A DNA stretch of 64,000 nt from Flavobacterium ranwuense (GTDB lineage: Bacteria; Bacteroidota; Bacteroidia; Flavobacteriales; Flavobacteriaceae), in contig NZ_SMLH01000001.1 in NCBI RefSeq assembly GCF_004349315.1, positions 310,001 through 374,000 of the forward strand, given 5' to 3'. This document shows, in pieces, positions 1 to 64,000 of the stretch (positions are counted from its first letter, which is position 1; each line of letters begins with the position of its first letter). Position numbers and translations under genes: made by a program. The notes beneath the pieces are model-generated. The model saw only the letters and a program-made list of their open reading frames with translations. It did no database searches and was not told the origin of the DNA.

Positions 1-129
1 TCTCAGCCACTAACCGTTGAAGCTGAAGATTCTCAATTTGCACCATTAGGTGAAAAACCAAAATGGTCAAGACCAGGGCATACCATTGATAGGAATCTTG
101 AAGCATCCGGATCCCGTAAAGAGAAATAG
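1..129 (+). CDS. 3' end of an unidentified gene
   Basis: Frame 1 is open from the left edge and stops at TAG (127-129), giving the last 42 residues of a protein that begins outside the window. The tail is hydrophilic, rich in Lys, Pro, Glu and Ser, with no membrane segment, and ends in GSRKEK. I do not recognise the family. A strong hairpin terminator follows 20 bp later, as expected for the end of a transcription unit. Confidence 0.6.
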   Translation, partial: SQPLTVEAEDSQFAPLGEKPKWSRPGHTIDRNLEASGSRKEK

Positions 130-148
130 ACAATTTAAATTATAAAAA

Positions 149-180
149 AACACCATCTGTTTATCTCAGATGGTGTTTTT
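149..180. terminator. Bidirectional intrinsic terminator
   Basis: AACACCATCTG (149-159) pairs perfectly with CAGATGGTGTT (167-177) around a 7-nt loop. A run of A precedes it and a run of T follows, so it can end transcripts from both strands: the plus-strand gene ending at 129 and the convergent minus-strand gene ending at 200. Confidence 0.9.
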
Positions 181-199
181 TTATACATAGCTTTTTATT

Positions 200-3100
200 T
201 TAATACATAATTTTCTTGGTTACTGTGTGACCGTTCTGCAATGTAACTTTTACTACCAAAAATTGTTGCTTTGAAACCAAATTAAACACAGAAAATTCAA
301 CGTCATTTATATTATTTTTTTGAAACACTTTCCTTCCTGACAAATCATATAATATGACTTTATCAATTGTTTCAATTGGAGAATCAATTTTTATTTGTTT
401 GTTTTTATTAGACACTAAAACTGAATTTTCCAGAGTTACAAAGTCACCCGTTCCTAATGCTTTTTTTGTATAACGCAATACAAACCGATTGTTAAAAGCT
501 CCTTTCTCAGTTGTAAAATTATACGCTCCCTCTTTTAGATTGTGAATAATTTTAGCATCCTTATCTTCTATATAAGCCTCTTCAGAGGCTAATATTCCGT
601 CTACTTCATCGATACTTATTGAAAAAGCACCTTGAATATCAGAACTATAACCCAATGTTACCTCATCATTTTTATCAAATGGTAAAGCTCTACCTTGTAT
701 TGTTAAGTTTTTATCCTCATTGATACTGTAAAAATCGACAAACAGATTCCCATCATAACTCTCACCGTCAAAGAGGCCTTCATACTCATTTGTAGCGCCA
801 GTGACATAACCTACCAATGTCTGCTTGAAAGCACCTTGATTGTTCGTCAGGTTTAACCAAATGCGATTTTTTTCAATGGTGCTGACGTCTTTTGATTTTG
901 ATGTGTTCTTAATTCTAAAAAACTGCAAATTATTCCCAGTTATAGCCCCAACACCTACTCGCATAGTATTATTAAATACAACCGTATTACCAGAAATAGG
1001 TGCAACATTACTCGACACAAAGAACCCTTGCCCCGATGCAATTTTACCGGATGGTTTGTTAGAAGTTTGTTCATCACTTCCTACAGTATTTCCTTTACTA
1101 GTAACCGTCCCAACACCACCTACCCTATTATAAGATGCGTAATCATCGGATGAGTAGGCATAAGCCCCTGATCCTGGGTTATTAACATTTTCGGAAAGAG
1201 CAATAGCTGAATTATGTGTCCAGAAATAAAGAGTCCCATCTAGAACTGCATTATTGCCCTTTAAAAATTCATCTGCATCCAAAGCTGAAGGGTACGGATT
1301 TCCTATTAGATACAATCTATCGGCAACAATACCAGCGATAGAAACTGCCCCGTTATTAGGCTTCCCTACAAAAGAGGCTGGAAAAACGGCAGAAGTGACT
1401 GCGTCATAATTCTGAGGCCCACGAATGATGTAACCCATCCCTTTTTTCATAACAGTGCCTGATGATTCTTGCGCCCAATCCTCTGCATCAGCATCAAAAG
1501 AATAAAATTTATCCCCAAGCGTGTTTGGAGAAACACCTCCCAAAGTATATCCTACAACCGGTGATGACCAATAGGTGTAATCGAATTTTCTAATCGGCTT
1601 GGTTGTTCGTTTATAGGTAATATCTCCCGAGTTTATAGTAGGATCCTCGTTTATTTGTACCAAACTAGCGTTATTTTCAAATGTTAACGAACCTCCAGAA
1701 ACGGTTACTCCGTTAGTGATAGTCATTGTTTCCCCAGTTGGAATAGTAACTATTCCTGATTTTACTTCACAGGAACAACCCAACACATCTACACCTTCGC
1801 TATAATTTGTCTCAAAAATAATACTTTGATTGGCATTTGGTGTCCCTTTGTCCCATTTAGCGACACCCGAAATAACTTTCCAAGTATTATTTTCTGCGGC
1901 AGTTATCACCACGTTTGCAGTTGGGAAAGATGTACAAGTTCCATTAGATACTGTAAAGGTATAAGGAGAGCCTGCTGCACTTAATCCTGAAACTGTATAA
2001 GAACCACTACCCCCTGTAGCAGAGTAAATTGAAACTCCATTTTGATATAATATCCATGCGCCAGAAGTTGGCAAACCACTTAAAATCACACTTCCTGTTG
2101 CTACTGTACATGTAGGTTGAGTTATTGCAACTGTTGGAGCACTTGGTAGTGCGTTTATGGTTACTGTGGCACTACCCGCAAGTGTTTGCGTACATGATGG
2201 ACTAGTCGAATAAACAACGCTTACCAAAGCATACACAAAAGAACCCGCTACAGTTGTTGCAACAGCTACATTTGCAGTACCACTTGCAACAATACTTACA
2301 GTTTGATTTATGCCCCCATTAATGGTATAGGTTGCGGTTATTCCTGCTGCTTGTGGGTTTGTAAATGTAATATTTGGACTTGTAGCACCAAGACATACCG
2401 CCGTAATACCACTAACGGTCGCTGTTGGGTTTGGTCTAAAAGTAACACTGGCAGTTTTATTAGCTGGTGATAAATTTACACAACCATTAGCATTGGTGAT
2501 TGATAGTAAGGTATATGTTTTTGAAGTTGTAGCTGATACATTAAAAATTGTAGACGCATTAGTAAATACACTTTGACTATACGTTGTTATTCCGTCTGTG
2601 TAGGACAAAGTATACGAAGGCGCTCCATTAGTGTCATCTGCGTCAAAAGTAAGTGTGGCTTGACTGCCTATACAAAACGAACCTCCCGTAAAACCAGAAC
2701 TTGCTGTATTATTTGGCAATGTATTAACGGTAACTATTACAGGAGTAGTATATGCTGAATAAAAGGTATATCCTGCAAATACAGATTTAGTTCTTCGTTT
2801 GTAACTTGTTGAGGCAGTTAAAGCTGGCGGAGAATAAGTTGAACTTGTTGCGCTTGGAATAGTAACAAAACTACCTGTTGTATTTGTCTGCCATTCATAT
2901 GTGATTGTTCCTGAACCGGTACCAGCCGTTGTTGATGTCAAAGTAGTAGGAGTAGCTCCACTACAAATCGATTGTGCTACGCCTATTACTCCTGCAGTAA
3001 CAACATTGATACCTCCAGCAGCCTCAATTTCCGAAAATAGGTACAAAGCACCACCACCAACACAAACAGCGTATTGTACAGTACCTACAAAAACCTCGTC

Positions 3101-3508
3101 ATTATTATTACAACTTCCATTTAAACTACCTGAACCATTTTGAAGATACAGGGCAACATTTGAAGGTAATCTAATTATAGAATGATCAAAATTAATATGC
3201 CCATCAGGAGAAGTAACAACTATTAATTGCGTATTTATAGTAATGTCAGCAGATTTATTTAAATCTAGTGTCCCAGAAACATTTATACTATTAGCTGAAA
3301 CAGACATGATATCAAGAATCACTGTTTTTCCAGATGGAATAACTACATCATCAGCAGCTGTTGGAACTGCACCTAAAGACCAGTTTGCAGCTGTACTCCA
3401 TAACAACTTTCCTCCAACTGTTGTTGAACCTGAATAAGTATTTGTTGCTGCAAAAACTACAGTTTGAAAAAAAATTAAAAAAAGGGTACAGAGTAATTCT
3501 TTGATCAT
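200..3508 (-). CDS. Large secreted T9SS cargo protein
   Basis: This 1102-aa protein starts with a Sec signal peptide (about residues 1-21). A W-x-NW-x-P-DD-IP-type stretch (about 36-60) follows, as is common at the start of T9SS-exported proteins, and then Thr/Ser/Gly-rich Ig-like repeats each ending in phrases such as GSVILSGLPTSG. The last ~75 residues form a type A T9SS sorting domain, with IDKVILYDLSGRKVFQK and an end at KKIMY. It is probably exported through the outer membrane by T9SS, then released or anchored on the surface, but the ligand or substrate cannot be told. No catalytic motif was found. The second half (from about residue 560) closely resembles the neighbour at 3717-7043, so the two look like tandem paralogues. 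The gap between them is 208 bp, suggesting separate transcription. Confidence 0.85.
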   Translation of the reverse strand: MIKELLCTLFLIFFQTVVFAATNTYSGSTTVGGKLLWSTAANWSLGAVPTAADDVVIPSGKTVILDIMSVSANSINVSGTLDLNKSADITINTQLIVVTSPDGHINFDHSIIRLPSNVALYLQNGSGSLNGSCNNNDEVFVGTVQYAVCVGGGALYLFSEIEAAGGINVVTAGVIGVAQSICSGATPTTLTSTTAGTGSGTITYEWQTNTTGSFVTIPSATSSTYSPPALTASTSYKRRTKSVFAGYTFYSAYTTPVIVTVNTLPNNTASSGFTGGSFCIGSQATLTFDADDTNGAPSYTLSYTDGITTYSQSVFTNASTIFNVSATTSKTYTLLSITNANGCVNLSPANKTASVTFRPNPTATVSGITAVCLGATSPNITFTNPQAAGITATYTINGGINQTVSIVASGTANVAVATTVAGSFVYALVSVVYSTSPSCTQTLAGSATVTINALPSAPTVAITQPTCTVATGSVILSGLPTSGAWILYQNGVSIYSATGGSGSYTVSGLSAAGSPYTFTVSNGTCTSFPTANVVITAAENNTWKVISGVAKWDKGTPNANQSIIFETNYSEGVDVLGCSCEVKSGIVTIPTGETMTITNGVTVSGGSLTFENNASLVQINEDPTINSGDITYKRTTKPIRKFDYTYWSSPVVGYTLGGVSPNTLGDKFYSFDADAEDWAQESSGTVMKKGMGYIIRGPQNYDAVTSAVFPASFVGKPNNGAVSIAGIVADRLYLIGNPYPSALDADEFLKGNNAVLDGTLYFWTHNSAIALSENVNNPGSGAYAYSSDDYASYNRVGGVGTVTSKGNTVGSDEQTSNKPSGKIASGQGFFVSSNVAPISGNTVVFNNTMRVGVGAITGNNLQFFRIKNTSKSKDVSTIEKNRIWLNLTNNQGAFKQTLVGYVTGATNEYEGLFDGESYDGNLFVDFYSINEDKNLTIQGRALPFDKNDEVTLGYSSDIQGAFSISIDEVDGILASEEAYIEDKDAKIIHNLKEGAYNFTTEKGAFNNRFVLRYTKKALGTGDFVTLENSVLVSNKNKQIKIDSPIETIDKVILYDLSGRKVFQKNNINDVEFSVFNLVSKQQFLVVKVTLQNGHTVTKKIMY

Positions 3509-3716
3509 GCTTTTAATATGTTTTTTTTAATAAATCCGACTTTAAATCCGTAGCCTTCCAAAAGAAAAAACCTACATTAAATTCAAATTAAAAAAAACAA
3601 ATCTACTTCCCATAATAAAGTCGTCGACATGCATTTATATTCGTTAAAAAGCTGTTTTACAAAACCTTAAAACTCTAGCGCTTATAAAAAATTATCAAAT
3701 TATACTTTAAGTTATT

Positions 3717-6700
3717 TTAAAGTATAATTTTCTTAGATACTATTTGACCATTTTGCAAAACCACTTTCACAATTAAAGCTTGTCTACTTGAAGTAAAATT
3801 AGGTATTATATGTTCGTTATTTCCAACATTTATTTTTCTATATAATTGTTTTCCCAGTAGGTCAAAAATTAAAACTTTATCAATTGTTTCATTTGAAGAA
3901 TCAATTTTTATCTGTTTATTTTTGACCGAAATCACAATTTGAGTATCTGCTGTCTCAAAATCTCCTGTTCCTAAAGTTTTATCTTTATAACGTAGAACAA
4001 AACGATCATTAAAAGTCCCCGCCACTGTTGAAAAATCATAAGGTGAGGCTTTTAAATCATGTACTACATTCAACAACTTATCTTCAATATATACCTTTTG
4101 AGATTGTATCATTCCATCTAGTTCATCAATGCCAATACTAAAATTCCCTACAACGATAGATCTATACCCTAGGGGAACTTCATCGTTTGCATCAAATGGC
4201 AAAGCCCTGCCTTGAATCACAAAGTTTTTCTCTTGATTTACGCTGTAAAAATCTATAAATTCATTTCCATCAAAAGTTTCACCATCGTAGCCATTATCAT
4301 CGTCATTAGTAGCTCCGGTAATATACCCCACTAACAATTGTTTGAAAGCACCTTGTGTGTTAGTTAGATTGAGCCATACTCTGTTTTTCTCAATAGCACT
4401 TGTCGTTTTTGATTTGGTGCTATTTGTCTTAAAAAATTGGGAGTTATTCCCTGTAATTCCTCCAACACCAACTCTCATACTATTATTAAATACAATCTCA
4501 TTTATACCTAAAATCGTTGTATTACTTGTAGCAAAAAAACCTTGTCCTGCTCCTATCTTACCAGTTGGTTTGTTAGGGTTACTTTGTGTCTTATCAGGAT
4601 CGCTATCTGCAACTGTTCCAACACCTCCCGTTAAGTTATAGGAAGCATAATCATCTCCAGAATAAGCGTAAACACCTGTTCCTGGATTAACAACACCTAT
4701 TCCAATTTTTGTGCTGTGCGTCCAGAAATAAAGCGTTCCATCTATGACACCTGCGTTATCAGTCAAAAATTTATCTGCATCTAATGCCGAGGGGTATGGA
4801 TTTCCGATAAGATAAGATTTATAAGTATATATTCCTGTGATAAGATAGCGTCCATTATTAGGCTTACCAGTAAATGTTGCTTCCAACGAAGTCAAAGGAC
4901 TTACCGATATTGGCCCAGGACCTCTAATACTATACCCTTTCCCCACAATCATTGGACTTATCGCCGACTCACTTTTCCAATCTTCAGAGCCTGCAGTAAC
5001 TTCGTAAGAATAAAATGTACTACCTACAAGACTGGAAGGATTGTACAAAATTCCTCCAGTACCTCCTAAATTTAAAGGCGATACCGGTGAAGACCAATAC
5101 GTATAATCGGTATTGCGTACTCCCGTATTTGTGAGTCTTTTGTATATTATATTTCCCGCATTGACAGCAGCATCATTAGTTTGCACTAAACTAGCATTAT
5201 TTTCAAAAGTCAGGACTCCTCCTCCTACTACTTCCACTTCATTTGTAATAGTCAGCGTACGCTTTGCTCTAATTGTAACGGCTGCGCCTCCCGTAATTTT
5301 ACAGGAGCACCCAACTAAATCCACATCCTGATTAAAATCTCCTGTAAAAATAACTTTTTGTGTACTTGTTGGAGGCAATCCAGTAGACCACGCAGCCCCA
5401 TTCCACGTATTGGTAATTACTGTATTTATCCCCACATTTGCTGATGCCAAAGATGTACAAATGCCGTTCGAAACCGTAAAAGTATACGTTCCTGGAACCA
5501 ATCCTGAAATTGTAGTTGAACTTCCTGTTCCTGTAGTTGTTGCCGAAGATGTACCGTTTCTTGTTAAAGTCCATGTCCCCGAAGACGGCAAACTGTTTAG
5601 AGTAACACTGCCTGTAGCAATATTACAGGTTGGTTGAGTTGGAGATTCAGGCGATGGCGTTGTTGGCAATGTATTTACAGTAAGAATACCTATACTTGTT
5701 ACACTTCCATAAATATTAGTAACACTTACCAATCCACTAGTATTTCCTGAAGCTACAGTGGCAGTGATGCTCGTGGCTGAGTTAACAATAAAAGATGAAA
5801 CTGCTGTATTATTTACGGTAATATTCGTTGCTGTTGTAAAATCAGTCCCGATTATTGTAAAAGCGCCTCCTTGACAAACTGAAGTTGGCGAAAATGAAGT
5901 TATTGTCGGTGGGGCAATAACCCTAATTAAATAATCCTCTACTTGTCCATAATCGTTCCCACTAAAACAAGGATTATTAGAATTAGCGACAGTATATGTT
6001 TTCATAACCCGCATCTTAGTATTGCCAGCAACAGCAGTTCCTGGTACAGATATATTAGCAGTAACTAATTTAGCATCGACTCCTGTAGAGTTAGTAATTG
6101 TGCCTAAATTGTATATTTCATTAGTGGTATTTCCAAAAACGCCATTTTGATCCCAATCAATATATACTTTAATAAATTCCGTAAAATTACCATCAGTATT
6201 CCCCTTTACAGAAATAGCATTTAATACTGACCCCTGAATAACAGAGCCTGTGATACAGAAACTTTCTAAACTAGGGCCTCCCAACACATTAGTAGTAGTA
6301 TTATTAATTCCGGCAAACGTAACATTAGTTATCGGCTCTACACCATTATTAAAACTAGGCATACAATAAGCTTTAAAAGTAGAAGTATAAGTAATTTCTA
6401 TTCGGCCATTACCTCCATTACCTCCTGATCGATTTCCGCCACTGCCACTAGCATCTTCACCACCACCACCACCACCACCAGGTGCATTCCCGTTTAATCC
6501 ATTTCCATTAGTAACTCCAGTTCCTCCAGCTCCTCCATTAGGGGCGCTTCCTCCAGTTCCTCCAGTATTACTACCTCCAATAGTTCCATTTGCACCAGAA
6601 GTATTTATTGTACCTCCAGAAGCAGTGCCTCCTAGACCCGTAACACTTCCGCCATTACGATCTCCTCCACTGCCTCCATTAGCTGCTATGCCTAAACTAA

Positions 6701-7043
6701 GAATAGTTGTATTTCCTCCATTAGCTCCATCATCAGTACCTCCAGCACCTCCAGTACCAACAATATAGTTTATAGTTTGACCCGAAGTTACTGTAAAAAT
6801 TCCGATACAATATCCTCCTGCTCCTCCGCCGTCACCACTATCACCACTAGTCCTAGACCCTCCTCCTGCTCCTCCTGCTCCCCAAGCTTTTACTGTTATA
6901 GAAGTTACATCACAAGGAACTACAAAAGTGCCTGCTCCTGTAGTCGTTACTGTAACCGTTTGCGAATTAGAAAATTGAGTAGTTAAAAAAAATAAAATGG
7001 TGAAAATTATCTTTAATATTGGTGTAAGTAATTTTTTATTCAT
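3717..7043 (-). CDS. Gly-rich/GEVED/TIG secreted T9SS cargo protein
   Basis: This 1108-aa protein has a signal peptide (about 1-28). A glycine-rich region (37-216, up to seven Gly in a row) resembles the glycine-rich domain of some surface adhesins. A GEVED-type domain follows (about 290-376, with VYIDWDQNG and GQVEDYLIRV), then a TIG/IPT Ig-like fold (about 378-456). A long region shared with the 200-3508 paralogue comes next, ending in a type A T9SS sorting domain (about 1030-1108, IDKVLIFDLLGKQLYRK). The architecture suggests a long surface or extracellular adhesin-like protein. No enzymatic residues were recognised. The two paralogues differ mainly in their N-terminal halves, as if different heads were attached to a common C-terminal body. 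Confidence 0.85.
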   Translation of the reverse strand: MNKKLLTPILKIIFTILFFLTTQFSNSQTVTVTTTGAGTFVVPCDVTSITVKAWGAGGAGGGSRTSGDSGDGGGAGGYCIGIFTVTSGQTINYIVGTGGAGGTDDGANGGNTTILSLGIAANGGSGGDRNGGSVTGLGGTASGGTINTSGANGTIGGSNTGGTGGSAPNGGAGGTGVTNGNGLNGNAPGGGGGGGEDASGSGGNRSGGNGGNGRIEITYTSTFKAYCMPSFNNGVEPITNVTFAGINNTTTNVLGGPSLESFCITGSVIQGSVLNAISVKGNTDGNFTEFIKVYIDWDQNGVFGNTTNEIYNLGTITNSTGVDAKLVTANISVPGTAVAGNTKMRVMKTYTVANSNNPCFSGNDYGQVEDYLIRVIAPPTITSFSPTSVCQGGAFTIIGTDFTTATNITVNNTAVSSFIVNSATSITATVASGNTSGLVSVTNIYGSVTSIGILTVNTLPTTPSPESPTQPTCNIATGSVTLNSLPSSGTWTLTRNGTSSATTTGTGSSTTISGLVPGTYTFTVSNGICTSLASANVGINTVITNTWNGAAWSTGLPPTSTQKVIFTGDFNQDVDLVGCSCKITGGAAVTIRAKRTLTITNEVEVVGGGVLTFENNASLVQTNDAAVNAGNIIYKRLTNTGVRNTDYTYWSSPVSPLNLGGTGGILYNPSSLVGSTFYSYEVTAGSEDWKSESAISPMIVGKGYSIRGPGPISVSPLTSLEATFTGKPNNGRYLITGIYTYKSYLIGNPYPSALDADKFLTDNAGVIDGTLYFWTHSTKIGIGVVNPGTGVYAYSGDDYASYNLTGGVGTVADSDPDKTQSNPNKPTGKIGAGQGFFATSNTTILGINEIVFNNSMRVGVGGITGNNSQFFKTNSTKSKTTSAIEKNRVWLNLTNTQGAFKQLLVGYITGATNDDDNGYDGETFDGNEFIDFYSVNQEKNFVIQGRALPFDANDEVPLGYRSIVVGNFSIGIDELDGMIQSQKVYIEDKLLNVVHDLKASPYDFSTVAGTFNDRFVLRYKDKTLGTGDFETADTQIVISVKNKQIKIDSSNETIDKVLIFDLLGKQLYRKINVGNNEHIIPNFTSSRQALIVKVVLQNGQIVSKKIIL

Positions 7044-7381
7044 GTGGTATTATTTGTAAATTCAATCATTTTAAATGTGCTTTAATGAGCCATCATATGT
7101 CCCTGTTTATCGAAAAAATCGATTTCCACAATATGACTTGCTTTTTTAAATAAAATGAAATTTTATCGGTTATCGGTTAAAAAAACCGACGTAATACCTC
7201 TTTCTGTTTATAAGAAACCAAAATCATCAAAAACAAAATAAGTATCTTTTTAATAACTACAAAGCCAAACTCTTACCATTTTAGTCGCAATAATATTGAT
7301 CCAAAAACTATATTTTTAATGCGTAATTAACGAACATTATAATTAATTTCGCTTAATTACTAAAAATTAGAAACCCCACTA
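7044..7381. other. Noncoding divergent spacer before recX
   Basis: AT-rich region between the divergent T9SS gene and recX. I see no ORF of interest. A small hairpin, TCGGTT/AACCGA with a 5-nt loop, lies at 7173-7189. TAATTTCG at 7345-7352, 30 bp before recX, is one mismatch from the flavobacterial -7 box TAnnTTTG and may be its promoter. Confidence 0.5.
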
Positions 7382-7861
7382 ATGAACCCAGTTTATTCCA
7401 TAAAAGAAGCGATACATAAAATAGAGCATTATTGCGCCTATCAAGAACGCTGTCATGAAGAAGTAGTACAAAAACTGAGAAGCATGAAAATGGACTCCGA
7501 AGAAATCGACACTATTTTAGTACACCTTATCAGCGCTAATTTTCTGAATGAAAGTCGTTTTGCCTGTAGTTTCGCAAGAGGGAAACACCGCATTAAGTTT
7601 TGGGGAAAAATAAGAATTGTAAATGAATTAAAATTTCGAAAAATTACTCAATACAATATCAATCTGGCACTCAAAGAAATTACGGTCGAGGAATATAACT
7701 CAACATTTCATATAGTTTCAGAAAGACATTGGGAAGCAATCCTAGAAACAAATGTTCAGAAAAAAAGAAAGAAATTCCGTGATTATTTACTTAGAAAAGG
7801 CTTCGAAAGCAATTTGATTTACGAAAAAGTTAAAGAGCTGGAAAATTTACAAGAGCAATAA
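7382..7861 (+). CDS. recX: Regulatory protein RecX
   Basis: At 159 aa this is the usual RecX length, built of helical three-helix repeats: an N-terminal YCAYQERCHEEVVQKL segment, then FLNESRFACSFARGKHRIKFWGK. The Tyr-x-x-x-Arg and D/E-x-RFA signatures are those of RecX. RecX binds RecA filaments and modulates recombination and the SOS response. recA is not adjacent here, which is common in Bacteroidota. It starts at ATG 7382 and ends 15 bp before the end of the convergent ketoacyl-synthase gene. Confidence 0.88.
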   Translation: MNPVYSIKEAIHKIEHYCAYQERCHEEVVQKLRSMKMDSEEIDTILVHLISANFLNESRFACSFARGKHRIKFWGKIRIVNELKFRKITQYNINLALKEITVEEYNSTFHIVSERHWEAILETNVQKKRKKFRDYLLRKGFESNLIYEKVKELENLQEQ

Positions 7862-7876
7862 AATAAGCAACCAAAA

Positions 7877-9031
7877 TTACAAACTCAAAAGTATACTCAC
7901 TGCGTTTCCACCAAAGCCAACCGCATTAATCAAAACTTTTTTAATAGGTTTTGCTTGTACTTGTGCTTTCGCAAATGGAACTCCGACAAATATATTGTGT
8001 TGCATCATCATAATAGCCAATTCCATACTCAAAATCCCCGATGCGCCAAAAGTGTGACCAATTTTCCATTTATTAGTTGTCAGCAAAGGAAGATTTTTAC
8101 CAAAGATTTTCTCAATAGCCCTGTATTCCGTCAAATCGCCTTTTATAGTTCCCGGAGCATGCATTACAATGACATCAACTTTGGATAAATCAGTGTTTTG
8201 CAACGCCATTTTCATTGATTTCTGGAAACAAGTCGCTTCAGCCGAAATAGAAATATTATGTTCCAGAATTTCCGTAGCATATCCAATTCCTTCGATGTAA
8301 GCCAATGCGTTTTCAGTTGCACCAATTTCGAGACAACAAACTCCAGCACCTTCACCAAGAATCATGGTGTTTTGTTTTTTTTCAAAATCAAGCGCACGAT
8401 TCGGATATTCTTCTGTACTATTCGAATAAATTTTCAGCGCCCGCATTTGGGCAATCGTAAAATCAGTTAATGGCGCTTCACTTCCACCGACTAAAAACTT
8501 ATCCGCCATTCCGGCTCTAAGCCAAGCCACTCCGTTTAATACCGCATGTAAAGCCGTAGAACACGTTATGGAATGTGATATTTCCGGACCTGAACTTTGC
8601 AAATCATGGGCAACCCAAGAAGAAATATTTCCTAATGTCGTCGTTGGAGAAGCCAAAGTTTGTGCTTTTCCAGTTTTTAAATAATCCTGATAGTGTTTTT
8701 CGAATAAATCTGTTGCGCCACGAGACGAACCTATATTAATCCCAAAAACATCTTTTTGTGTCCAACCAGCATTTTGCATTGCCTTTTGCGAAACCGACAT
8801 CGCATACAAAACCGATTTGTCTAAGGATTTATATTTGTTATCTGACTCTCGCAAAGCATCAATAACTTGCATTGAATCAGCATCTAAAGCCGCCACAAAA
8901 GTTTTTTTATGGTCTAAGACGTGTTGTGTAAAACAATGATTTTCATTGAGATAATTTTCCCAAATAGACTCAGGTGTATTTCCTAAAGGTGAAATGGAAG
9001 CTATGGCAGTTATGGAAATTGTTTTGGACAA
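7877..9031 (-). CDS. Beta-ketoacyl-ACP synthase-like protein of the biotin operon
   Basis: This is a thiolase-fold condensing enzyme of the FabB/FabF type. Counting from an upstream TTG at 9076, the active-site Cys is C172 (HSITCSTALHAV), and the two catalytic His lie in VMHAPGT and KWKIGHTFGASG. No ATG lies near the N-terminus. I prefer TTG 9031, because the protein then begins SKTISITAIASISPLG, the normal first strand of the fold, giving 384 aa. The 9076 TTG lies in a repetitive intergenic motif. The gene follows bioA by about 100 bp and seems to be the last gene of the bio operon. It may supply or elongate the pimeloyl-type acyl-ACP used by BioF; that role is inferred from position only. 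Confidence 0.8.
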   Translation of the reverse strand: MSKTISITAIASISPLGNTPESIWENYLNENHCFTQHVLDHKKTFVAALDADSMQVIDALRESDNKYKSLDKSVLYAMSVSQKAMQNAGWTQKDVFGINIGSSRGATDLFEKHYQDYLKTGKAQTLASPTTTLGNISSWVAHDLQSSGPEISHSITCSTALHAVLNGVAWLRAGMADKFLVGGSEAPLTDFTIAQMRALKIYSNSTEEYPNRALDFEKKQNTMILGEGAGVCCLEIGATENALAYIEGIGYATEILEHNISISAEATCFQKSMKMALQNTDLSKVDVIVMHAPGTIKGDLTEYRAIEKIFGKNLPLLTTNKWKIGHTFGASGILSMELAIMMMQHNIFVGVPFAKAQVQAKPIKKVLINAVGFGGNAVSILLSL

Positions 9032-9050
9032 AATACTACTATTATTTAAC

Positions 9051-9070
9051 CGCAAAGGTCGCAAAGTTTT
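9051..9070. repeat. Short CGCAAAG intergenic repeat
   Basis: CGCAAAGGTCGCAAAG contains two copies of CGCAAAG. A related phrase, CCACGAAGGCACAAAG, lies just upstream of rsmA (about 56741-56757). Both sit where an ORF could be extended upstream without an ATG, so they mislead start prediction. The motif resembles dispersed intergenic repeats in flavobacteria. Confidence 0.45.
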
Positions 9071-9133
9071 TCCCAAAACTCATACGGCTTTGAAAAAATT
9101 TACACTCGAAAAATGCAGCTTATTGTTATAAAT

Positions 9134-10405
9134 TTATACAACATCTAAAGCATTTTCGACCACTTGATATACTTTTTGTAATTGCTCATCGGTAATAATA
9201 TATGGAGGCAGAATGTACACAATATTTCCTACTGGGCGCAGAATTATTCCGTTTTCGATAAAAAAATCATAGAGTTTATTGCGTAATGTTCCATAATAAC
9301 TGGCGGAACTTTCGGTTTTTATTTCTAATGCAAAAATGACACCCAGCACTCGTGTTGTGACCACTTTTGGATGATTTTTAACGCGCTTTTCAAAATTCAG
9401 ATGATTTTGATTGACACGAACTATATTCGTTTGCATTTCATTGGTTTGCAATAATTCTAAACTGGCCAAAGCCGCCGCACAGCCTGTAGGATTTGCAGTG
9501 AATGTGTGACCGTGAAACAAGGCTTTATTGATATCATCGTTATAAAAAGCGTCAAATATGTCTTGTGTAAAAGTGGTAATTGCCATAGGAATAGTTCCTC
9601 CGGTCAACGCTTTGGACAAACACATCATATCTGGTTTTTCTACCAGATAATCCGTTGCAAAAGTTTTTCCGGTTTTCCCAAAACCCGTCATCACTTCATC
9701 TGCAATGGTAAGGACATTATTCTCCTGACAAATTCGCATCAACACATCTAAGGATTCCGGCTCATACATCACCATTCCTGCGGCTCCTTGAACCAATGGC
9801 TCAAAAATAAAACCTGCACAATTGTTATTTTTTATAACGGACTGTAAAGTATCGTAACTTTCCTGCTCCAGTCCTTTAACCGGAACCGGAATACGAACAA
9901 CATCAATGAACATCCCTTGAAAAGCTTGTGTGTAAAACGAAATTCCACTCGCCGCCATAGCCGCAAATGTATCACCGTGAAAAGCATTTTCGAAAGCAAT
10001 TATCGTAGTTTTCTTTTCTCCTTTATTGAAAAAATACTGCAAAGCGACTTTAATCGCGACTTCAACAGCTGTGGAACCATTATCAGAAAAGAAGATTTTC
10101 TGTTGGTTTTTCGGCAAAATTTCCATCAACTTTTCTGCTACTAAAATAGCAGGTTCATGTGTAAATCCACCAAACAATACATGCTCTAATGTGGTGAGTT
10201 GTTTGTAGATCGCATCCGCAATAAATACATTCGAATGTCCATAAGGATTGACCCACCACGAAGCGATTGCATCAATATACTCTTTGTTATTTTCGTCCCA
10301 AAGCAGTGCCCCTTTCCCTTTTTTAATAGCAATTGGTAACGCTGCGGTTTTGTGTTGGGTATACGGATGCCAAAGATATTGGCGGTCTCTTTCTGTTAAA
10401 TTCAT
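9134..10405 (-). CDS. bioA: Adenosylmethionine--8-amino-7-oxononanoate aminotransferase BioA
   Basis: A class III PLP aminotransferase of 423 aa, full length for BioA. It converts KAPA to DAPA using S-adenosylmethionine as amino donor. The N-terminus LWHPYTQH is diagnostic of BioA. The PLP lysine is in LSKALTGG, preceded by the Asp of IADEVMTGFGKTG, and GHTFTANPTGCAA is the conserved late motif. It lies between bioD (63 bp upstream) and the ketoacyl synthase on the same strand, in the order bioF-DUF2007-bioD-bioA-KAS. Confidence 0.95.
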   Translation of the reverse strand: MNLTERDRQYLWHPYTQHKTAALPIAIKKGKGALLWDENNKEYIDAIASWWVNPYGHSNVFIADAIYKQLTTLEHVLFGGFTHEPAILVAEKLMEILPKNQQKIFFSDNGSTAVEVAIKVALQYFFNKGEKKTTIIAFENAFHGDTFAAMAASGISFYTQAFQGMFIDVVRIPVPVKGLEQESYDTLQSVIKNNNCAGFIFEPLVQGAAGMVMYEPESLDVLMRICQENNVLTIADEVMTGFGKTGKTFATDYLVEKPDMMCLSKALTGGTIPMAITTFTQDIFDAFYNDDINKALFHGHTFTANPTGCAAALASLELLQTNEMQTNIVRVNQNHLNFEKRVKNHPKVVTTRVLGVIFALEIKTESSASYYGTLRNKLYDFFIENGIILRPVGNIVYILPPYIITDEQLQKVYQVVENALDVV

Positions 10406-10468
10406 TTGGATGATGATTGTAGATTTTTGATTTAGCTATTAGCTTCTAGTCATTGCTATTGATTTTTA

Positions 10469-11089
10469 CTATTGCAATTGCAGAAGGTCTTCTCGAAACA
10501 AATCGGCGTATTCTTTTATTACATTTTGATCAAAATAAGGCTCTTGTACTATTCTTCCAATGCAGTTCAAACCTGTTTTATTCAAAATTATTTTTTCGGT
10601 AGCTTTATTTTCATCACCAGAAAAAACAATTCCAGCAATAGTAATTTTTCGATTCTGCAAAACTTCAACCGTCAATAAGGTATGATTAATACTTCCCAAA
10701 TAATGACGGGAAACTACAATTACTTTATAATCCGGTTGAATCAAATCAATCACACAATCGTTCGCATTTAACGGAACAAAAACGCCTCCCGCACCTTCAA
10801 CGACCAAATGATTCTCTGTTTTAGGTTCTATGATTTCATTTAAATCAATAGTAATACCATCTAATTCAGCAGCGAGATGTGGACTCGCAGCAGTATTCAA
10901 AGCGTAACTATTGGAATGAACTACCGTCTTTTCATTAGATAAAAAACATTTGATTTTATGACTATCAGAATTTTCTAAATCGCCGGCTTGAATAGGTTTC
11001 CAGTAATCAGCTTCCAAAGCTTCTGTTATAATAGCTGATGCGATGGTTTTACCTACATCGGTTCCAATTCCTGTGATGAATAGTTTCAT
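10469..11089 (-). CDS. bioD: Dethiobiotin synthetase BioD
   Basis: A 206-aa P-loop carboxylase that closes the ureido ring of dethiobiotin from DAPA, CO2 and ATP. The P-loop GIGTDVGKT is at residues 7-15, the substrate-binding KPIQAGD follows at about 36-42, and VEGAGGVFVPL is the second conserved motif. It begins right after the DUF2007 gene (stop at 11090, ATG at 11089), which indicates tight cotranscription. Confidence 0.95.
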   Translation of the reverse strand: MKLFITGIGTDVGKTIASAIITEALEADYWKPIQAGDLENSDSHKIKCFLSNEKTVVHSNSYALNTAASPHLAAELDGITIDLNEIIEPKTENHLVVEGAGGVFVPLNANDCVIDLIQPDYKVIVVSRHYLGSINHTLLTVEVLQNRKITIAGIVFSGDENKATEKIILNKTGLNCIGRIVQEPYFDQNVIKEYADLFREDLLQLQ

Positions 11090-11500
11090 TTAATTAAATT
11101 CAAATTTACACTTATTGCATTTATACTTATGTTTCGAATAAAAAGGTATTATGACAAAAAGAAGTGAAAAAATAAATGAGAAAAATGATTTTAAATCATT
11201 AATAGAAGTTACCATATTGATTTGTTCAATACCGCACTTAGGACATTTAATCAGTTGGTTTTTTTCATTCAACGAATATTCGCTAACTTGAGAAAGAATC
11301 TCATTTGCTTCAGCAAAATTTTCATTTTTCACAAAAAGTTTTACCCCACCAATAGCATTACTGTACAATGGATTTGTATCAACAGTATTATTATCTCTTA
11401 TAAAAACTTCAATTCCTTCGGACTCTAATTTTCCTTTAAAAATTATCGCTTCTGATGAATATTGATACCTTCTAATTAATTTAAAAATAGATTTTTCCAT
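11090..11500 (-). CDS. DUF2007-type protein with zinc ribbon and membrane segment
   Basis: A 136-aa protein. The N-terminal ~70 residues (YQYSSEAIIFKGKLESEGIEVFIRDNN, then VKLFVKNENFAEANEILSQ) match the DUF2007 'putative signal transducing protein' fold. CPKCG and CNKC pairs flank a hydrophobic segment (SFFSFIFSLLFVIIPF), suggesting a zinc ribbon split by one membrane helix. ATG 11500 is preferred over a TTG at 11515 because it avoids overlap with bioF. It sits inside the biotin operon between bioF and bioD, but its role there is unknown. Confidence 0.7.
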   Translation of the reverse strand: MEKSIFKLIRRYQYSSEAIIFKGKLESEGIEVFIRDNNTVDTNPLYSNAIGGVKLFVKNENFAEANEILSQVSEYSLNEKNQLIKCPKCGIEQINMVTSINDLKSFFSFIFSLLFVIIPFYSKHKYKCNKCKFEFN

Positions 11501-11504
11501 AGTA

Positions 11505-12644
11505 TTAAAACACAAAAGTACGTAACAAAGCTAAGACTTCTGATATTTCTTCTTTTGAATTATAACTGTGCAGACAAAAACGCAAACGTTCCTGCCCTTC
11601 GGGAACAGTTGGCGAAAGTATGGCTTTGACATCAAATCCTTTTTCCTGTAGTTGGTTGGCGATTGCTTTTACTTTTTCATTTCCTGGAATGATAGCGGAT
11701 TGTATAGCCGATTTGCTTCGGACAAAAATCTGCTTTAATCCTAACATATTCTTTTCCTGATTGAAATGAATGATGTTTTCTCGAAGTATTTCTATGTTTT
11801 TTTTCTCTTTTTCTAAATAGTTATACGCAACTAAAATCGTGGCGACAGAATGTGGCGAAAGCCCTGTAGTATATATGAAACTTCGGGCAAAATTTACTAA
11901 ATAATCCCTCAATTCAACTGAACCTAAAATTGCGGCACCGTGACATCCCAATCCTTTCCCGAAAGTCATAATACGGGCAAAAACATGATCTTGCAAACCC
12001 AGCATTTGAACGAATCCCTCACCTTTTGAACCAAAAACCCCCAAACCATGCGCTTCATCAATAATTAAATAACAATTGTGCTTAGTAGATATTTGAGCCA
12101 ATTCTTCTAGATTTGGACAATCTCCATCCATAGAAAAAACAGATTCGGTAACGATATAAATAATGGTATTTGGATTCCGTATAATCAACTTTTCTAGATC
12201 TTCGAAATCATTATGACTGAATTTATAGGCTTTGGCATTCGATAATTGAATTCCGTCACGAATAGAGGCATGACACAATTCATCGTATAAAATCAAATCG
12301 TCTTTTTGTGGAACTGAGCTAAAGAATCCAATATTGGCATCGTAACCCGAATTAAAAATTAACGTCGTTTCTGATTGATGGAAATTAGCAATGAAATCTT
12401 CAGCTTCTTGATACAGTTTATGATTTCCAGTTAACAATCGAGAACCGGTTACTCCGTTTTGAATAATCTTATTACTAATTAAATACTGATGCGTTTCATT
12501 AAAAATAATTTTCGATTGAGAGAAACCCAAGTAATCATTGGAAGAAAAATCAATCCTTTTACTTGACAAAGGCAATTTTCGCAAAGCATTATTTTGTATA
12601 CGGGTTTCAAGTTTAGCGGATAGATTTTCTGGAAAATGTTTCAT
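11505..12644 (-). CDS. bioF: 8-amino-7-oxononanoate synthase BioF
   Basis: A 379-aa PLP-dependent alpha-oxoamine synthase that condenses pimeloyl-ACP (or -CoA) with L-alanine to give KAPA, the first committed step of biotin ring formation. It shows IDFSSNDYLGFS near the N-terminus, GSRLLTGN, the Asp/His of IIDEAHGLGVFG, and the PLP lysine in MTFGKGLGCHGAA. It is the first gene of the operon. The start at ATG 12644 gives the usual N-terminus. The flavobacterial -7 box TATTTTTG lies only 6 nt upstream, so the message may be nearly leaderless. Confidence 0.95.
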   Translation of the reverse strand: MKHFPENLSAKLETRIQNNALRKLPLSSKRIDFSSNDYLGFSQSKIIFNETHQYLISNKIIQNGVTGSRLLTGNHKLYQEAEDFIANFHQSETTLIFNSGYDANIGFFSSVPQKDDLILYDELCHASIRDGIQLSNAKAYKFSHNDFEDLEKLIIRNPNTIIYIVTESVFSMDGDCPNLEELAQISTKHNCYLIIDEAHGLGVFGSKGEGFVQMLGLQDHVFARIMTFGKGLGCHGAAILGSVELRDYLVNFARSFIYTTGLSPHSVATILVAYNYLEKEKKNIEILRENIIHFNQEKNMLGLKQIFVRSKSAIQSAIIPGNEKVKAIANQLQEKGFDVKAILSPTVPEGQERLRFCLHSYNSKEEISEVLALLRTFVF

Positions 12645-12650
12645 AGTTAG

Positions 12651-12658
12651 CAAAAATA
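12651..12658 (-). promoter_or_regulatory. Putative -7 box of the biotin operon
   Basis: On the minus strand TATTTTTG matches the flavobacterial -7 consensus TAnnTTTG. It ends 6 nt before the bioF ATG at 12644, which predicts a very short or absent 5' leader. Confidence 0.45.
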
Positions 12659-12939
12659 AGCATCTTTTTCGGTTTATGGATTTTGTGTCATTTTTGTTTG
12701 CTGATTTCTTTAAAGGAATGGATTTTGAAATAGTAATTCTAATTCCGAATCAAATTTCAGCATTCATAAAAATCAAATTGTTCGAAAATTAACATTTGCA
12801 TAAAAGCAATCAAAATAAAACTAGTAAATATTTTCGAAAACGGTTTCGATTTATAACTTTCACAAAGTTGTGTTAAAAAAAACTTAAAATTAATAACGAA
12901 GCTGTTAATCCATGAAATAGTTTTCTACTTTCGGCAAAT

Positions 12940-13479
12940 ATGAAACGAATTGCATCACTTTTCTTATTAGTAACGTTGTTTTACAACGTGATGGGATACT
13001 ATCTGATGTTTGCTTATCAAGAAGAGCAAGCGTGGGTATCTTCTATGGAAAAAAGACAGGATTCTGAGTTTCAAGTAATCCAATTAAATGCAACTTTATA
13101 CTCCTTTATCGAAGACACTGAATTTGAGTATGTAAATGAAGATGTGGTTATCAACAATAAAAGCTACCATATTTTCAAGAAGAGAATTCAAAACAACATC
13201 CTAAGTCTGTATTACCTGCGCAATTCACACCAAGACGCAATAAGTCAGGATTTAAAAGATATTGTTGACAACCAATTATTCAACGGATCTTCATCAAAAG
13301 AGTCTCCAGTCAAAAAATTACTAAAATCTTTCCAAAAAGATTACGTTGCAAATAGCGCTGTTTGTTTCACTTTTTCTCTTGAAAAAGAAGCAGAAGTTGT
13401 TGTCCTTAATGGAAACCCTATAGAGTCTTTACACTCAGGACACCTTACCTTATCCTACACACCACCGGATTTCGTTTAA
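12940..13479 (+). CDS. Small exported or membrane-anchored protein, unknown function
   Basis: A 179-aa protein I do not recognise. Residues 1-24 are hydrophobic and could be a signal peptide or membrane anchor; the remainder is a hydrophilic periplasmic-type domain. The second half contains an alternation of Lys/Ser loops and short strands (SAVCFTFSLEKEAEVVVLNG). TACTTTCG (12926-12933), one mismatch from TAnnTTTG, ends 6 nt before the ATG. The following 440 bp hold no clear gene. It may be linked to the envelope cluster downstream, but nothing proves that. Confidence 0.6.
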   Translation: MKRIASLFLLVTLFYNVMGYYLMFAYQEEQAWVSSMEKRQDSEFQVIQLNATLYSFIEDTEFEYVNEDVVINNKSYHIFKKRIQNNILSLYYLRNSHQDAISQDLKDIVDNQLFNGSSSKESPVKKLLKSFQKDYVANSAVCFTFSLEKEAEVVVLNGNPIESLHSGHLTLSYTPPDFV

Positions 13480-13966
13480 ATCTTCTTTCATTTTAGTGGA
13501 ATCATTCACTTTTATCTGGCATTTGTAAAGTCAAGGTAATTCACGATTGTTTTTAGCTAAATCTGTATTTATTACACCCGTTTTTATTAGAAATTATACC
13601 TGTTATAAATACAAAACAGTCTTTTGTATTTTCCGAATTCATTTTTCGTGAATCATTTCGTAACCCTGTTTTATATTTCTATTCTGGTATATTTTGTACA
13701 ACTAGCTTTCAGAATCGTGACTTAAATTCATTTGCAAATTCAAAAATGGATTTCTAAAAAGAGTTCTTTATTTCAAAGGCAACCTTTAATCTATCTATTT
13801 TGCCTTGTAAAATCAAACAAAAATTTGGTGAAAGCCAATAGCAAATCTTGTTTTACAACGACAATACCTATCAACTAACTTATATTTTTTTAATGCCAAC
13901 CTTCTTTTTGGAAAGAAGTCATTGTTAGCATATTTTATATCATTAACCATTCTAAAAACCAAAAAC
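13480..13966. other. Long AT-rich noncoding spacer
   Basis: About 490 bp between the small exported protein and the first outer-membrane barrel gene. I see no convincing ORF, strong hairpin terminator or repeat in it. It probably contains the promoter of the 13967-17742 cluster, but no clear TAnnTTTG box was found close to the chosen start. Confidence 0.4.
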
Positions 13967-15172
13967 TTGAAAAATTTATCAGCTTTACAATCCGTTTGTG
14001 TTTTTATCCTATTCCTTACAATTGTTTTTAGCTCCCAAAATATGTCTGCACAAGGTTGCGTCGCTGTCCGCCAAATGGGAGGACAAAACATGAATTCTTC
14101 AAATTCTTATAATTTAAGCGAAGGCGAATTTCAAGTAGGTGCTAATTATCGCTATTTCCACTCTTGGAGACATTTTGTAGGCAAAGAAGAACAGCTACAT
14201 CGCCAAACAACTGGAGGCGGATTTGACGCAAACGGTAAAGAACGTGGTAATGCAGTAAATATCTATTCCCATGCTGTCGATTTAAACATTTCATACGGAT
14301 TGACAGACCGAATTCAGTTGAATGCAACATTACCTTATGTAAACAATGAGCGCTCTCAAATATTAAGACAAACTACTCCTGTGAAAAACACGTACCGCTA
14401 TAGTGTTTATGCTGACGGCATTGCTGATGCTCGTTTGAGCGTTAACTATTGGGTTGTTGATCCAAAAAAGGCAAAAAAAGGAAACATTATGGTAGGATTA
14501 GGTGTGAAATTAAACAATGGCAGTCATGATGAAATGGATGAGGCACCACAAACCGATGGAACCACTAAAAGTGTTGTAATGGATCAAGCGATTCAACCCG
14601 GTGATGGAGGTGTTGGTTTTTCAGTAGAACTACAAGCATTCCGACAGTTAACAGGACGGCTTTATGGTTTTGCTAACGGCTATTATTTATTTAATCCAAG
14701 TGAATCAAACGGCACCTTTAAATCAGCCCCAAAAGCAGGTTTGGGTGGATACAATGTTTATGCCTCTCCCGATCAATATTTTGGACGTGCAGGTTTCATG
14801 GCTGCAGTGGATAAAAAAGAAAACTTTACTGTTTCATTAGCGGGACGATTTGAAGGAATTCCTGCCTATGATACCTTTGGCGGTCAAGTGGCATATCGCC
14901 GTCCTGGGTATGTTATTGCAGTTGAATATGGCTTTTCATATCGTATAGGTAAACATGGTTTCAGTCTTTATATCCCTTACAATGTTGTGAAAAATCGCAT
15001 TCAAAGCGCAGCCGATATTGCTGATCAAAATTTGCAGAATTCAGTAATTACAGATCCAACAAAATATGTACATGTGCAAGGCGATGCGGCATTTGCCGAC
15101 TACTCTATCAATGTGGGTTATTCGTATCGTTTCAATTTGAACAAAAAAATGAAAATGACGATGAAGCATTAG
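13967..15172 (+). CDS. Outer-membrane beta-barrel protein, transporter-like
   Basis: About 401 aa from TTG 13967. An N-terminal signal peptide (LKNLSALQS then a hydrophobic core, ending NMSAQG) leads to a mature protein beginning GCVAVRQMGG. The remainder is alternating amphipathic strands with aromatic residues, ending in an aromatic-rich barrel strand (YSINVGYSYRFNL). GLTDRIQLNATLPYV is typical of the 'transporter'/phenol-degradation MetA-like barrels. The start is uncertain: TTG 13922 is also open, and ATG 14042 would remove the signal peptide. It resembles the next gene product and is the first of a cluster with it, a haloperoxidase-like lipoprotein and a DoxX-like protein. The transported substrate is unknown. 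Confidence 0.65.
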   Translation: MKNLSALQSVCVFILFLTIVFSSQNMSAQGCVAVRQMGGQNMNSSNSYNLSEGEFQVGANYRYFHSWRHFVGKEEQLHRQTTGGGFDANGKERGNAVNIYSHAVDLNISYGLTDRIQLNATLPYVNNERSQILRQTTPVKNTYRYSVYADGIADARLSVNYWVVDPKKAKKGNIMVGLGVKLNNGSHDEMDEAPQTDGTTKSVVMDQAIQPGDGGVGFSVELQAFRQLTGRLYGFANGYYLFNPSESNGTFKSAPKAGLGGYNVYASPDQYFGRAGFMAAVDKKENFTVSLAGRFEGIPAYDTFGGQVAYRRPGYVIAVEYGFSYRIGKHGFSLYIPYNVVKNRIQSAADIADQNLQNSVITDPTKYVHVQGDAAFADYSINVGYSYRFNLNKKMKMTMKH

Positions 15173-15275
15173 ATTTAAATCAATACTGAAGATAAAAACG
15201 CTTTAGTTATTTTAAAAAACACTTCTAACACCAAAAAACCAGATATGCTATTTCAAAATCAAACCATTTATTAAA

Positions 15276-16199
15276 ATGAAAAAAATTTACCTGATTTACC
15301 TACTCGCAGTTCCTTTTTTCATGAATGCCCAAACTGATATTGACGGCATCATGATGAACAAAAATAATTTTTGCGTTGGAGCAATATATCAATACAGCAG
15401 TTGGGATGAGTATTGGGAAGGAGACTTTAAAAGAGAGAATCTAAATCTTGGTACCGTATCAACAAGAGCCATTGGCCTCATGGGAAACTATGGCATCTCA
15501 GATAAACTGAATGCAATCTTTAGTGTGCCCTATATTGAAACCAATGCTTCTGCAGGAACCATGAAAGGTCAAAAGGGAATACAAGACCTTTCGCTTACAC
15601 TAAAATACATGCCTTTAGAGAAAACAATAGGAGAGGCAACTTATTCCATTTATGCATTGGGAAGTTTTACTACTCCTCTATCCAATTATTCTGCTGATTA
15701 TTTACCTTTGAGCCTTGGTTTAAAAAGCAAAACAGTTTCATTGCGCTTAATGGGTGATTATCAAAGAGGAAATTTCTTTACTACAATCTCAGGTGCTTAT
15801 GTAAAAAGAGCCAACATAACTATCGATAGAAATGCCTATCTCACTGACGAAATGCATTATACGAATGAAGTCGATATGCCTGATGCTATTTCGATAAATT
15901 TTAGAGCCGGTTATCGTTCTAATAGATTGATTGCCGAATTTATAATAGACAATTGGGTAACACAATCCGGAGGATTTGACATTACAAAAAACAATATGCC
16001 TTTTCCAAGTAATACCATGAATGCATTAAAATATGGTATTAATTCAAAATATACATTTAAAAAAATACCAGAATTATCTCTTGTAGGTGGTTATAACTAT
16101 GTAGCAGAAGGAAGAAACGTTGGAAAATCAGACACCTTCTATGGCGGTGTATTTTATGTGATTAATTTTAAAAAAACAAGTCCCCAAGATGAAAAATAA
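15276..16199 (+). CDS. Second outer-membrane beta-barrel protein of the haloperoxidase cluster
   Basis: A 307-aa protein with a signal peptide (about 1-18, FMNAQ). A barrel-like body carries MGNYGISDKLNAIFSVPYIETNAS, parallel to ISYGLTDRIQLNATLPYVNN in the preceding protein, so the two are probably distant paralogues. It ends in an amphipathic strand (GGVFYVINF). Its 3' end overlaps the next gene by 11 bp, which argues for translational coupling to the haloperoxidase-like lipoprotein. The function is probably outer-membrane passage or docking, with an unknown substrate. Confidence 0.65.
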   Translation: MKKIYLIYLLAVPFFMNAQTDIDGIMMNKNNFCVGAIYQYSSWDEYWEGDFKRENLNLGTVSTRAIGLMGNYGISDKLNAIFSVPYIETNASAGTMKGQKGIQDLSLTLKYMPLEKTIGEATYSIYALGSFTTPLSNYSADYLPLSLGLKSKTVSLRLMGDYQRGNFFTTISGAYVKRANITIDRNAYLTDEMHYTNEVDMPDAISINFRAGYRSNRLIAEFIIDNWVTQSGGFDITKNNMPFPSNTMNALKYGINSKYTFKKIPELSLVGGYNYVAEGRNVGKSDTFYGGVFYVINFKKTSPQDEK

Positions 16200-17742
16200 G
16201 ATACAAAAAAAAGCCTGTACTACTCTTCTGGCAATATTTCTTGCCTGTGCCTATTCGTGTAGTGATGACATTATTGAACGAAACGAATTTGAAGCCTTAA
16301 ATCCTACTAATACAGACGATTTGGCTGGAAATTGGAAAACTTTTTTATTGACCGCTCCCAATGAATTCCTCTTAGAGGCACCCATTGCAACAAATACACC
16401 GGCATTTACCAGAGAAATTAACGAAATAAAAAGTTACCAAACCAATATATCAGAAAATCAAAAAAAGATAATAAAATATTGGAGTGCAGGTGGTGTTTTA
16501 CGCTGGAATGAAATCATGCGAACTTTAGTAGCCAGACATAATCGTCCACCCTATCAAAACGAAGATGGCACTTACCCTGCACCATCGGCGGCAAATCCAT
16601 TTGCGAATCCACAATTTCCTTTTTCAAATCCACCTTATGCAGCCAGAGCCTACGCCTATGTAAGTGCCGCACAATATGATGCAATGGTGGCTACTTGGTA
16701 TTATAAAAAACTATACAATAGAGCCGCACCGTTTACCGTGGATGCAACTTTACAAGTGTTAATTCCAAAAAGCACTATGCCTTCCTATCCTTCAGAAGAT
16801 GGTGTATTGTCCGGTGTTACAGTTGAATTATTAAAATTATTGTTCCCAACCGAAATCGCATACATTGATGGAAAAGCGGAAGAACAAAAACTATATCGTA
16901 TCATTAGTGGTGCCAATGTTAGAAGTGATATCGATGCCGGTATCATTTTAGGAAGAAAGATTGCAACCAAATTTATTGCAAGAGCTGGAGCTGATGGAGC
17001 TGGAGCTGCGATAGGAAACCAAGCGCTTTGGACACAATTAGAAACACAAACTGCAGCCACTGGAGAAACGCCTTGGATGTCATTAGATTTACCTGCAAGA
17101 CCACCAATGCTACCATTATTTGGCAAAGTAAAATCGTTTCTAATGACTCCTGAAATGGTTGTTGCCAGCCGGCCAGTTCCTCCACCGTCTACAAAATCAG
17201 AACAATTTGCTAAAGAATTGGCAGAAATAAAAGATTATGGTACTAATCCATCTAGAAAAAACATGGAAATCGTTGCTTTTTGGGCTGATGGGGTAGGAAC
17301 TTATACACCACCCGGTCATTGGAATGCTATTGCAGCTGAAGCATTTGTAGAACAAAATTATAGTGAAGTACGATGGGCAAGAAATATGGCGCTATTGAAT
17401 ATTGCAATGATGGATGCCGCTATTAGCTGTTGGGACGCAAAGTACACTTATTTTAATCCAAGGCCATCACAACTGGATCCTTCTATAAAAACAATGACTG
17501 GAGTTCCAAATTTCCCTTCTTATGTGTCAGGACATTCTACTTTTAGCGGCGCAGCCTGTGTTGTTTTATCCCATATCATTCCTGCAAAAGCGCAAAATTT
17601 TATAAATATGGAAAAAGAAGCTTCAGATTCAAGAATGTTTGGTTGCATTCATTACAGAAGTGACTGTGAAAAAGGGCTTGAATTAGGAGAAAAAGTAGGT
17701 GGCTTTGCTGTAGCAAGAGCCATTATTGATGGTGCTGAATAA
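16189..17742 (+). CDS. Vanadium-dependent haloperoxidase/PAP2-family lipoprotein
   Basis: A 517-aa lipoprotein: the signal peptide ends in the lipobox AYSC followed by SDD. The C-terminal part keeps the full vanadate/phosphate-binding signature K-x6-RP, SGH, SR-x5-H-x3-D: K418, R425-P426, S447-G448-H449, S481-R482, H488 and D492. Such proteins either oxidise halides with H2O2 through bound vanadate, or act as acid phosphatases; sequence alone does not separate the two. It is anchored in the envelope, probably facing the periplasm or cell surface. The ATG overlaps the preceding barrel gene, and a terminator follows at 17809. Confidence 0.82.
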   Translation: MKNKIQKKACTTLLAIFLACAYSCSDDIIERNEFEALNPTNTDDLAGNWKTFLLTAPNEFLLEAPIATNTPAFTREINEIKSYQTNISENQKKIIKYWSAGGVLRWNEIMRTLVARHNRPPYQNEDGTYPAPSAANPFANPQFPFSNPPYAARAYAYVSAAQYDAMVATWYYKKLYNRAAPFTVDATLQVLIPKSTMPSYPSEDGVLSGVTVELLKLLFPTEIAYIDGKAEEQKLYRIISGANVRSDIDAGIILGRKIATKFIARAGADGAGAAIGNQALWTQLETQTAATGETPWMSLDLPARPPMLPLFGKVKSFLMTPEMVVASRPVPPPSTKSEQFAKELAEIKDYGTNPSRKNMEIVAFWADGVGTYTPPGHWNAIAAEAFVEQNYSEVRWARNMALLNIAMMDAAISCWDAKYTYFNPRPSQLDPSIKTMTGVPNFPSYVSGHSTFSGAACVVLSHIIPAKAQNFINMEKEASDSRMFGCIHYRSDCEKGLELGEKVGGFAVARAIIDGAE

Positions 17743-17808
17743 ATAATAATGATACGGTTGATAATCTGTTTTAATGGTTTGTTTTAATATTACATTTTAT
17801 CAATTACA

Positions 17809-17845
17809 GCCTAGCAGGCGTTGGAAACCTGTTAGGCTTTTATTT
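17809..17845 (+). terminator. Terminator after the haloperoxidase gene
   Basis: GCCTAGCAGG (17809-17818) pairs with CCTGTTAGGC (17828-17837) with one mismatch around a 9-nt loop, followed by a T-rich tract. It separates the haloperoxidase gene from the DoxX-like gene, allowing partial or full termination. Confidence 0.8.
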
Positions 17846-17932
17846 TTTAAGTTTTAAACTTTAAAATAAAACAACCGCTTTGCTGATATTCAAAAAAAGG
17901 GCAAGTGTAACAATACATTCAACTACTTCATT

Positions 17933-18400
17933 ATGAAAAAAACATTCAAATTCTTTTATTTTAGATTTAGCAAAAAAATAGAAAAACACAGCATCAACAT
18001 GATGCGATTTTCTCTCGCCATCGTTTATGGCTGGTTTGGTGCTTTAAAAATTTTCGGTATGAGTCCTGCCGGTGAATTAGTAGAACAAACTGTTTATTGG
18101 TTTAAACCCGAAATATTTATTCCAATTCTTGGCATCGGTGAAGTAATTATTGGTCTCGGATTGCTCCTAAAACGATTCATTCCTTATACTGTTCCGCTAT
18201 TATTAATGCATATGGCAGTCACATTTTTCCCTGTTTTTATTCTAAAAACCATCTGTTTTGATGTTTTTCCATATCGCCCTACATTGGCTGGGCAATACAT
18301 AATTAAAAATCTTATTCTAATTTCAGGAGCCCTTGTAATTGCCGGGAAATACAATGAAAAATATTATGTCAAAATGGATTCAAAACTAATTACAAAATAA
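17933..18400 (+). CDS. DoxX-like integral membrane protein
   Basis: A 155-aa protein with about four hydrophobic segments, including MRFSLAIVYGWFGALKIFGM, FIPILGIGEVIIGLGLLL, VPLLLMHMAVTFFPVFIL and IIKNLILISGALVIAGKY. The first helix with a polar FGALKI turn and the GxGEVxIGLGLL phrase are typical of the DoxX/DoxD-like family. Some members pair with secreted oxidoreductases or thiosulfate:quinone chemistry. Position after the haloperoxidase-like lipoprotein suggests redox support, but a terminator lies between them. The family call is fairly safe; the role is inferred. Confidence 0.65.
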   Translation: MKKTFKFFYFRFSKKIEKHSINMMRFSLAIVYGWFGALKIFGMSPAGELVEQTVYWFKPEIFIPILGIGEVIIGLGLLLKRFIPYTVPLLLMHMAVTFFPVFILKTICFDVFPYRPTLAGQYIIKNLILISGALVIAGKYNEKYYVKMDSKLITK

Positions 18401-18647
18401 TCCTCAAAAATTAAAACCTCAGGAGGGATTTGCAACAGTACCACTCACTAGTATCGTATTAGAAAATTAATTCGGCATGTACTCTATTATTACAAAAAAC
18501 AATGACAGGGTGGTTTGATTCTTTAATCCCCGTTTACCACGAGAAACCTCCACATACACAAGCACAAGGTTATTTGGTTTCAAAACAATGCTAATTATGA
18601 AAAAGATGGCATTATTTGAAATATCATGCTTGGCGATTGAACATAAA
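18401..18647. other. Noncoding convergent spacer
   Basis: About 250 bp between the plus-strand DoxX gene and the terminator of the minus-strand atp operon. A 70-codon minus-strand ORF exists (18467-18679), but its first codons lie in the terminator hairpin and its product resembles nothing. I regard the stretch as noncoding. Confidence 0.5.
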
Positions 18648-18677
18648 AAAAGCCAAACATTCCTGTTTGGCTTTTCC
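18648..18677. terminator. Terminator of the atpDC operon
   Basis: AGCCAAACA (18651-18659) and TGTTTGGCT (18664-18672) form a perfect 9-bp stem with a 4-nt loop. It is flanked by A and T runs, so it works in both directions. It lies 22 bp after the atpC stop codon. Confidence 0.9.
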
Positions 18678-18698
18678 ATTTTATTAATCGAAATTACT

Positions 18699-18980
18699 TT
18701 AGTCCGCTAAAATAATAACTTTATTGTCTTTCATTTCAATTGTTCCTGAATTGATAGCCAGCGTATAATTTTGAGCATCTAACTTAGTAAATTTATTGGC
18801 TACTTCTTTTGCAAAAGCAAAATTAGAAGCTGTAATTTTCACGATACCTTTTGCTAAAATAGAAACGATTGGTGCGTGATTATTCAAAATTTGAAAACTT
18901 CCATCAACTCCTGGCAATGTAACCGAGGTCACTTCTGCTGAAAATAATTTTGCTTCTGGTGATACTATTTCTAAAATCAT
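18699..18980 (-). CDS. atpC: F1 ATP synthase epsilon subunit
   Basis: A 93-aa protein beginning MILEIVSPEAKLFSAEVTSVTLPG and containing GSFQILNNHAPIVSIL, the conserved beta-sandwich motif of the epsilon subunit. It links the rotor gamma subunit to the c-ring in F1Fo ATP synthase. It is shorter than the ~135 aa of many bacterial epsilons because the C-terminal two-helix regulatory arm is missing, as is usual in Bacteroidota. It follows atpD with a 91-bp spacer that holds a large inverted repeat. Confidence 0.92.
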   Translation of the reverse strand: MILEIVSPEAKLFSAEVTSVTLPGVDGSFQILNNHAPIVSILAKGIVKITASNFAFAKEVANKFTKLDAQNYTLAINSGTIEMKDNKVIILAD

Positions 18981-18989
18981 AATTTTTTC

Positions 18990-19067
18990 AATTATGAATT
19001 ATGAATTATGAATTATAAATTATTTGAGGCTACCCAATTCATAATTTATAATTCATAATTTATAATT
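18990..19067. repeat. AT-rich 32-bp inverted repeat between atpD and atpC
   Basis: Arms at 18990-19021 and 19036-19067 match over 32 bp with three G/A differences, around a 14-nt loop. Both arms are built from the word AATTATGAATT/AATTATAAATT. In the atpDC message it would form a long hairpin between the two genes. Confidence 0.85.
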
Positions 19068-19071
19068 CTTT

Positions 19072-20586
<1,515 letters not shown>

Positions 20587-20667
20587 TTATGTATTTATTA
20601 AATAGCTATTTAGGTTTATGAAACAGAACCAATCGAATCTTATCGATCAGACACTTTTTTCAGTGCG

Positions 20668-20675
20668 CAAAGATA
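20668..20675 (-). promoter_or_regulatory. Promoter -7 box of atpDC
   Basis: Minus-strand TATCTTTG matches TAnnTTTG. A TTG (in TTATTG, 20695-20700) lies 19 nt further upstream, the expected flavobacterial -33 position. Transcription would start about 80 bp before atpD. Confidence 0.65.
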
Positions 20676-20787
20676 ATTTTTTAAAATATAAAATCAATAA
20701 TTTTTTTTATAAAAAACAGGATAATTTTAACGGATTGTTTCAAACCCGTTTACAAACAAACAAAAACGCTAGATTTTAATGAAATAA

Positions 20788-20820
20788 AAAACCACCGCGT
20801 CTTAAAACGGGTGGTTTTTT
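20788..20820 (-). terminator. Terminator after the SGNH lipoprotein gene
   Basis: AAACCACC and GGTGGTTT arms enclose a short loop, followed on the minus strand by TTTTTTA. It lies about 20 bp downstream of the stop codon at 20842 and upstream of atpD. Confidence 0.85.
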
Positions 20821-20841
20821 ACTTAAAATAATATCATTAAA

Positions 20842-22416
20842 TTAAAGCGACCTTGGAAATAAAATTCGATATTGTCCTAAATCTACTCCTTTTAAATTCG
20901 AACCATATTTAGCGTTAATTGCTTCAAGAAATTTATTGGCTATTAAAGCATAGCCTCTTGGGCTAGGATGAACACCATCAAGCGAAAACGCTCCTCCTGT
21001 AACATAGGTAGAGGTAAGAGTAAAACTATTACTTACTATTCCTGTAGTTGACAATTCAGTCATAATCACTTTTGTATCCACAAAAGCCAACCCTTTAGCA
21101 TCAGCAATTGTTTTTATAGCAACATTATAAGCATCCGTAGCAACTTTTACTTCCGCAATTTCTGTTGGTATCAGGACATGTTTGTCTTGTAATGGATAGG
21201 TAATTCCGAATTTATTTAAAGGAGACGGTGGTGCCATTCCTATACCTGAATCAACTGCAGTCGGTGCAGCTCCAATTGCAGATTGTGCTGGCAAGACTAC
21301 CAAATCCGTAGCAGTAGCTTGTCGAGCCTGTCCAAAAACACTTCCGTAAAAGGCCGCTGTAGCCGCACCCAAACTTGGAGTAAAAGCTGCTGTTAATTGA
21401 GCCGACAAATTTGTTAAAGACTCATCTTTAATCAACATTGGATTAGCAACCGTTGTAGAAAGAAGATTGATTCTAGCTCCTGCTCCAAATGCCGTTAACG
21501 CTTGTTTTAACGGACCATACAACTGAGCATTTAAGGCAGCTATAGTAGCTTGACCTACAGCTTCACTACCACTACCAAGAACTTTAGCCGTCAATGGATT
21601 GTAAGGAACGGTCGTGAAATAAGGAAGTGTATTTACATAAGGAAGATTCGCAACTACTCCTTTTGCTCCGTTGGCCGTTAGATTTGTAACCAAGCTTGAA
21701 TATACACTCGCAAAAACATTTGGATCTGTTATATCATTCCCTCCATAAGTGGCTGGATTTAAATTCCCTGTTTGGTTTACACCAATACCTCCAGATGTCG
21801 CATAACTCAAAACATCATTACCACCAATCCATAAAGAAAAGAAAGTAGGCGCTTGAACTAAAGCATCTGCTAAAATTGTTGTCCCAGCTGTAGTTGCAAA
21901 TCGTGCAAAATAAGGATTCGCAGCGCCTGAAAGAACACCTACTACATTTCCATATCCTGGCGCTACCAAATGATAGCTTTTTGCCCCGGGAACCCCCAAA
22001 TTATTAAATGGCCCCGTAACCTTAGTATTCACTTCTGTCGTCGGTGTTCCGCTTACCGGCACAGGTCCAGTACCGTTAAAATACAAGCGAACTCCTGCTA
22101 TTACATTTCCACCCAGCAACAATCCTCCAACATTATCCGATGTAAAAGGTGTTTTAAAATCACCCCCTCCAGCTGCAGCAAATTGCTGTGATAGTATATT
22201 AACATAAGAACCTTCCTGTCCTTTTTTGAAAAGCGCGCCATCACTATATCCCGCTGCAAACGAATCTCCCAATGCAACATATTTAGAAAAGCTTGCTGAA
22301 CCTGCCGTTAAGGGCAATCCGTCAGATGAATTATGAACAACCACCGCTTCATCATCATTATTACATGCTACAAAGCCTAAAGAAACCAATAGTAGCCATT
22401 TGAAATTTTTTATCAT
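20842..22416 (-). CDS. SGNH/GDSL-family hydrolase lipoprotein
   Basis: A 524-aa lipoprotein with signal peptide and lipobox (SLGFVAC, then NNDDE). Block I of the SGNH fold is YVALGDSFAAGYSDG, with the catalytic Ser in GDS; block III is WIGGNDVL (oxyanion Asn); block V is SLDGVHPSPRGYALIA, with the Asp/His pair. It is therefore a probable esterase or lipase attached to the outer membrane. At 524 aa it is longer than minimal GDSL enzymes, with insertions between blocks. It follows the TonB-receptor gene by 31 bp on the same strand, so the two probably act together, the hydrolase on a substrate or product of the receptor. Confidence 0.88.
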   Translation of the reverse strand: MIKNFKWLLLVSLGFVACNNDDEAVVVHNSSDGLPLTAGSASFSKYVALGDSFAAGYSDGALFKKGQEGSYVNILSQQFAAAGGGDFKTPFTSDNVGGLLLGGNVIAGVRLYFNGTGPVPVSGTPTTEVNTKVTGPFNNLGVPGAKSYHLVAPGYGNVVGVLSGAANPYFARFATTAGTTILADALVQAPTFFSLWIGGNDVLSYATSGGIGVNQTGNLNPATYGGNDITDPNVFASVYSSLVTNLTANGAKGVVANLPYVNTLPYFTTVPYNPLTAKVLGSGSEAVGQATIAALNAQLYGPLKQALTAFGAGARINLLSTTVANPMLIKDESLTNLSAQLTAAFTPSLGAATAAFYGSVFGQARQATATDLVVLPAQSAIGAAPTAVDSGIGMAPPSPLNKFGITYPLQDKHVLIPTEIAEVKVATDAYNVAIKTIADAKGLAFVDTKVIMTELSTTGIVSNSFTLTSTYVTGGAFSLDGVHPSPRGYALIANKFLEAINAKYGSNLKGVDLGQYRILFPRSL

Positions 22417-22447
22417 GGTTAAGTTTTTTTTTAAATTATTGACTCAA

Positions 22448-25282
22448 TTACGGGTTGATTGTCCAAGAAGCAAAAAACTGCTGCCCAATTAATCCTGCAC
22501 CTAATACTTGAGTATATTCTTTTCCTCCAATGTTTGAAGCTCCTAATTTAAGCGTTGATTTTAGTTTTGGCATATTGTAATTAACTTGAGCATCAATAAC
22601 AGTTGCAGCATCGATCATACCATCTGCCATTGTGGATTGCCACAAATACTCACTATTCCATCTTCCACTTACGTTAAATCCAAAATTATTAAATAATTTT
22701 TCGTTTCCAAATGATGCTTTTACTCTGTGTTTTGGTGTATTAAAACCAGCTTCAAAACTTGGGTCTTTTTCCTGATCGAATTTAAATTCTGCAAAATTAT
22801 AGTTCACACCAACTTCAAAGTTTCTATATACTTTTTTAGAAAGTCCAAGACCAAAACCAAGTGATTCGATTTCTATGTCAGTGTTAGTATACAATTGATA
22901 TGCTCTGAAATTACCATTTTGAAGCGCATGCAATGATTGAGCTCCCGGATCTGTAGGCCCCGCTAAAGGATTTGGAGAATCTGCTGCCGTACCATAAAAG
23001 GGAGCTACAACATTTAAATTACCGATAAAATCATTATAAATATTATAATATCCATTAACGTCAATAGACACATCTTTTATAAAAGAACGATACCCTATTT
23101 CAAACGCCTTAACCTGTTCAGGTTTTACATAATCTACATTTGTTTTTCTTAACAAAGCCGAGCCAGCAATAGGATTACTAGACGCTAAAGCACTAAAAGC
23201 ACCAACTGACGAAGCTGTGTATGAATTATTATAAGCATTCAAACCAGTCATAACAACAGAAGTTCCACCAGCAAAAGCTTGACCAACAGCAGTAGAAACT
23301 GGCAAAGTTTCACTATATCTAGTTAAATTATCTGGAGCTGAACCAAGTAATATGGCACTTCCAACATTAAACCCAATGTATTGATCTTGTGTTGATGGAT
23401 TTCTAAACCCCGTTTGAAAAGAAGTTCTAAAGTTGTGTTTCTTGCTTTCTCCACCAGAATATACTAGAGAAACTCTTGGAGAAACACTACCGTCGAAATT
23501 TTTTGATTTATCGTAGCGAATAGATCCGGTAAATTTCAATCTATCCTCTATAAATCTTTTTGTTAATTGTGTGTAAGCACCGTATTCATTATAATTAATC
23601 GGACCATTTGCATCGGTATAAATTCTACCATAAGAATTTAATTCATAAAGTCTAAAAGACCCGCCTACTTGGATTTCTGCAAATTTTATAATGTCTTTAA
23701 AATTATAATTGGCATCAGAATGGTATATTTTGGAATTATCCACCAGTTTTGAACCCGAAAGCACACTTGGATCAGCAATAACACTATTAAAAGCAGCTTT
23801 AAATTCCGGTGTACCAGGAATAAGTCTTCCAGTATCTGCCGTATTTCTTGCGATTATATGTGCATTTTCCGGACTTGCACCGCCTAAAGTTGATTGAATA
23901 TAAGCTCCGGCATATTGCCCGAACCATGTTTTATCATCCTTCCATTTTCTATTTATGTTGATTCCTGTAAAAAGCATATCATACGATTTCCCTCCATCTT
24001 CGTTAGTTGTATACCCTCTTACAAAGAAATTTTTCCCTTTTATTTCTAATTTATGCTGTTGCATAAAAAAATCATTCAGATAATATCTATTTGCTCCTTG
24101 GTATACTGCGTTTCCGAAACCAAATTTACTTTGCCAAATAACTTCTAAATTTTCACTCCCAAAAGGTCTGTAGTGAAGAGAGAAATCAATTTTAGTATTA
24201 CTCGCTTTGTTATTTGTTAAATCCACTTCATTGTATCCCGTTCTACTCACGTTGTAATTTGGAAGCAAATTCACAGCTCCTGCCGGTATTAAACCCAAAG
24301 AGGCCAAAGATTGTCCTACTCCTTTTATATTAGTAGTAACTTCATCACCATACACATTAATACCATCATAATTCACATCACTTCTATCTCTTCCCACAAC
24401 TCTCTTGTCATCATAGTTTGTAGCATGCCAATCTGTACCATGCAAGTAAGTGAAGTTAGCTTTTCCAGCCAATTTTGAACTAAATGCATGTGCCATTCTT
24501 ATTCCATAATCAACGTAATCATTTGAACCGGCAGCATCTTGAACCGTCTGTCCATACTTTGCATAAGCTGTAATACCTTGACTTGTAAATGGATTTTTAC
24601 TATTCATAAACAAAATACCATTAAAAGCATTTGCACCATATAAAGCTGATGATGCTCCAGGCAACAACTCCACGCTCTGAACATCAATTTCCGAAACACC
24701 AATCATGTTACCCAATACAAAATTCAATAGCGGCGAAGAATTGTCCATTCCATCAACCAATTGCATAAAACGCGTATTGGCCACAGTAGCAAAACCACGC
24801 GTGTTTATTGATTTAAAAGACAAACTACTTGTATTCATCTGAACTTCTTTCAAATTTTCTAAACCATCATAAAAAGTTGGAGATGCCGATTTTTTAATAT
24901 CAGCGATACCCATTCTTTCAATTGTCACCGGCGATTCTAACACTCTTTCTGGAGTTCTTGAAGCCGAAACTACTATCTCATTTAGCTTAGTCTCTTCATC
25001 CTGAAGCTTTACCACTACCTTCTGAGTATTAGAAGAAACACTGATCTTTTGAGAACTATACCCTACACTCGTAACCTCAATTGTAAAAGGCGGCTTTCTA
25101 GACGATTGTAAAGTAAAAGAACCATCGAAATCGGTTATCGTACCCGAAGTATCTCCAACGATTTTAATGTTGGCTCCAGGAATAGGTTGATTGTTACTGT
25201 CTGTAACAATACCTGAAATTGAATTTTGAGCAAAAGTTAGGCTACAAAAAAACAATGACAAAAAAAGTAAATACACTCTCAT
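22448..25282 (-). CDS. TonB-dependent outer-membrane receptor
   Basis: A 944-aa receptor. A signal peptide (about 1-18) precedes a CarboxypepD_reg-like domain (about 20-105: ISGIVTDSNNQPIPGANIKI). A plug domain follows (about 110-230, with VSASRTPERVLESPVTIERMG and DNSSPLLNFVLGN), then a 22-strand-type barrel ending in an aromatic strand (QQFFASWTINP). It imports or binds a ligand at the outer membrane using TonB energy. No SusD partner is adjacent, so it is not a classical SusCD pair; its partner is the SGNH-hydrolase lipoprotein downstream. The substrate is unknown. Confidence 0.92.
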   Translation of the reverse strand: MRVYLLFLSLFFCSLTFAQNSISGIVTDSNNQPIPGANIKIVGDTSGTITDFDGSFTLQSSRKPPFTIEVTSVGYSSQKISVSSNTQKVVVKLQDEETKLNEIVVSASRTPERVLESPVTIERMGIADIKKSASPTFYDGLENLKEVQMNTSSLSFKSINTRGFATVANTRFMQLVDGMDNSSPLLNFVLGNMIGVSEIDVQSVELLPGASSALYGANAFNGILFMNSKNPFTSQGITAYAKYGQTVQDAAGSNDYVDYGIRMAHAFSSKLAGKANFTYLHGTDWHATNYDDKRVVGRDRSDVNYDGINVYGDEVTTNIKGVGQSLASLGLIPAGAVNLLPNYNVSRTGYNEVDLTNNKASNTKIDFSLHYRPFGSENLEVIWQSKFGFGNAVYQGANRYYLNDFFMQQHKLEIKGKNFFVRGYTTNEDGGKSYDMLFTGININRKWKDDKTWFGQYAGAYIQSTLGGASPENAHIIARNTADTGRLIPGTPEFKAAFNSVIADPSVLSGSKLVDNSKIYHSDANYNFKDIIKFAEIQVGGSFRLYELNSYGRIYTDANGPINYNEYGAYTQLTKRFIEDRLKFTGSIRYDKSKNFDGSVSPRVSLVYSGGESKKHNFRTSFQTGFRNPSTQDQYIGFNVGSAILLGSAPDNLTRYSETLPVSTAVGQAFAGGTSVVMTGLNAYNNSYTASSVGAFSALASSNPIAGSALLRKTNVDYVKPEQVKAFEIGYRSFIKDVSIDVNGYYNIYNDFIGNLNVVAPFYGTAADSPNPLAGPTDPGAQSLHALQNGNFRAYQLYTNTDIEIESLGFGLGLSKKVYRNFEVGVNYNFAEFKFDQEKDPSFEAGFNTPKHRVKASFGNEKLFNNFGFNVSGRWNSEYLWQSTMADGMIDAATVIDAQVNYNMPKLKSTLKLGASNIGGKEYTQVLGAGLIGQQFFASWTINP

Positions 25283-25600
25283 TGGGTTATAATTTGTTGG
25301 TTTATGACGCCAAAGTACAAATATTTTTGATATTATTAAAAAAGCCCTTAAAAAATTTCATATTTATCAATTATTTTACATCATTTGCACTTATTCTATA
25401 TTTATTTTTTATTGTTATATGTTAAAAATTATGTAATAATAACAGAATATCATTATGCATGCATATAAAAAATACATTTATCACAAAAAAAATATTAAAT
25501 TTTAGATATTTGATAAAAGTGATTAAGAAGGAGAAATTTAACGTTTTCTTTACTCTTTTAGGCATTTAAAAAGCAACGTCCTAAAATACTTATTCAAAAA
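25283..25600. other. AT-rich upstream region of the TonB receptor gene
   Basis: Very AT-rich region without a convincing ORF, lying between the TonB-receptor start and the glmS terminator. GTACTTTGG, a near match to the flavobacterial -7 box lacking one spacer base, occurs on the minus strand about 30 bp upstream of the receptor ATG. I see nothing else. Confidence 0.45.
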
Positions 25601-25635
25601 AAAAAGCCTCGAAAGAAAATCTTTCGAGGCTTAGT
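25601..25635 (-). terminator. Terminator after glmS
   Basis: AAGCCTCGAAAG and CTTTCGAGGCTT form a perfect 12-bp stem around a 5-nt loop. On the minus strand the stem is followed by a run of at least ten T residues. It lies about 40 bp beyond the glmS stop. Confidence 0.92.
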
Positions 25636-25673
25636 TTAAAATATTATAATGTAACACTGTTTTGCAAATAAAT

Positions 25674-27521
25674 TTATTCCACAGTTACTGATTTTGCTAA
25701 ATTACGAGGTTGATCTACATTACAACCACGCATAACAGCAATATGATATGATAAAAGCTGCAATGGAATTGTGGTAATCAATGGCGATAAAGCATCTGAT
25801 GTTTCAGGGATTTCAATAACATAATCAGCTAATTCGCGCACTTGTGTATCACCTTTAGTTACTACGGCAATAATTTTCCCGCTTCTGGATTTAATCTCCT
25901 GAATATTACTTACAATTTTGTCGTAGTGTCCTTGTTTTGGAGCAATAACAACCACCGGCATAAGTTCGTCAATTAATGCAATTGGCCCGTGTTTCATCTC
26001 TGCTGCAGGATATCCTTCAGCATGTATATAGGATATCTCTTTAAGCTTCAAAGCGCCTTCAAGAGCTACAGGAAAGTTATACCCTCTTCCTAAATAAAGA
26101 CAATTTGGAGCGTCTTTAAAAACTGAAGCAATTTCTTTTGCCTTCTCATTTGTTTCTAAAGCTTCTTTCACTTTTTCAGGAATAATTTCCAATTCTTGCA
26201 AATAGGTATGAAAATCACTATTTGACAAAGTTCCTTTGGCTTTTGCCAAACGCAAAGCTATCATTGTCAATACTGTAATTTGTGTGGTAAAAGCTTTAGT
26301 CGATGCCACACCTATTTCAGGTCCGGCATGCGTGTAAGCTCCCGCATGTGTTTCTCTAGAAATAGAAGAACCTACCACATTACAAACACCAAACACAAAT
26401 GCTCCATGCTCTTTGGCTAGTTTTATTGCGGCCATAGTATCTGCCGTTTCTCCAGATTGTGAGATAGCAATAACTACGTCTTTACTGTTTATGATTGGGT
26501 TTCTATATCTAAATTCTGAAGCATATTCTACTTCTACAGGAATACGTGCAAACTCTTCAAAAACATATTCTGCTACTAAACCAGCATGCCATGAAGTTCC
26601 ACAGGCTACTATAATAATTCTATCGGCATTAAGGAATTTTTCTAAATTATCCTCAACTCCTGCCATTTGAATAATACCTTCATTAGCATGAAGTCTTCCG
26701 CGATACGTATCTTTTATAACACTTGGTTGCTCATAAATTTCCTTAAGCATAAAATGATCGTAACCACCTTTTTCAATTTGCTCTAAGTTCATTTGAAGCT
26801 CCTGAATATAAGGATCAACTAAAGAATCATCTTTAATTTTTCTAATTTTCATCGCTTTATGCAATCTAATATTTGCCATTTCTCCATCTTCAAGATAGAT
26901 AGCATTAGAAGTATATTCTATAAAAGGCGAAGCATCGGAGGCAATGAAATATTCTCCTTCTCCTACTCCAATTGCCAATGGACTTCCTAATCTGGCAGCA
27001 ACAATTTCGTTTGGATTCTTTTTGTCAAAAACAGCAATTGCATAAGCTCCCACTACTTGATTCAGCGCTACCTGAACCGCTTTTCCCAGTTTTAAATTCT
27101 CTTTTGTTTGTACCTCTTCAATAAGATTTACCAATACTTCAGTATCTGTATCAGAATGGAAAACATACCCTCTTTTTATTAATTCAGCTTTCAATGGCGC
27201 ATAATTCTCAATGATACCATTATGAATTATTGCCAAATCTCCTGAATTTGAAAGATGTGGATGTGAATTCACATCGTTTGGCACACCATGAGTTGCCCAA
27301 CGCGTATGTCCAATTCCTATTGTTCCGTTTGTTGTAATTGCTGTAGAAGCTTTCTCCTCAAGATCTGAAACCTTACCTTTTGTCTTACAAAGTTTTAGTT
27401 CTTCACCGTCATACAACATCACACCAGCGCTGTCATAACCTCTATATTCGAGTCTCTTTAATCCTTTTATTACAATAGGATAAGCTTCTCTATAACCAAT
27501 ATATCCAACGATTCCACACAT
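25674..27521 (-). CDS. glmS: Glutamine--fructose-6-phosphate aminotransferase (isomerizing)
   Basis: A full-length 615-aa GlmS, which makes glucosamine-6-phosphate for peptidoglycan and LPS. The N-terminal glutaminase domain begins MCGIVGYIGY, with Cys2 the nucleophile, and carries GHTRWATHG and HNGIIEN. Two SIS domains follow, with SQSGETADT and the C-terminal DQPRNLAKSVTVE. It is the last gene of a three-gene minus-strand group (GT5-like protein, DUF4270, glmS), with only 9 bp separating it from DUF4270. Confidence 0.97.
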   Translation of the reverse strand: MCGIVGYIGYREAYPIVIKGLKRLEYRGYDSAGVMLYDGEELKLCKTKGKVSDLEEKASTAITTNGTIGIGHTRWATHGVPNDVNSHPHLSNSGDLAIIHNGIIENYAPLKAELIKRGYVFHSDTDTEVLVNLIEEVQTKENLKLGKAVQVALNQVVGAYAIAVFDKKNPNEIVAARLGSPLAIGVGEGEYFIASDASPFIEYTSNAIYLEDGEMANIRLHKAMKIRKIKDDSLVDPYIQELQMNLEQIEKGGYDHFMLKEIYEQPSVIKDTYRGRLHANEGIIQMAGVEDNLEKFLNADRIIIVACGTSWHAGLVAEYVFEEFARIPVEVEYASEFRYRNPIINSKDVVIAISQSGETADTMAAIKLAKEHGAFVFGVCNVVGSSISRETHAGAYTHAGPEIGVASTKAFTTQITVLTMIALRLAKAKGTLSNSDFHTYLQELEIIPEKVKEALETNEKAKEIASVFKDAPNCLYLGRGYNFPVALEGALKLKEISYIHAEGYPAAEMKHGPIALIDELMPVVVIAPKQGHYDKIVSNIQEIKSRSGKIIAVVTKGDTQVRELADYVIEIPETSDALSPLITTIPLQLLSYHIAVMRGCNVDQPRNLAKSVTVE

Positions 27522-27530
27522 AGTCTTACT

Positions 27531-29132
27531 TTAATTAGGTTTTGTATAATAAATTTCAAGTTTCAATCTCTTATCATCAGGAACTGTGGATTTCCCTCCA
27601 AACAAAATAGTTCCTAAGGGATTCATTACTGATGCTTTTGGCGCTCCCGAAATAAAAGCGTTTGGGGTTCTTAATTTATGAGAAGCGATTGTTGCAATAT
27701 CTTCTGTAACTACTAAGCCCAATTTAACATTAGTTGAATCTTTATACTTAACAAGATTCCTTATTTGATTTGTAACTCTAATTTTATATGTAACTCCTCT
27801 TTTACTGGTAGCATCAGTATTTATATTACCATCAAAAATGACTTTTGATTTTTTAATATCGATGCTGTTTGTTGTTACATCTGCATAATAATCAACAATA
27901 GGTCGGTTATTATTAAAATCATATAAATAGATTCTTCGTGGCTCATAATTATTAGCCATAGTAGCAGCATCAATATGAAAAACCAAATTAGCTTCATTAA
28001 TCAACCACCCACTATTCCTAATAGCTTCTAACTGACCTGGGGTATTAAAAAGGCTAATCACAGCCACGGATCCTTCACCACCTTTTAGATACAGTTTATC
28101 ATCACCTTCGGTTGTATTTCCCGTGTTTGGCAACGCATTATAAGCAAGTCCACTTCCTGCAAAATCAGTATTCAACAAACTCACAGAGTTTCCAGTCATG
28201 TTAAGTACTATAGTTTTTTTAACTCGTGTAATTGTAGTCACACCACCAGTTGTTGTGGACAAATCTTCATTATATTTTATAGTAATTTTTCCTTCCTTAA
28301 AATTCAACATTGCTAAATTTCCGGCACTACTTCCTGATTTTTCCATTTTAAAATAAAGCCCTCTGAAGTACTCTTTGAAAACATCATTTGTGGCCAATTT
28401 TCCAGCAGCCACAGCATCAATTATTCTTGTTTTGAAATAGCCTCTATTCAAGCTTAATTTCATTCCTGGAGGAGTTCTTGTAGTTGTAACCACTTTAGTA
28501 ATTGAATCCGTTGAAGTCACAACATGCTCTGCTGGGTCAAAGAAAAAGCTATCATTTTGAGCCAAACTAGAATCGTCATTTAAACGATTAGGTTTTTTAA
28601 CATTATCAAATTCTGAATTTTGATTTGTAAAATATTTTTGAGGCTGTTGAAATCCACCTATAGGATCTGAATCTCTCATATAATAACCCGATTCGTAAAC
28701 ACTTAGTTTCATTACAGCCTTATCAGCTCCATATATAGAATCTAGGACATATTCATGACTGCCATCTGTTTTTGTAACCGTTTTTGACGCATCATAATAA
28801 TATGGCAAAGTCAGAACAACACTTTCAATATAAGGTCTTGTCCCAACAGCTGTTATCGTTGCAGACAAAGTCAATTGAGTACCGAAATTGGCCGTTGTCT
28901 CGCCAAAATTTGAGTTGTTATAAATCCCCAAAGGATTTATAACAAGATTATTCGATTGTATAGGTCCTGTTTTTTGATTGTAAGCTAAAACATCGTACGT
29001 TTCTTTTTTGAGATCAAAATTGTTATCACCAATTAAATCACCCCCAATTTCATTATAATCTTTATCACAAGAATATAAAAAAACAACACTCACAACTACC
29101 AGAATTTTCTTAAAAAAAGAATTATTGTACAT
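27531..29132 (-). CDS. DUF4270 outer-envelope lipoprotein
   Basis: A 533-aa lipoprotein (signal peptide, VFLYSC lipobox) with the DUF4270 N-terminal phrase EIGGDLIGDNNF and the following beta-rich region (FGTQLTLSATI, YIESVVLTLPYYYD). DUF4270 proteins are found in Bacteroidota; their biochemical role is not established to my knowledge. It lies between the GT5-like gene and glmS, an arrangement common in flavobacteria, which suggests a link with sugar-precursor or cell-envelope metabolism. Confidence 0.85.
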   Translation of the reverse strand: MYNNSFFKKILVVVSVVFLYSCDKDYNEIGGDLIGDNNFDLKKETYDVLAYNQKTGPIQSNNLVINPLGIYNNSNFGETTANFGTQLTLSATITAVGTRPYIESVVLTLPYYYDASKTVTKTDGSHEYVLDSIYGADKAVMKLSVYESGYYMRDSDPIGGFQQPQKYFTNQNSEFDNVKKPNRLNDDSSLAQNDSFFFDPAEHVVTSTDSITKVVTTTRTPPGMKLSLNRGYFKTRIIDAVAAGKLATNDVFKEYFRGLYFKMEKSGSSAGNLAMLNFKEGKITIKYNEDLSTTTGGVTTITRVKKTIVLNMTGNSVSLLNTDFAGSGLAYNALPNTGNTTEGDDKLYLKGGEGSVAVISLFNTPGQLEAIRNSGWLINEANLVFHIDAATMANNYEPRRIYLYDFNNNRPIVDYYADVTTNSIDIKKSKVIFDGNINTDATSKRGVTYKIRVTNQIRNLVKYKDSTNVKLGLVVTEDIATIASHKLRTPNAFISGAPKASVMNPLGTILFGGKSTVPDDKRLKLEIYYTKPN

Positions 29133-29152
29133 ATTTAATAAAAAAGTTTAAT

Positions 29153-29959
29153 TTAAAGAACCTCGTTTCTATAGAAATTAGTATACGCTTCCGCGAATGC
29201 ATCTTTCGGTGCGAAAGGTAAAAAAGGTTTTCCTGAAGATTCTATATATTTTGTTAAACTTGGAGACAGGTTTTCTGATGCAATAATCACCGCATCGGAA
29301 TGTTTAATGGTAGCCTTAATAATATTTTCGTAGTCTGGAACTTCTAAATCAGAAATTGCCTCATCAGGAATACCGTCAAATTTTACTTTATTAATCATCT
29401 CTACATCTAAAGTACCGTCAAAAGACTGACTGTAAACAGAAGTAACAATCTTAGTTTCTGAAAACAATGCTTCATTTTTGTAAAAATGCTTCATATAAAT
29501 GGGCAACATAGCAGCCATCCATCCATGAACGTGAATAATATCAGGAACCCAATTGAGTTTTTTTACAGTTTCAACAACTCCTTTTGCAAAGAAAATAGCA
29601 CGTTCATCATTATCAGGATACATTACACCTTCTTCATCAGCAAATGTGGCTTTCCTTTTGAAATACTCATCATTATCAATAAAGTAAACCTGTATTCTTT
29701 CTTTTGGTATCGAAGCCACTTTTATAATCAAAGGCATATCCAAGTCGTTCACTACCAAATTCATCCCCGAAAGTCTAATTACTTCGTGCAATTGATGTCT
29801 TCTCTCATTAATATTTCCATACCTTGGCATAAAAATTCTTATCTGTCCACCTTGATCATTAATCATTTTCGGCACGTCGTAAGACATTAAAGAGACCTCA
29901 TTTTCAGCGAGATAAGGCACCACTTCAGATGATACATATAATATCCTCTTATCTTTCAT
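29153..29959 (-). CDS. Truncated glycogen-synthase-like GT5 N-domain protein
   Basis: A 268-aa protein matching only the N-terminal Rossmann half of GT5 glycogen/starch synthases: ILYVSSEVVPYLAENEVS where glycogen synthase has the ADP-glucose-binding KTGGL-type loop, then PDIIHVHGWMAAMLPIY. The C-terminal nucleotide-binding half is absent, and the KxGGL lysine region is changed to AENEVS. It is therefore unlikely to be a normal glycogen synthase. It sits first in the group with DUF4270 and glmS. A regulatory or scaffold role is possible but unproven. Confidence 0.8.
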   Translation of the reverse strand: MKDKRILYVSSEVVPYLAENEVSLMSYDVPKMINDQGGQIRIFMPRYGNINERRHQLHEVIRLSGMNLVVNDLDMPLIIKVASIPKERIQVYFIDNDEYFKRKATFADEEGVMYPDNDERAIFFAKGVVETVKKLNWVPDIIHVHGWMAAMLPIYMKHFYKNEALFSETKIVTSVYSQSFDGTLDVEMINKVKFDGIPDEAISDLEVPDYENIIKATIKHSDAVIIASENLSPSLTKYIESSGKPFLPFAPKDAFAEAYTNFYRNEVL

Positions 29960-30036
29960 ATTGTAATTTACTTAATTTATTGGCAATAAAAACCATGCAA
30001 AATTACAAAATTTTATGCAGTTATTAACTAAAATAG

Positions 30037-30044
30037 TAAGTTTG
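30037..30044 (+). promoter_or_regulatory. Promoter -7 box of panC
   Basis: TAAGTTTG matches TAnnTTTG and lies 23 bp before the panC ATG. The divergent GT5-like gene starts at 29959, so the 108-bp spacer serves both directions. Confidence 0.55.
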
Positions 30045-30067
30045 CATTTAATTTTAATAATACTGCC

Positions 30068-30916
30068 ATGCATATTTTCTACGGAAAAGCATCTTTAATC
30101 GACTATTTGAAATCCATAAAAACAGTCCAGTCCACTATTGGATTTGTTCCCACCATGGGCGCTTTACATCAAGGTCATTTGGCATTAATGCAAAAATCAT
30201 TACTGGAAAATGAAAATACTGTCGTGAGTATTTTTGTAAACCCAACACAATTTAACAATCCTGAAGATTTAGCAAAATATCCAAGAACATTGGAAGAAGA
30301 CGTGAAAAAACTTACTGCTTTAAATCCAAATATAATTCTATACGCCCCATCTGTTGAAGATATTTATGACGGAAAACCACTTTCTCAATCTTTCGATTTT
30401 GATGGATTAGAAAATCAAATGGAAGGCAAATTCAGACCCGGCCATTTTAATGGCGTTGGTACAATTGTAAAACGTCTTTTTGAAATAGTGGAACCAACAA
30501 ACGCGTATTTTGGTGAAAAAGACTTTCAACAATTACAAATTGTCAAAAAAATGGTCGTCAAAAACCACTTACAAGTAAATGTAATTGGCTGTCCCATTTA
30601 TAGAGAATCTAACAATCTTGCCATGAGCTCCAGAAACGAACGTTTATCAACAGAAGAAAGAGACGAAGCGGCTATTATTTATAAAACACTAACCGCGGCA
30701 AAAGAAAAATTTGCAGCCAATAGTACTGCAATTATTTCAGAATGGGTTCAAAAATTATTCAATAAGAACACTCGATTTACATTAGAATATTTCGTAATTG
30801 CTGATGAGGCAACACTTTTACCTAGTACCAGAAAAAATAAAAATAAAAAATACCGTGCTTTCATTGCGGTACTAGTCAACAATATTCGATTGATTGACAC
30901 CATATCATTAAATTAA
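30068..30916 (+). CDS. panC: Pantothenate synthetase PanC
   Basis: A 282-aa pantoate--beta-alanine ligase, which forms pantothenate with ATP. Motifs seen: FVPTMGALHQGHLALM (HxGH-type nucleotide site), SIFVNPTQFN, FRPGHFNGVGTIV, FGEKDFQQL and the KMSKS-like MSSRNERLS. panD follows after 14 bp, so the pair supplies both the ligase and the beta-alanine for coenzyme A synthesis. Confidence 0.97.
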   Translation: MHIFYGKASLIDYLKSIKTVQSTIGFVPTMGALHQGHLALMQKSLLENENTVVSIFVNPTQFNNPEDLAKYPRTLEEDVKKLTALNPNIILYAPSVEDIYDGKPLSQSFDFDGLENQMEGKFRPGHFNGVGTIVKRLFEIVEPTNAYFGEKDFQQLQIVKKMVVKNHLQVNVIGCPIYRESNNLAMSSRNERLSTEERDEAAIIYKTLTAAKEKFAANSTAIISEWVQKLFNKNTRFTLEYFVIADEATLLPSTRKNKNKKYRAFIAVLVNNIRLIDTISLN

Positions 30917-30918
30917 TT

Positions 30919-30926
30919 TACTTTTG
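30919..30926 (+). promoter_or_regulatory. Putative internal -7 box before panD
   Basis: TACTTTTG matches TAnnTTTG and ends 4 nt before the panD ATG (30931), inside the 14-bp panC-panD spacer. If used, it would give a leaderless panD message. Confidence 0.35.
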
Positions 30927-30930
30927 TAAC

Positions 30931-31281
30931 ATGCAAATTCAAGTCGTAAAATCAAAAATACACAGAGTAAAAGTAACTGGAGCCGATTTAAATTATATCG
31001 GAAGCATTACCATAGATGAAGCTTTACTGGAAGCCTCCAATATCATTGAAGGAGAAAGAGTATTCATTGTAAACATCAACAATGGCGAACGCTTTGACAC
31101 CTACGCCATCAAAGGCGAAAAAAATTCAGGCATTATAACCCTAAATGGTCCAGCAGCCAGAAAAGTACAAAAAGACGATATTATTATCATTATTTCATAT
31201 GCGATCCTGGAATTTGAAGAAGCCAAAACCTTCAAGCCTTGGATTATCTTCCCTAACGAAAATGACAATTCTTTGACCTAA
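30931..31281 (+). CDS. panD: Aspartate 1-decarboxylase PanD
   Basis: A 116-aa proenzyme with the self-cleavage site LNYIGSITID. The Gly-Ser bond breaks to give the pyruvoyl cofactor on the alpha chain, and the enzyme then makes beta-alanine from aspartate. TYAIKGEKNSGIITLNGPAAR is the conserved active-site segment. The size is normal. It forms an operon with panC. Confidence 0.96.
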   Translation: MQIQVVKSKIHRVKVTGADLNYIGSITIDEALLEASNIIEGERVFIVNINNGERFDTYAIKGEKNSGIITLNGPAARKVQKDDIIIIISYAILEFEEAKTFKPWIIFPNENDNSLT

Positions 31282-31582
31282 TTCTTTAGAGAAGAAATAC
31301 GTATTGATATACCTTTTGAAAAAGGTAAATTCCTTATTTTATCACACAAAGTAAAAGTATTTAATTCCATAAAACACTGAATATATGATTTTTAAAATCA
31401 AAATCAAATATTCAGTTGTTTTTTTGTTTGCGGCAATTTCAACTCACTAAATCCTATTTATTTCCCTAAAAAGCAAGTGCATTTGTAGCGCTTTAACTTT
31501 TTTTGTTTTTTAAATAACAGTAAATAAAGTATTATATTGCTGTCTTATTTAGATGTATTTTAATTTCTAAACGCTTCAAATT
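31282..31582. other. Spacer with a likely terminator for panCD
   Basis: No ORF. ACTGAATAT (about 31376-31384) can pair with ATATTCAGT (about 31408-31416) over a long AT-rich loop, followed by TGTTTTTTTG. This is a plausible terminator after panD. The remaining ~160 bp upstream of the esterase gene carry no clear box. Confidence 0.5.
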
Positions 31583-32731
31583 ATGAAACAACTACTATTA
31601 TTCTTATTCTTCACTATTACAGCATTTTCACAAAAAACCACAATACCATTCGATTCAAATGCACTGGGCGAAACCCGGGAAATTACAATTGGCTTACCTC
31701 CTTCTTTCGAAAAAAATCCAAATAAAAAGTATCCAATACTTATTTTACTCGATGGCGATTACTTATTTGACCCATTTTACGGCGCCTTGAACTACGGTGC
31801 CTACTGGGATGATTTGCCGGAAATGATTGTCGTTGGCATAAGCCAAAACAAAAATAACGAACGCATTGACGACAGTACTTATGACGAAGCAAACGGGGTT
31901 CCTTCCGGAAAAGGGGCGAAATTCTTTGAGTTTATTGGTGCCGAATTAATTCCATACATCGAAAAAAAATACCCGGTTGCACCATTCCGAATTATTGCAG
32001 GACACGATACTACAGCGGGATTTCTAAACTTTTTCCTGTATAAAGACAATCCTATATTCAATGGATATATTTCATTAAGTCCAGAACTGGCTCCTGAAAT
32101 GGAAAACCGCATTCCAGAAAAACTTTCAAATTTAAAACAACCTATTTTTTATTATCAATCCAATGGTGATGGAGATATAAAAAAAATTCAAGAGTCTATA
32201 AAAAAACTAGACGAAAATATAAAACTGGTTATTAATCCTGCATTAAATTACAAGTTCGATAATTTTAAGGGCGCATCACATTATTCGCTAGTGCTTTATT
32301 CAATTCCAAATGCCTTATACCAATTTTTTGATGCCTACAAACCTATTTCATCTACTGAATACAGTGAAAAAATTGCCGTGCTTCAATCCGGTTATGTAGA
32401 TTATTTGACCAATAAATATGCTGTTTTGTCTAAAAGTTTAGGTTTAAAAATACCTATTCGCGTAAATGATTTCAAAGCCATTGAAGCGGCAATTCTAAAA
32501 AATAAAGCCTATCCAGAATTGGATAAATTAGCAGAAATCGCTAATAAAAATTATCCAAAATCAATGTTGGCCGATTATGAATTGGGTCTAATGTATGAAA
32601 AAATGGGAGACCCGAAAAAAGCCGCAAAACGCTATCAAAGTGGGTCCCAATTAGAGGAAATTGGCGACCTTACAAAAAACATGATGATGGAAAAATACGA
32701 TGACATGATAAGCCAAACACCAAAAAAATAA
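31583..32731 (+). CDS. Secreted alpha/beta-hydrolase with Asp at the nucleophile elbow, plus C-terminal TPR
   Basis: A 382-aa protein with a signal peptide (about 1-16) and an esterase-D-like alpha/beta-hydrolase domain: PILILLDGDYLFDPF, then the elbow IAGHDTTAGFLNF, and a candidate catalytic His at H233 (GASHYS). The usual elbow is G-x-S-x-G; here it reads G140-H-D142-T-T, so Asp replaces Ser. It might use Asp as nucleophile, as in dehalogenases and epoxide hydrolases, or be a non-catalytic member. The last ~80 residues contain a TPR-like unit (MLADYELGLMYEKMGDPKKAAKRYQ). Its stop overlaps the radA ATG (TAATG), implying translational coupling. Confidence 0.75.
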   Translation: MKQLLLFLFFTITAFSQKTTIPFDSNALGETREITIGLPPSFEKNPNKKYPILILLDGDYLFDPFYGALNYGAYWDDLPEMIVVGISQNKNNERIDDSTYDEANGVPSGKGAKFFEFIGAELIPYIEKKYPVAPFRIIAGHDTTAGFLNFFLYKDNPIFNGYISLSPELAPEMENRIPEKLSNLKQPIFYYQSNGDGDIKKIQESIKKLDENIKLVINPALNYKFDNFKGASHYSLVLYSIPNALYQFFDAYKPISSTEYSEKIAVLQSGYVDYLTNKYAVLSKSLGLKIPIRVNDFKAIEAAILKNKAYPELDKLAEIANKNYPKSMLADYELGLMYEKMGDPKKAAKRYQSGSQLEEIGDLTKNMMMEKYDDMISQTPKK

Positions 32732-34092
32732 TGTCAAAAGTAAAAACAACTTTTTTTTGCCAGAACTGTGGCGCACAGTATGCAAAATGGCAAGGACAAT
32801 GCAATTCTTGTAAAGAATGGAATACCATTGCGGAGGAAATTATCCAAAAACAAGAAAAAACAGCTTGGAAAAGCGAAACTACTTCCAGCAGTAAAGCACC
32901 AAAACCGTTACGAATAAACGAAATTGATTCTGCTCAGGAAATCCGAATGGACACCACTGACGCCGAACTCAATCGCGTGTTGGGTGGTGGAATAGTTCCC
33001 GGTTCCCTGATTCTTTTAGGCGGTGAACCCGGCATCGGAAAAAGTACCCTTTTGCTTCAGATATCCTTAAAGTTACCTTATAAAACTTTATATGTTTCGG
33101 GCGAAGAAAGCCAGAAACAAATAAAAATGCGTGCGGAGAGAATCACGCCCAGTGGAGACAATTGTTATATTCTTACCGAAACCAAAACCCAAAATATCTT
33201 CAAGCAAATTGAAGCTATCGAACCGGAAATCGTGATTATCGATTCCATTCAAACGCTTCATACAGATTATATTGAATCCACTCCCGGCAGTATTTCTCAA
33301 ATACGGGAAACCACAGCCGAACTAATCAAGTTTGCCAAAGAAACCAATATTCCCGTGATCCTGATTGGTCACATCACCAAAGACGGAAACATTGCAGGTC
33401 CAAAAATCCTGGAACACATGGTCGATACCGTTTTACAGTTTGAAGGCGACCGGAATCACGTATACCGCATTTTGCGTTCGTTAAAAAACCGTTTCGGATC
33501 CACAGCTGAAATTGGTATTTATGAAATGCTTGGCAACGGTTTGCGCGAAGTTTCGAATCCGTCGGAGATATTGATTTCACACAAAGACGAGGAATTATCC
33601 GGAACCGCGATTGCCTCCACATTAGAAGGCATGCGACCGTTGATGATTGAAATCCAAGCCTTAGTGAGTACCGCCGTTTACGGAACACCGCAACGCAGCA
33701 CCACGGGTTATAATGCCAAAAGACTCAATATGATTCTGGCCGTTTTAGAGAAAAGAGCCGGTTTTAGGCTTGGCGCCAAAGACGTTTTCTTAAACATAAC
33801 CGGAGGAATTTCCGTAGATGATCCGGCGATAGATTTGGCTGTTGTTGCCGCCATTTTATCCTCGAATGAAGATATTGCGGTCAATAAAGATTTTTGCTTT
33901 GCTGGTGAAGTGGGACTTTCGGGCGAAATACGTCCGGTAAACCGCGTGGACCAACGCATTCAGGAAGCGGAAAAGTTAGGTTTTTCGACCATTTTTGTAT
34001 CCAAATACAATAAAATTGCGTTGAAAAACACAGGAATCAAAATTAGATTGGTGGCCAAAATTGAAGATGTAGCGAGTGAATTGTTTGGGTAG
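32731..34092 (+). CDS. radA: DNA repair protein RadA
   Basis: A 453-aa RadA/Sms protein. It has an N-terminal zinc finger (CQNCGAQYAKWQGQCNSC), a RecA-like ATPase with P-loop GGEPGIGKSTLL, the RadA-specific LKNRFG motif, and a C-terminal Lon-protease-like domain (ITGGISVDDPAIDLAVVAAILSS). It drives branch migration in recombination. The 3' end is remarkable: the last 36 bp are repeated 3.78 kb downstream with two substitutions, keeping the reading frame and a stop. This suggests that the end of the gene was replaced or duplicated when the following block arrived. Confidence 0.96.
   Translation: MSKVKTTFFCQNCGAQYAKWQGQCNSCKEWNTIAEEIIQKQEKTAWKSETTSSSKAPKPLRINEIDSAQEIRMDTTDAELNRVLGGGIVPGSLILLGGEPGIGKSTLLLQISLKLPYKTLYVSGEESQKQIKMRAERITPSGDNCYILTETKTQNIFKQIEAIEPEIVIIDSIQTLHTDYIESTPGSISQIRETTAELIKFAKETNIPVILIGHITKDGNIAGPKILEHMVDTVLQFEGDRNHVYRILRSLKNRFGSTAEIGIYEMLGNGLREVSNPSEILISHKDEELSGTAIASTLEGMRPLMIEIQALVSTAVYGTPQRSTTGYNAKRLNMILAVLEKRAGFRLGAKDVFLNITGGISVDDPAIDLAVVAAILSSNEDIAVNKDFCFAGEVGLSGEIRPVNRVDQRIQEAEKLGFSTIFVSKYNKIALKNTGIKIRLVAKIEDVASELFG
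34055..34090 (+). repeat. Direct repeat copy 1 (3' end of radA)
   Basis: This 36-bp copy runs through the codons of KIEDVASELFG to the first base of the radA stop. It matches 37834-37869 at 34 of 36 positions. The differences in the coding part are synonymous (GTA/GTG, GGG/GGA). It may be the left junction of an inserted block. Confidence 0.85.
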
Positions 34093-34129
34093 AAAATAAA
34101 TGCAAAAATATTAATTTAAAAATTTATCC

Positions 34130-34300
34130 ATGAGGTATGAGTTGCTTACAGATTTAGGAGGTCTACTTTGGTGTCTACTAGTTAAATTTTGCACAACAAA
34201 TTTAAAGGAAGAGCAATCAAAAGAAAAATGGAGTAGAAATATTTTTTTCTTAATTGTAATAGGAATTATCATAAGCTTTATAGCGGTTAAATTCTTTTAG
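34130..34300 (+). CDS. Small membrane protein ORF, 56 aa
   Basis: ATG 34130 to TAG 34300 gives 56 residues. An N-terminal amphipathic stretch (MRYELLTDLGGLLWCLLVKF) is followed by a charged middle (EEQSKEKWS), then one membrane helix (IFFLIVIGIIISFIAVKFF). It starts 37 bp after radA and lies between the two radA-end repeats. Similar short charged-then-hydrophobic proteins are common in flavobacteria and have no known function. Its codon use looks ordinary. It is moderately likely to be real. Confidence 0.55.
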   Translation: MRYELLTDLGGLLWCLLVKFCTTNLKEEQSKEKWSRNIFFLIVIGIIISFIAVKFF

Positions 34301-34591
34301 AGTTCTATTCATTATATCAGCATAGTTAAGTCTAAATACTAAACCGCACAAATAATCTATAAAACAAACAATACTTTTGATAAATATCATTTATATATTC
34401 GTTTAGTATGCGCTACTGAATAGCGGGAATCTAACCAATAAAGGGTTTCTAGTTACTACTTTGTAGCTATAATATGCAAGTTATAGGCTATGATAAAACG
34501 ACACTGCAAACCAACGGTCCGGCAATTTAAATTGAGCCTCACGGAAAGGTGAAATGAACCTTACAACAAAGTAATACTGGAATATAAATTT
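34301..34591. other. Upstream region of araC, with cassette-type left end
   Basis: No ORF. It holds a 9-bp inverted repeat (ATACTAAAC / GTTTAGTAT) and a small hairpin CGCTA/TAGCG (34411-34425). GTTATAGGCTATG (34480-34492) is the inverted partner of 37704-37716. TTGAGCCTCAC (34532-34542) and ACAACAAAGTAAT (34563-34575) both recur before the acetyltransferase gene. Confidence 0.55.
34480..34492 (+). repeat. Left copy of 13-bp inverted repeat of the cassette
   Basis: GTTATAGGCTATG here pairs with CACAGCCTATAAC at 37704-37716, with one mismatch in 13. Together they bracket the araC-acetyltransferase-hydrolase-cyclophilin block. Confidence 0.6.
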
Positions 34592-34599
34592 TACTTTTG
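34592..34599 (+). promoter_or_regulatory. Promoter -7 box of araC
   Basis: TACTTTTG matches TAnnTTTG. It overlaps an in-frame TTG at 34597, so translation cannot sensibly begin there; ATG 34627 is the start. The presumed operator motif TTGAGCCTCAC lies about 50 bp upstream. Confidence 0.6.
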
Positions 34600-34626
34600 T
34601 ACGTTACTAACGCAACAATAGAAATC

Positions 34627-35454
34627 ATGGACGTGCAACAAGAGGATAAATTAAAGACGATAAGCTATTCCGGAATCTTTCTTTCGTGCTTTGCTGATTA
34701 CAGCGAAAAGTGTATTCATGCAACGCCTGAACACGTTTTGGTGTACTTGTATTCGGGCGAACAAATTATTGAAGACCGAAATAAAAAGATAAAGTTGCAG
34801 GCTGGTGATTGTGCTTTTATCCGAAGAGACCACCGCTTGAAAATGTACAAAAACAGCAAAGGCGAAGATTTGTACAAAGGTATTTCATTGACATTCAATC
34901 GTAATGTGCTTCGGGATTTTTACAGCAAAATGAACAAATCTGAAATTCCGAAAGGTGTGAAAATTTCTGATAAAACTGTCTTCAAATTAGAGCCAAGTCC
35001 TGCGATAGAAAGCCTTTTTCAATCACTCACACCGTATTTTGACAGCAACATAAAACCAACGGAAGGCGTTACGCACTTGAAATTATTGGAAGGAATTTAC
35101 GCTTTACTGAACAGTAACGAACTATTCTACCCAATACTTTTTGACTTTGCCGAACCTTGGAAAATTGACCTTTTAGAATTCCTCAACAGTAACTATATGG
35201 AAGAATTGTCAATGGAGCAAATCGCTTCGTTTACAGGAAGAAGTTTGGCGACATTCAAAAGAGATTTTAAGAAAATAAGCAACCTCACACCGCAAAAATG
35301 GCTGATAAAAAAACGCCTGGAAATGGCTTACATCAAACTGAAAGAAGAAGGCAGAAAAGTACAAGGTGTATATATGGAAGTTGGATTTAAAAACCCTTCT
35401 CATTTCTCAACAGCATTTAAAAAGCAATACGGAATTTCACCAACTGAAATCTAA
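34627..35454 (+). CDS. AraC-family transcriptional regulator
   Basis: 275 aa from ATG 34627. The N-terminal ~170 residues form a cupin-like sensing domain (SYSGIFLSCFADYSEK, LVYLYSGEQIIEDRNKKIKLQAGDCAFIRRDHRLKMYKN). The C-terminal ~100 residues hold two helix-turn-helix units: SMEQIASFTGRSLATFKRDFKK, and VQGVYMEVGFKNPSHFSTAFKKQYGISPTEI. It is probably a ligand-responsive activator of the three genes that follow, because a shared motif lies upstream of its own promoter and of theirs. It is the first regulated gene of the block inserted after radA. Confidence 0.92.
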   Translation: MDVQQEDKLKTISYSGIFLSCFADYSEKCIHATPEHVLVYLYSGEQIIEDRNKKIKLQAGDCAFIRRDHRLKMYKNSKGEDLYKGISLTFNRNVLRDFYSKMNKSEIPKGVKISDKTVFKLEPSPAIESLFQSLTPYFDSNIKPTEGVTHLKLLEGIYALLNSNELFYPILFDFAEPWKIDLLEFLNSNYMEELSMEQIASFTGRSLATFKRDFKKISNLTPQKWLIKKRLEMAYIKLKEEGRKVQGVYMEVGFKNPSHFSTAFKKQYGISPTEI

Positions 35455-35481
35455 AATTGAGCTTTAGAGAAAAGTAATTTG

Positions 35482-35513
35482 AGCCTCACAACAAAATAAT
35501 TGCGAGGCTTTAT
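35482..35513 (+). terminator. Weak hairpin after araC overlapping the next promoter
   Basis: AGCCTC (35482-35487) can pair with GAGGCT (35504-35509), followed by TTTATTTTT. The hairpin overlaps the motif TTGAGCCTCAC (35479-35489) and lies just before the -7 box at 35517, so it may end the araC message and also be part of the operator. Confidence 0.45.
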
Positions 35514-35516
35514 TTT

Positions 35517-35524
35517 TAACTTTG
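35517..35524 (+). promoter_or_regulatory. Promoter -7 box of the acetyltransferase operon
   Basis: TAACTTTG matches TAnnTTTG, 20 bp before the ATG at 35545. A TTG at 35500-35502 is near the -33 position. The motif TTGAGCCTCAC followed by ACAACAAAATAAT (35479-35500) is immediately upstream. Confidence 0.65.
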
Positions 35525-35544
35525 CATTGTAAATTAATAAGACT

Positions 35545-36105
35545 ATGCAAACAACAAATATATTCGAGCGACTAAAAAATGGAGAAACCATTTCTGCGAA
35601 CGACAAGGAAGCGCATAAAATGCGGGAGGCTTCGTTTGCAACTAAAAAATTATTGGTTCAGATGAATAATTCGTCAAACCCCGATGAAATTAGAAATTTT
35701 CTAAGCCAAATTACAAACAATGAAATTGACGAAAGCGTAACTGTATTTACACCGTTGCACATCAACTACGGAAAACATACCAAAATTGGTAAAAATGTAT
35801 TTATCAACTTCGATTGTGTTTTTCTAGATTTGGGAGGAATTACCATAGAAGATAACGTAATGATAGCACCGAAAGTAAGTCTGTTGTCGGAAGGACATCC
35901 AACTTCAATCGAAAACCGACATTCTTTAATTCCTAAACCCATTCACATCAAAAAAAATGCGTGGATTGGTGCAAATGCTACCATTTTGCAAGGTGTAACG
36001 ATTGGCGAAAATGCTGTCGTAGCTGCAGGTACTGTCGTTTCAAACGATGTTCCTGACAATACCATCGTAGGTGGAATTCCTGCAAAAATTTTAAAAACAA
36101 TTTAA
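35545..36105 (+). CDS. Hexapeptide-repeat acetyltransferase, maltose/galactoside O-acetyltransferase type
   Basis: A 186-aa protein with an N-terminal helical MAT-type region ([18 protein letters not shown]) and a left-handed beta-helix of hexapeptide repeats ([74 protein letters not shown]). The catalytic His candidate lies in [11 protein letters not shown]. It probably transfers an acetyl group from acetyl-CoA to a sugar or small alcohol. It is the first gene of a tight operon with the hydrolase (10 bp) and the cyclophilin-like lipoprotein (10 bp), downstream of araC. Confidence 0.9.
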
Positions 36106-36115
36106 TTTTATAAAG

Positions 36116-37204
36116 ATGAAAAAAGCCTTGGTATTAGCATTGTTGCTCGTCGTAATAGGACAAGCATTTGCACAAAACGGAAAATCAAAATCTAAAAAAA
36201 TGAATACAACAGAACAGTATACTTTTCAATTAAGCGAGAAAGTAACACGTCAAAAAGTAACCTTCAAAAATCGATACGGAATTACCGTAGCCGCGGATTT
36301 ATATACCCCAAAGAATATTGAAAATCAAAAACTTTCTGCGTTAGTAGTAAGTGGTCCGTTTGGTGCAGTCAAAGAGCAATCATCTGGGTTTTATGCAAAC
36401 GAGTTGGCTTCACGTGGTTTTGTTACATTAGCTTTTGACCCATCATTTACAGGAGAAAGTGGCGGGGAAGTCCGTAATGTAGCTTCCCCCGATATTTTTA
36501 CAGAAGACTTTAGTGCGGCGGTGGACTATATCGGTCTATTGCCGACAGTTGACCGTAATCGCATTGGCGTAGTGGGAGTTTGCGGTTTGGGTGGTATGGC
36601 ACTTACTGCCGCTTCCAACGACAGCAGGATTAAAGCAGTTGCCACGGCTTCAATGTACGATATGTCCCGCAGCATAAGCCGTAGCTACAAAGACAGCTAT
36701 ACGAGGGAGCAACGTCAAAAAGTTATTGATTACACAAGCCAGCAACGTTGGACAGATGCAAGAAATGGTAGTTATGCGATAGGTTATCACGAAGTACCGT
36801 TTGATGAAAATGGCAATCTCTTGAAAGGAGAGCGTATACTTCCTGAAACTTTGCCTGAAAATCCCGACCCTGTTTTAGCTGCATTCTTCGATTATTACAG
36901 AACACCTCGTGGCTTCCATCCGAGATCTATCAATTCTACAACAGCGTGGACTGCTACAACACCAATGTCGTTTTTCAGTTTTCCGATGATGACAAATGTT
37001 GATATGATTTCCCCTCGTCCGATTATGTTGATTGCGGGAGAAAATGCACATTCACGTTATTATTCCGAAGATGTTTACAAACTGGCTTCCCAGCCAAAAG
37101 AATTAGTAATTGTTCCCAATGCTGACCACGTGGATTTATACGATAAAAAAGATAAAATTCCTTTCGATAAACTGGAAACTTTTTTTAAAGAACATTTGAA
37201 ATAA
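36116..37204 (+). CDS. Exported alpha/beta hydrolase with Cys nucleophile
   Basis: A 362-aa protein with a signal peptide (about 1-20, GQAFAQ). The domain shows SGPFGAVKEQSSGFYANELASRG, LAFDPSFTGESGG and the elbow VVGVCGLGGMAL, where Cys156 takes the place of Ser, as in dienelactone hydrolases. The candidate catalytic His is H338 (NADHVDLYD). It resembles the YcjY/DLH-like group, but the substrate is unknown. It forms an operon with the acetyltransferase upstream and the lipoprotein downstream. Co-regulation with an acetyltransferase suggests acetyl or ester removal outside the cell, as an inference. Confidence 0.85.
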   Translation: MKKALVLALLLVVIGQAFAQNGKSKSKKMNTTEQYTFQLSEKVTRQKVTFKNRYGITVAADLYTPKNIENQKLSALVVSGPFGAVKEQSSGFYANELASRGFVTLAFDPSFTGESGGEVRNVASPDIFTEDFSAAVDYIGLLPTVDRNRIGVVGVCGLGGMALTAASNDSRIKAVATASMYDMSRSISRSYKDSYTREQRQKVIDYTSQQRWTDARNGSYAIGYHEVPFDENGNLLKGERILPETLPENPDPVLAAFFDYYRTPRGFHPRSINSTTAWTATTPMSFFSFPMMTNVDMISPRPIMLIAGENAHSRYYSEDVYKLASQPKELVIVPNADHVDLYDKKDKIPFDKLETFFKEHLK

Positions 37205-37214
37205 TAACAGGATT

Positions 37215-37679
37215 ATGAAACATTCTTTTTTAATTCTATTGACTTTTATGTCAGTTTTCATCAGCAGTGCATCGTCTTGTAATAAGGAAAACGACAACAT
37301 CAACACGGAAAACAACAACACTATGTCAAATGGAAAAATGAAAATAACGGTCAATTCACAAACCTTTACAGCTACCCTTTTGGATAATAATTCGGCAAAA
37401 GCATTCAAGGAAATGTTGCCTTTGACCATCAATATGACCGAGTTGAACGGAAACGAAAAATATTACGATTTACCAAATAATTTTCCCACAAACTTACCAA
37501 ATTCGGGAACAATAAAGAATGGAGACTTGATGTTGTTTGGCTCAAAAACCTTCGTGTTATTTTACAAAACTCATTCAACATCTTACAGCTACACAAAATT
37601 AGGAATGGTAGATGATGTAACAGGTTTGGCAACTGCATTAGGTTCAGGAAATGTAATCGTTAGTTTTGAATTGGAATAA
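37215..37679 (+). CDS. Cyclophilin-like-fold lipoprotein
   Basis: A 154-aa lipoprotein (lipobox-like SSASSC, then NKENDN). The remainder reads MKITVNSQTFTATLLDNNSAKAFKEMLPLTINMTELNGNEKYYDLP, then GDLMLFGSKTFVLFYKTHSTSYSYTKLGMVDD. This matches the small 'cyclophilin-like' beta-barrel domain often found beside AraC regulators and alpha/beta hydrolases. The prolyl-isomerase active site is not evident, so the function is unknown. It is the last gene of the cassette operon. Confidence 0.85.
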   Translation: MKHSFLILLTFMSVFISSASSCNKENDNINTENNNTMSNGKMKITVNSQTFTATLLDNNSAKAFKEMLPLTINMTELNGNEKYYDLPNNFPTNLPNSGTIKNGDLMLFGSKTFVLFYKTHSTSYSYTKLGMVDDVTGLATALGSGNVIVSFELE

Positions 37680-37703
37680 AAAAAAAACTAAATCCACAAG
37701 AAC

Positions 37704-37833
37704 CACAGCCTATAACAGCGGTTACACGCAATTGCTGGTTTACGGTAAGGTGAATGTTTTATTTTCATAACTTTGTTCACGGTTGCAGAAAATATAAATA
37801 GTTACAAAGTAAAGTTCAAAGTCCGACTTGCAA
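37704..37833 (+). repeat. Right end of the inserted cassette
   Basis: It begins with CACAGCCTATAAC (37704-37716), the inverted partner of 34480-34492. It then runs through AGCGGTTACACGCAATTGC, an imperfect GTGAA/TTCAC stem, a TAACTTTG promoter-like box (37768-37775) and GTCCGACTTGCAACC, joining directly to the second radA-end copy. The layout (inverted repeats, structured end, outward promoter) resembles recurrent intergenic ends around small gene cassettes in Bacteroidota. That comparison is from memory. Confidence 0.5.
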
Positions 37834-37869
37834 CCAAAATTGAAGATGTGGCGAGTGAATTGTTTGGAT
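37834..37869 (+). repeat. Direct repeat copy 2 (displaced radA 3' end)
   Basis: This 36-bp copy matches 34055-34090 at 34 of 36 positions. It is still readable as KIEDVASELFG followed by TGA, and it is not attached to any larger radA sequence. It is probably the original end of radA, displaced when the block inserted. Confidence 0.85.
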
Positions 37870-37891
37870 GATTTTAAAAACACAATAAAAA

Positions 37892-38416
37892 ATGAAATCG
37901 TTTCGAGAACACTTACAAATCGTCAACACTTTTCATGAACTTGGAGAAACTATCGAGGCAGCCCAATTTTTAATACAAGAATATGGTTTAGAAAACCCCA
38001 ATTTTAAAGGCTTTGAATTAAGGGAAAAAGCCAAACCAGAATTTATACTGATGACCACCGAAGGCGTTTTAGGCGAACCTCAAATCATCCGAATTCCTGA
38101 AAACACATTCGAATATCCGCTGGAATTAATGCTCAATCTTCTGGCGCATGAAATGATTCACGTAAGCCAAAAAACGAAAGAAAACTTAATTGAAGACAAA
38201 AACGAAAGGGAATGGCAAGCGTATTACGAAATGCTTTTTCATATAAAATTTCCTCAGATCCCTGAACTTTCTGATTTTCACAAACGCTTCTTTGCAAAGA
38301 AAGCGTTGGAATACTATAATCGGATGGGCGAAGGTTCTGAACTTCAATTAAAATATGCAAATCAAAAACAGGAAACAGACAATCTGTTGTCTTTTCTAGA
38401 TGCAAAAACGAAATAA
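37892..38416 (+). CDS. HExxH-motif putative zinc metallopeptidase
   Basis: A 174-aa cytosolic-type protein, with no signal peptide. LLAHEMIHVSQK (H86-E87-H90) is a canonical HExxH zinc site; GEPQIIRIPENTFEYPLELMLN precedes it, and an EWQAYYE helix that could supply the third ligand follows. I do not recognise a named family. It starts 22 bp after the second radA-end copy, so before the insertion it would have followed radA directly. That suggests an old radA-protease pair now split by the cassette. Confidence 0.7.
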   Translation: MKSFREHLQIVNTFHELGETIEAAQFLIQEYGLENPNFKGFELREKAKPEFILMTTEGVLGEPQIIRIPENTFEYPLELMLNLLAHEMIHVSQKTKENLIEDKNEREWQAYYEMLFHIKFPQIPELSDFHKRFFAKKALEYYNRMGEGSELQLKYANQKQETDNLLSFLDAKTK

Positions 38417-38442
38417 TACTTTTTGACAATCCGCTACTTGTA

Positions 38443-38665
38443 CAGGTCAAACGCATTAAAATAAGTTGAAGTTTAAACCACATAGAAACATAGTGTTTAT
38501 TCCTGCAAAAATAAATTTTGACGATGATAAGAGTTCACAATAGAAAAAAAGCATTGGATTTTTTTCTATGTCACCTAAATTTCGACTGTTCGGAACAGAT
38601 TTAAATCAAAAATTAAATTAATTTCTATGTTTCTATGTGGTTCATTTTTTAATGCGTTTGACCTG
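38443..38665. repeat. 220-bp fold-back element
   Basis: Two separate inverted pairs share one axis. CAGGTCAAACGCATT (38443-38457) pairs with AATGCGTTTGACCTG (38651-38665), and AACCACATAGAAACATAG (38476-38493) pairs with 38625-38642. The loop (38494-38624) also contains a CTATGT word. No ORF lies inside. It looks like a miniature inverted-repeat element; words such as ACCACATAGAAACATAG recur in intergenic regions of this genus, from memory. Confidence 0.75.
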
Positions 38666-38706
38666 GTTACTTGTGCCAAGCTACATCTTATGAATAAAAT
38701 TTAGCT

Positions 38707-38784
38707 ATTTTGTCATTTCGTCGAAGGAGAAATCTCATTAGTTGCTTTCGTTATGTGATTTCTCCTTCGACGAAATGACAAAAT
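38707..38784. repeat. Perfect 28-bp inverted repeat
   Basis: Arms 38707-38734 and 38757-38784 are perfectly complementary over 28 bp, with a 22-nt loop. The core word is TCATTTCGTCGAAGGAGAAAT. It lies in the 524-bp gene-free stretch between the HExxH gene and the TerB-like gene, beside the 220-bp fold-back. Neither arm is followed by a T-run, so it is more likely a REP/MITE-type element than a terminator. Confidence 0.9.
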
Positions 38785-38940
38785 TAAATATTGGTATTAG
38801 TAACGGACCATCCTATAATACTTTTCTGTTTCCGTGATTCACCTTATTTATTTCTTATTTTAAATAATAAATCAGAAATCAGGAATGAGACTCATTATTT
38901 TTCGTAACTTTATGTTTAAGAATGTTTTACGAAAAACATA

Positions 38941-39345
38941 ATGAAACCATCACACCAAACTATGACTCATTTATACGAACACTTAGGCAAAGTGTTCTAT
39001 TTTATTGCAGCCATAGACAAAACCATTCATGAAGAAGAAATCGAGAAACTGAAACAAATTATACAAACTGAATGGCTTCCGCTTGAAAACAGTTTTAATG
39101 AATTTGGCGATGACACCGCTTATGAAATCGAAATTGTTTTTGACTGGCTTGTCACCAATGAATGGGAATTTGAACAAGTGATGCCAGACTTTAAAATTTT
39201 CAGAGAAGAGCATCAACACTTGTTTACTCCAGAAATTAATACCTTAATTCTAAAAACTGCCAACGCTATAGCTTCTTCATTTTCAAGAAAAAATAAATCC
39301 GAACACGTTCTAATTAGTCAACTGAACGCGATTCTGTTGCAATAA
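38941..39345 (+). CDS. Small TerB-like helical protein
   Basis: A 134-aa, mostly helical and acidic protein (HLGKVFYFIAAIDKTIHEEEIEKLKQII, then EIEIVFDWLV and FTPEINTLILKTANAIASSFSRKNKSE). The pattern of an Asp-rich helix start (AAIDKTIHEEEI) resembles the TerB/tellurite-resistance fold. ATG 38962 (MTHLYEHLG) is also possible. TAACTTTA lies just upstream as a weak -7 box. It precedes the 136-aa protein by 44 bp, so the two may be cotranscribed. Confidence 0.6.
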   Translation: MKPSHQTMTHLYEHLGKVFYFIAAIDKTIHEEEIEKLKQIIQTEWLPLENSFNEFGDDTAYEIEIVFDWLVTNEWEFEQVMPDFKIFREEHQHLFTPEINTLILKTANAIASSFSRKNKSEHVLISQLNAILLQ

Positions 39346-39389
39346 AAATAGCATAAAACCAATCTACTTTAATTTAAAATAGCAAAGAC

Positions 39390-39800
39390 ATGAAAAGACA
39401 AACCGGCATCTGGATAGACACCTCAAAGGCAATTATTGTCACTCTTGAAGGGAATAAAGACGAAAAAATTTCTGAAATAGACTCTGATGTTGAAAACAGA
39501 GTTTACCACGATAAGGAAGGCGACAAAGGAACCTTTTCCGGAGTTCATCATGGTAACAATGAGACAAAATTTGAAAACCGAAAAAAAGAACAAATGGATT
39601 TCTTTATAAAAGAAGTATTAGCCTACGTCAAAGGAGCAGATGAACTCTTTGTCTTTGGTCCGGCTGAAGCAAAGATAAGACTGGAGCAAAAAATTCAGGA
39701 CGAAAAATTATTTGCCAATAAACTAAAAGCAGTTGAAACAGCAGACAAAATGACCTTAAATGAGATTGTGGCTAAGGTCAAGAAATTTTATATTTCATAG
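39390..39800 (+). CDS. Conserved small protein with eRF1/host-attachment-like features
   Basis: A 136-aa protein starting RQTGIWIDTSKAIIVTLEG, followed by a charged loop (YHDKEGDKG, HHGNNETKFENRKKEQ) and a helix-strand unit (FIKEVLAYVKGADELFVFGPAEAKIRLEQKIQ). The pattern resembles the small alpha/beta domain of 'host attachment'/eRF1-like proteins, but I am not certain. It probably acts in the cytosol. A strong terminator follows at 39867. Confidence 0.55.
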   Translation: MKRQTGIWIDTSKAIIVTLEGNKDEKISEIDSDVENRVYHDKEGDKGTFSGVHHGNNETKFENRKKEQMDFFIKEVLAYVKGADELFVFGPAEAKIRLEQKIQDEKLFANKLKAVETADKMTLNEIVAKVKKFYIS

Positions 39801-39866
39801 TTGAATGTCTCAATTACATCGTTGAATTAGCTCCATATTGCGATAATTTAACTAAAAGCAAATTTA

Positions 39867-39903
39867 AAAAACTACAACTTCAAAACTGTTGTAGTTTTTT
39901 TAT
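39867..39903 (+). terminator. Intrinsic terminator
   Basis: AAAACTACAAC and GTTGTAGTTTT form an 11-bp stem with a 9-nt loop and a T-run. It lies about 70 bp after the small conserved protein. Confidence 0.88.
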
Positions 39904-40024
39904 GCTTTTAAAAATGAAAAGACACAAAAAAGTCCTAAATAGTACCAGAAAATTATATCTATACTAGTTTTTCCTTTTCTTTACGGATAATAATCATTGA
40001 TTTCTATCTGATGACAGACTGTTT

Positions 40025-41992
40025 ATGAAAACCGGAAAACAAAAAATAATGCTCGCCACAAAAATACTTTTTGTATTGTTTGTCACTTTAATTATTGCTT
40101 TTTATATATTTCGAGATGCCGTTTTACAACAAACAATAGCGAAAGTTTCCCATGAAATGGAAGTGGATTACAACAGTTCTTTCACGATAAAAAAAGCCTC
40201 TTTTGATGGCTTGTCCGGACTGAATCTTACCGAAATAATACTGGTGCCAAAAAATGCAGACACTCTTTTTAAAATACAAAAATTAAAAACCAGCGTTAAT
40301 TTATGGCATCTCATAACGGGCGATGTTCAGCTTGGAACTTTAGAAGTTCAGAACGGTTTTGTCCAGTTAGTAAAAAAAGGGAAAATAAGGAATTTTGATG
40401 CTTTTCTAAAAAAAGACAATCAAACAGAAATTCGCGACGAGAAAAGAGATTACGCCCAGTTTGCCTATAGAATAATCTCAAAAGCACTGAATTTAGTTCC
40501 AACAGATATGATCCTGGATAATCTGTCTTTTCGACTCAATGATAACGGAAAAAAAGCAACCATCAATTTCCAAAAACTGCGATTGGTCAACAAACAACTC
40601 GAAACTTCCATTAAAGTTCAAACCAATACCATTTCACAACGATGGAAAATCAAAGGATTTGCCGATCCAAGAAATAAAAAAGCGGATCTCCGATTTGTAA
40701 ATATGGATACAGGCGCAATCAAAATGCCCTATTTAGACGAGCGTTTCAACCTGAAATCGAGTTTTGACTCTATCCGATTGAATATTCAAAATATCGATAG
40801 AGATGGCGATGAATTGCATATTGATGGGTTTATGGCTATTGCCAATTTAAAAATCAACCATCCGAAAATTGCCAGCAAAGATGTACTGCTAAAAAATGCC
40901 AAATTTGATTACCGATTCTTATTGGGTTCTGATTTTATTTCTATTGACAGCAGCTCAACGGTTCAGTTGAATAAAATAAAATTTCATCCCTACGTGGCTT
41001 ACGAAACTGAAAAAGACACGATTTACAAACTCAAAGTAATCCTCCCAAAAATGAAAGCGCAGGACTTTATTACTTCGCTTCCTGACGGTTTATTTACCCA
41101 CTTTCAGGGAATGGAAGCTACAGGTAATTTTGATTACAAATTGGATTTTGCCTTCAACCAAAACAAACCCAATCAGCTTGTTTTTGACAGTAAATTGAAG
41201 AAAGAAAATCTAAAAATAACAAAATACGGCGAAGCCAATCTCAACAAACTCAATGGAGAATTTGTGTATCGGGCACTTATAAAAAATGTGTTGCAACGCC
41301 CGGTTTTAATTGGCGCAGCCAATCCAAATTATACGCCCTTAGACCAAATTTCACCGTATTTAAGAAAGTCGGTTTTGACAACTGAAGATCCTTCTTTCTT
41401 TTCGCATCGTGGTTTCATCAGCGAAGCATTCAAACAATCCATAGTCAAAAACATAAGAACCAAAAAGTTTTCACGCGGCGCCAGCACCATCAGCATGCAA
41501 TTAGTAAAAAATGCTTTTCTGAGTCGGGAGAAAACAGTATCCCGTAAACTGGAAGAAATCCTACTGGTCTATATTCTGGAAAACAACCGAATTGTGAGTA
41601 AAGAGCGTATGCTTGAAGTGTATTTTAATATTATCGAATGGGGGCCAAATGTATATGGAATTGGCGAAGCAAGTCAGTTTTACTTCCAAAAAACACCTTC
41701 AGAATTATCGCTGAATGAATGCTTGTATCTCGCCCGAATTATCCCAAGTCCTAAAAAATTTATGTATCAGTTCAACGATCAAGGGATGTTGAAAGATTTT
41801 GCTGTAAAACAAGAATCATTCTTAACGAATATCATGTTTCGAAGAGGGCTTTTGACTCCTGAAGACACTATTTACAAGTCCTTACCAATACTGATTTCAG
41901 GACCTGCAAAATCTTTTATCAAATTCAAAGTACAAGATTCAACGCAAATAAAAGTGGATTCTTTATCCGTTGATGATGAATTTGATCTTTAA
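40025..41992 (+). CDS. GT51 transglycosylase with AsmA-like N-terminal region
   Basis: A 655-aa protein: a membrane anchor near the N-terminus (KILFVLFVTLIIAFYIF) and a long beta-rich AsmA/DUF-type region (about 40-415). A C-terminal GT51 peptidoglycan glycosyltransferase domain (about 430-600) carries LTTEDPSFFSHRGF, where E454 is the catalytic Glu, RGASTISMQLVKN, and LEVYFNIIEWGPNVYGIGEAS. It polymerises lipid II into glycan strands. There is no transpeptidase domain, so it is monofunctional, unlike class A PBPs. Joining GT51 to an AsmA-like region suggests coupling to lipid or outer-membrane transport; that part is inferred. Confidence 0.85.
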   Translation: MKTGKQKIMLATKILFVLFVTLIIAFYIFRDAVLQQTIAKVSHEMEVDYNSSFTIKKASFDGLSGLNLTEIILVPKNADTLFKIQKLKTSVNLWHLITGDVQLGTLEVQNGFVQLVKKGKIRNFDAFLKKDNQTEIRDEKRDYAQFAYRIISKALNLVPTDMILDNLSFRLNDNGKKATINFQKLRLVNKQLETSIKVQTNTISQRWKIKGFADPRNKKADLRFVNMDTGAIKMPYLDERFNLKSSFDSIRLNIQNIDRDGDELHIDGFMAIANLKINHPKIASKDVLLKNAKFDYRFLLGSDFISIDSSSTVQLNKIKFHPYVAYETEKDTIYKLKVILPKMKAQDFITSLPDGLFTHFQGMEATGNFDYKLDFAFNQNKPNQLVFDSKLKKENLKITKYGEANLNKLNGEFVYRALIKNVLQRPVLIGAANPNYTPLDQISPYLRKSVLTTEDPSFFSHRGFISEAFKQSIVKNIRTKKFSRGASTISMQLVKNAFLSREKTVSRKLEEILLVYILENNRIVSKERMLEVYFNIIEWGPNVYGIGEASQFYFQKTPSELSLNECLYLARIIPSPKKFMYQFNDQGMLKDFAVKQESFLTNIMFRRGLLTPEDTIYKSLPILISGPAKSFIKFKVQDSTQIKVDSLSVDDEFDL

Positions 41993-42001
41993 TTCTTAAA
42001 A

Positions 42002-42040
42002 ATAACCCTGCAAGACTTCTAAACTCTGACAGGGTTTCTT
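42002..42040. terminator. Terminator between convergent genes
   Basis: AACCCTG (42004-42010) and CAGGGTT (42030-42036) form a stem with an interrupted loop, followed by TTCTT. It separates the GT51 gene from the convergent aldo/keto reductase, whose stop is at 42044. Confidence 0.6.
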
Positions 42041-42043
42041 AAT

Positions 42044-43081
42044 TTATGGTGCCGGATCAGGAATCACAGCTTGCACTTCATCAATAGCTTTTAGAATTTC
42101 ATCCGAAAGTGACACTTGAATCGTATCAATATTTTCTTTTAATTGTTCCAATGTTGTCGCGCCAATAATTGTGCTGGTTATAAACGGCTGTTGGGCTATA
42201 AATGCCAAAGACAATTCTGTTAAAGTCAGTCCGTTTTTCTTGGCGATTTCCTGATACAATTGAGTAGCTTCGGTACATTGTGCGCTGTTGTATCTGGAAT
42301 ACTGCGGAAACAACTTGATTCTGGCATTTAGATGATTTTCGCCAGTAAGGAATTTACCGGACAAAACCCCAAAAGCCATCGGCGAATACGCCAATAAACC
42401 CACATTTTCTCTCAGGCAAATTTCAGCAGAACCATTTTCAAAAAGTCTATTCAATAACGAATATGGATTTTGAATTGTTTTTACTCTTGGCAGATTGTTG
42501 TATTTACTTTCCTCTAAAAAACGCATAATTCCCCAAGGATTTTCATTGGAAAGTCCGATGTGGTTTATTTTTCCTTCTTTGACAAAACCGTCTAATGTTT
42601 CGAGAACATTGTGAATGTTATCTTCCCAAGCATCATCCTGGACTTTGAAACCGCGTTGCCCAAAATAATTGGTTTTACGTTCCGGCCAATGCAATTGGTA
42701 CACATCAATATAATCCGTTTGTAAGCGTTGTAAACTTTGATCCAATGCAAACTTGATACTAGCTGGTGAGAAATCTAATTTCTCTCTCATGTAACCAAAA
42801 TTTGGATTGGGTCCTGCAATTTTGGATGCCAAAACTATCTCTTCTCTTTTGCCTGTTTTTTTGAACCAGGTTCCAAGGATTTTCTCTGTGCTACCATAGG
42901 TTTCCTGACGCGATGGAATCGAATACATCTCGGCTGTATCAAAGAAATTGATTCCGTTTTCTAAAGCATAATCCATTTGGGCGTGACCATCAGCTTCTGT
43001 ATTTTGTTGTCCAAAAGTCATCGTTCCAAGGCAGATTTTGCTGACTTTCACATCAGTATTTGGCAAAGTAGTATATTTCAT
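42044..43081 (-). CDS. Aldo/keto reductase
   Basis: A 345-aa TIM-barrel NADPH reductase of the Tas/YajO type. The active-site set is present: Asp and Tyr in FFDTAEMYSIP, Lys in LASKIAG and His in VYQLHWPERKTN. The C-terminal IGATTLEQLKENI is the NADP-binding motif. The natural substrate is unknown, as for most of the family. It is monocistronic on the minus strand; the repeat-rich stretch 43082-43164 separates it from the OmpA gene. Confidence 0.9.
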   Translation of the reverse strand: MKYTTLPNTDVKVSKICLGTMTFGQQNTEADGHAQMDYALENGINFFDTAEMYSIPSRQETYGSTEKILGTWFKKTGKREEIVLASKIAGPNPNFGYMREKLDFSPASIKFALDQSLQRLQTDYIDVYQLHWPERKTNYFGQRGFKVQDDAWEDNIHNVLETLDGFVKEGKINHIGLSNENPWGIMRFLEESKYNNLPRVKTIQNPYSLLNRLFENGSAEICLRENVGLLAYSPMAFGVLSGKFLTGENHLNARIKLFPQYSRYNSAQCTEATQLYQEIAKKNGLTLTELSLAFIAQQPFITSTIIGATTLEQLKENIDTIQVSLSDEILKAIDEVQAVIPDPAP

Positions 43082-43104
43082 AAAGTCATAAAGTTATAAA
43101 GTCA

Positions 43105-43148
43105 AAAGTCATAAAGTCATAGGTGATTAATTATGACTTTATGACTTT
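43105..43148. repeat. Perfect 17-bp inverted repeat of AAAGTCATAAAGTCATA
   Basis: AAAGTCATAAAGTCATA (43105-43121) and its exact complement (43132-43148) enclose a 10-nt loop. Further AAAGTC words lie upstream (43082-43103). Related AAAGTC-rich DNA occurs at about 61027-61062. Confidence 0.8.
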
Positions 43149-43164
43149 CGACTTTGGACAAAGT

Positions 43165-44106
43165 TTAATTTATCTCATTCAGCATTTCAGCAATTTCATC
43201 TAATCTAGGCGTAAGAATTATTTCGATTCTACGGTTTTTCGCTTTCCCGTCAGCGGTTGAATTGCTGGCTAATGGTGAAAATTCTCCTCTTCCGGCTGCC
43301 GTTAGATTTTGTTTGTTGATTTTTTTGTTCTCGCTCAAAATAGCAACTATTGCTGTGGCTCTTTTGGTCGATAAATCCCAGTTATCCGCAATTGGACCTG
43401 AAGCTGTGAAAGCATCATCATCCGTATGACCTTCAATAAGAACTGATATATCCGGGTTGTCACCCAAAACTTTACCAACTTCGATTACTGCTTTTTTCCC
43501 TTCAGAACCTACAGCCCAACTTCCCGAATTGAAAAGCAATTTGTTCTCCATAGAAACATATACTTTTCCGTTTTTTTGTTCGACTGTCAAGCCTTTTCCT
43601 TCGAAACTGTTCAAGGCTTTAGACAAGGTTTCTTTTAGTTTTTTCATGCTGGCTTCTTTGGCAGCAATCAAATCTTCTAATTCTTGTAAACGCTGTCCGC
43701 TTTTGTTCAAACGCTCTTGTTCTAATGCCAATGCTTTTCCTTTTTCGTCTAATTGATCCAGCAAATCACGATTTTTCTTCATGTTGCTTTGCAAAGCGTC
43801 GCTGCTATTTTTTTCTAAAGCTGCGTAGGAATCCTGCAAGACTTTGAATTTATTTTGAGCCGCTGCGTAATCTGCTTTCAATTTATCCAGCTCCGCTTTG
43901 GATTTACTCAAATCTGATGTTAAACCGTCGCGGTCTAATTCTAATTGATTTTTAGATTTTAGAAAATCGGCATTTTCATCTGCTAAACTTCTGTTTTCTT
44001 TTTTTAAATCGGTGAACTTACTTTCTAAGTCGTTGTATATTTTCTTGGATACACAGGAGGTTGAAAGCGCCAATACTACTAATCCGATGGAAACTCTTTT
44101 AATCAT
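43165..44106 (-). CDS. OmpA-family peptidoglycan-binding lipoprotein
   Basis: A 313-aa lipoprotein (LSTSC lipobox). A long coiled coil (about 25-165, many Lys/Leu/Glu heptads) is followed by an OmpA domain (about 195-305): LLFNSGSWAVGSEGKKAVIEVG, VLIEGHTDDDA and GKAKNRRIEIILTP, with the peptidoglycan-contacting Asp and Arg. It probably ties the outer membrane to peptidoglycan. The hairpin element 44176-44254 lies between it and xth upstream. Confidence 0.9.
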   Translation of the reverse strand: MIKRVSIGLVVLALSTSCVSKKIYNDLESKFTDLKKENRSLADENADFLKSKNQLELDRDGLTSDLSKSKAELDKLKADYAAAQNKFKVLQDSYAALEKNSSDALQSNMKKNRDLLDQLDEKGKALALEQERLNKSGQRLQELEDLIAAKEASMKKLKETLSKALNSFEGKGLTVEQKNGKVYVSMENKLLFNSGSWAVGSEGKKAVIEVGKVLGDNPDISVLIEGHTDDDAFTASGPIADNWDLSTKRATAIVAILSENKKINKQNLTAAGRGEFSPLASNSTADGKAKNRRIEIILTPRLDEIAEMLNEIN

Positions 44107-44175
44107 TTTTGTTTGTATTTATGTTGTTTCTAATGTTGTTTTGAAAGCAAAAATTCAAATTGTATTCGAATGCCC

Positions 44176-44254
44176 TAGCCCCGATAAAAGCGAAAATCCT
44201 TGTTGTTTTTTCTTTAAAAACAACAAGATTGCAACGGATAGCGGGAAATAGCTC
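44176..44254 (+). repeat. Conserved-flank hairpin element, copy A
   Basis: The flanks TAGCCCCGATAAAAGCGAAA and ATAGCGGGAAATAGCTC enclose a perfect 12-bp stem (44199-44210 with 44216-44227). A second copy at 63666-63747 has nearly identical flanks but a different central stem. Here it lies just beyond the xth stop codon, where it may also end the xth transcript. Confidence 0.85.
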
Positions 44255-44262
44255 TGAAAACG

Positions 44263-45024
44263 TTAATCGATTTCTACCAAAATTGGGCAATGATCCGAAT
44301 GCACAGCATCTGATAAAATAACGGCTCTTTTTAATTTATGTTTTAAAGAATCGCTGACTAAATTGTAATCGATACGCCAACCCTTGTTGTTTCCTCTGGC
44401 TCCGGCGCGGTAACTCCACCACGAATATTGATGCGGCTCACTGTTGAAATGGCGAAAACTATCCACAAATCCGGACTTCATGAATCCATCGAGCCAAGTT
44501 CTTTCTTGCGGCAAAAACCCGGATACATTTTTGTTTCTGATAGGATCATGGATGTCGATTGCCTCGTGGCAAATGTTGTAATCACCACAAATAATTAGGT
44601 TTGGCGTTTCTTTTTTAAGTTCGTTGATATAGCTCTGAAAATCATCCATGAACGTGAATTTATGGCCCAATCGATCAATATTTGTACCCGATGGCAAGTA
44701 CAAACTCATCACTGAAAAACCGTCAAAATCAGCTCGAAGGTTTCTTCCTTCAAAATCCATGTGGTGAATTCCGGTTCCATGAACGACATTATTGGGTTTA
44801 ATTTTAGAAAGTATAGCCACGCCGCTATAGCCTTTTTTTGTTGCCGAATAATAATACTGGTATGGATAACCCGCTTTTGCGATATCTTCTACCGGGATTT
44901 GGTCTTCGGTTGCCTTAATTTCTTGAAGACAAATAATATCAGGATTTGCTTGTTGTAACCAGTCAATAAATCCTTTTGAAATGGCGGCTCTGATTCCGTT
45001 GACGTTGTATGAAATAATTCTCAT
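44263..45024 (-). CDS. xth: Exodeoxyribonuclease III
   Basis: A 253-aa AP endonuclease/3'-5' exonuclease of the EEP fold. It has NVNGIRAAISKGF, LQEIKATEDQIP (metal Glu), LYLPSGTN, the catalytic ICGDYNICHEAIDI, the FVDSFRHF segment, and a C-terminal SDHCPILVEI with the active-site Asp-His. It acts in base-excision repair. The length and motifs are complete. Confidence 0.95.
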   Translation of the reverse strand: MRIISYNVNGIRAAISKGFIDWLQQANPDIICLQEIKATEDQIPVEDIAKAGYPYQYYYSATKKGYSGVAILSKIKPNNVVHGTGIHHMDFEGRNLRADFDGFSVMSLYLPSGTNIDRLGHKFTFMDDFQSYINELKKETPNLIICGDYNICHEAIDIHDPIRNKNVSGFLPQERTWLDGFMKSGFVDSFRHFNSEPHQYSWWSYRAGARGNNKGWRIDYNLVSDSLKHKLKRAVILSDAVHSDHCPILVEID

Positions 45025-45189
45025 TAAATTTTTTTTTGAATTTCTTCCGAAAAATTATTTTTTTCCTGCGGTTGTCAGGAACCCACTTTTTTATTTTATC
45101 GGAAAATTATATTGTTTGTATGTGGGTTTCAAATGTAACAAAAAAGTAGAAGTTTGATTCAGAAAAAGAGAGAAAATGGAGTTTTTTGC

Positions 45190-45197
45190 TATCTTTG
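45190..45197 (+). promoter_or_regulatory. Promoter -7 box of olsF
   Basis: TATCTTTG matches TAnnTTTG. It lies inside the longest reading frame (which opens at 45176) and 30 bp before ATG 45227, which supports 45227 as the true start. Confidence 0.6.
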
Positions 45198-45226
45198 TTT
45201 CTTGCTCAAAAAAAACAAAAAAACAC

Positions 45227-47029
45227 ATGGGTTTAGTAACCGCAAAAGAAGTTGCAAAAGCAATAAATGCAGATAAGTACGGAGTTCTGGGGACTTTTTC
45301 TGGCTGGATGCTGATGAAGGTGCTAAAAATCTCTACCTTAAACAAAGTATACGACAGAAATAAACATTTAAAAGACGTTGCGTTTTTAAATGGAGTATTA
45401 GATGATTTACAAATAAAATTCGAAATCCCTGAAGAGGATTTAAAACGTTTACCAAAAGAAGGTGCTTATATCACCATTTCAAATCATCCGTTGGGAGGAA
45501 TTGACGGTGTTTTATTATTGAAATTAATGCTCGAAAGAGAACCTAATTTCAAAATTATCGCTAATTTTCTTTTGCATCGAATTGCCCCTCTCAAGAAATA
45601 CATCATGCCCGTGAATCCTTTTGAAAATCACAGGGATGCTAAGTCAAGTGTGGTAGGAATTAAAGAAACTCTGCGTCATTTAAGCGACGGAAAACCCTTA
45701 GGAATGTTTCCTGCGGGAGAAGTTTCTACTTATAAAGACGGGAAATTAATGGTGGATAAACCTTGGGAAGAAGGCGCTATTAAAGTAATTAGAAAAGCCC
45801 AAGTTCCTGTTGTTCCTATTTATTTTCATGCTAAAAACAGTCGATTATTTTATTTACTTTCTAAGATAAGCGGTACTTTTAGAACAGCAAAACTACCTTC
45901 GGAAGTGTTCAGCCAAAAGCATCGTGTGATAAAAGTTCGTATTGGAAAATCTATTTCCGTAAACGAACAAAATGAACACGCAACGATAGAGGAATATTCG
46001 GAGTTTTTGAGAAAGAAAACATACATGCTCGCCAATCCTTTCGAAAAAGAAAGCAAATTACTGACGACTCCAAATTTAAAACTTCCTAAAAGCCCGAAAA
46101 AAATCGTTACTCCAGCCAATAGTGAGAAAATGATAGCTGAAGTAGATGCTTTAAGAAGTACGGATTGTCGTCTTTTGCAAAGCAAAAACTACGAAGTTTT
46201 TTTTACTGAAGCTGCTAAAATTCCAAATATTCTACACGAAATAGGCAGACTTCGAGAAATTACTTTCCGCGAAGTTGGAGAAGGAACCAATGAGTCTATT
46301 GATTTAGATAAATTTGACCAGTATTACAATCACATGTTTTTATGGGATGACGAAGCAAAGAAAATTGCAGGCGCATACCGAATGGGATTAGGCTCACAAA
46401 TTTATCCAAAATACGGAATGGACGGTTTTTACCTCAATGAGTTGTTCCGATTTGAACCAGAATTGCATGATATGATGCACAAATCCATAGAAATGGGTCG
46501 CGCTTTTATCATCAAAGAATACCAACAAAAACCAATGCCGCTTTTCTTACTTTGGAAAGGAATTATTCACACGACGTTACGTTACCCGGAGCATAAATTT
46601 TTATTGGGTGGCGTGAGTATCAGCAATCAATTTTCTGATTTTTCAAAATCACTGATGATTGAATTCATGAAGTCGAATTACTATGATCCTTACATTGCAC
46701 AATACGTTCATCCCAAAAAAGCGTATAAAGTAAAACTGAAAGATGCCGACAAAGATTTCATTTTCAATGAAACCGAATCGGATTTGAATAAGTTTGATAA
46801 AATTATTGACGAGTTGGAACCAGGAAGTTTGCGTTTACCAGTCTTGATTAAAAAATACATCAAACAAAACGCAAGAGTAGTCGCTTTTAATGTCGATCCG
46901 TTGTTTAACAATGCTGTTGATGGATTAATGTACATCCGGATTGCAGACATTCCGGAAAGCACCATGAAGCCCGTAATGGAAGAGTTCCAGAAAGAACTGG
47001 AACGAAAATTAAATGACAAAGAAGATTAA
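45227..47029 (+). CDS. olsF: Bifunctional ornithine/aminolipid acyltransferase OlsF
   Basis: 600 aa from ATG 45227. The N-terminal part is a PlsC-like acyltransferase: ISNHPLGGIDG (N86-H87 to D93), FPAGEVSTYKDG and PVVPIYFHAKNS. The C-terminal half is an OlsB-type GNAT N-acyltransferase, with FFTEAAKIPNILHEIGRLREITFREVGEGTN and MDGFYLNELFRF. The fusion is that of OlsF, which makes ornithine or related aminolipids by N- then O-acylation. H-x5-D spacing replaces the usual H-x4-D, as in hemolysin-like acyltransferases. Ornithine versus glycine as head group cannot be decided from the sequence. Confidence 0.85.
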   Translation: MGLVTAKEVAKAINADKYGVLGTFSGWMLMKVLKISTLNKVYDRNKHLKDVAFLNGVLDDLQIKFEIPEEDLKRLPKEGAYITISNHPLGGIDGVLLLKLMLEREPNFKIIANFLLHRIAPLKKYIMPVNPFENHRDAKSSVVGIKETLRHLSDGKPLGMFPAGEVSTYKDGKLMVDKPWEEGAIKVIRKAQVPVVPIYFHAKNSRLFYLLSKISGTFRTAKLPSEVFSQKHRVIKVRIGKSISVNEQNEHATIEEYSEFLRKKTYMLANPFEKESKLLTTPNLKLPKSPKKIVTPANSEKMIAEVDALRSTDCRLLQSKNYEVFFTEAAKIPNILHEIGRLREITFREVGEGTNESIDLDKFDQYYNHMFLWDDEAKKIAGAYRMGLGSQIYPKYGMDGFYLNELFRFEPELHDMMHKSIEMGRAFIIKEYQQKPMPLFLLWKGIIHTTLRYPEHKFLLGGVSISNQFSDFSKSLMIEFMKSNYYDPYIAQYVHPKKAYKVKLKDADKDFIFNETESDLNKFDKIIDELEPGSLRLPVLIKKYIKQNARVVAFNVDPLFNNAVDGLMYIRIADIPESTMKPVMEEFQKELERKLNDKED

Positions 47030-47045
47030 TACCAAATTGAAATAA

Positions 47046-47090
47046 AAAAAGAAATCCCGTTCTTTACTTAGAACGGGATTTCTTTTTTTA
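47046..47090. terminator. Bidirectional terminator
   Basis: GAAATCCCGTTCT and AGAACGGGATTTC form a 13-bp stem (47051-47063 with 47070-47082), with A-runs before and T-runs after. It ends both olsF and the convergent DUF2752 gene. Confidence 0.93.
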
Positions 47091-47098
47091 TTTCTAGT

Positions 47099-47563
47099 CT
47101 ATCTCCAGATAGACTCTTTCAAAATGGAATCTAAAGAATTGTTTTTTATAAAGAAAATCAATCTTATGATGTGATACCCGACAAGGAAAACACCTAAACC
47201 ATATGCCAATCTTTTATTGTACATAACCGTATTAAAATACTCCTTTTTAGTGATTAATTCCAGGGTCAATATAACAATACTGACAACACTAAATACAATT
47301 ACAAAAGGGCCCAATATGTGATAGCTTATGCTCTTGTAGCAATCTCCTTGATAAAAATAAACCAATGATTTCGTAATCCCACAACCTGGACATGGAAAAC
47401 CTGTAATCATTTTGAAAGGACACAAAGACTGATCGGTCTCAAGATGATTATCCCCATTGAAAAACATTAAAAAAAACGGAATCATCAGCGTTAGAATAGC
47501 GCCTATAATCCCGTAAATTTTACGTTTCTCTTTAGTATTAATTGTATAATTTATTGATGTCAT
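47099..47563 (-). CDS. DUF2752 membrane protein
   Basis: A 154-aa protein with about three membrane segments. The hallmark is the Cys-rich motif CPFKMITGFPCPGCGITKSLVYFYQGD, the DUF2752 signature. The function is unknown. It starts inside the end of the DUF4234 gene (26-bp overlap), so the two are translationally coupled. Such pairs of small membrane proteins recur in flavobacteria. Confidence 0.85.
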   Translation of the reverse strand: MTSINYTINTKEKRKIYGIIGAILTLMIPFFLMFFNGDNHLETDQSLCPFKMITGFPCPGCGITKSLVYFYQGDCYKSISYHILGPFVIVFSVVSIVILTLELITKKEYFNTVMYNKRLAYGLGVFLVGYHIIRLIFFIKNNSLDSILKESIWR

Positions 47564-47921
47564 TTTGAACTATCATTGCAGCAATCATTGGAAAGAAAAG
47601 CCCTAAAATAAGTAACAAAACCGTATCATCTTTTTGAGCTGAACCAGACCTATGATATACATCCGGAAGTCCGTCTCTACCCGCTAAATAAAAGAAATAA
47701 ATATTTACAGGATAGCAACAACCGGCAAATATGGCGATTGGTTGTGAGATAACTTCTCGCTCAGAAACTGCATTAAAAACCTCTGCAACTTTAATATTCC
47801 AATAGATTAAATACAATCCACAGGTTAAAAACCCAAAAATTAATACTAATACTGGATCTACTTTAAATACGGGAATAGGTTTCCTTGGAGTGTTCCAAGT
47901 TTCTTGTACGATTTCTTCCAT
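47538..47921 (-). CDS. DUF4234-like membrane protein
   Basis: A 127-aa protein with three or more hydrophobic segments (VLVLIFGFLTCGLYLIYWNIKVAEVFNAV, IAIFAGCCYPVNIYFFYLAG, LLLILGLFFPMIAAMIVQNDINKLYN). The GFLTCGLYLIYW start and the terminal MIVQNDINK motif are typical of DUF4234. The function is unknown. It is the first gene of the two-gene unit with DUF2752. Confidence 0.75.
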   Translation of the reverse strand: MEEIVQETWNTPRKPIPVFKVDPVLVLIFGFLTCGLYLIYWNIKVAEVFNAVSEREVISQPIAIFAGCCYPVNIYFFYLAGRDGLPDVYHRSGSAQKDDTVLLLILGLFFPMIAAMIVQNDINKLYN

Positions 47922-47967
47922 TTTGGTTTAGTTAAATTTAAGTTAGTAAATATTGAAATATAAAAAT

Positions 47968-49317
47968 TTATTGAAATGCTGTATCGATTGGTTCCCAAAG
48001 TTCTATCTTATTTCCTTCGCTATCCAGAACCCAACCAAATTTTCCATACTCATAAGACTCCATATCACCCACAATTGTTACACCTTCATCCGATAATTTT
48101 TCTAATAATTTTTCTAAATCATCCACTCTGAAGTTTTGCATGAACTCTTTCTCGCTTGGCGCAAAATAATTGGTGTCATCAGCAAATGGTGACCATTGGG
48201 TAGAACAATCGTTTCCTTCTTTGTCTTTCCACCAAAAAGTGGAACCATATTGATCCGTTTTTAAACCCAAATGTTTTCCGTACCAAGCTACCAGTTCTTT
48301 AGGATTTTTTGATTTAAAAAAGAAACCGCCAATTCCCGTAACCCGTTTCTCCGGCTCGGTATCTTTGGCTTGACCAAAATACTTTGTTTTTATTTTATCA
48401 ACTATAACTTGCGCCAACCGTTCATGGCTTTCGAATGTCCAACCTGCAATATGCGGGCTCAAAATCACACTCTTAGCTTGTAATAAATATTGAAAAGCCT
48501 CCGGTGTATTTTTATCGTTAAAAAGGGTTTCAAAAGACAATTTTTCATATTCCAAAACATCTAAACCAGCACCGAGAATTTTACCGGATTGCATGGCAGC
48601 AACCAAATCGGCAGTGACAATATTATTACCCCGAGAGGTATTTATTATCCAAAAAGGTTTTACAAATCCACTGATAAAATTACTGTCGACCATTTTATCT
48701 GTTTCGGGAGTCCAAGGAATATGAAGGCTTACTACATCCACTTTTTGTTTGAATTCTGCTAATGAAACCTGCTTCGCATTGGCGTCACCAACATTTTCCT
48801 GAATATCATAACACAACACTTCCACGTCAAAACCACGTAGTTTTTTGGCAAATGATTTTCCCATGTTTCCGTAACCGATAATTCCTACTGTTTTTCCGTC
48901 GAGTTCATGACCACGGTTGCTTTCACGGTTCCAATGCCCTGATCGTATCTCATTATCCGCTTGGTTCAATTTATTAAAAAGGGACAAAATCATTCCCAAT
49001 GCATGTTCGGCCACCGCGTTTTTATTTCCTTCAGGAGCAGCGATAAGCGTAATGTTTTTGGACTCTGCATAATCGCAATCAATGCTTTCTAATCCTGCCC
49101 CAACCCGTGCAATGAATTGCAAATTAGTAGCTTTGTCCAAAAATGTTTTGTCAATTTTGAAACGGCTTCGGATAACAATTCCCTGATACTCATGAATTTT
49201 AGCTTCAATTTCCTCTTTTGAAGATGTGAAATCACTATGATTTATAAATCCGGACTGTTGCAATTGATCCCAAAGCAAGGGATTATTACTATCGATATGA
49301 AGGATTTTGATGTCCAT
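47968..49317 (-). CDS. D-2-hydroxyacid dehydrogenase fused to a VOC/glyoxalase domain
   Basis: 449 aa in one frame. Residues 1-312 are a D-isomer-specific 2-hydroxyacid dehydrogenase of the flavobacterial phosphoglycerate-dehydrogenase type: NAD motif GIIGYGNMG (145-153), catalytic R229 (NTSRG), E256 (LDVLEYE) and H289 (LSPHIAGWT). Residues 325-446 are a complete vicinal-oxygen-chelate domain (RVTGIGGFFFKSKNPKELVAWYGKHLGL; end NKIELWEP, with E439 as metal-ligand candidate). The linker (about 313-324) is short and contains no Met. These domains are normally separate proteins, so this is a gene fusion. The dehydrogenase half probably oxidises 3-phosphoglycerate for serine synthesis; the VOC substrate is unknown. 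Confidence 0.88.
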   Translation of the reverse strand: MDIKILHIDSNNPLLWDQLQQSGFINHSDFTSSKEEIEAKIHEYQGIVIRSRFKIDKTFLDKATNLQFIARVGAGLESIDCDYAESKNITLIAAPEGNKNAVAEHALGMILSLFNKLNQADNEIRSGHWNRESNRGHELDGKTVGIIGYGNMGKSFAKKLRGFDVEVLCYDIQENVGDANAKQVSLAEFKQKVDVVSLHIPWTPETDKMVDSNFISGFVKPFWIINTSRGNNIVTADLVAAMQSGKILGAGLDVLEYEKLSFETLFNDKNTPEAFQYLLQAKSVILSPHIAGWTFESHERLAQVIVDKIKTKYFGQAKDTEPEKRVTGIGGFFFKSKNPKELVAWYGKHLGLKTDQYGSTFWWKDKEGNDCSTQWSPFADDTNYFAPSEKEFMQNFRVDDLEKLLEKLSDEGVTIVGDMESYEYGKFGWVLDSEGNKIELWEPIDTAFQ

Positions 49318-49460
49318 AAAATGTACTTTTTTAATACTTCAAATTAACAAAAAAATTACGGTTTATTGTTTTATCAAAGAAAATTAGCTCATAAAATCGT
49401 AAATTAGCCTTCTCAATTTTTATTATAAATCGTATGCTTATAATAAATGAAAACCGAAAA

Positions 49461-50615
49461 ATGAAATTAACGAAAACATTCAACGCTTTTTTCGAAAGCG
49501 AAAAAGCCGGTGGACTCTTATTACTTTTTGTAACAATACTCTCTCTTTTATTAGCCAATTCTCCCGTTCAAACCGAATATATTGCATTTTGGGAAACCAA
49601 TATTGGCAGCCATTCCATAACACATTGGATCAATGACGGTTTAATGGCTATCTTTTTTCTACTCATTGGTTTAGAATTAGAACGTGAAATATACCAAGGA
49701 GAACTATCCAGTATAAAAAATGCGGCTTTACCTATTTTTGGAGCCTTGGGCGGAATGGTTGTTCCTGCCGGAATCTTTTTACTGTTTAATTTTGGAACTA
49801 TCACACAAAATGGAGCCGGAATCCCTATGGCGACAGATATTGCTTTTGCTATTGGAATCCTGTCACTTTTAGGAAATCGTGTTCCTACATCTTTGAAAGT
49901 ATTCCTGACTGCGCTTGCCGTAATCGATGATTTAGGCGCTATTATGGTAATTGCCATATTTTACACGGACACTATTGCTTATCTAAATTTATTTATCGCT
50001 TTTGCTATTATGGGTGGTTTGTTTATCCTGAACCGAAGAAAAGTACACAGTCTTATTCCTTATTTGATTGGTGGAGCAGCGATGTGGTATTTCATGCTAA
50101 ATTCAGGAGTGCATGCGACAATAACCGGAGTATTATTAGCCTTTGTAATTCCTTTTGGAAATGGAGGCAAAAAAACATCTTCGTACCGATTACAGCATTT
50201 TTTACACAAACCAGTGGCGTTTTTTATTCTTCCTTTGTTTGCCATAGCAAATACGTGCATTGCTATAAATTCAGATTGGCATGAGGGATTGAATCATCCC
50301 AACACAATTGGAATTATGCTAGGGCTTGTTGTGGGAAAACCATTGGGAATCTGGTTGTTTTCACTACTGGCGGTTAGTTTAGGAATTTGTACGCTGCCAA
50401 GAGATCTAAAATGGAGCAGTATTCTAGGCGCAGGAATGCTGGGCGGAATAGGTTTTACAATGTCTATTTTTATTACGCTTCTTGCTTTTAAAAACGACGG
50501 AGAAGAAGTAATCACGTATTCCAAAATTGCGATTCTAATTGCTTCATTCATTGCCGGAACCATTGGTTTCTTATGGTTAAAATTTAATTTGAAACCTGCA
50601 AGAGCAAAAAAATAA
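49461..50615 (+). CDS. nhaA: Na+/H+ antiporter NhaA
   Basis: 384 aa from ATG 49461, which gives the usual N-terminus MKLTKTFNAFFESEKAGG; an ATG at 49434 would add nine residues. About 11-12 membrane helices are seen. The ion-binding Asp pair is in ALAVIDDLGAIMVIA, with GIPMATDIAFAIGIL preceding and the C-terminal LGAGMLGGIGFTMSIFI. It exchanges Na+ or Li+ for H+ for pH and salt balance. It is divergent from the dehydrogenase-VOC gene. Confidence 0.95.
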   Translation: MKLTKTFNAFFESEKAGGLLLLFVTILSLLLANSPVQTEYIAFWETNIGSHSITHWINDGLMAIFFLLIGLELEREIYQGELSSIKNAALPIFGALGGMVVPAGIFLLFNFGTITQNGAGIPMATDIAFAIGILSLLGNRVPTSLKVFLTALAVIDDLGAIMVIAIFYTDTIAYLNLFIAFAIMGGLFILNRRKVHSLIPYLIGGAAMWYFMLNSGVHATITGVLLAFVIPFGNGGKKTSSYRLQHFLHKPVAFFILPLFAIANTCIAINSDWHEGLNHPNTIGIMLGLVVGKPLGIWLFSLLAVSLGICTLPRDLKWSSILGAGMLGGIGFTMSIFITLLAFKNDGEEVITYSKIAILIASFIAGTIGFLWLKFNLKPARAKK

Positions 50616-50646
50616 CACAATAATATTAATTACAATTAATTTAATC

Positions 50647-50687
50647 AAAAAAGCCTCGTTTAAGTAATATTAAACAGGCTTTTTTTG
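50647..50687 (+). terminator. Terminator after nhaA
   Basis: AAAAGCCTCGTTTAA pairs with TTAAACAGGCTTTT with one mismatch, followed by a T-run. It lies about 35 bp beyond the nhaA stop. Confidence 0.88.
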
Positions 50688-50704
50688 ATGCGTAGTAACA
50701 GCTT

Positions 50705-51100
50705 TTACTTTGAATAACTTATCGCAAAACTATTTTTGAAATTTCTTTTCTTAATGAATAAATATGGCATAAATGAAATAATCATCACAGAAGAAAATTT
50801 TTGAAGTATTGCAAATTGAATAATCAAACCTGTTACTACCATTCCTGTTAGCATCCCAAATCCAAGATTGTACGTAAGACTTGGATTTATGGTCAGTACT
50901 TTCGTTTCTCCCTCCTTAAGTAGTATTTCTTCTGTTTGAAAAGAAATTCCATCACCAATTTCAATATTATGTTTTCCGGGTAAAACAATATATTCTTTCC
51001 GGTTGTTGTTGTTGTTGTTGTTCATCTCACAATCCATTTCATTGGCTATGCGCAACATATAACGATTAGATTTATTATAAACTCCACTACTTTTAGACAT
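50705..51100 (-). CDS. Small membrane protein with poly-Asn tract
   Basis: A 131-aa protein I do not recognise. After MDCEM comes a run of seven Asn encoded by a trinucleotide microsatellite (about 51003-51024). A beta-rich domain follows (EYIVLPGKHNIEIGDGISFQTEEILLKEGETKVL), then two membrane helices. The first helix (LGFGMLTGMVVTGLIIQFAIL) is well defined; the second is weak. The ATG sits in a 19-bp tandem duplication, whose upstream copy holds an out-of-frame ATG that opens an 8-codon ORF ending inside the gene. Confidence 0.55.
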   Translation of the reverse strand: MSKSSGVYNKSNRYMLRIANEMDCEMNNNNNNNRKEYIVLPGKHNIEIGDGISFQTEEILLKEGETKVLTINPSLTYNLGFGMLTGMVVTGLIIQFAILQKFSSVMIISFMPYLFIKKRNFKNSFAISYSK

Positions 51101-51128
51101 TCTGACTACTTTTAGACATTCTGACTAC
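51086..51128. repeat. 19-bp tandem repeat over a start codon
   Basis: The 19-bp unit ACTACTTTTAGACATTCTG occurs at 51086-51104 and 51105-51123, with a further partial copy to 51128. On the minus strand each unit carries an ATG; the two ATGs are 19 bp apart, so they are in different frames. Confidence 0.85.
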
Positions 51129-51222
51129 AATTGTGCTCTGATTCATCTTGAGATTATTTATTGGTTGCCAAACGGTTAAAGTGCCGTTATATGGTTCTGG
51201 CAGAAATCTAAACTATTTTTTC

Positions 51223-51819
51223 CTAAAAGGCATATCCTATTCCTATATGCAAATAAGGAATGTATTGATTTCTATTATACGCTCCATCTACATTCTGCAC
51301 ATTACCATTAACTGAATTCTCTTTCAAATACACCACACGATACCCAAACCCTAAAGCAGTCTCATAAGTGAAATGATTTCCTATTTGGCGTTTTAAACCC
51401 CAAGTGGGAACAATAGCTAAATCAGCCGTTTTGGTTACGTTATCCGCTAAATTAATCACAAACCAGTCCGGGTGATAACTTGTCTTGATTGAAACATAAT
51501 TGCCGCTATTATTGGCTGTTTTTTTACCTTTTACATTCCTTTTTTCCAGATTGTAATAATATCTTGGTTCTACAGTTAGTACCGGTTGCAAAATAAAACC
51601 GGCGCCATCGTAATGATCTCCAACCGTAAAATCCTTTTCAAGACCAATTTCACTTCGTAATGCGATGCTACTTGACAATTTGCTTTCATTGTTAAACCAA
51701 ATTCCGGTGTGTACTCCAAATCCGGTTTGTATTCCAAAAATTGATTTTTCAACTGGTACTTCTTGAGCGTTTGCATTTAGATTGAATGCTAAAATCAGGA
51801 CTATTATTACTTTTTTCAT
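51223..51819 (-). CDS. Small outer-membrane beta-barrel protein
   Basis: A 198-aa protein with a signal peptide (about 1-18, NANAQ). The amphipathic strands include FGIQTGFGVHTGIWFNNE, VEPRYYYNLEK, YETALGFGYRVVYLKEN and the end YIPYLHIGIGYAF, with a terminal aromatic residue. This fits an 8-strand-type outer-membrane barrel. No further role is visible. It is on the same strand as, and 42 bp from, the Dabb-family gene. Confidence 0.65.
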   Translation of the reverse strand: MKKVIIVLILAFNLNANAQEVPVEKSIFGIQTGFGVHTGIWFNNESKLSSSIALRSEIGLEKDFTVGDHYDGAGFILQPVLTVEPRYYYNLEKRNVKGKKTANNSGNYVSIKTSYHPDWFVINLADNVTKTADLAIVPTWGLKRQIGNHFTYETALGFGYRVVYLKENSVNGNVQNVDGAYNRNQYIPYLHIGIGYAF

Positions 51820-51861
51820 TTAGTCTGTACTCGTTTTTTAATCTTTTAACTCGATTTCTGT

Positions 51862-52242
51862 TTACTTATTAGTCCAATAATCAACTACAGTAACTTTCTC
51901 TGGCGCTGGATTTAAAACAGCTACAAAAGCTTTATGATCCGGATGAATCAAATACGCATCTCTATCAGCTTCACTGCTAAAAGTCAACACAAAACAATGT
52001 GTCAAACCATTATTCAAGTTTTCAGGACTGTTATTAATTCCCCATTCATACGCTTTGATCAATTTGATTTTATGCTCCAAGTTCCCAAAAGCAGTTACCA
52101 CTTTATCAATTGCTACTGCATCTGTACCGGGTTTCCAACCAAACATAACAACATGTTTAAGAACTTGTTTTTGTTTGCCTTGTTGAGCGTTTACAGTATA
52201 ACTTGAAATTAAAATAAGAGTTAAAAGAAGTAGTTTTTTCAT
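51862..52242 (-). CDS. Exported Dabb-family (stress-responsive A/B barrel) protein
   Basis: A 126-aa protein with a signal peptide (about 1-19, SYTVNAQ) and a dimeric alpha/beta-barrel domain: LKHVVMFGWKPGTDAVAIDKVVTAFGNLEHKIKLIKAYEWGINNSPENLNNGLTH, then FSSEADRDAYLIHPDHKAFVAVL. Dabb domains bind or transform small molecules; the target here is unknown. Export of a Dabb protein is somewhat unusual but is known in Bacteroidota. Confidence 0.85.
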   Translation of the reverse strand: MKKLLLLTLILISSYTVNAQQGKQKQVLKHVVMFGWKPGTDAVAIDKVVTAFGNLEHKIKLIKAYEWGINNSPENLNNGLTHCFVLTFSSEADRDAYLIHPDHKAFVAVLNPAPEKVTVVDYWTNK

Positions 52243-52319
52243 GGTAGTTTTTTTTCAAATATAGTATTTATTTGAGTGTTTATACAAATATGAAATATCA
52301 ATATTTGTGGAGCTTTAAT

Positions 52320-52354
52320 TAAAAAAATTGCGCAAAGTCAGAGACATTTGCGCA
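52320..52354 (-). terminator. Terminator after the amidohydrolase
   Basis: TGCGCAAA (52329-52336) and TTTGCGCA (52347-52354) form an 8-bp stem, followed on the minus strand by ATTTTTTTAATT. It lies 35 bp beyond the amidohydrolase stop. Confidence 0.82.
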
Positions 52355-52389
52355 GCTTATAAAATAAACACTTTTCGAAACTGAGTTTT

Positions 52390-53247
52390 TTAATTTTTTT
52401 TAGGTTTTCCAAAAAATTGTTCTGCATTTTTATAAAATATTTTTTCTTTTTGTTCCGATGATAAAAAATCAAGTTTATTTACAGATTCTATCACTTGTTT
52501 GATATCTCCATTATCTGATCCAAACATTAATCTGTTCTCCAAACCAGCATCTATTAATCTTTTCATTGTAGCATAAAAATCTTTGTAAGGAATATTGTCT
52601 GGATTTGCAATAACAGAAATATCTGTGTACACATTCCAATAAACGCTCATAATACCAACCGTTTCCTCGATAAAAGGATATCCAGAATGCATTATCCAAA
52701 TTTTTAATTTTGGAAATTTCAGTATTAAATCTTCCATTAAGATTGGACTGCCTAAACCCACTCTAAAATTTGGGCATCCATGATTTGGACCTGCTAAACC
52801 TGTATGAATGCCAACTGGCAGATTGTATTTTTCTGCTAACGCATAGTAAGGATATAACAATTTATCCGATGGTGAAATCCCATAATACTGGCTTAGTATC
52901 TCCCCTATAAAATCAATTTTGCCATCATTAATTTGCTGTTCTACCCATTTAATATCGGGTAATTCCTTTCCGTTTGAAAAGCAAAGCTGATTACTATATG
53001 GTACTTTCCCTTTTGGACATGGCAACATTAATCCATGTAATAATTCCATTTTGAATTTATTTCGGTACGTATTTTGCAAATCCCATGAAGAACTGATTGC
53101 AGCTTTGTAAACACCCGAAGTTTCTAATTGTTGCATTTGAATATCAGGATTTGTCTCTCCATGGATGTGTGTGTCAAACACTTTTTGCGAGTAAACAGTA
53201 TAGGATTCAAAAAGAAATATGATGAGAATTATTATTAATTTTTTCAT
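52390..53247 (-). CDS. Exported metal-dependent amidohydrolase, amidohydrolase_2 type
   Basis: A 285-aa protein with a signal peptide (about 1-20, YTVYSQ). The TIM-barrel metal site is visible: FDTHIHGE (HxH), PVGIHTGLAG, IMHSGYPF and MFGSDNGD (the terminal Asp). It hydrolyses or decarboxylates a ring or amide substrate in the periplasm or outside the cell; the exact substrate cannot be told. It lies with other small exported proteins but seems monocistronic, with its own terminator. Confidence 0.82.
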   Translation of the reverse strand: MKKLIIILIIFLFESYTVYSQKVFDTHIHGETNPDIQMQQLETSGVYKAAISSSWDLQNTYRNKFKMELLHGLMLPCPKGKVPYSNQLCFSNGKELPDIKWVEQQINDGKIDFIGEILSQYYGISPSDKLLYPYYALAEKYNLPVGIHTGLAGPNHGCPNFRVGLGSPILMEDLILKFPKLKIWIMHSGYPFIEETVGIMSVYWNVYTDISVIANPDNIPYKDFYATMKRLIDAGLENRLMFGSDNGDIKQVIESVNKLDFLSSEQKEKIFYKNAEQFFGKPKKN

Positions 53248-53644
53248 GTGATTTCATTTTATTTTCAGTTTCACAATATTGCATTTTGGTTCGTATGTGT
53301 ATTGCAGGCAACCGTAAATATACGCATGTTTTAAAAAAATAACAATATCAAAGCATTGATTATAAATTACTTGCAAATAAATCGATTTTTAAAAATGATT
53401 TTATAAATAAAGCTATGACGAATGATTACAGATTTTTGATTGCTTCGCCTGTTCGCTCTTTCAGGCTCGGGTAACGATTTTTGATTTCAGATGTGAAAAT
53501 ATGTAAACAAGTCAATTCTTTCCGCGTGAGGGATAAAAGCAAGCTACCGAAGTAGCGCGGATTGCCCGACGCCATTAAAAAAAGGTCTTATCAACGGTTA
53601 GCTGATAAAACCCTTTTTTTAATGGGGGCACGCCCAAATGAGGT
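53248..53644. other. Gene-free spacer with a complex hairpin after proC
   Basis: About 400 bp without an ORF. 53248-53530 is AT-rich and featureless to me. 53543-53556 is GCTAC-CGAA-GTAGC, which on the minus strand is a stem closed by a C(TTCG)G tetraloop. 53572-53593 and 53603-53625 form a ~22-bp imperfect stem with T-runs, probably the proC terminator. Together they form a structured 3' element. Confidence 0.6.
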
Positions 53645-54421
53645 TTACCCCTTGATTTGTTTCAACGACGTTTTGATTCCTCGTATCAAGGACGAACTGA
53701 ATCCGTGCATTTCCATTTCGTTCAATCCGGCTATGGTGCAGCCTTGTGGTGTGGTGACACGGTCAATTAATTGTTCCGGATGTACTTTTTCTTCCAGCAG
53801 CATTTCGGCAGCGCCTTTTACGGTTTGCGCAGAGATTGCCAAGGCGGTTTGCCAGTCAAATCCTATTTCGATTCCGGCTTGCATTGAAGCCCGAATGTAA
53901 CGCAGCGCAAAAGCGGTTCCACTGGCCGCAAGAACGGTTGCTGCATCCATTAATTTTTCGTCAATAATAGGAGCGGTTCCCAAACTCTGAAAAAGGGAAA
54001 CTACGTCTTGCGCCTTCTCTTTGTCTTTTTCATGGAACGCAATACAGGTTGCTGATGCGCCAAACTGTGCCGCAATATTGGGCATGATTCGGACAGCGCT
54101 ATTCAAATCGCCTATCTTCTTTTGTAAATTTTCTATGGACAATCCACTCACTGCCGAAGCGATGATTTTATTGGAAATTACAGGAAGAATTTCATCCAAA
54201 ACAACATCTACTTGGTATGGTTTTATGGTTAAAATAATGACATCGGCTTCCTGAATCTGATGGATGTTATTGGTGGAAACCGTAGCACCTAATTTTTCAA
54301 GATACAGAATGCTGGATGTGTTTCTTCGGGTTATGGTGACTTGGTTTTCTGGTGAAAATTTTGATAGTCCTAATGCGATAGAAACGCCTAAGTTTCCTCC
54401 GCCAATGATGTGTACTCTCAT
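53645..54421 (-). CDS. proC: Pyrroline-5-carboxylate reductase
   Basis: A 258-aa enzyme that makes proline from pyrroline-5-carboxylate with NAD(P)H. The N-terminal Rossmann motif is VHIIGGGNLGVSIALGL. VIILTIKPYQVDVVLDEI and VRIMPNIAAQFGASATCIAF follow, then the C-terminal dimerisation and active-site segment DAATVLAASGTAFALRYI and VTTPQGCTIAGLNEME. The typical size is ~265 aa. It is on the minus strand, apart from mgtE by about 185 bp. Confidence 0.95.
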   Translation of the reverse strand: MRVHIIGGGNLGVSIALGLSKFSPENQVTITRRNTSSILYLEKLGATVSTNNIHQIQEADVIILTIKPYQVDVVLDEILPVISNKIIASAVSGLSIENLQKKIGDLNSAVRIMPNIAAQFGASATCIAFHEKDKEKAQDVVSLFQSLGTAPIIDEKLMDAATVLAASGTAFALRYIRASMQAGIEIGFDWQTALAISAQTVKGAAEMLLEEKVHPEQLIDRVTTPQGCTIAGLNEMEMHGFSSSLIRGIKTSLKQIKG

Positions 54422-54606
54422 GCTGGTTGTGGTTTTCCTCTCCCTTACCGAAGCTTCGGGACTCTCCGAAGAAATGGATGATATGGGAAAGTGTTGGTTG
54501 TATGGTTATAGTTTTTTACGTTTGTTTCTAAAAAATATAATTTGATGGATTGTCTATTTTTAAAAGTTATTATCTTCTCGCTTTTCACTCCTCACTTTTC
54601 ACTTTT

Positions 54607-55959
54607 TCAAAACCCCAAAATCATTTTTGCTATCGAAAAATAAATCAGAATTCCGCAAATATCATTACTGGTTGTGATAAACGGTCCGGTTGCCAGTGCG
54701 GGGTCAATCCCAAATTTATCCAGTAATAACGGAATAAAAGTCCCTATTAACGAAGCAATAATAATTACTGAAACCAATGCTATGGTAACAATAATTCCAA
54801 TGATGATTTCGACATTCAACAGAAAATGACTTCCTAAAAATAATATCGTGGCCAGAATCACTCCGTTTAACAAACTCAGTGACACTTCTTTTATCAGTCT
54901 GCTAAACAAGGATCCGCTCAACGTATTGTTAGCCAAACCCTGTACTATAATTGCCGAGGATTGTACGCCTACATTTCCTGCCATTGCGGCAATAAGTGGG
55001 GTGAAAAAGAATAAATTCCCATGTTCGAACATCGCTCCTTCAAACAAGCCCAGTACTTTTACGGAGATAAAACCACCCAAAAGTGCCAAAACTAACCAAG
55101 GCAACCGTGCTTTTGTATGCTCAAATATACTGTCATCCGCTTCCACATCTTGCGAGATACCTGCTGCCAATTGATAATCCTCATCGGCTTCATCCTTGAT
55201 TACATCCACAATGTCATCAATGGTAATTCTTCCTACTAATCGTCCCATTTCATCTATTACAGGAATGGCTTCTAAATCGTATTTTTGCATGATTCGGGCC
55301 ACCTCAACATCTTCGGTATCTACTTTTACCGAGTTTAATTTTCGGATGTAAACATCACTTACTGCTGTTCTGGAAGAAGTAGTCAATAAATCCTTAAGTG
55401 ACAAACGCCCTTTCAATCGGTCTTCATCATCCACCACGTAAATCGAATGGACTCTGGAGATATTTTCGGCCTGAATGCGCATTTCTTTTACACAAGTAAG
55501 CACATTCCAATTTTCATTGACTTTAACCAATTCCTTATGCATGATCCCACCTGCGGTATCTTCGTCATAACGCAATAAGTCAACAATGTCTTTGGCGTGC
55601 TCAACATCCTGAAGTTCTGATATTACTTCGGCTTTCAAATCTTTAGAAAGCTCCGCAATAATATCGGCTGCATCATTGGTTTCCAGCTCATCTAATTCTT
55701 CCGCAATTTCTTTTGGCGAAAGCCTGCTCAATATATTTTCCCGCAAATCATCTTCGAGTTCAAGAAGAATTTCGGCAGTTTTTTCACTGTCTAATACTTT
55801 AAAAATATAGGTCGCTTCATTAAAATCAAGCTCATCCAGAATTTCAGCAATATCAGCATGGTGCATATCATTCAATAACACTCCCAGTTGCTGGTCGTCT
55901 TTACTTTGAATGAGTTGCTCTAATTCCTGAATTAATTCTTTGCTGATTTTAAACTCCAT
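54607..55959 (-). CDS. mgtE: Magnesium transporter MgtE
   Basis: A 450-aa MgtE: an N-domain of helical repeats (about 1-130, [22 protein letters not shown]), two CBS domains (about 135-255, with [24 protein letters not shown]), a connecting helix, and a five-helix C-terminal membrane channel ([50 protein letters not shown]). It gates by Mg2+ binding to the N and CBS domains. The ATG overlaps the end of rsmA by 11 bp. Confidence 0.96.
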
Positions 55960-56728
55960 CGGCTTCTATTTTTTGGGTGAGTTCTATGAACTGCTCTACA
56001 TTTAATTGTTCTGGTCGAAGGTTGAAAATTTCATCTTCTCTCAAACTATCCGACAAATTTAAGGTTTTCAAACTGTTTCGTAACGTTTTACGTCGTTGTT
56101 GAAAAGCTGTTTTCACTACGGTAAAAAACAATTTTTCGCCGCAAGGTAAACTGTAATCTTTCTTCCTGCGCAAACGTAAAACACCCGATTTTACCTTTGG
56201 TGGTGGAATAAAAACATTTTCATCTACCGTAAATAAATATTCCGCATCATAAAAGGCCTGTACTAAAACCGACAAAATTCCATAGGCTTTTGTTCCCTTT
56301 TTTTCACAAATACGTTGCGCTACTTCTTTCTGGAACATTCCTGCAAATTCCGGAATCTGATCGCGATATTCCAAGGTTCGAAATACAATTTGTGTCGAAA
56401 TATTATACGGAAAATTCCCAATTATTGCAAATTGCTTCCCTTCGAAAATTTCGTTGATATTGTATTTCAAGAAATCTTTAGATATGATTCTGTCTTTTAA
56501 TTTTGGATAATTTTGGTCCAAATACGTTACTGATTCCGTATCGATTTCAATAACATAGGTGTTCACCGGTTTATCCAACAAATATTTTGTCAAAACTCCC
56601 ATTCCCGGACCTATCTCTAATACATCATCATATCCTTCTAAGTTCAACGTGTCAGCAATGTCTTTTGCAATGCTTTCGTCTTTCAAGAAGTGCTGTCCGA
56701 GGTGTTTTTTGGCTGTTACTTTTTCCAT
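55949..56728 (-). CDS. rsmA: 16S rRNA dimethyladenosine transferase
   Basis: 259 aa from ATG 56728, which begins [18 protein letters not shown], the standard start. A frame extension to 56755 exists but passes into a repeat-like region with no sensible N-terminus. The SAM motif is [16 protein letters not shown], the catalytic motif is IGNFPYNIS, and [14 protein letters not shown] is the family signature. It methylates two adenines near the 3' end of 16S rRNA (the KsgA function). It is coupled to mgtE downstream by an 11-bp overlap. Confidence 0.96.
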
Positions 56729-56856
56729 GTTTTTTATTTTGCCACGAAGGCACAAAGTATTTTATATTTTTTTTAAAATTGGAGATCACAAATTACGACT
56801 TCAAGATTCTCAGATTTCTAATCTGAACACTAAAAAACCGAACTCTGAACACTTTT

Positions 56857-57168
56857 TTAATAATCTGCAATCAATTCTAATTCTGTTCTAAAAGCAAGCA
56901 TTTTATCTCCAAATAATTTCAATCCTTCTTCGCGAAAAGCTGGTGCATCTTCCTGGTAGTATTTCTCCAAAGTTTCTTTGCTGTCCGTTGCATATTGAAC
57001 TGAATAGGTTACTCCGCCCATTTCTTCTTCAATTAAAACCCGTACCATTCTTGCCGAAGAGAATTTCCCTGTAGCCAGAATTTCAGGAATATGTTTGTGT
57101 TGCATCCAAATCATCCATTGATCGTGAACGCTTTCATGTATGTTTGTGGTAACGTTATATAATATCAT
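56857..57168 (-). CDS. DUF4286 family protein
   Basis: A 103-aa cytosolic protein with MILYNVTTNIHESVHDQWMIWMQHKHIPEILATGKF, then VTYSVQYATDSKETLEKYYQEDAPAFREEGLKLF. This is the DUF4286 pattern, a ferredoxin-like alpha/beta fold related to Dabb proteins. The function is unknown. It lies between the TPR-protein gene upstream and rsmA downstream on the minus strand, with about 60 and 130 bp of spacing, so it may be cotranscribed with them. Confidence 0.85.
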   Translation of the reverse strand: MILYNVTTNIHESVHDQWMIWMQHKHIPEILATGKFSSARMVRVLIEEEMGGVTYSVQYATDSKETLEKYYQEDAPAFREEGLKLFGDKMLAFRTELELIADY

Positions 57169-57232
57169 TATTGTTAATTTGGTTAATCGTTTTTTTGGTT
57201 AATCAGTTAAACTTTTAACCTGTCAAACTTTT

Positions 57233-59008
57233 TTATAAATTAGTATCGCCTCGCAATTGCCTGAATTTCTTCCTTGCTTCCACAAAATAAATACTGTCCT
57301 GATGATTGAACAATACCTTTTCATATAGTGGTTTCGCTTTTTCAGGCAACAATTGCTTGTTATAAATTTCTGCCGAAAAATACAACGCTTCATCGATGTA
57401 AATTCCGTTGCTATGCTGATCAATAATCGTTTGGTATTGGCTTAGAGCCAAAGCAAAATCACCTTTCTTTTCATATATTTTCCCTAACCGCAACAAGGTC
57501 ACGGCTTCTATTTCCTGTCCTTTATTATTTTTTAATATCGTCTGAAACTGCGTTACCGCTTCCTGATTTCTGTTTTGATACAACAGATAGTCTCCTTTTG
57601 CAAATTGTTTCAAAGCCGTTTGCGTCGAATCGGCTGCGGTATTGTCATTGATTAACAGAAAATATTCCAAAGCGTCATTAGCGATCAACTGTGTATTGGC
57701 CGATTTCAATTCCTTAAATTGCTTCAATGCCCAAGCAAAATCGGTTTTGAAATAACTGGTTTTTGCGGCTTTCAAACTGGCTTCATGCGCCATTACATCA
57801 TTCTTCAAATCCAATTCAATCTGCGAATAATAGATCAAAGCCTGGTTAAATTTTTCTTCATACAGCAAAATATCTGCCAGTTCCATTTTGGCATTAGCCA
57901 ATTCATAATCATTCAATTGCAATTCCAACGCTCTCTTGACTATTGCCTTTCCTTCCTCCGGTTTTTTTAAATTAAAAGCTGTAAAATGTGCCTGAATCAG
58001 CTGCAAAGATAAGGTAAAAGGACTTATTTCAAATTGTTTCAACAAACCGTCTAATTCTGTGTTGATGGCTGCAAAGTCATTTTCGGATGCTTTTTCAATT
58101 TTCATGGTTACCAAATAAGAATTCGCTTGAATAAGCAATTCTAAATCTTGTGTGTTTTCCAATACAAAGCCCAAAATTTCCTTAGCCGTTTCCTGATTCT
58201 CTTCTTCAATGGCCAGTTGCCCTAAATTTACAATATTGGCAAGCGATTCCGGATTGCGTTTGTAAATGGCTTTTTCCTGAATAAAAGCTTTTTCGAACTC
58301 TTTTTGCTGTACATAAAACCAACTCAAATAATGATTCCAAAAAAGATCTTGATTTTTTTGTGTTCTTAAAATTAATGCTTTACGTAATATTTCATTGAAG
58401 TTTGCGTCACCTTCGTCAACCATAAAACGAACCAATTGATTTTGGATTCGAATGGAGTTTTGAGGATTCGCAAACGCTTCATCCAGAAAAGTAGAAATCA
58501 TCATTTCCATATTAGACAATTGACCGTAAAGCAATCCTATTTGATAATTGAAATTAAAATTCGGTTCCAATTCTGTTGCGGTTTGGTAGGATTTCAGAGC
58601 GTATTCGAGCAGCACTTTTCTCTCAAAAGCGTTTGAAATTCCGTAGACTTCATTTGGATTTTTTCTGATTCGATCTAATGCTTGCTCGTAGTAAATTTTG
58701 GCTTTGGCATCATTTTTTTGCAACTGAAAATTATACCCTAATTCCACCAGAAGATTCCCTTGATTGTATTTTTCAAGTCGTTCTTGAATGGCTTTTTCAG
58801 CACTATCAAATTGCTGTAATTGCTGCGAACAATCTATTATTCTTAAAAAATACTGTGAGTTTAATGGAATCTCTTGCAGCAACTCTTCATAGCTGATTTT
58901 CGCTTTTTCAAAATCGCCTTTGTCATAATAATACTGCGCTAATTGTTCGTTTTGAGCAAACGCAAATAGCGATAAAAACAGATGTATAAAGAGAACGATT
59001 TTTTTCAT
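57233..59008 (-). CDS. Exported tetratricopeptide-repeat protein
   Basis: A 591-aa protein with a signal peptide (about 1-18, FAFAQ), followed by about 12-14 TPR-like helical pairs (EQLAQYYYDKGDFEKAKISYEELL, AKIYYEQALDRIRKNPNEV, and a late LLRLGKIYEKKGDFALALSQYQTIIDQ). It ends with a tail of YFVEARKKFRQL type. It is likely a periplasmic or outer-membrane-associated scaffold; no enzymatic domain was seen. It is on the minus strand near the LOG-family gene and serS. Confidence 0.88.
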   Translation of the reverse strand: MKKIVLFIHLFLSLFAFAQNEQLAQYYYDKGDFEKAKISYEELLQEIPLNSQYFLRIIDCSQQLQQFDSAEKAIQERLEKYNQGNLLVELGYNFQLQKNDAKAKIYYEQALDRIRKNPNEVYGISNAFERKVLLEYALKSYQTATELEPNFNFNYQIGLLYGQLSNMEMMISTFLDEAFANPQNSIRIQNQLVRFMVDEGDANFNEILRKALILRTQKNQDLFWNHYLSWFYVQQKEFEKAFIQEKAIYKRNPESLANIVNLGQLAIEEENQETAKEILGFVLENTQDLELLIQANSYLVTMKIEKASENDFAAINTELDGLLKQFEISPFTLSLQLIQAHFTAFNLKKPEEGKAIVKRALELQLNDYELANAKMELADILLYEEKFNQALIYYSQIELDLKNDVMAHEASLKAAKTSYFKTDFAWALKQFKELKSANTQLIANDALEYFLLINDNTAADSTQTALKQFAKGDYLLYQNRNQEAVTQFQTILKNNKGQEIEAVTLLRLGKIYEKKGDFALALSQYQTIIDQHSNGIYIDEALYFSAEIYNKQLLPEKAKPLYEKVLFNHQDSIYFVEARKKFRQLRGDTNL

Positions 59009-59062
59009 TTTTTACCTGTTTTTTTAATTCAGATTTAGGTTATGGAATAAACATCAGTCTAT

Positions 59063-59644
59063 TTATTCATTTCCCTTTTTAATCCATTTTCCAACTTCCG
59101 GTGCCGTGTAATTTTCCATTTTGTACAACAACTCTTCCACATCATTACTAACCAGAATCATCTTTTGATTTATTTCTTTTAAAAAACCGTTATCGACCAT
59201 TTTTTGGATAAATTGCAATAATAAATTATAAAATCCATCAACGTTTAAAATTCCAATTGGTTTCTTATGAAGTCCAAGCTGAGCCCAAGTGAGCATTTCG
59301 AAAAACTCCTCTAAAGTTCCAAATCCACCAGGCAATGCAATTACGCCATCGCTTAATTCATTCATTTTGGTTTTTCTTTCGTGCATACTTTCTACAATAA
59401 TTAATTCTGTCAAATTATCGTGAGCAACCTCTTTAGACATCAAAAAACTAGGTAAAACACCAAATACTTTTCCGTTTTCACTCAAAACACCATCTGCAAC
59501 CGCACCCATTAAACCAACTTTTGCTCCACCGTAAACCAAATCAATGTTCTTCTTGGCCATTACCTGTCCTAGCAATACCGCTTGAAGCTCATGATTTTTA
59601 TCATTCCCAAAACTGGAGCCACAGAACACCGTAATTCTTTTCAT
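59063..59644 (-). CDS. LOG-family protein, putative cytokinin riboside 5'-monophosphate phosphoribohydrolase
   Basis: 193 aa from ATG 59644 (MKRITVFCGSSFGNDKNHE). The hallmark LOG motifs are present: ALPGGFGTLEEFFEMLTWAQLGLHKKPIGILN (PGGxGTxxE), and a Gly-rich start after CGSS. LOG enzymes cleave nucleoside 5'-monophosphates, and some members are lysine decarboxylase-like only by name. Bacterial roles are poorly defined. It lies 29 bp after serS on the same strand, so it is probably cotranscribed. Confidence 0.9.
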   Translation of the reverse strand: MKRITVFCGSSFGNDKNHELQAVLLGQVMAKKNIDLVYGGAKVGLMGAVADGVLSENGKVFGVLPSFLMSKEVAHDNLTELIIVESMHERKTKMNELSDGVIALPGGFGTLEEFFEMLTWAQLGLHKKPIGILNVDGFYNLLLQFIQKMVDNGFLKEINQKMILVSNDVEELLYKMENYTAPEVGKWIKKGNE

Positions 59645-59673
59645 CAACAAAATATTTTTCAGTAGTATTTTAA

Positions 59674-60945
59674 CTAATCAATAATATCAAACCCACAATA
59701 CGGACGTAAAACTTCTGGAATTACGATTCCTTCCGGTGTTTGGTAGTTTTCTAAAATTCCAGCTAAAACTCTTGGCAAAGCCAATGCACTTCCGTTTAAG
59801 GTGTGTGCCAATTGGTTTTTCCCGTCTTTGTCTTTGAAACGCAATTTTAAACGATTCGCTTGAAAAGTCTCAAAATTAGAAACTGAACTGATTTCCAACC
59901 AACGATCTTGTGCTGTAGAAAACACTTCGAAATCATACGTCAAAGCTGATGTAAAACCCATATCGCCTCCACAAAGACGCAAAATTCTATAAGGTAATTT
60001 CAATTCCTGTAATATGTTTTTAACGTGTTCTACCATTCCATCCAAAGCTTCGTATGATTTATCAGGATGCTCTACACGTACAATTTCTACTTTGTCAAAT
60101 TGATGCAAACGGTTCAATCCACGAACGTGTGCCCCATAAGAACCTGCTTCACGACGGAAACAAGGCGTGTACGCTGTAGTTAAAACTGGTAATTCATTTT
60201 CGTTAAGGATTACATCACGAAACAAATTCGTCACAGGAACTTCCGCCGTTGGAATCAAGTATAAGTCATCGGTTTTATCATGGTACATTTGCCCTTCTTT
60301 GTCCGGCAATTGTCCCGTTCCATATGCAGATGCTTCGTTTACCATGTGTGGAACTTGAACTTCATTGTAACCCGCAGCAGTATTTTTATCCAAGAAATAA
60401 TTGATTAAGGCACGCTGTAACTTCGCTCCTTTTCCTTTATAAACTGGGAATCCTGCTCCTGTGATTTTTACTCCAAGTTCAAAATCGATGATGTCGTATT
60501 TTTTTACCAATTCCCAATGCGGTTGTGCTCCTTCGTGCAAAACTGGAATTTCCCCTTCTTCAAAAACGTTTAGGTTTTCCTCGGGAGTTTTTCCAACAGG
60601 AACAATATCAGCCGGAAGATTGGGTAACGTGTATAATTTTTCCAAAAGTTCTGCGGCAAGTACATCAGCACTTTCAGCTAATTTCTTGCTTTTCTCTTTG
60701 TTTAAAACGGTTTTTTCTTTTAGAATGGCGGCTTTCGATTTCTCACCCGCTTTCATCAATTCGCCAATATCTTTGGATAATTTATTAGATTCGGATAAAA
60801 TTCCGTCTAACTCCACTTGCGTAGCGCGACGTTTTTCATCCAGTTGTACCACTTCTTCAACAACACTTGTAGCATCGATGTTTCTCTTTGCCAAAGCCTT
60901 GATTACTTTTTCTTGATTCTCTCTAATAAATGCGATTTGTAACAT
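59674..60945 (-). CDS. serS: Serine--tRNA ligase
   Basis: A 423-aa class II synthetase. The N-terminal long coiled-coil tRNA-binding arm (about 25-105) is visible, with LNKEKSKKLAESADVLAAELLEKL. Motif 2 is FRREAGSYGAHVRGLNRLHQFDKVE, and motif 3 is LNGSALALPRVLAGILENYQ. It charges tRNA-Ser and tRNA-Sec. A TAAATTTG promoter box lies 40 bp upstream. Confidence 0.97.
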   Translation of the reverse strand: MLQIAFIRENQEKVIKALAKRNIDATSVVEEVVQLDEKRRATQVELDGILSESNKLSKDIGELMKAGEKSKAAILKEKTVLNKEKSKKLAESADVLAAELLEKLYTLPNLPADIVPVGKTPEENLNVFEEGEIPVLHEGAQPHWELVKKYDIIDFELGVKITGAGFPVYKGKGAKLQRALINYFLDKNTAAGYNEVQVPHMVNEASAYGTGQLPDKEGQMYHDKTDDLYLIPTAEVPVTNLFRDVILNENELPVLTTAYTPCFRREAGSYGAHVRGLNRLHQFDKVEIVRVEHPDKSYEALDGMVEHVKNILQELKLPYRILRLCGGDMGFTSALTYDFEVFSTAQDRWLEISSVSNFETFQANRLKLRFKDKDGKNQLAHTLNGSALALPRVLAGILENYQTPEGIVIPEVLRPYCGFDIID

Positions 60946-60985
60946 AGCTTGATTTTTTTAACGCTAACTTTTATAATAATGGAAG

Positions 60986-60993
60986 CAAATTTA
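60986..60993 (-). promoter_or_regulatory. Promoter -7 box of serS
   Basis: Minus-strand TAAATTTG matches TAnnTTTG and gives a leader of about 35 nt before the serS ATG. Confidence 0.6.
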
Positions 60994-61026
60994 AGGAAAT
61001 GTTTGATAGAAATGGGACAAAAAATT

Positions 61027-61155
61027 AGTCCAAAGTCCAAAGTCATGAAGTCACAAAGTCAAACTCTAGGAAATAACCTTATTTAATCACCCTTTATTTA
61101 AATATAATATAAAGACAATGGAGTACAATAGAAAAAAACCTTTAAGACTTTTGAC
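61027..61155. repeat. AAAGTC-rich intergenic repeat region
   Basis: Contains AGTCCAAAGTCCAAAGTCAT and GAAGTCACAAAGTC (61027-61062) and, in the other orientation, GACTTTTGACTTGG (about 61146-61159). The words are related to those of the inverted repeat at 43105-43148. They lie between the serS promoter and the DMP19-like gene. Confidence 0.55.
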
Positions 61156-61159
61156 TTGG

Positions 61160-61699
61160 TTATGCTCTTTTAATCTCATGACCCACAAATTCTTCCAAAG
61201 CAGCAAACATGTCGTCTACAGAAAGGACTTCAAAATCGGGGTGTGTTTTTAAAAAAGCGGCATTCAAAGTAACCAGGTTTTCTTCTATTTCAAAAAAAGT
61301 GTCGTTGTTAAGCAAATCTCGGATAGGATTTATGCCTTCCAATTTCCCTTTCAAGAATTTGTTGAGCTTGACACTGCTCATTAATTTTACTTTTTTGGAT
61401 TGTTGTTGAAATAATTCCAAATGTTTTTCGGCGCCAATTAGTGCCAAACCTTCTTCTATCAATTCGTTTAGTTCCTTATCCCAACCCGAATTGTGTACAA
61501 ACTGAGCAAAATTTCCTTCGGTATATTGTGAGGTATAATAATCTAAATAATAACTCATTATAGCATCTTCGTGAATCAAATCATCGTTTATACCTTCCTC
61601 ACGCATTAAGTTGATTACCGAAATATTAGAGTGAATCACATCTTGAAGGTTCTCACTATTAAAGGCTGTTTCTGAAATAATTATTCTACCGAATTCCAT
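61160..61699 (-). CDS. DMP19/DUF4375-like protein
   Basis: A 179-aa protein with EDAIMSYYLDYYTSQYTEGNFAQFVHNSGWDKELNELIEEGLALIGAEKHLELFQQ, which resembles the DMP19 (DUF4375) family. Some members mimic DNA, by analogy with DMP19. It is acidic, which fits such a role, but the biological role here is unproven. It lies between serS and the small basic protein on the minus strand. Confidence 0.7.
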   Translation of the reverse strand: MEFGRIIISETAFNSENLQDVIHSNISVINLMREEGINDDLIHEDAIMSYYLDYYTSQYTEGNFAQFVHNSGWDKELNELIEEGLALIGAEKHLELFQQQSKKVKLMSSVKLNKFLKGKLEGINPIRDLLNNDTFFEIEENLVTLNAAFLKTHPDFEVLSVDDMFAALEEFVGHEIKRA

Positions 61700-61767
61700 A
61701 GGTTTTGTGTTTGAATATGTGCTGCAAATTTCGGGTAAATTATTACAGGAAAGAAATACATTGTGAT

Positions 61768-61938
61768 TTATATGGCATCAGATTCATTACTATTCTTTTT
61801 CTGATTCATTTTAGTAACTAAAGCTTTCAACCGTAACGCTTTTTCTTTTTTATCCTCTTGAAGTTTAGCCTTTTTCCGATTTAGCAATTTGGTGTGTAAA
61901 GCCTTGTTTTTGGTGTTTTTTTCGGGTCCTTTTGCCAT
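61768..61938 (-). CDS. Small highly basic protein, 56 aa
   Basis: ATG 61938 to TAA 61768 gives 56 residues rich in Lys and Arg: MAKGPEKNTKNKALHTKLLN, then RKKAKLQEDKKEKALRLKALV and a tail NSNESDAI. Small Lys-rich proteins with this MAKGPEKNTKNKALHTKLLN start are conserved in flavobacteria, from memory. They probably bind nucleic acid or ribosomes. It lies 16 bp after the AAA ATPase stop, so it could also be the 3' gene of that unit. Confidence 0.65.
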   Translation of the reverse strand: MAKGPEKNTKNKALHTKLLNRKKAKLQEDKKEKALRLKALVTKMNQKKNSNESDAI

Positions 61939-61954
61939 AATTTAGCAGTTTGAA

Positions 61955-63442
61955 TTACATTATTTTTCTAATACTATTTAAAAAATCTTCAACTTCAGAA
62001 GAATTATCTTTTTTCCATCTGTTTAGTATTTTAGAATATCCGACTCCAAAGTTTTTTTTATTTGTTGCATCTACAAACCAACTTTTATGAGTTCCTTTTC
62101 CGTCATTAGTATAATTGTTAAAACATGTAGATTTTGTGAAGTTTTTTTCGTCATCCCAAAACTCATCTTCATCAGACAGATTCAAGATAAATCTATACAA
62201 AATTGTTTCAGGCCTTGAATTAGAAGGAAGAAAAATTGTTCTGGGAGGAACTTTTCTGTTTTTAAATTTTTCTTTTACATCACCATCTAAAATGAAGTAA
62301 ACATTTTTAAAAATAGAATGATTAGATTCAGCCATTGTAATTATCGTTCCATCAGGAAAAGGCCCTTTTTCTACATTAATTATTTTTTTTAGTTCACTAT
62401 TATTTATTAAATTCTTAGTAAAGTATTGAGCGACTTCATCTTCACAAATAAAATTTATCTTTTCAATATTTTGAGATTGAGCAACTTCATTTTTTATTTT
62501 TCTTTTAACGTATTCAATAGATGGGTTTATTGTGTTTTTAACTTTTCCATCGACTAAGTTAAAATAGTTTATTTGGGTTTCATTTCCACTTTTCGGACTT
62601 AAATACTCTAAAATTTCTATTGAATGAGTTGTGAAAATTATTTGGATTTCAAGTTTTCTTGCAAATCTGAAAAGTATATCTATTAATTTACATTGTGAGG
62701 CCGCATATAATGTTGAGTCTAATTCGTCAATTAAAATGATTCCCCCTTTAAAATTTGCACCTTTTTTCTCTTTCAACATTTCAAATGAAATTAACGCGGA
62801 AATAATTTGTGAAATATTGTCTTGACCAGCAGAATTGCCTAAATGGCCATAAGTGTCAGTTTGGATAGCCAACAATTTTTTATTTGTTGATTTAATAGCT
62901 TCAGGATTTATTTTGTCATTAACCAAGACAAAAATTTCTCTAATTAAGTTAGAATAAGTAATGCTATATTTTGATGGAATTGTTGACTTGAACGTTGTTA
63001 TTTTATTTTCCGTTGCAAGAGGAATTAATCTTTTCAAACCCATATAAATTATTGGGTGATCTAATGCTTTTCCTCTGCCATCAAAATCTGTTCTATATCT
63101 TTCTGGTGACTTTTCAGTTTTCTCAACATATCGAGTTGCAATTTGTTTGCTTTCTTCTATAAATGAATTTTCAGAAATGTAATTAAATCTAACTTCATAT
63201 TCTTTGTCATAATCATTACTTGGACAAAATTTGAATACGTTTTTATAATCCTCTTTGAAAAAAGTATCAAGAATTGTTATGTCTTTTGATTTATAGTCAC
63301 ATAATTGAGCAATCCAACCTAATATCGAAGATTTTCCAGTTCCATTTAATCCAGTTATGACAGTTAAGTATTTTCCAAATTCAACAGTTTGATTTTCAAT
63401 GTGTCTAAAATTTATAATATCTAATGTGTTTAATTTGGTCAT
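61955..63442 (-). CDS. OLD-like AAA ATPase with Toprim-like residues
   Basis: A 495-aa protein of the AAA15/OLD kind. It has a Walker A GLNGTGKSS (31-39), a signature-like LGNSAGQDN (201-209), a Walker B GGIILIDELDS (233-243) and an H-loop TTHS with His273. The C-terminal third holds acidic motifs in Toprim-like positions: FICEDEVAQYF (331-341, with E334 and E336) and YFILDGDVK (382-390, with D386 and D388). OLD proteins are nucleases that act against phage or plasmids, alone or with a partner. No UvrD helicase or reverse transcriptase is next to it. It is followed by the small basic protein and preceded by a gene-free 350-bp stretch. Confidence 0.75.
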   Translation of the reverse strand: MTKLNTLDIINFRHIENQTVEFGKYLTVITGLNGTGKSSILGWIAQLCDYKSKDITILDTFFKEDYKNVFKFCPSNDYDKEYEVRFNYISENSFIEESKQIATRYVEKTEKSPERYRTDFDGRGKALDHPIIYMGLKRLIPLATENKITTFKSTIPSKYSITYSNLIREIFVLVNDKINPEAIKSTNKKLLAIQTDTYGHLGNSAGQDNISQIISALISFEMLKEKKGANFKGGIILIDELDSTLYAASQCKLIDILFRFARKLEIQIIFTTHSIEILEYLSPKSGNETQINYFNLVDGKVKNTINPSIEYVKRKIKNEVAQSQNIEKINFICEDEVAQYFTKNLINNSELKKIINVEKGPFPDGTIITMAESNHSIFKNVYFILDGDVKEKFKNRKVPPRTIFLPSNSRPETILYRFILNLSDEDEFWDDEKNFTKSTCFNNYTNDGKGTHKSWFVDATNKKNFGVGYSKILNRWKKDNSSEVEDFLNSIRKIM

Positions 63443-63665
63443 AATTTTTAATTACATTCATTATTGGATTTTCTAATTTTTTAACAATTTGCAGGTAACT
63501 AATTAATATGCAATTTAAAATCACACAAATCGACTTTATTTATCGACTTTATTTAAGGCAAAGAAGTATGACAAATATCAAATTTAATTATTCTCTAAAT
63601 ATATGAAAATATCTTACAAAAAGATTGTTTTCCAAATCTTTCAGAAAAAATTATGCGTGGCTCTT

Positions 63666-63747
63666 TAGCCCCGATAGCAGTGAAAATCCTTTTTGGCTCG
63701 TTTTTTAACGAGCCAAAAAGATTGTAACGAATAGCGGGATTAGCTCC
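63666..63747 (+). repeat. Conserved-flank hairpin element, copy B
   Basis: The flanks TAGCCCCGATAGCAGTGAAA and ATAGCGGGATTAGCTCC are almost identical to copy A (44176-44254). The central 14-bp stem (63689-63702 with 63707-63720) has a different sequence from that of copy A but is again perfectly paired. Confidence 0.85.
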
Positions 63748-63781
63748 TAATAAAAACCATACAACTCTCAATTCTATTGCT

Positions 63782-63789
63782 TATTTTTG
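63782..63789 (+). promoter_or_regulatory. Promoter -7 box of metG
   Basis: TATTTTTG matches TAnnTTTG, 19 bp before ATG 63809. It supports a short leader of about 13 nt. Confidence 0.55.
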
Positions 63790-63808
63790 CACTCAATAAA
63801 ATTGAATC

Positions 63809-64000
63809 ATGATACAGAATCCAAAAAGATATACGATTACAGCGGCATTGCCGTATACGAACGGACCGATTCACATTGGCCATTTGGCGGGTGTTTACGT
63901 GCCTTCGGACATTTATTCCCGATATTTAAGATTGCAGGGAAGAGACGTTTTGTTTGTTTGCGGAAGTGACGAACACGGCGTGGCGATTTCGATGAAAGCC
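63809..64000 (+). CDS. metG: Methionine--tRNA ligase, 5' part
   Basis: The first 64 residues of a class I synthetase, cut by the window edge. [33 protein letters not shown] contains the HIGH motif (PIHIGHLAG), and [14 protein letters not shown] is the next conserved block. This identifies MetG, which charges initiator and elongator tRNA-Met. ATG 63809 is the start; nothing in the window follows it. Confidence 0.95.

Follow-up and report, generated by a model that had tools for sequence, protein, structure and literature searches.

An integron gene cassette usually holds one promoterless gene, although this is not a strict rule, and the textbook integron core site is GTTRRRY. Islands and phages integrate at the 3′ ends of genes and leave foreign DNA flanked by a direct repeat of the gene end. 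Homology-facilitated illegitimate recombination has one homologous side and one side with short homology. The additional domain of the integron integrase IntI is called defining in one paper (PMC9668308), and the IntegronFinder 2.0 report gives one complete Bacteroidetes integron, in Salinibacter ruber, with earlier finds only of In0 (PMC9024848).

The locus described here lies in a window of 64,000 nt from Flavobacterium ranwuense (contig NZ_SMLH01000001.1, positions 310,001 to 374,000). It resembles islands and phages at gene 3′ ends in having a direct repeat of the radA end around foreign DNA; unlike them, it belongs to a rare set with unequal repeats, no constant core and no visible integrase. 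A single incomplete gene end whose length varies, as at radA, is what homology-facilitated illegitimate recombination would be expected to leave, although the sources of the joints are ambiguous at this locus. The four-gene block beside the second radA end looks like a stray cassette of an integron-like gene-collecting system, and the second end looks like the scar of a DNA rearrangement and not like a landing site.

Layout of the radA locus

The insert between the two copies of the radA end is a mosaic with its main part at 34481-37794. The features, in window positions, are:

32731..34092, forward: radA, intact, 453 aa; the final 36 coding bases form the upstream repeat copy
34055..34090, forward: upstream radA-end copy, KIEDVASELFG, stop TAG
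34130..34300, forward: small membrane ORF, 56 aa, read by eye
34361..34479, no strand: intergenic DNA that also follows radA in L105 (76%) and partly in L096 (90% over 52 nt)
34480..34489, no strand: left cassette box GTTATAGGCT (R′-like), exact reverse complement of 37707-37716
34481..37794, forward: proposed cassette with its right end cut off, from boxes and operon-homology limits
34627..35454, forward: AraC-family regulator (ExsA_N and HTH_18), 275 aa, Pfam
35545..36105, forward: hexapeptide acetyltransferase (maltose/galactoside O-acetyltransferase-like), 186 aa
36116..37204, forward: alpha/beta hydrolase (PETase/DLH-like), 362 aa, N-terminus signal-like by eye
37215..37679, forward: Cyclophil_like2 lipoprotein-like protein, 154 aa, Pfam
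37707..37716, no strand: right cassette box AGCCTATAAC (R′′-like), start of the left half of the attC-like hairpin
37709..37794, forward: attC-like hairpin, left half, profile positions 1-87; nhmmer 61.1 bits, E 1.9e-16
37786..37813, no strand: junction sequence; its L111 counterpart directly precedes the HExxH start codon
37834..37869, forward: downstream radA-end copy, the native radA end; TGA at 37869-37871
37872-37891: native spacer, 20 nt, directly after the downstream copy and its TGA
37892..38416, forward: HExxH-motif gene, native right neighbour, 174 aa

The two copies (34055-34090 and 37834-37869) are identical at 34/36 positions, and when the insert is shuffled 300 times (first order), its best 36-base match to the radA end is 25/36 (mean 19.9). 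The duplication described in the initial annotation therefore stands, as does its observation that both copies code for KIEDVASELFG and a stop, TAG in the first and TGA in the second. In a repeat search the pair grows to 52 nt with 83% identity. Compared with two native radA ends, however, the added sequence that precedes 37834 shows no significant likeness to radA (279 and 1623 of 2000 shuffles equal the score). The reading of 37816-37833 as radA-like (FKVRLAT against IKIRLVA) was rejected, as it does not rise above shuffles; bamA-like or pre-HExxH DNA would fit better as the source of this segment. The locus (C1:344055-347869) is in the interior of a 1.05-Mb contig. Because the copies differ and the locus is internal to this contig, an assembly artefact, which the initial annotation had named as a possible refutation, is unlikely as the source of the second end. 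In a comparison set of 112 equal-length radA genes out of the fetched loci, the last 62 bases of the window radA are 86.9% identical to eight relatives, which share 91.6% among themselves. The idea that radA is a mosaic whose 3′ end is foreign was set aside, the evidence being too weak to use. Among named records, the closest radA seen is that of F. rhamnosiphilum (L011/L111).

The gene list first given for the insert agrees with Pfam (AraC/ExsA_N, hexapeptide acetyltransferase, alpha/beta hydrolase and Cyclophil_like2 lipoprotein), and no integrase was recognised among its ORFs on reading them by eye, again as annotated. The NCBIfam matches of the acetyltransferase are below their cut-offs. 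Searches of Pfam, NCBIfam and PDB at the thresholds applied gave no match for the HExxH gene. At the left side, 34000-34299 is 73% identical to DNA of one genome (L019/L129) located at radA and immediately behind it, and the similarity to L105 stops at 34483, where the proposed cassette starts. At the right side, 37786-37813 matches the pre-HExxH DNA of L111 in 26/29 columns (0/2000 shuffles), and 37797-37828 also resembles the interior of the genome's own bamA (0/2000 shuffles). The exact chain of joins is ambiguous because 37797-37841 has these two competing sources.

The locus in other Flavobacterium genomes

Five relatives (L014, L095, L098, L102 and L112) have radA, 14-20 nt and then the HExxH gene, as the initial annotation had predicted. 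These five empty alleles show by comparison that the DNA between the copies is an insertion. The spacer and HExxH start of the window match L098, L014, L112 and L102 at 87-91%, and by the same comparison the downstream copy is the native radA end. Such empty sites are expected of a site-specific element. An integrase acting in trans at the 3′ end of radA, with the two radA ends as attL and attR, would also account for the direct repeat at a gene 3′ end with restored coding sequence, and two other genomes carry a second radA end. However, a second end beside radA is seen in only 3/398 genus genomes (among 120 fetched radA loci, only in L025 and L091), the duplicated ends are 36, 68 and 200 bp long with no constant core, and the contents are unrelated. 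None of the three inserts has an integrase-like ORF on reading by eye; one ORF of the L091 insert is presumably Y1-type transposase-like. Queries with the radA end gave no match in phages, plasmids or viral contigs, although they were short and of limited sensitivity. An att core in radA was rejected because the repeats are unequal and rare and no integrase is visible. We regard site-specific integration at radA, one of the initial proposals, as very unlikely.

A local tandem duplication spanning the radA-HExxH junction, with the insert entering afterwards between the two copies, would explain why the downstream copy has native neighbours. The copies differ at 2/36 bases and in the stop codon, the duplicated length is only about 36 bases, and the DNA left of the downstream copy matches L111 pre-HExxH DNA or bamA rather than radA; we consider this reading very unlikely. 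Two radA ends without an insert were not seen among the 120 fetched loci. The alternative suggestion of the initial annotation, that a donor radA end was captured, holds only in part: the downstream copy is the native end, and an illegitimate junction links it to the insert. Of the initial interpretation as a whole, the insertion is supported and an attachment site in radA is not.

Many of the fetched loci carry other DNA behind radA, including a 547-aa carboxylesterase-like gene, an LRR gene, another AraC gene, a toxin-antitoxin-like pair and methylase remnants; no recombinase was found among the ORFs read in these inserts. REP-like palindromes occur behind radA in L111, L105 and L100. They were rejected as the mover, with none in the window and only three in its genome.

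Cassette-like features of the block

Comparison shows two cassette boxes and a half site at the ends of the block. The boxes GTTATAGGCT and AGCCTATAAC are complementary at 10/10 positions, as for the start box of a gene cassette, and the 10-mer arises in 6/5000 shuffles of 34093-34627. They lie at the limits of homology to other copies of the operon (left 34483, in L168; right 37718-37723, in L168 and L169). The attC-like half site (R1 50.7 bits) is followed by a poorly paired segment running into the radA end. The block is called a truncated cassette and not an intact one because the right half of attC is missing, which leaves no complete foldable attC at its 3′ end; the identity of the site thus depends on 86 bases and one box pair. 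The DNA folds of both operon flanks are no better than shuffles. The block holds four genes with the regulator first, where a single promoterless gene is usual, and four genes plus their own upstream region are much for one cassette. The motif GCCTATAACAGCGGTT has a single exact match in the window and also occurs in 21 viral contigs; by itself it was uninformative before whole sites were aligned.

The block could instead be ordinary operon DNA at a recombination hotspot, where homology in radA and the downstream core genes exchanges genes. The scar would then be a by-product of homology-facilitated illegitimate recombination and the boxes chance or later decoration. The widely differing content behind radA, with no recombinase in the ORFs read, is consistent with this, and 13 of the 15 other fetched operon loci lack, by eye, an R′′-like box right after the final gene and resemble ordinary operons; at the other two, L168 and L169, the matching left box is missing. 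A hotspot predicts neither boxes that are complementary at 10/10 positions exactly where the operon homology ends nor a half site at E 1.9e-16, and we consider this explanation unlikely, though it deserves some weight.

Site family and recombinase

By comparison, the half site belongs to a wider family of attC-like sites in Flavobacterium, which form long arrays in other genomes of the genus. The site profile has 371 matches at E<=1e-5 in the fetched DNA and 0 in reversed DNA. Sites are found in 228/299 genus genomes, including that of the window (contigs C4 and C18), and arrays extend up to about 177 kb, as measured in G073 between the outermost sites seen. In the hairpin, 10/14 pairs are changed on both sides (0/500 shuffles) and 93.7% of cells are paired, against 24.5-45% in slid versions, with the structure derived from the same alignment that was scored. 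In the arrays of relatives, the left box of a site is complementary to the right box of its predecessor in 84/95 and 35/36 neighbours (13-15% for all pairs), and in further stretches in 31/43, 31/40, 23/23, 11/11, 29/31 and 28/34, in keeping with the cassette-specific box rule. On C4 the rule holds in 2/4 neighbour pairs, and C18 has too few sites for the comparison. An integron-like gene-collecting system seems to be common in Flavobacterium.

The arrays resemble integron cassettes with attC, including sedentary chromosomal ones, in that genes on the same strand are separated by hairpin sites of about 120 bp, the left box of a site is complementary to the box with which the same cassette starts, and a tyrosine recombinase is located at one array end. 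Unlike the textbook core site, the array boxes (GTTATAGGC, GTTATGCGA and GTTAGC) do not all fit GTTRRRY and, unlike classical integrons, the recombinase reads in the direction of the array. This Xer-like protein, 349 aa long in G073, scores 194 (XerA), 185 (XerC) and 182 (integron integrase) in NCBIfam, all below cut-off (265 bits for the integron integrase). Its alignment to IntI4 (2a3v) is split in two, and the stretch that counts 65 residues in IntI counts 22 here; the middle segment with the IntI-specific additional domain is missing. It is closest to XerA/XerC, by its best NCBIfam scores and its nearest PDB chains (XerC-like 4a8e and XerA 5hxy), and differs from them in an extra N-terminus of about 75 residues and in its place beside cassette arrays. 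At E<=1e-40 the recombinase is missing in 2/38 many-site genomes and present in 4/18 site-free genomes. The integron-integrase family model TIGR02249 alone was discarded as evidence: it matches 12/12 genomes and 14/14 controls, never above cut-off, so the model picks up ordinary Xer proteins too. The genome of the window encodes a recombinase of the array-linked kind:

C18:244969-246009: Xer-like recombinase, 41% identity to an array-linked relative

A weak site (E 2.4e-5) lies 0.94 kb downstream of it, at the contig end. Movement by an outside enzyme, as first suggested, may hold in a different sense: the main block looks like an integron-type cassette, and a fitting type of recombinase is encoded at another place in the genome.

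Proposed course of events

We think it reasonably probable that a cassette inserted behind radA and that microhomology joins and allele recombination later truncated its attC and produced the scar with the radA end. In Flavobacterium, genes turn over frequently in the intergenic DNA that follows radA. In this lineage, the araC/acetyltransferase/hydrolase/lipoprotein cassette would have come from an integron-like system and inserted after the G of G|TT into L105-like DNA. The attC-like hairpin would then have been halved when it was joined, at the word CAGAAAATA present on both sides, to pre-HExxH DNA of the L111 type, L111 being an insert-bearing allele of a relative. An empty allele (radA end, 20-nt spacer and HExxH gene) would have been attached by another illegitimate join, perhaps via a bamA-like stretch that shares CCAAAATT with some radA ends, which gave the second radA end. 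What we infer is the order of events, the direction of transfer, that the recombinase is active and that the joins arose through microhomology.

Biological significance

At the radA locus, a stray cassette and a recombination scar take the place of the integration-site account. We consider it likely that Flavobacterium has a genus-wide integron family with an Xer-like recombinase that lacks the IntI additional domain and is missed by surveys requiring it, and that this family seeds single cassettes elsewhere in the chromosome, which become truncated relics such as the araC operon. Integron counts rely largely on finding IntI with the additional domain. If the arrays work, a very common environmental genus would have large integrons with a different recombinase and a large pool of unread cassettes, and the need for the IntI domain in recombination of folded single-strand attC would become testable.

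radA end and comparison of radA loci

The window corresponds to positions 310001–374000 of contig C1, far from the contig ends. The repetition of the radA end proposed in the initial annotation was reproduced: 34055–34090 and 37834–37869 are identical at 34 of 36 positions, and both encode KIEDVASELFG and a stop (TAG and TGA), with shuffled inserts (300) reaching at most 25/36. Similarity to radA upstream of 37834 was not significant. The downstream copy, with the spacer and the start of the HExxH gene (37892–38416), aligns at 87–91% with alleles of relatives lacking the insert (L098, L014, L112, L102) and at 76% with L095, where the spacer is shorter; on these alignments it is the native radA end.

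The comparison comprised the window and 120 radA loci (80 named and 40 unnamed stretches; some genomes are represented twice). The predicted empty arrangement, radA followed directly by the HExxH gene, exists in L014, L095, L098, L102 and L112, with 14–20 nt between the genes. Other genes separate the two in L111 (Flavobacterium rhamnosiphilum), L105 and L096, and 547-residue ORFs (carboxylesterase-like by eye) follow radA in some further loci. Given these empty alleles and differing genes, the stretch behind radA is a spot of gene turnover, and the inserted nature of the window's block follows from the comparison.

Among the 80 named loci one (L025) has a second radA end, of 68 bp, and among the 40 stretches likewise one (L091), of 200 bp and identical at 188 positions; the criterion was at least 25/36 in the DNA after radA, up to 10–12 kb where the sequence extends. 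The last 22 radA residues matched in 380 of 398 genus genomes (18 had no match, and diverged copies would escape), six with two matches; the second adjoins radA in three, namely F. ranwuense, G165 (L025) and G366 (L091), and in the remaining three lies on another contig at 45–55%. At family level 160 of 299 genomes matched, with two matches, besides our genome, only in G412 and G430, on different contigs. The insert of L025 holds a gene for an ATP-binding protein together with methylase fragments, that of L091 a Y1-like transposase and a toxin–antitoxin-like pair (all named from sequence, without profile search).

The contig of L025 is assigned to a Lentimicrobium MAG; its radA, at 94% to that of the window, and the neighbouring genes are Flavobacterium-like, and the contig is probably misbinned or mislabelled. 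REP-like palindromes (GGATTTGCAATCC) lie beside the inserts behind radA in L111, L105 and L100; the F. ranwuense genome has only three copies. For the HExxH protein, searches of Pfam, NCBIfam and the PDB gave no match at the thresholds used, and in some relatives a carboxylesterase-like ORF replaces its gene. Behind the gene, 38443–38665 contains a perfect inverted pair of 19 nt and another of 18 nt, resembling a small mobile or repeated element. An inverted repeat follows at 38707–38784 (32-nt arms, 97% complementary, 14-nt loop), with a near copy (GTCATTTCG.CGAAGGAGAAATC) 3' of radA in L129. Two Flavo-1 RNAs lie on the + strand (44173–44252 and 63663–63745), above the Rfam gathering score.

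Composition of the insert

Compared with the fetched loci of relatives, the insert is a mosaic.

Parts of the insert (window coordinates)
34000–34299: resembles DNA at and 3' of radA in L019 and L129
34361–34483: resembles DNA behind radA in L105, partly L096
34480: left (R'-like) box, GTTATAGGCT, exact complement of the right box
34483–37723: araC–acetyltransferase–hydrolase–lipoprotein operon, present elsewhere in other genomes
37707: right (R''-like) box, AGCCTATAAC, exact complement of the left box
37709–37794: hairpin site, left half only (61 bits, E 1.9e-16)

The similarity to L105 stops right at the left box; when the upstream region was shuffled 5000 times, the 10-mer of this box arose 6 times. 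Of the 398 genus genomes, 49 (F. ranwuense among them) have the operon hydrolase at E ≤ 1e-60; in the closest operon copies AraC and the acetyltransferase share 79–94% identity and the hydrolase about 60%.

Two candidate sources overlap as origins of the DNA before 37834. Over 29 aligned columns, including one gap, positions 37786–37813 agree in 26 with the L111 bases immediately 5' of the HExxH start codon (0/2000 shuffles), and 37797–37828 matches the interior of the genome's own bamA (0/2000 shuffles; BLAST E 0.0026), with like matches in bamA of five other genomes (E 7e-5 to 3e-3). The L111 DNA has CAGAAAATA in common with the hairpin site of L243; CCAAAATT occurs both in bamA of G017 and in some native radA ends (L098, L014), the F. 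ranwuense bamA differing there by one base. Under either source the joint looks illegitimate.

Hairpin sites and arrays

The junction search led to repeats in three genomes (G112, G060, G064) and to an array of attC-like hairpin sites in G073. In 85 kb of G073 there are 98 sites on one strand (boxes readable in 96), and in 38 kb of G213 there are 39 (readable in 37). Agreement was counted when 5 or 6 of 6 bases were complementary between the box before a site and the box after the previous one. Neighbours agree in 84/95 cases in G073 and 35/36 in G213, against 14.6% and 12.5% among all pairs; the two boxes of one site agree in 17.7% and 16.2%, near chance. Further stretches, with neighbours more than 2.5 kb apart omitted and unreadable sites dropped (two in G221, one in G213, four in G073), gave 31/43 (G210), 31/40 (G221), 23/23 (G133), 11/11 (G213), and 29/31 and 28/34 (G073). 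On F. ranwuense contig C4, 2 of 4 neighbours agree; C18 has too few sites. In integron cassettes, the first bases derive from the cassette's own attC, and the neighbour rule of the Flavobacterium arrays is the same rule.

In the hairpin, 10 of 14 pairs are changed on both sides (the structure was taken from the same 18 sequences; slid versions fail), and when five sites were folded as DNA, their z-scores ranged from −1.5 to −4.4. The 18-site profile had 371 matches at E ≤ 1e-5 in 3.59 Mb of fetched DNA, against zero when that DNA was reversed; the fetched stretches overlap in part, had been selected around sites and contain the 18 sites of the profile. With a covariance model that scores at most 11 candidates per genome, 228 of the 299 genus genomes searched had at least one site (E ≤ 1e-5). 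On G073:C1 the sites span about 177 kb (~3,075,980 to ~3,253,190), those in 3,165,000–3,224,999 coming from the covariance-model survey.

In one 5.5-kb piece of this array (L249) the ORFs are small, with no identity recognised by eye. A weak attC-like site (E 2e-4) lies at 1834–1977 of L193, an IMG/VR viral contig, and the left-half motif is exact in 21 viral contig stretches.

In the literature, intI is reported in the Bacteroidetes/Chlorobi group (PMC2426708), Bacteroidota are among the phyla with integrons, at varying prevalence (PMC9668308), and IntegronFinder 2.0 (PMC9024848) reports a single complete integron in Bacteroidetes, that of Salinibacter ruber. By title or abstract start, no treatment of large Flavobacterium integrons was found in the literature on Bacteroidetes/Flavobacterium integrons or cassettes, where subscription literature was thinly covered and an earlier description is possible.

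Recombinase linked to the arrays

In G073 the first site is preceded, some 0.6 kb away, by a same-strand gene for a tyrosine recombinase of 349 residues. The protein matches Phage_integrase and scores below the cut-offs for XerA (194/220), XerC (185/335) and integron integrase (182/265). Its alignment with IntI4 (2a3v) is broken into two pieces, with 22 residues where IntI has 65. Presumably the additional domain of IntI falls in this gap. An additional domain around patch III is given as defining for IntI in PMC9668308.

Relatives (E ≤ 1e-40) were found in 46 of 76 genomes chosen by site count: 36/38 genomes with many sites (8–11 scored) versus 4/18 with none (Fisher p 5e-8), 6/17 with one site, 0/1 with two (G241) and 0/2 outside the covariance-model survey (G299, G331). 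Among the matches listed, read by eye, 18 genomes have a site on the recombinase's strand no more than ~25 kb to its 3' side. In G164 sites flank the recombinase, and in G098 the only site is 252 kb away; the remaining recombinase genomes have no site on the recombinase's contig among the matches listed. The F. ranwuense relative (C18:244969–246009, 41% identity) has a weak site nearby (C18:246949–247080, E 2.4e-5), next to the contig end; further sites lie on C4 and C18.

The block as a probable cassette

Of the 15 other operon loci, 13 have no R''-like box 3' of the last gene (by eye); L168 and L169 do have one but lack a left box to match it. The site model (E ≤ 0.01) placed only one site each near three operon copies: ~1 kb upstream in L169, ~2 kb upstream in L174 (weak) and ~5 kb upstream in L161; a trace that directly follows the operon in L169 scores E 2.4. 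The site in the window is a half only. On these counts the identity of the block as a cassette is likely rather than proven; the family of hairpin sites itself stands on much more evidence.
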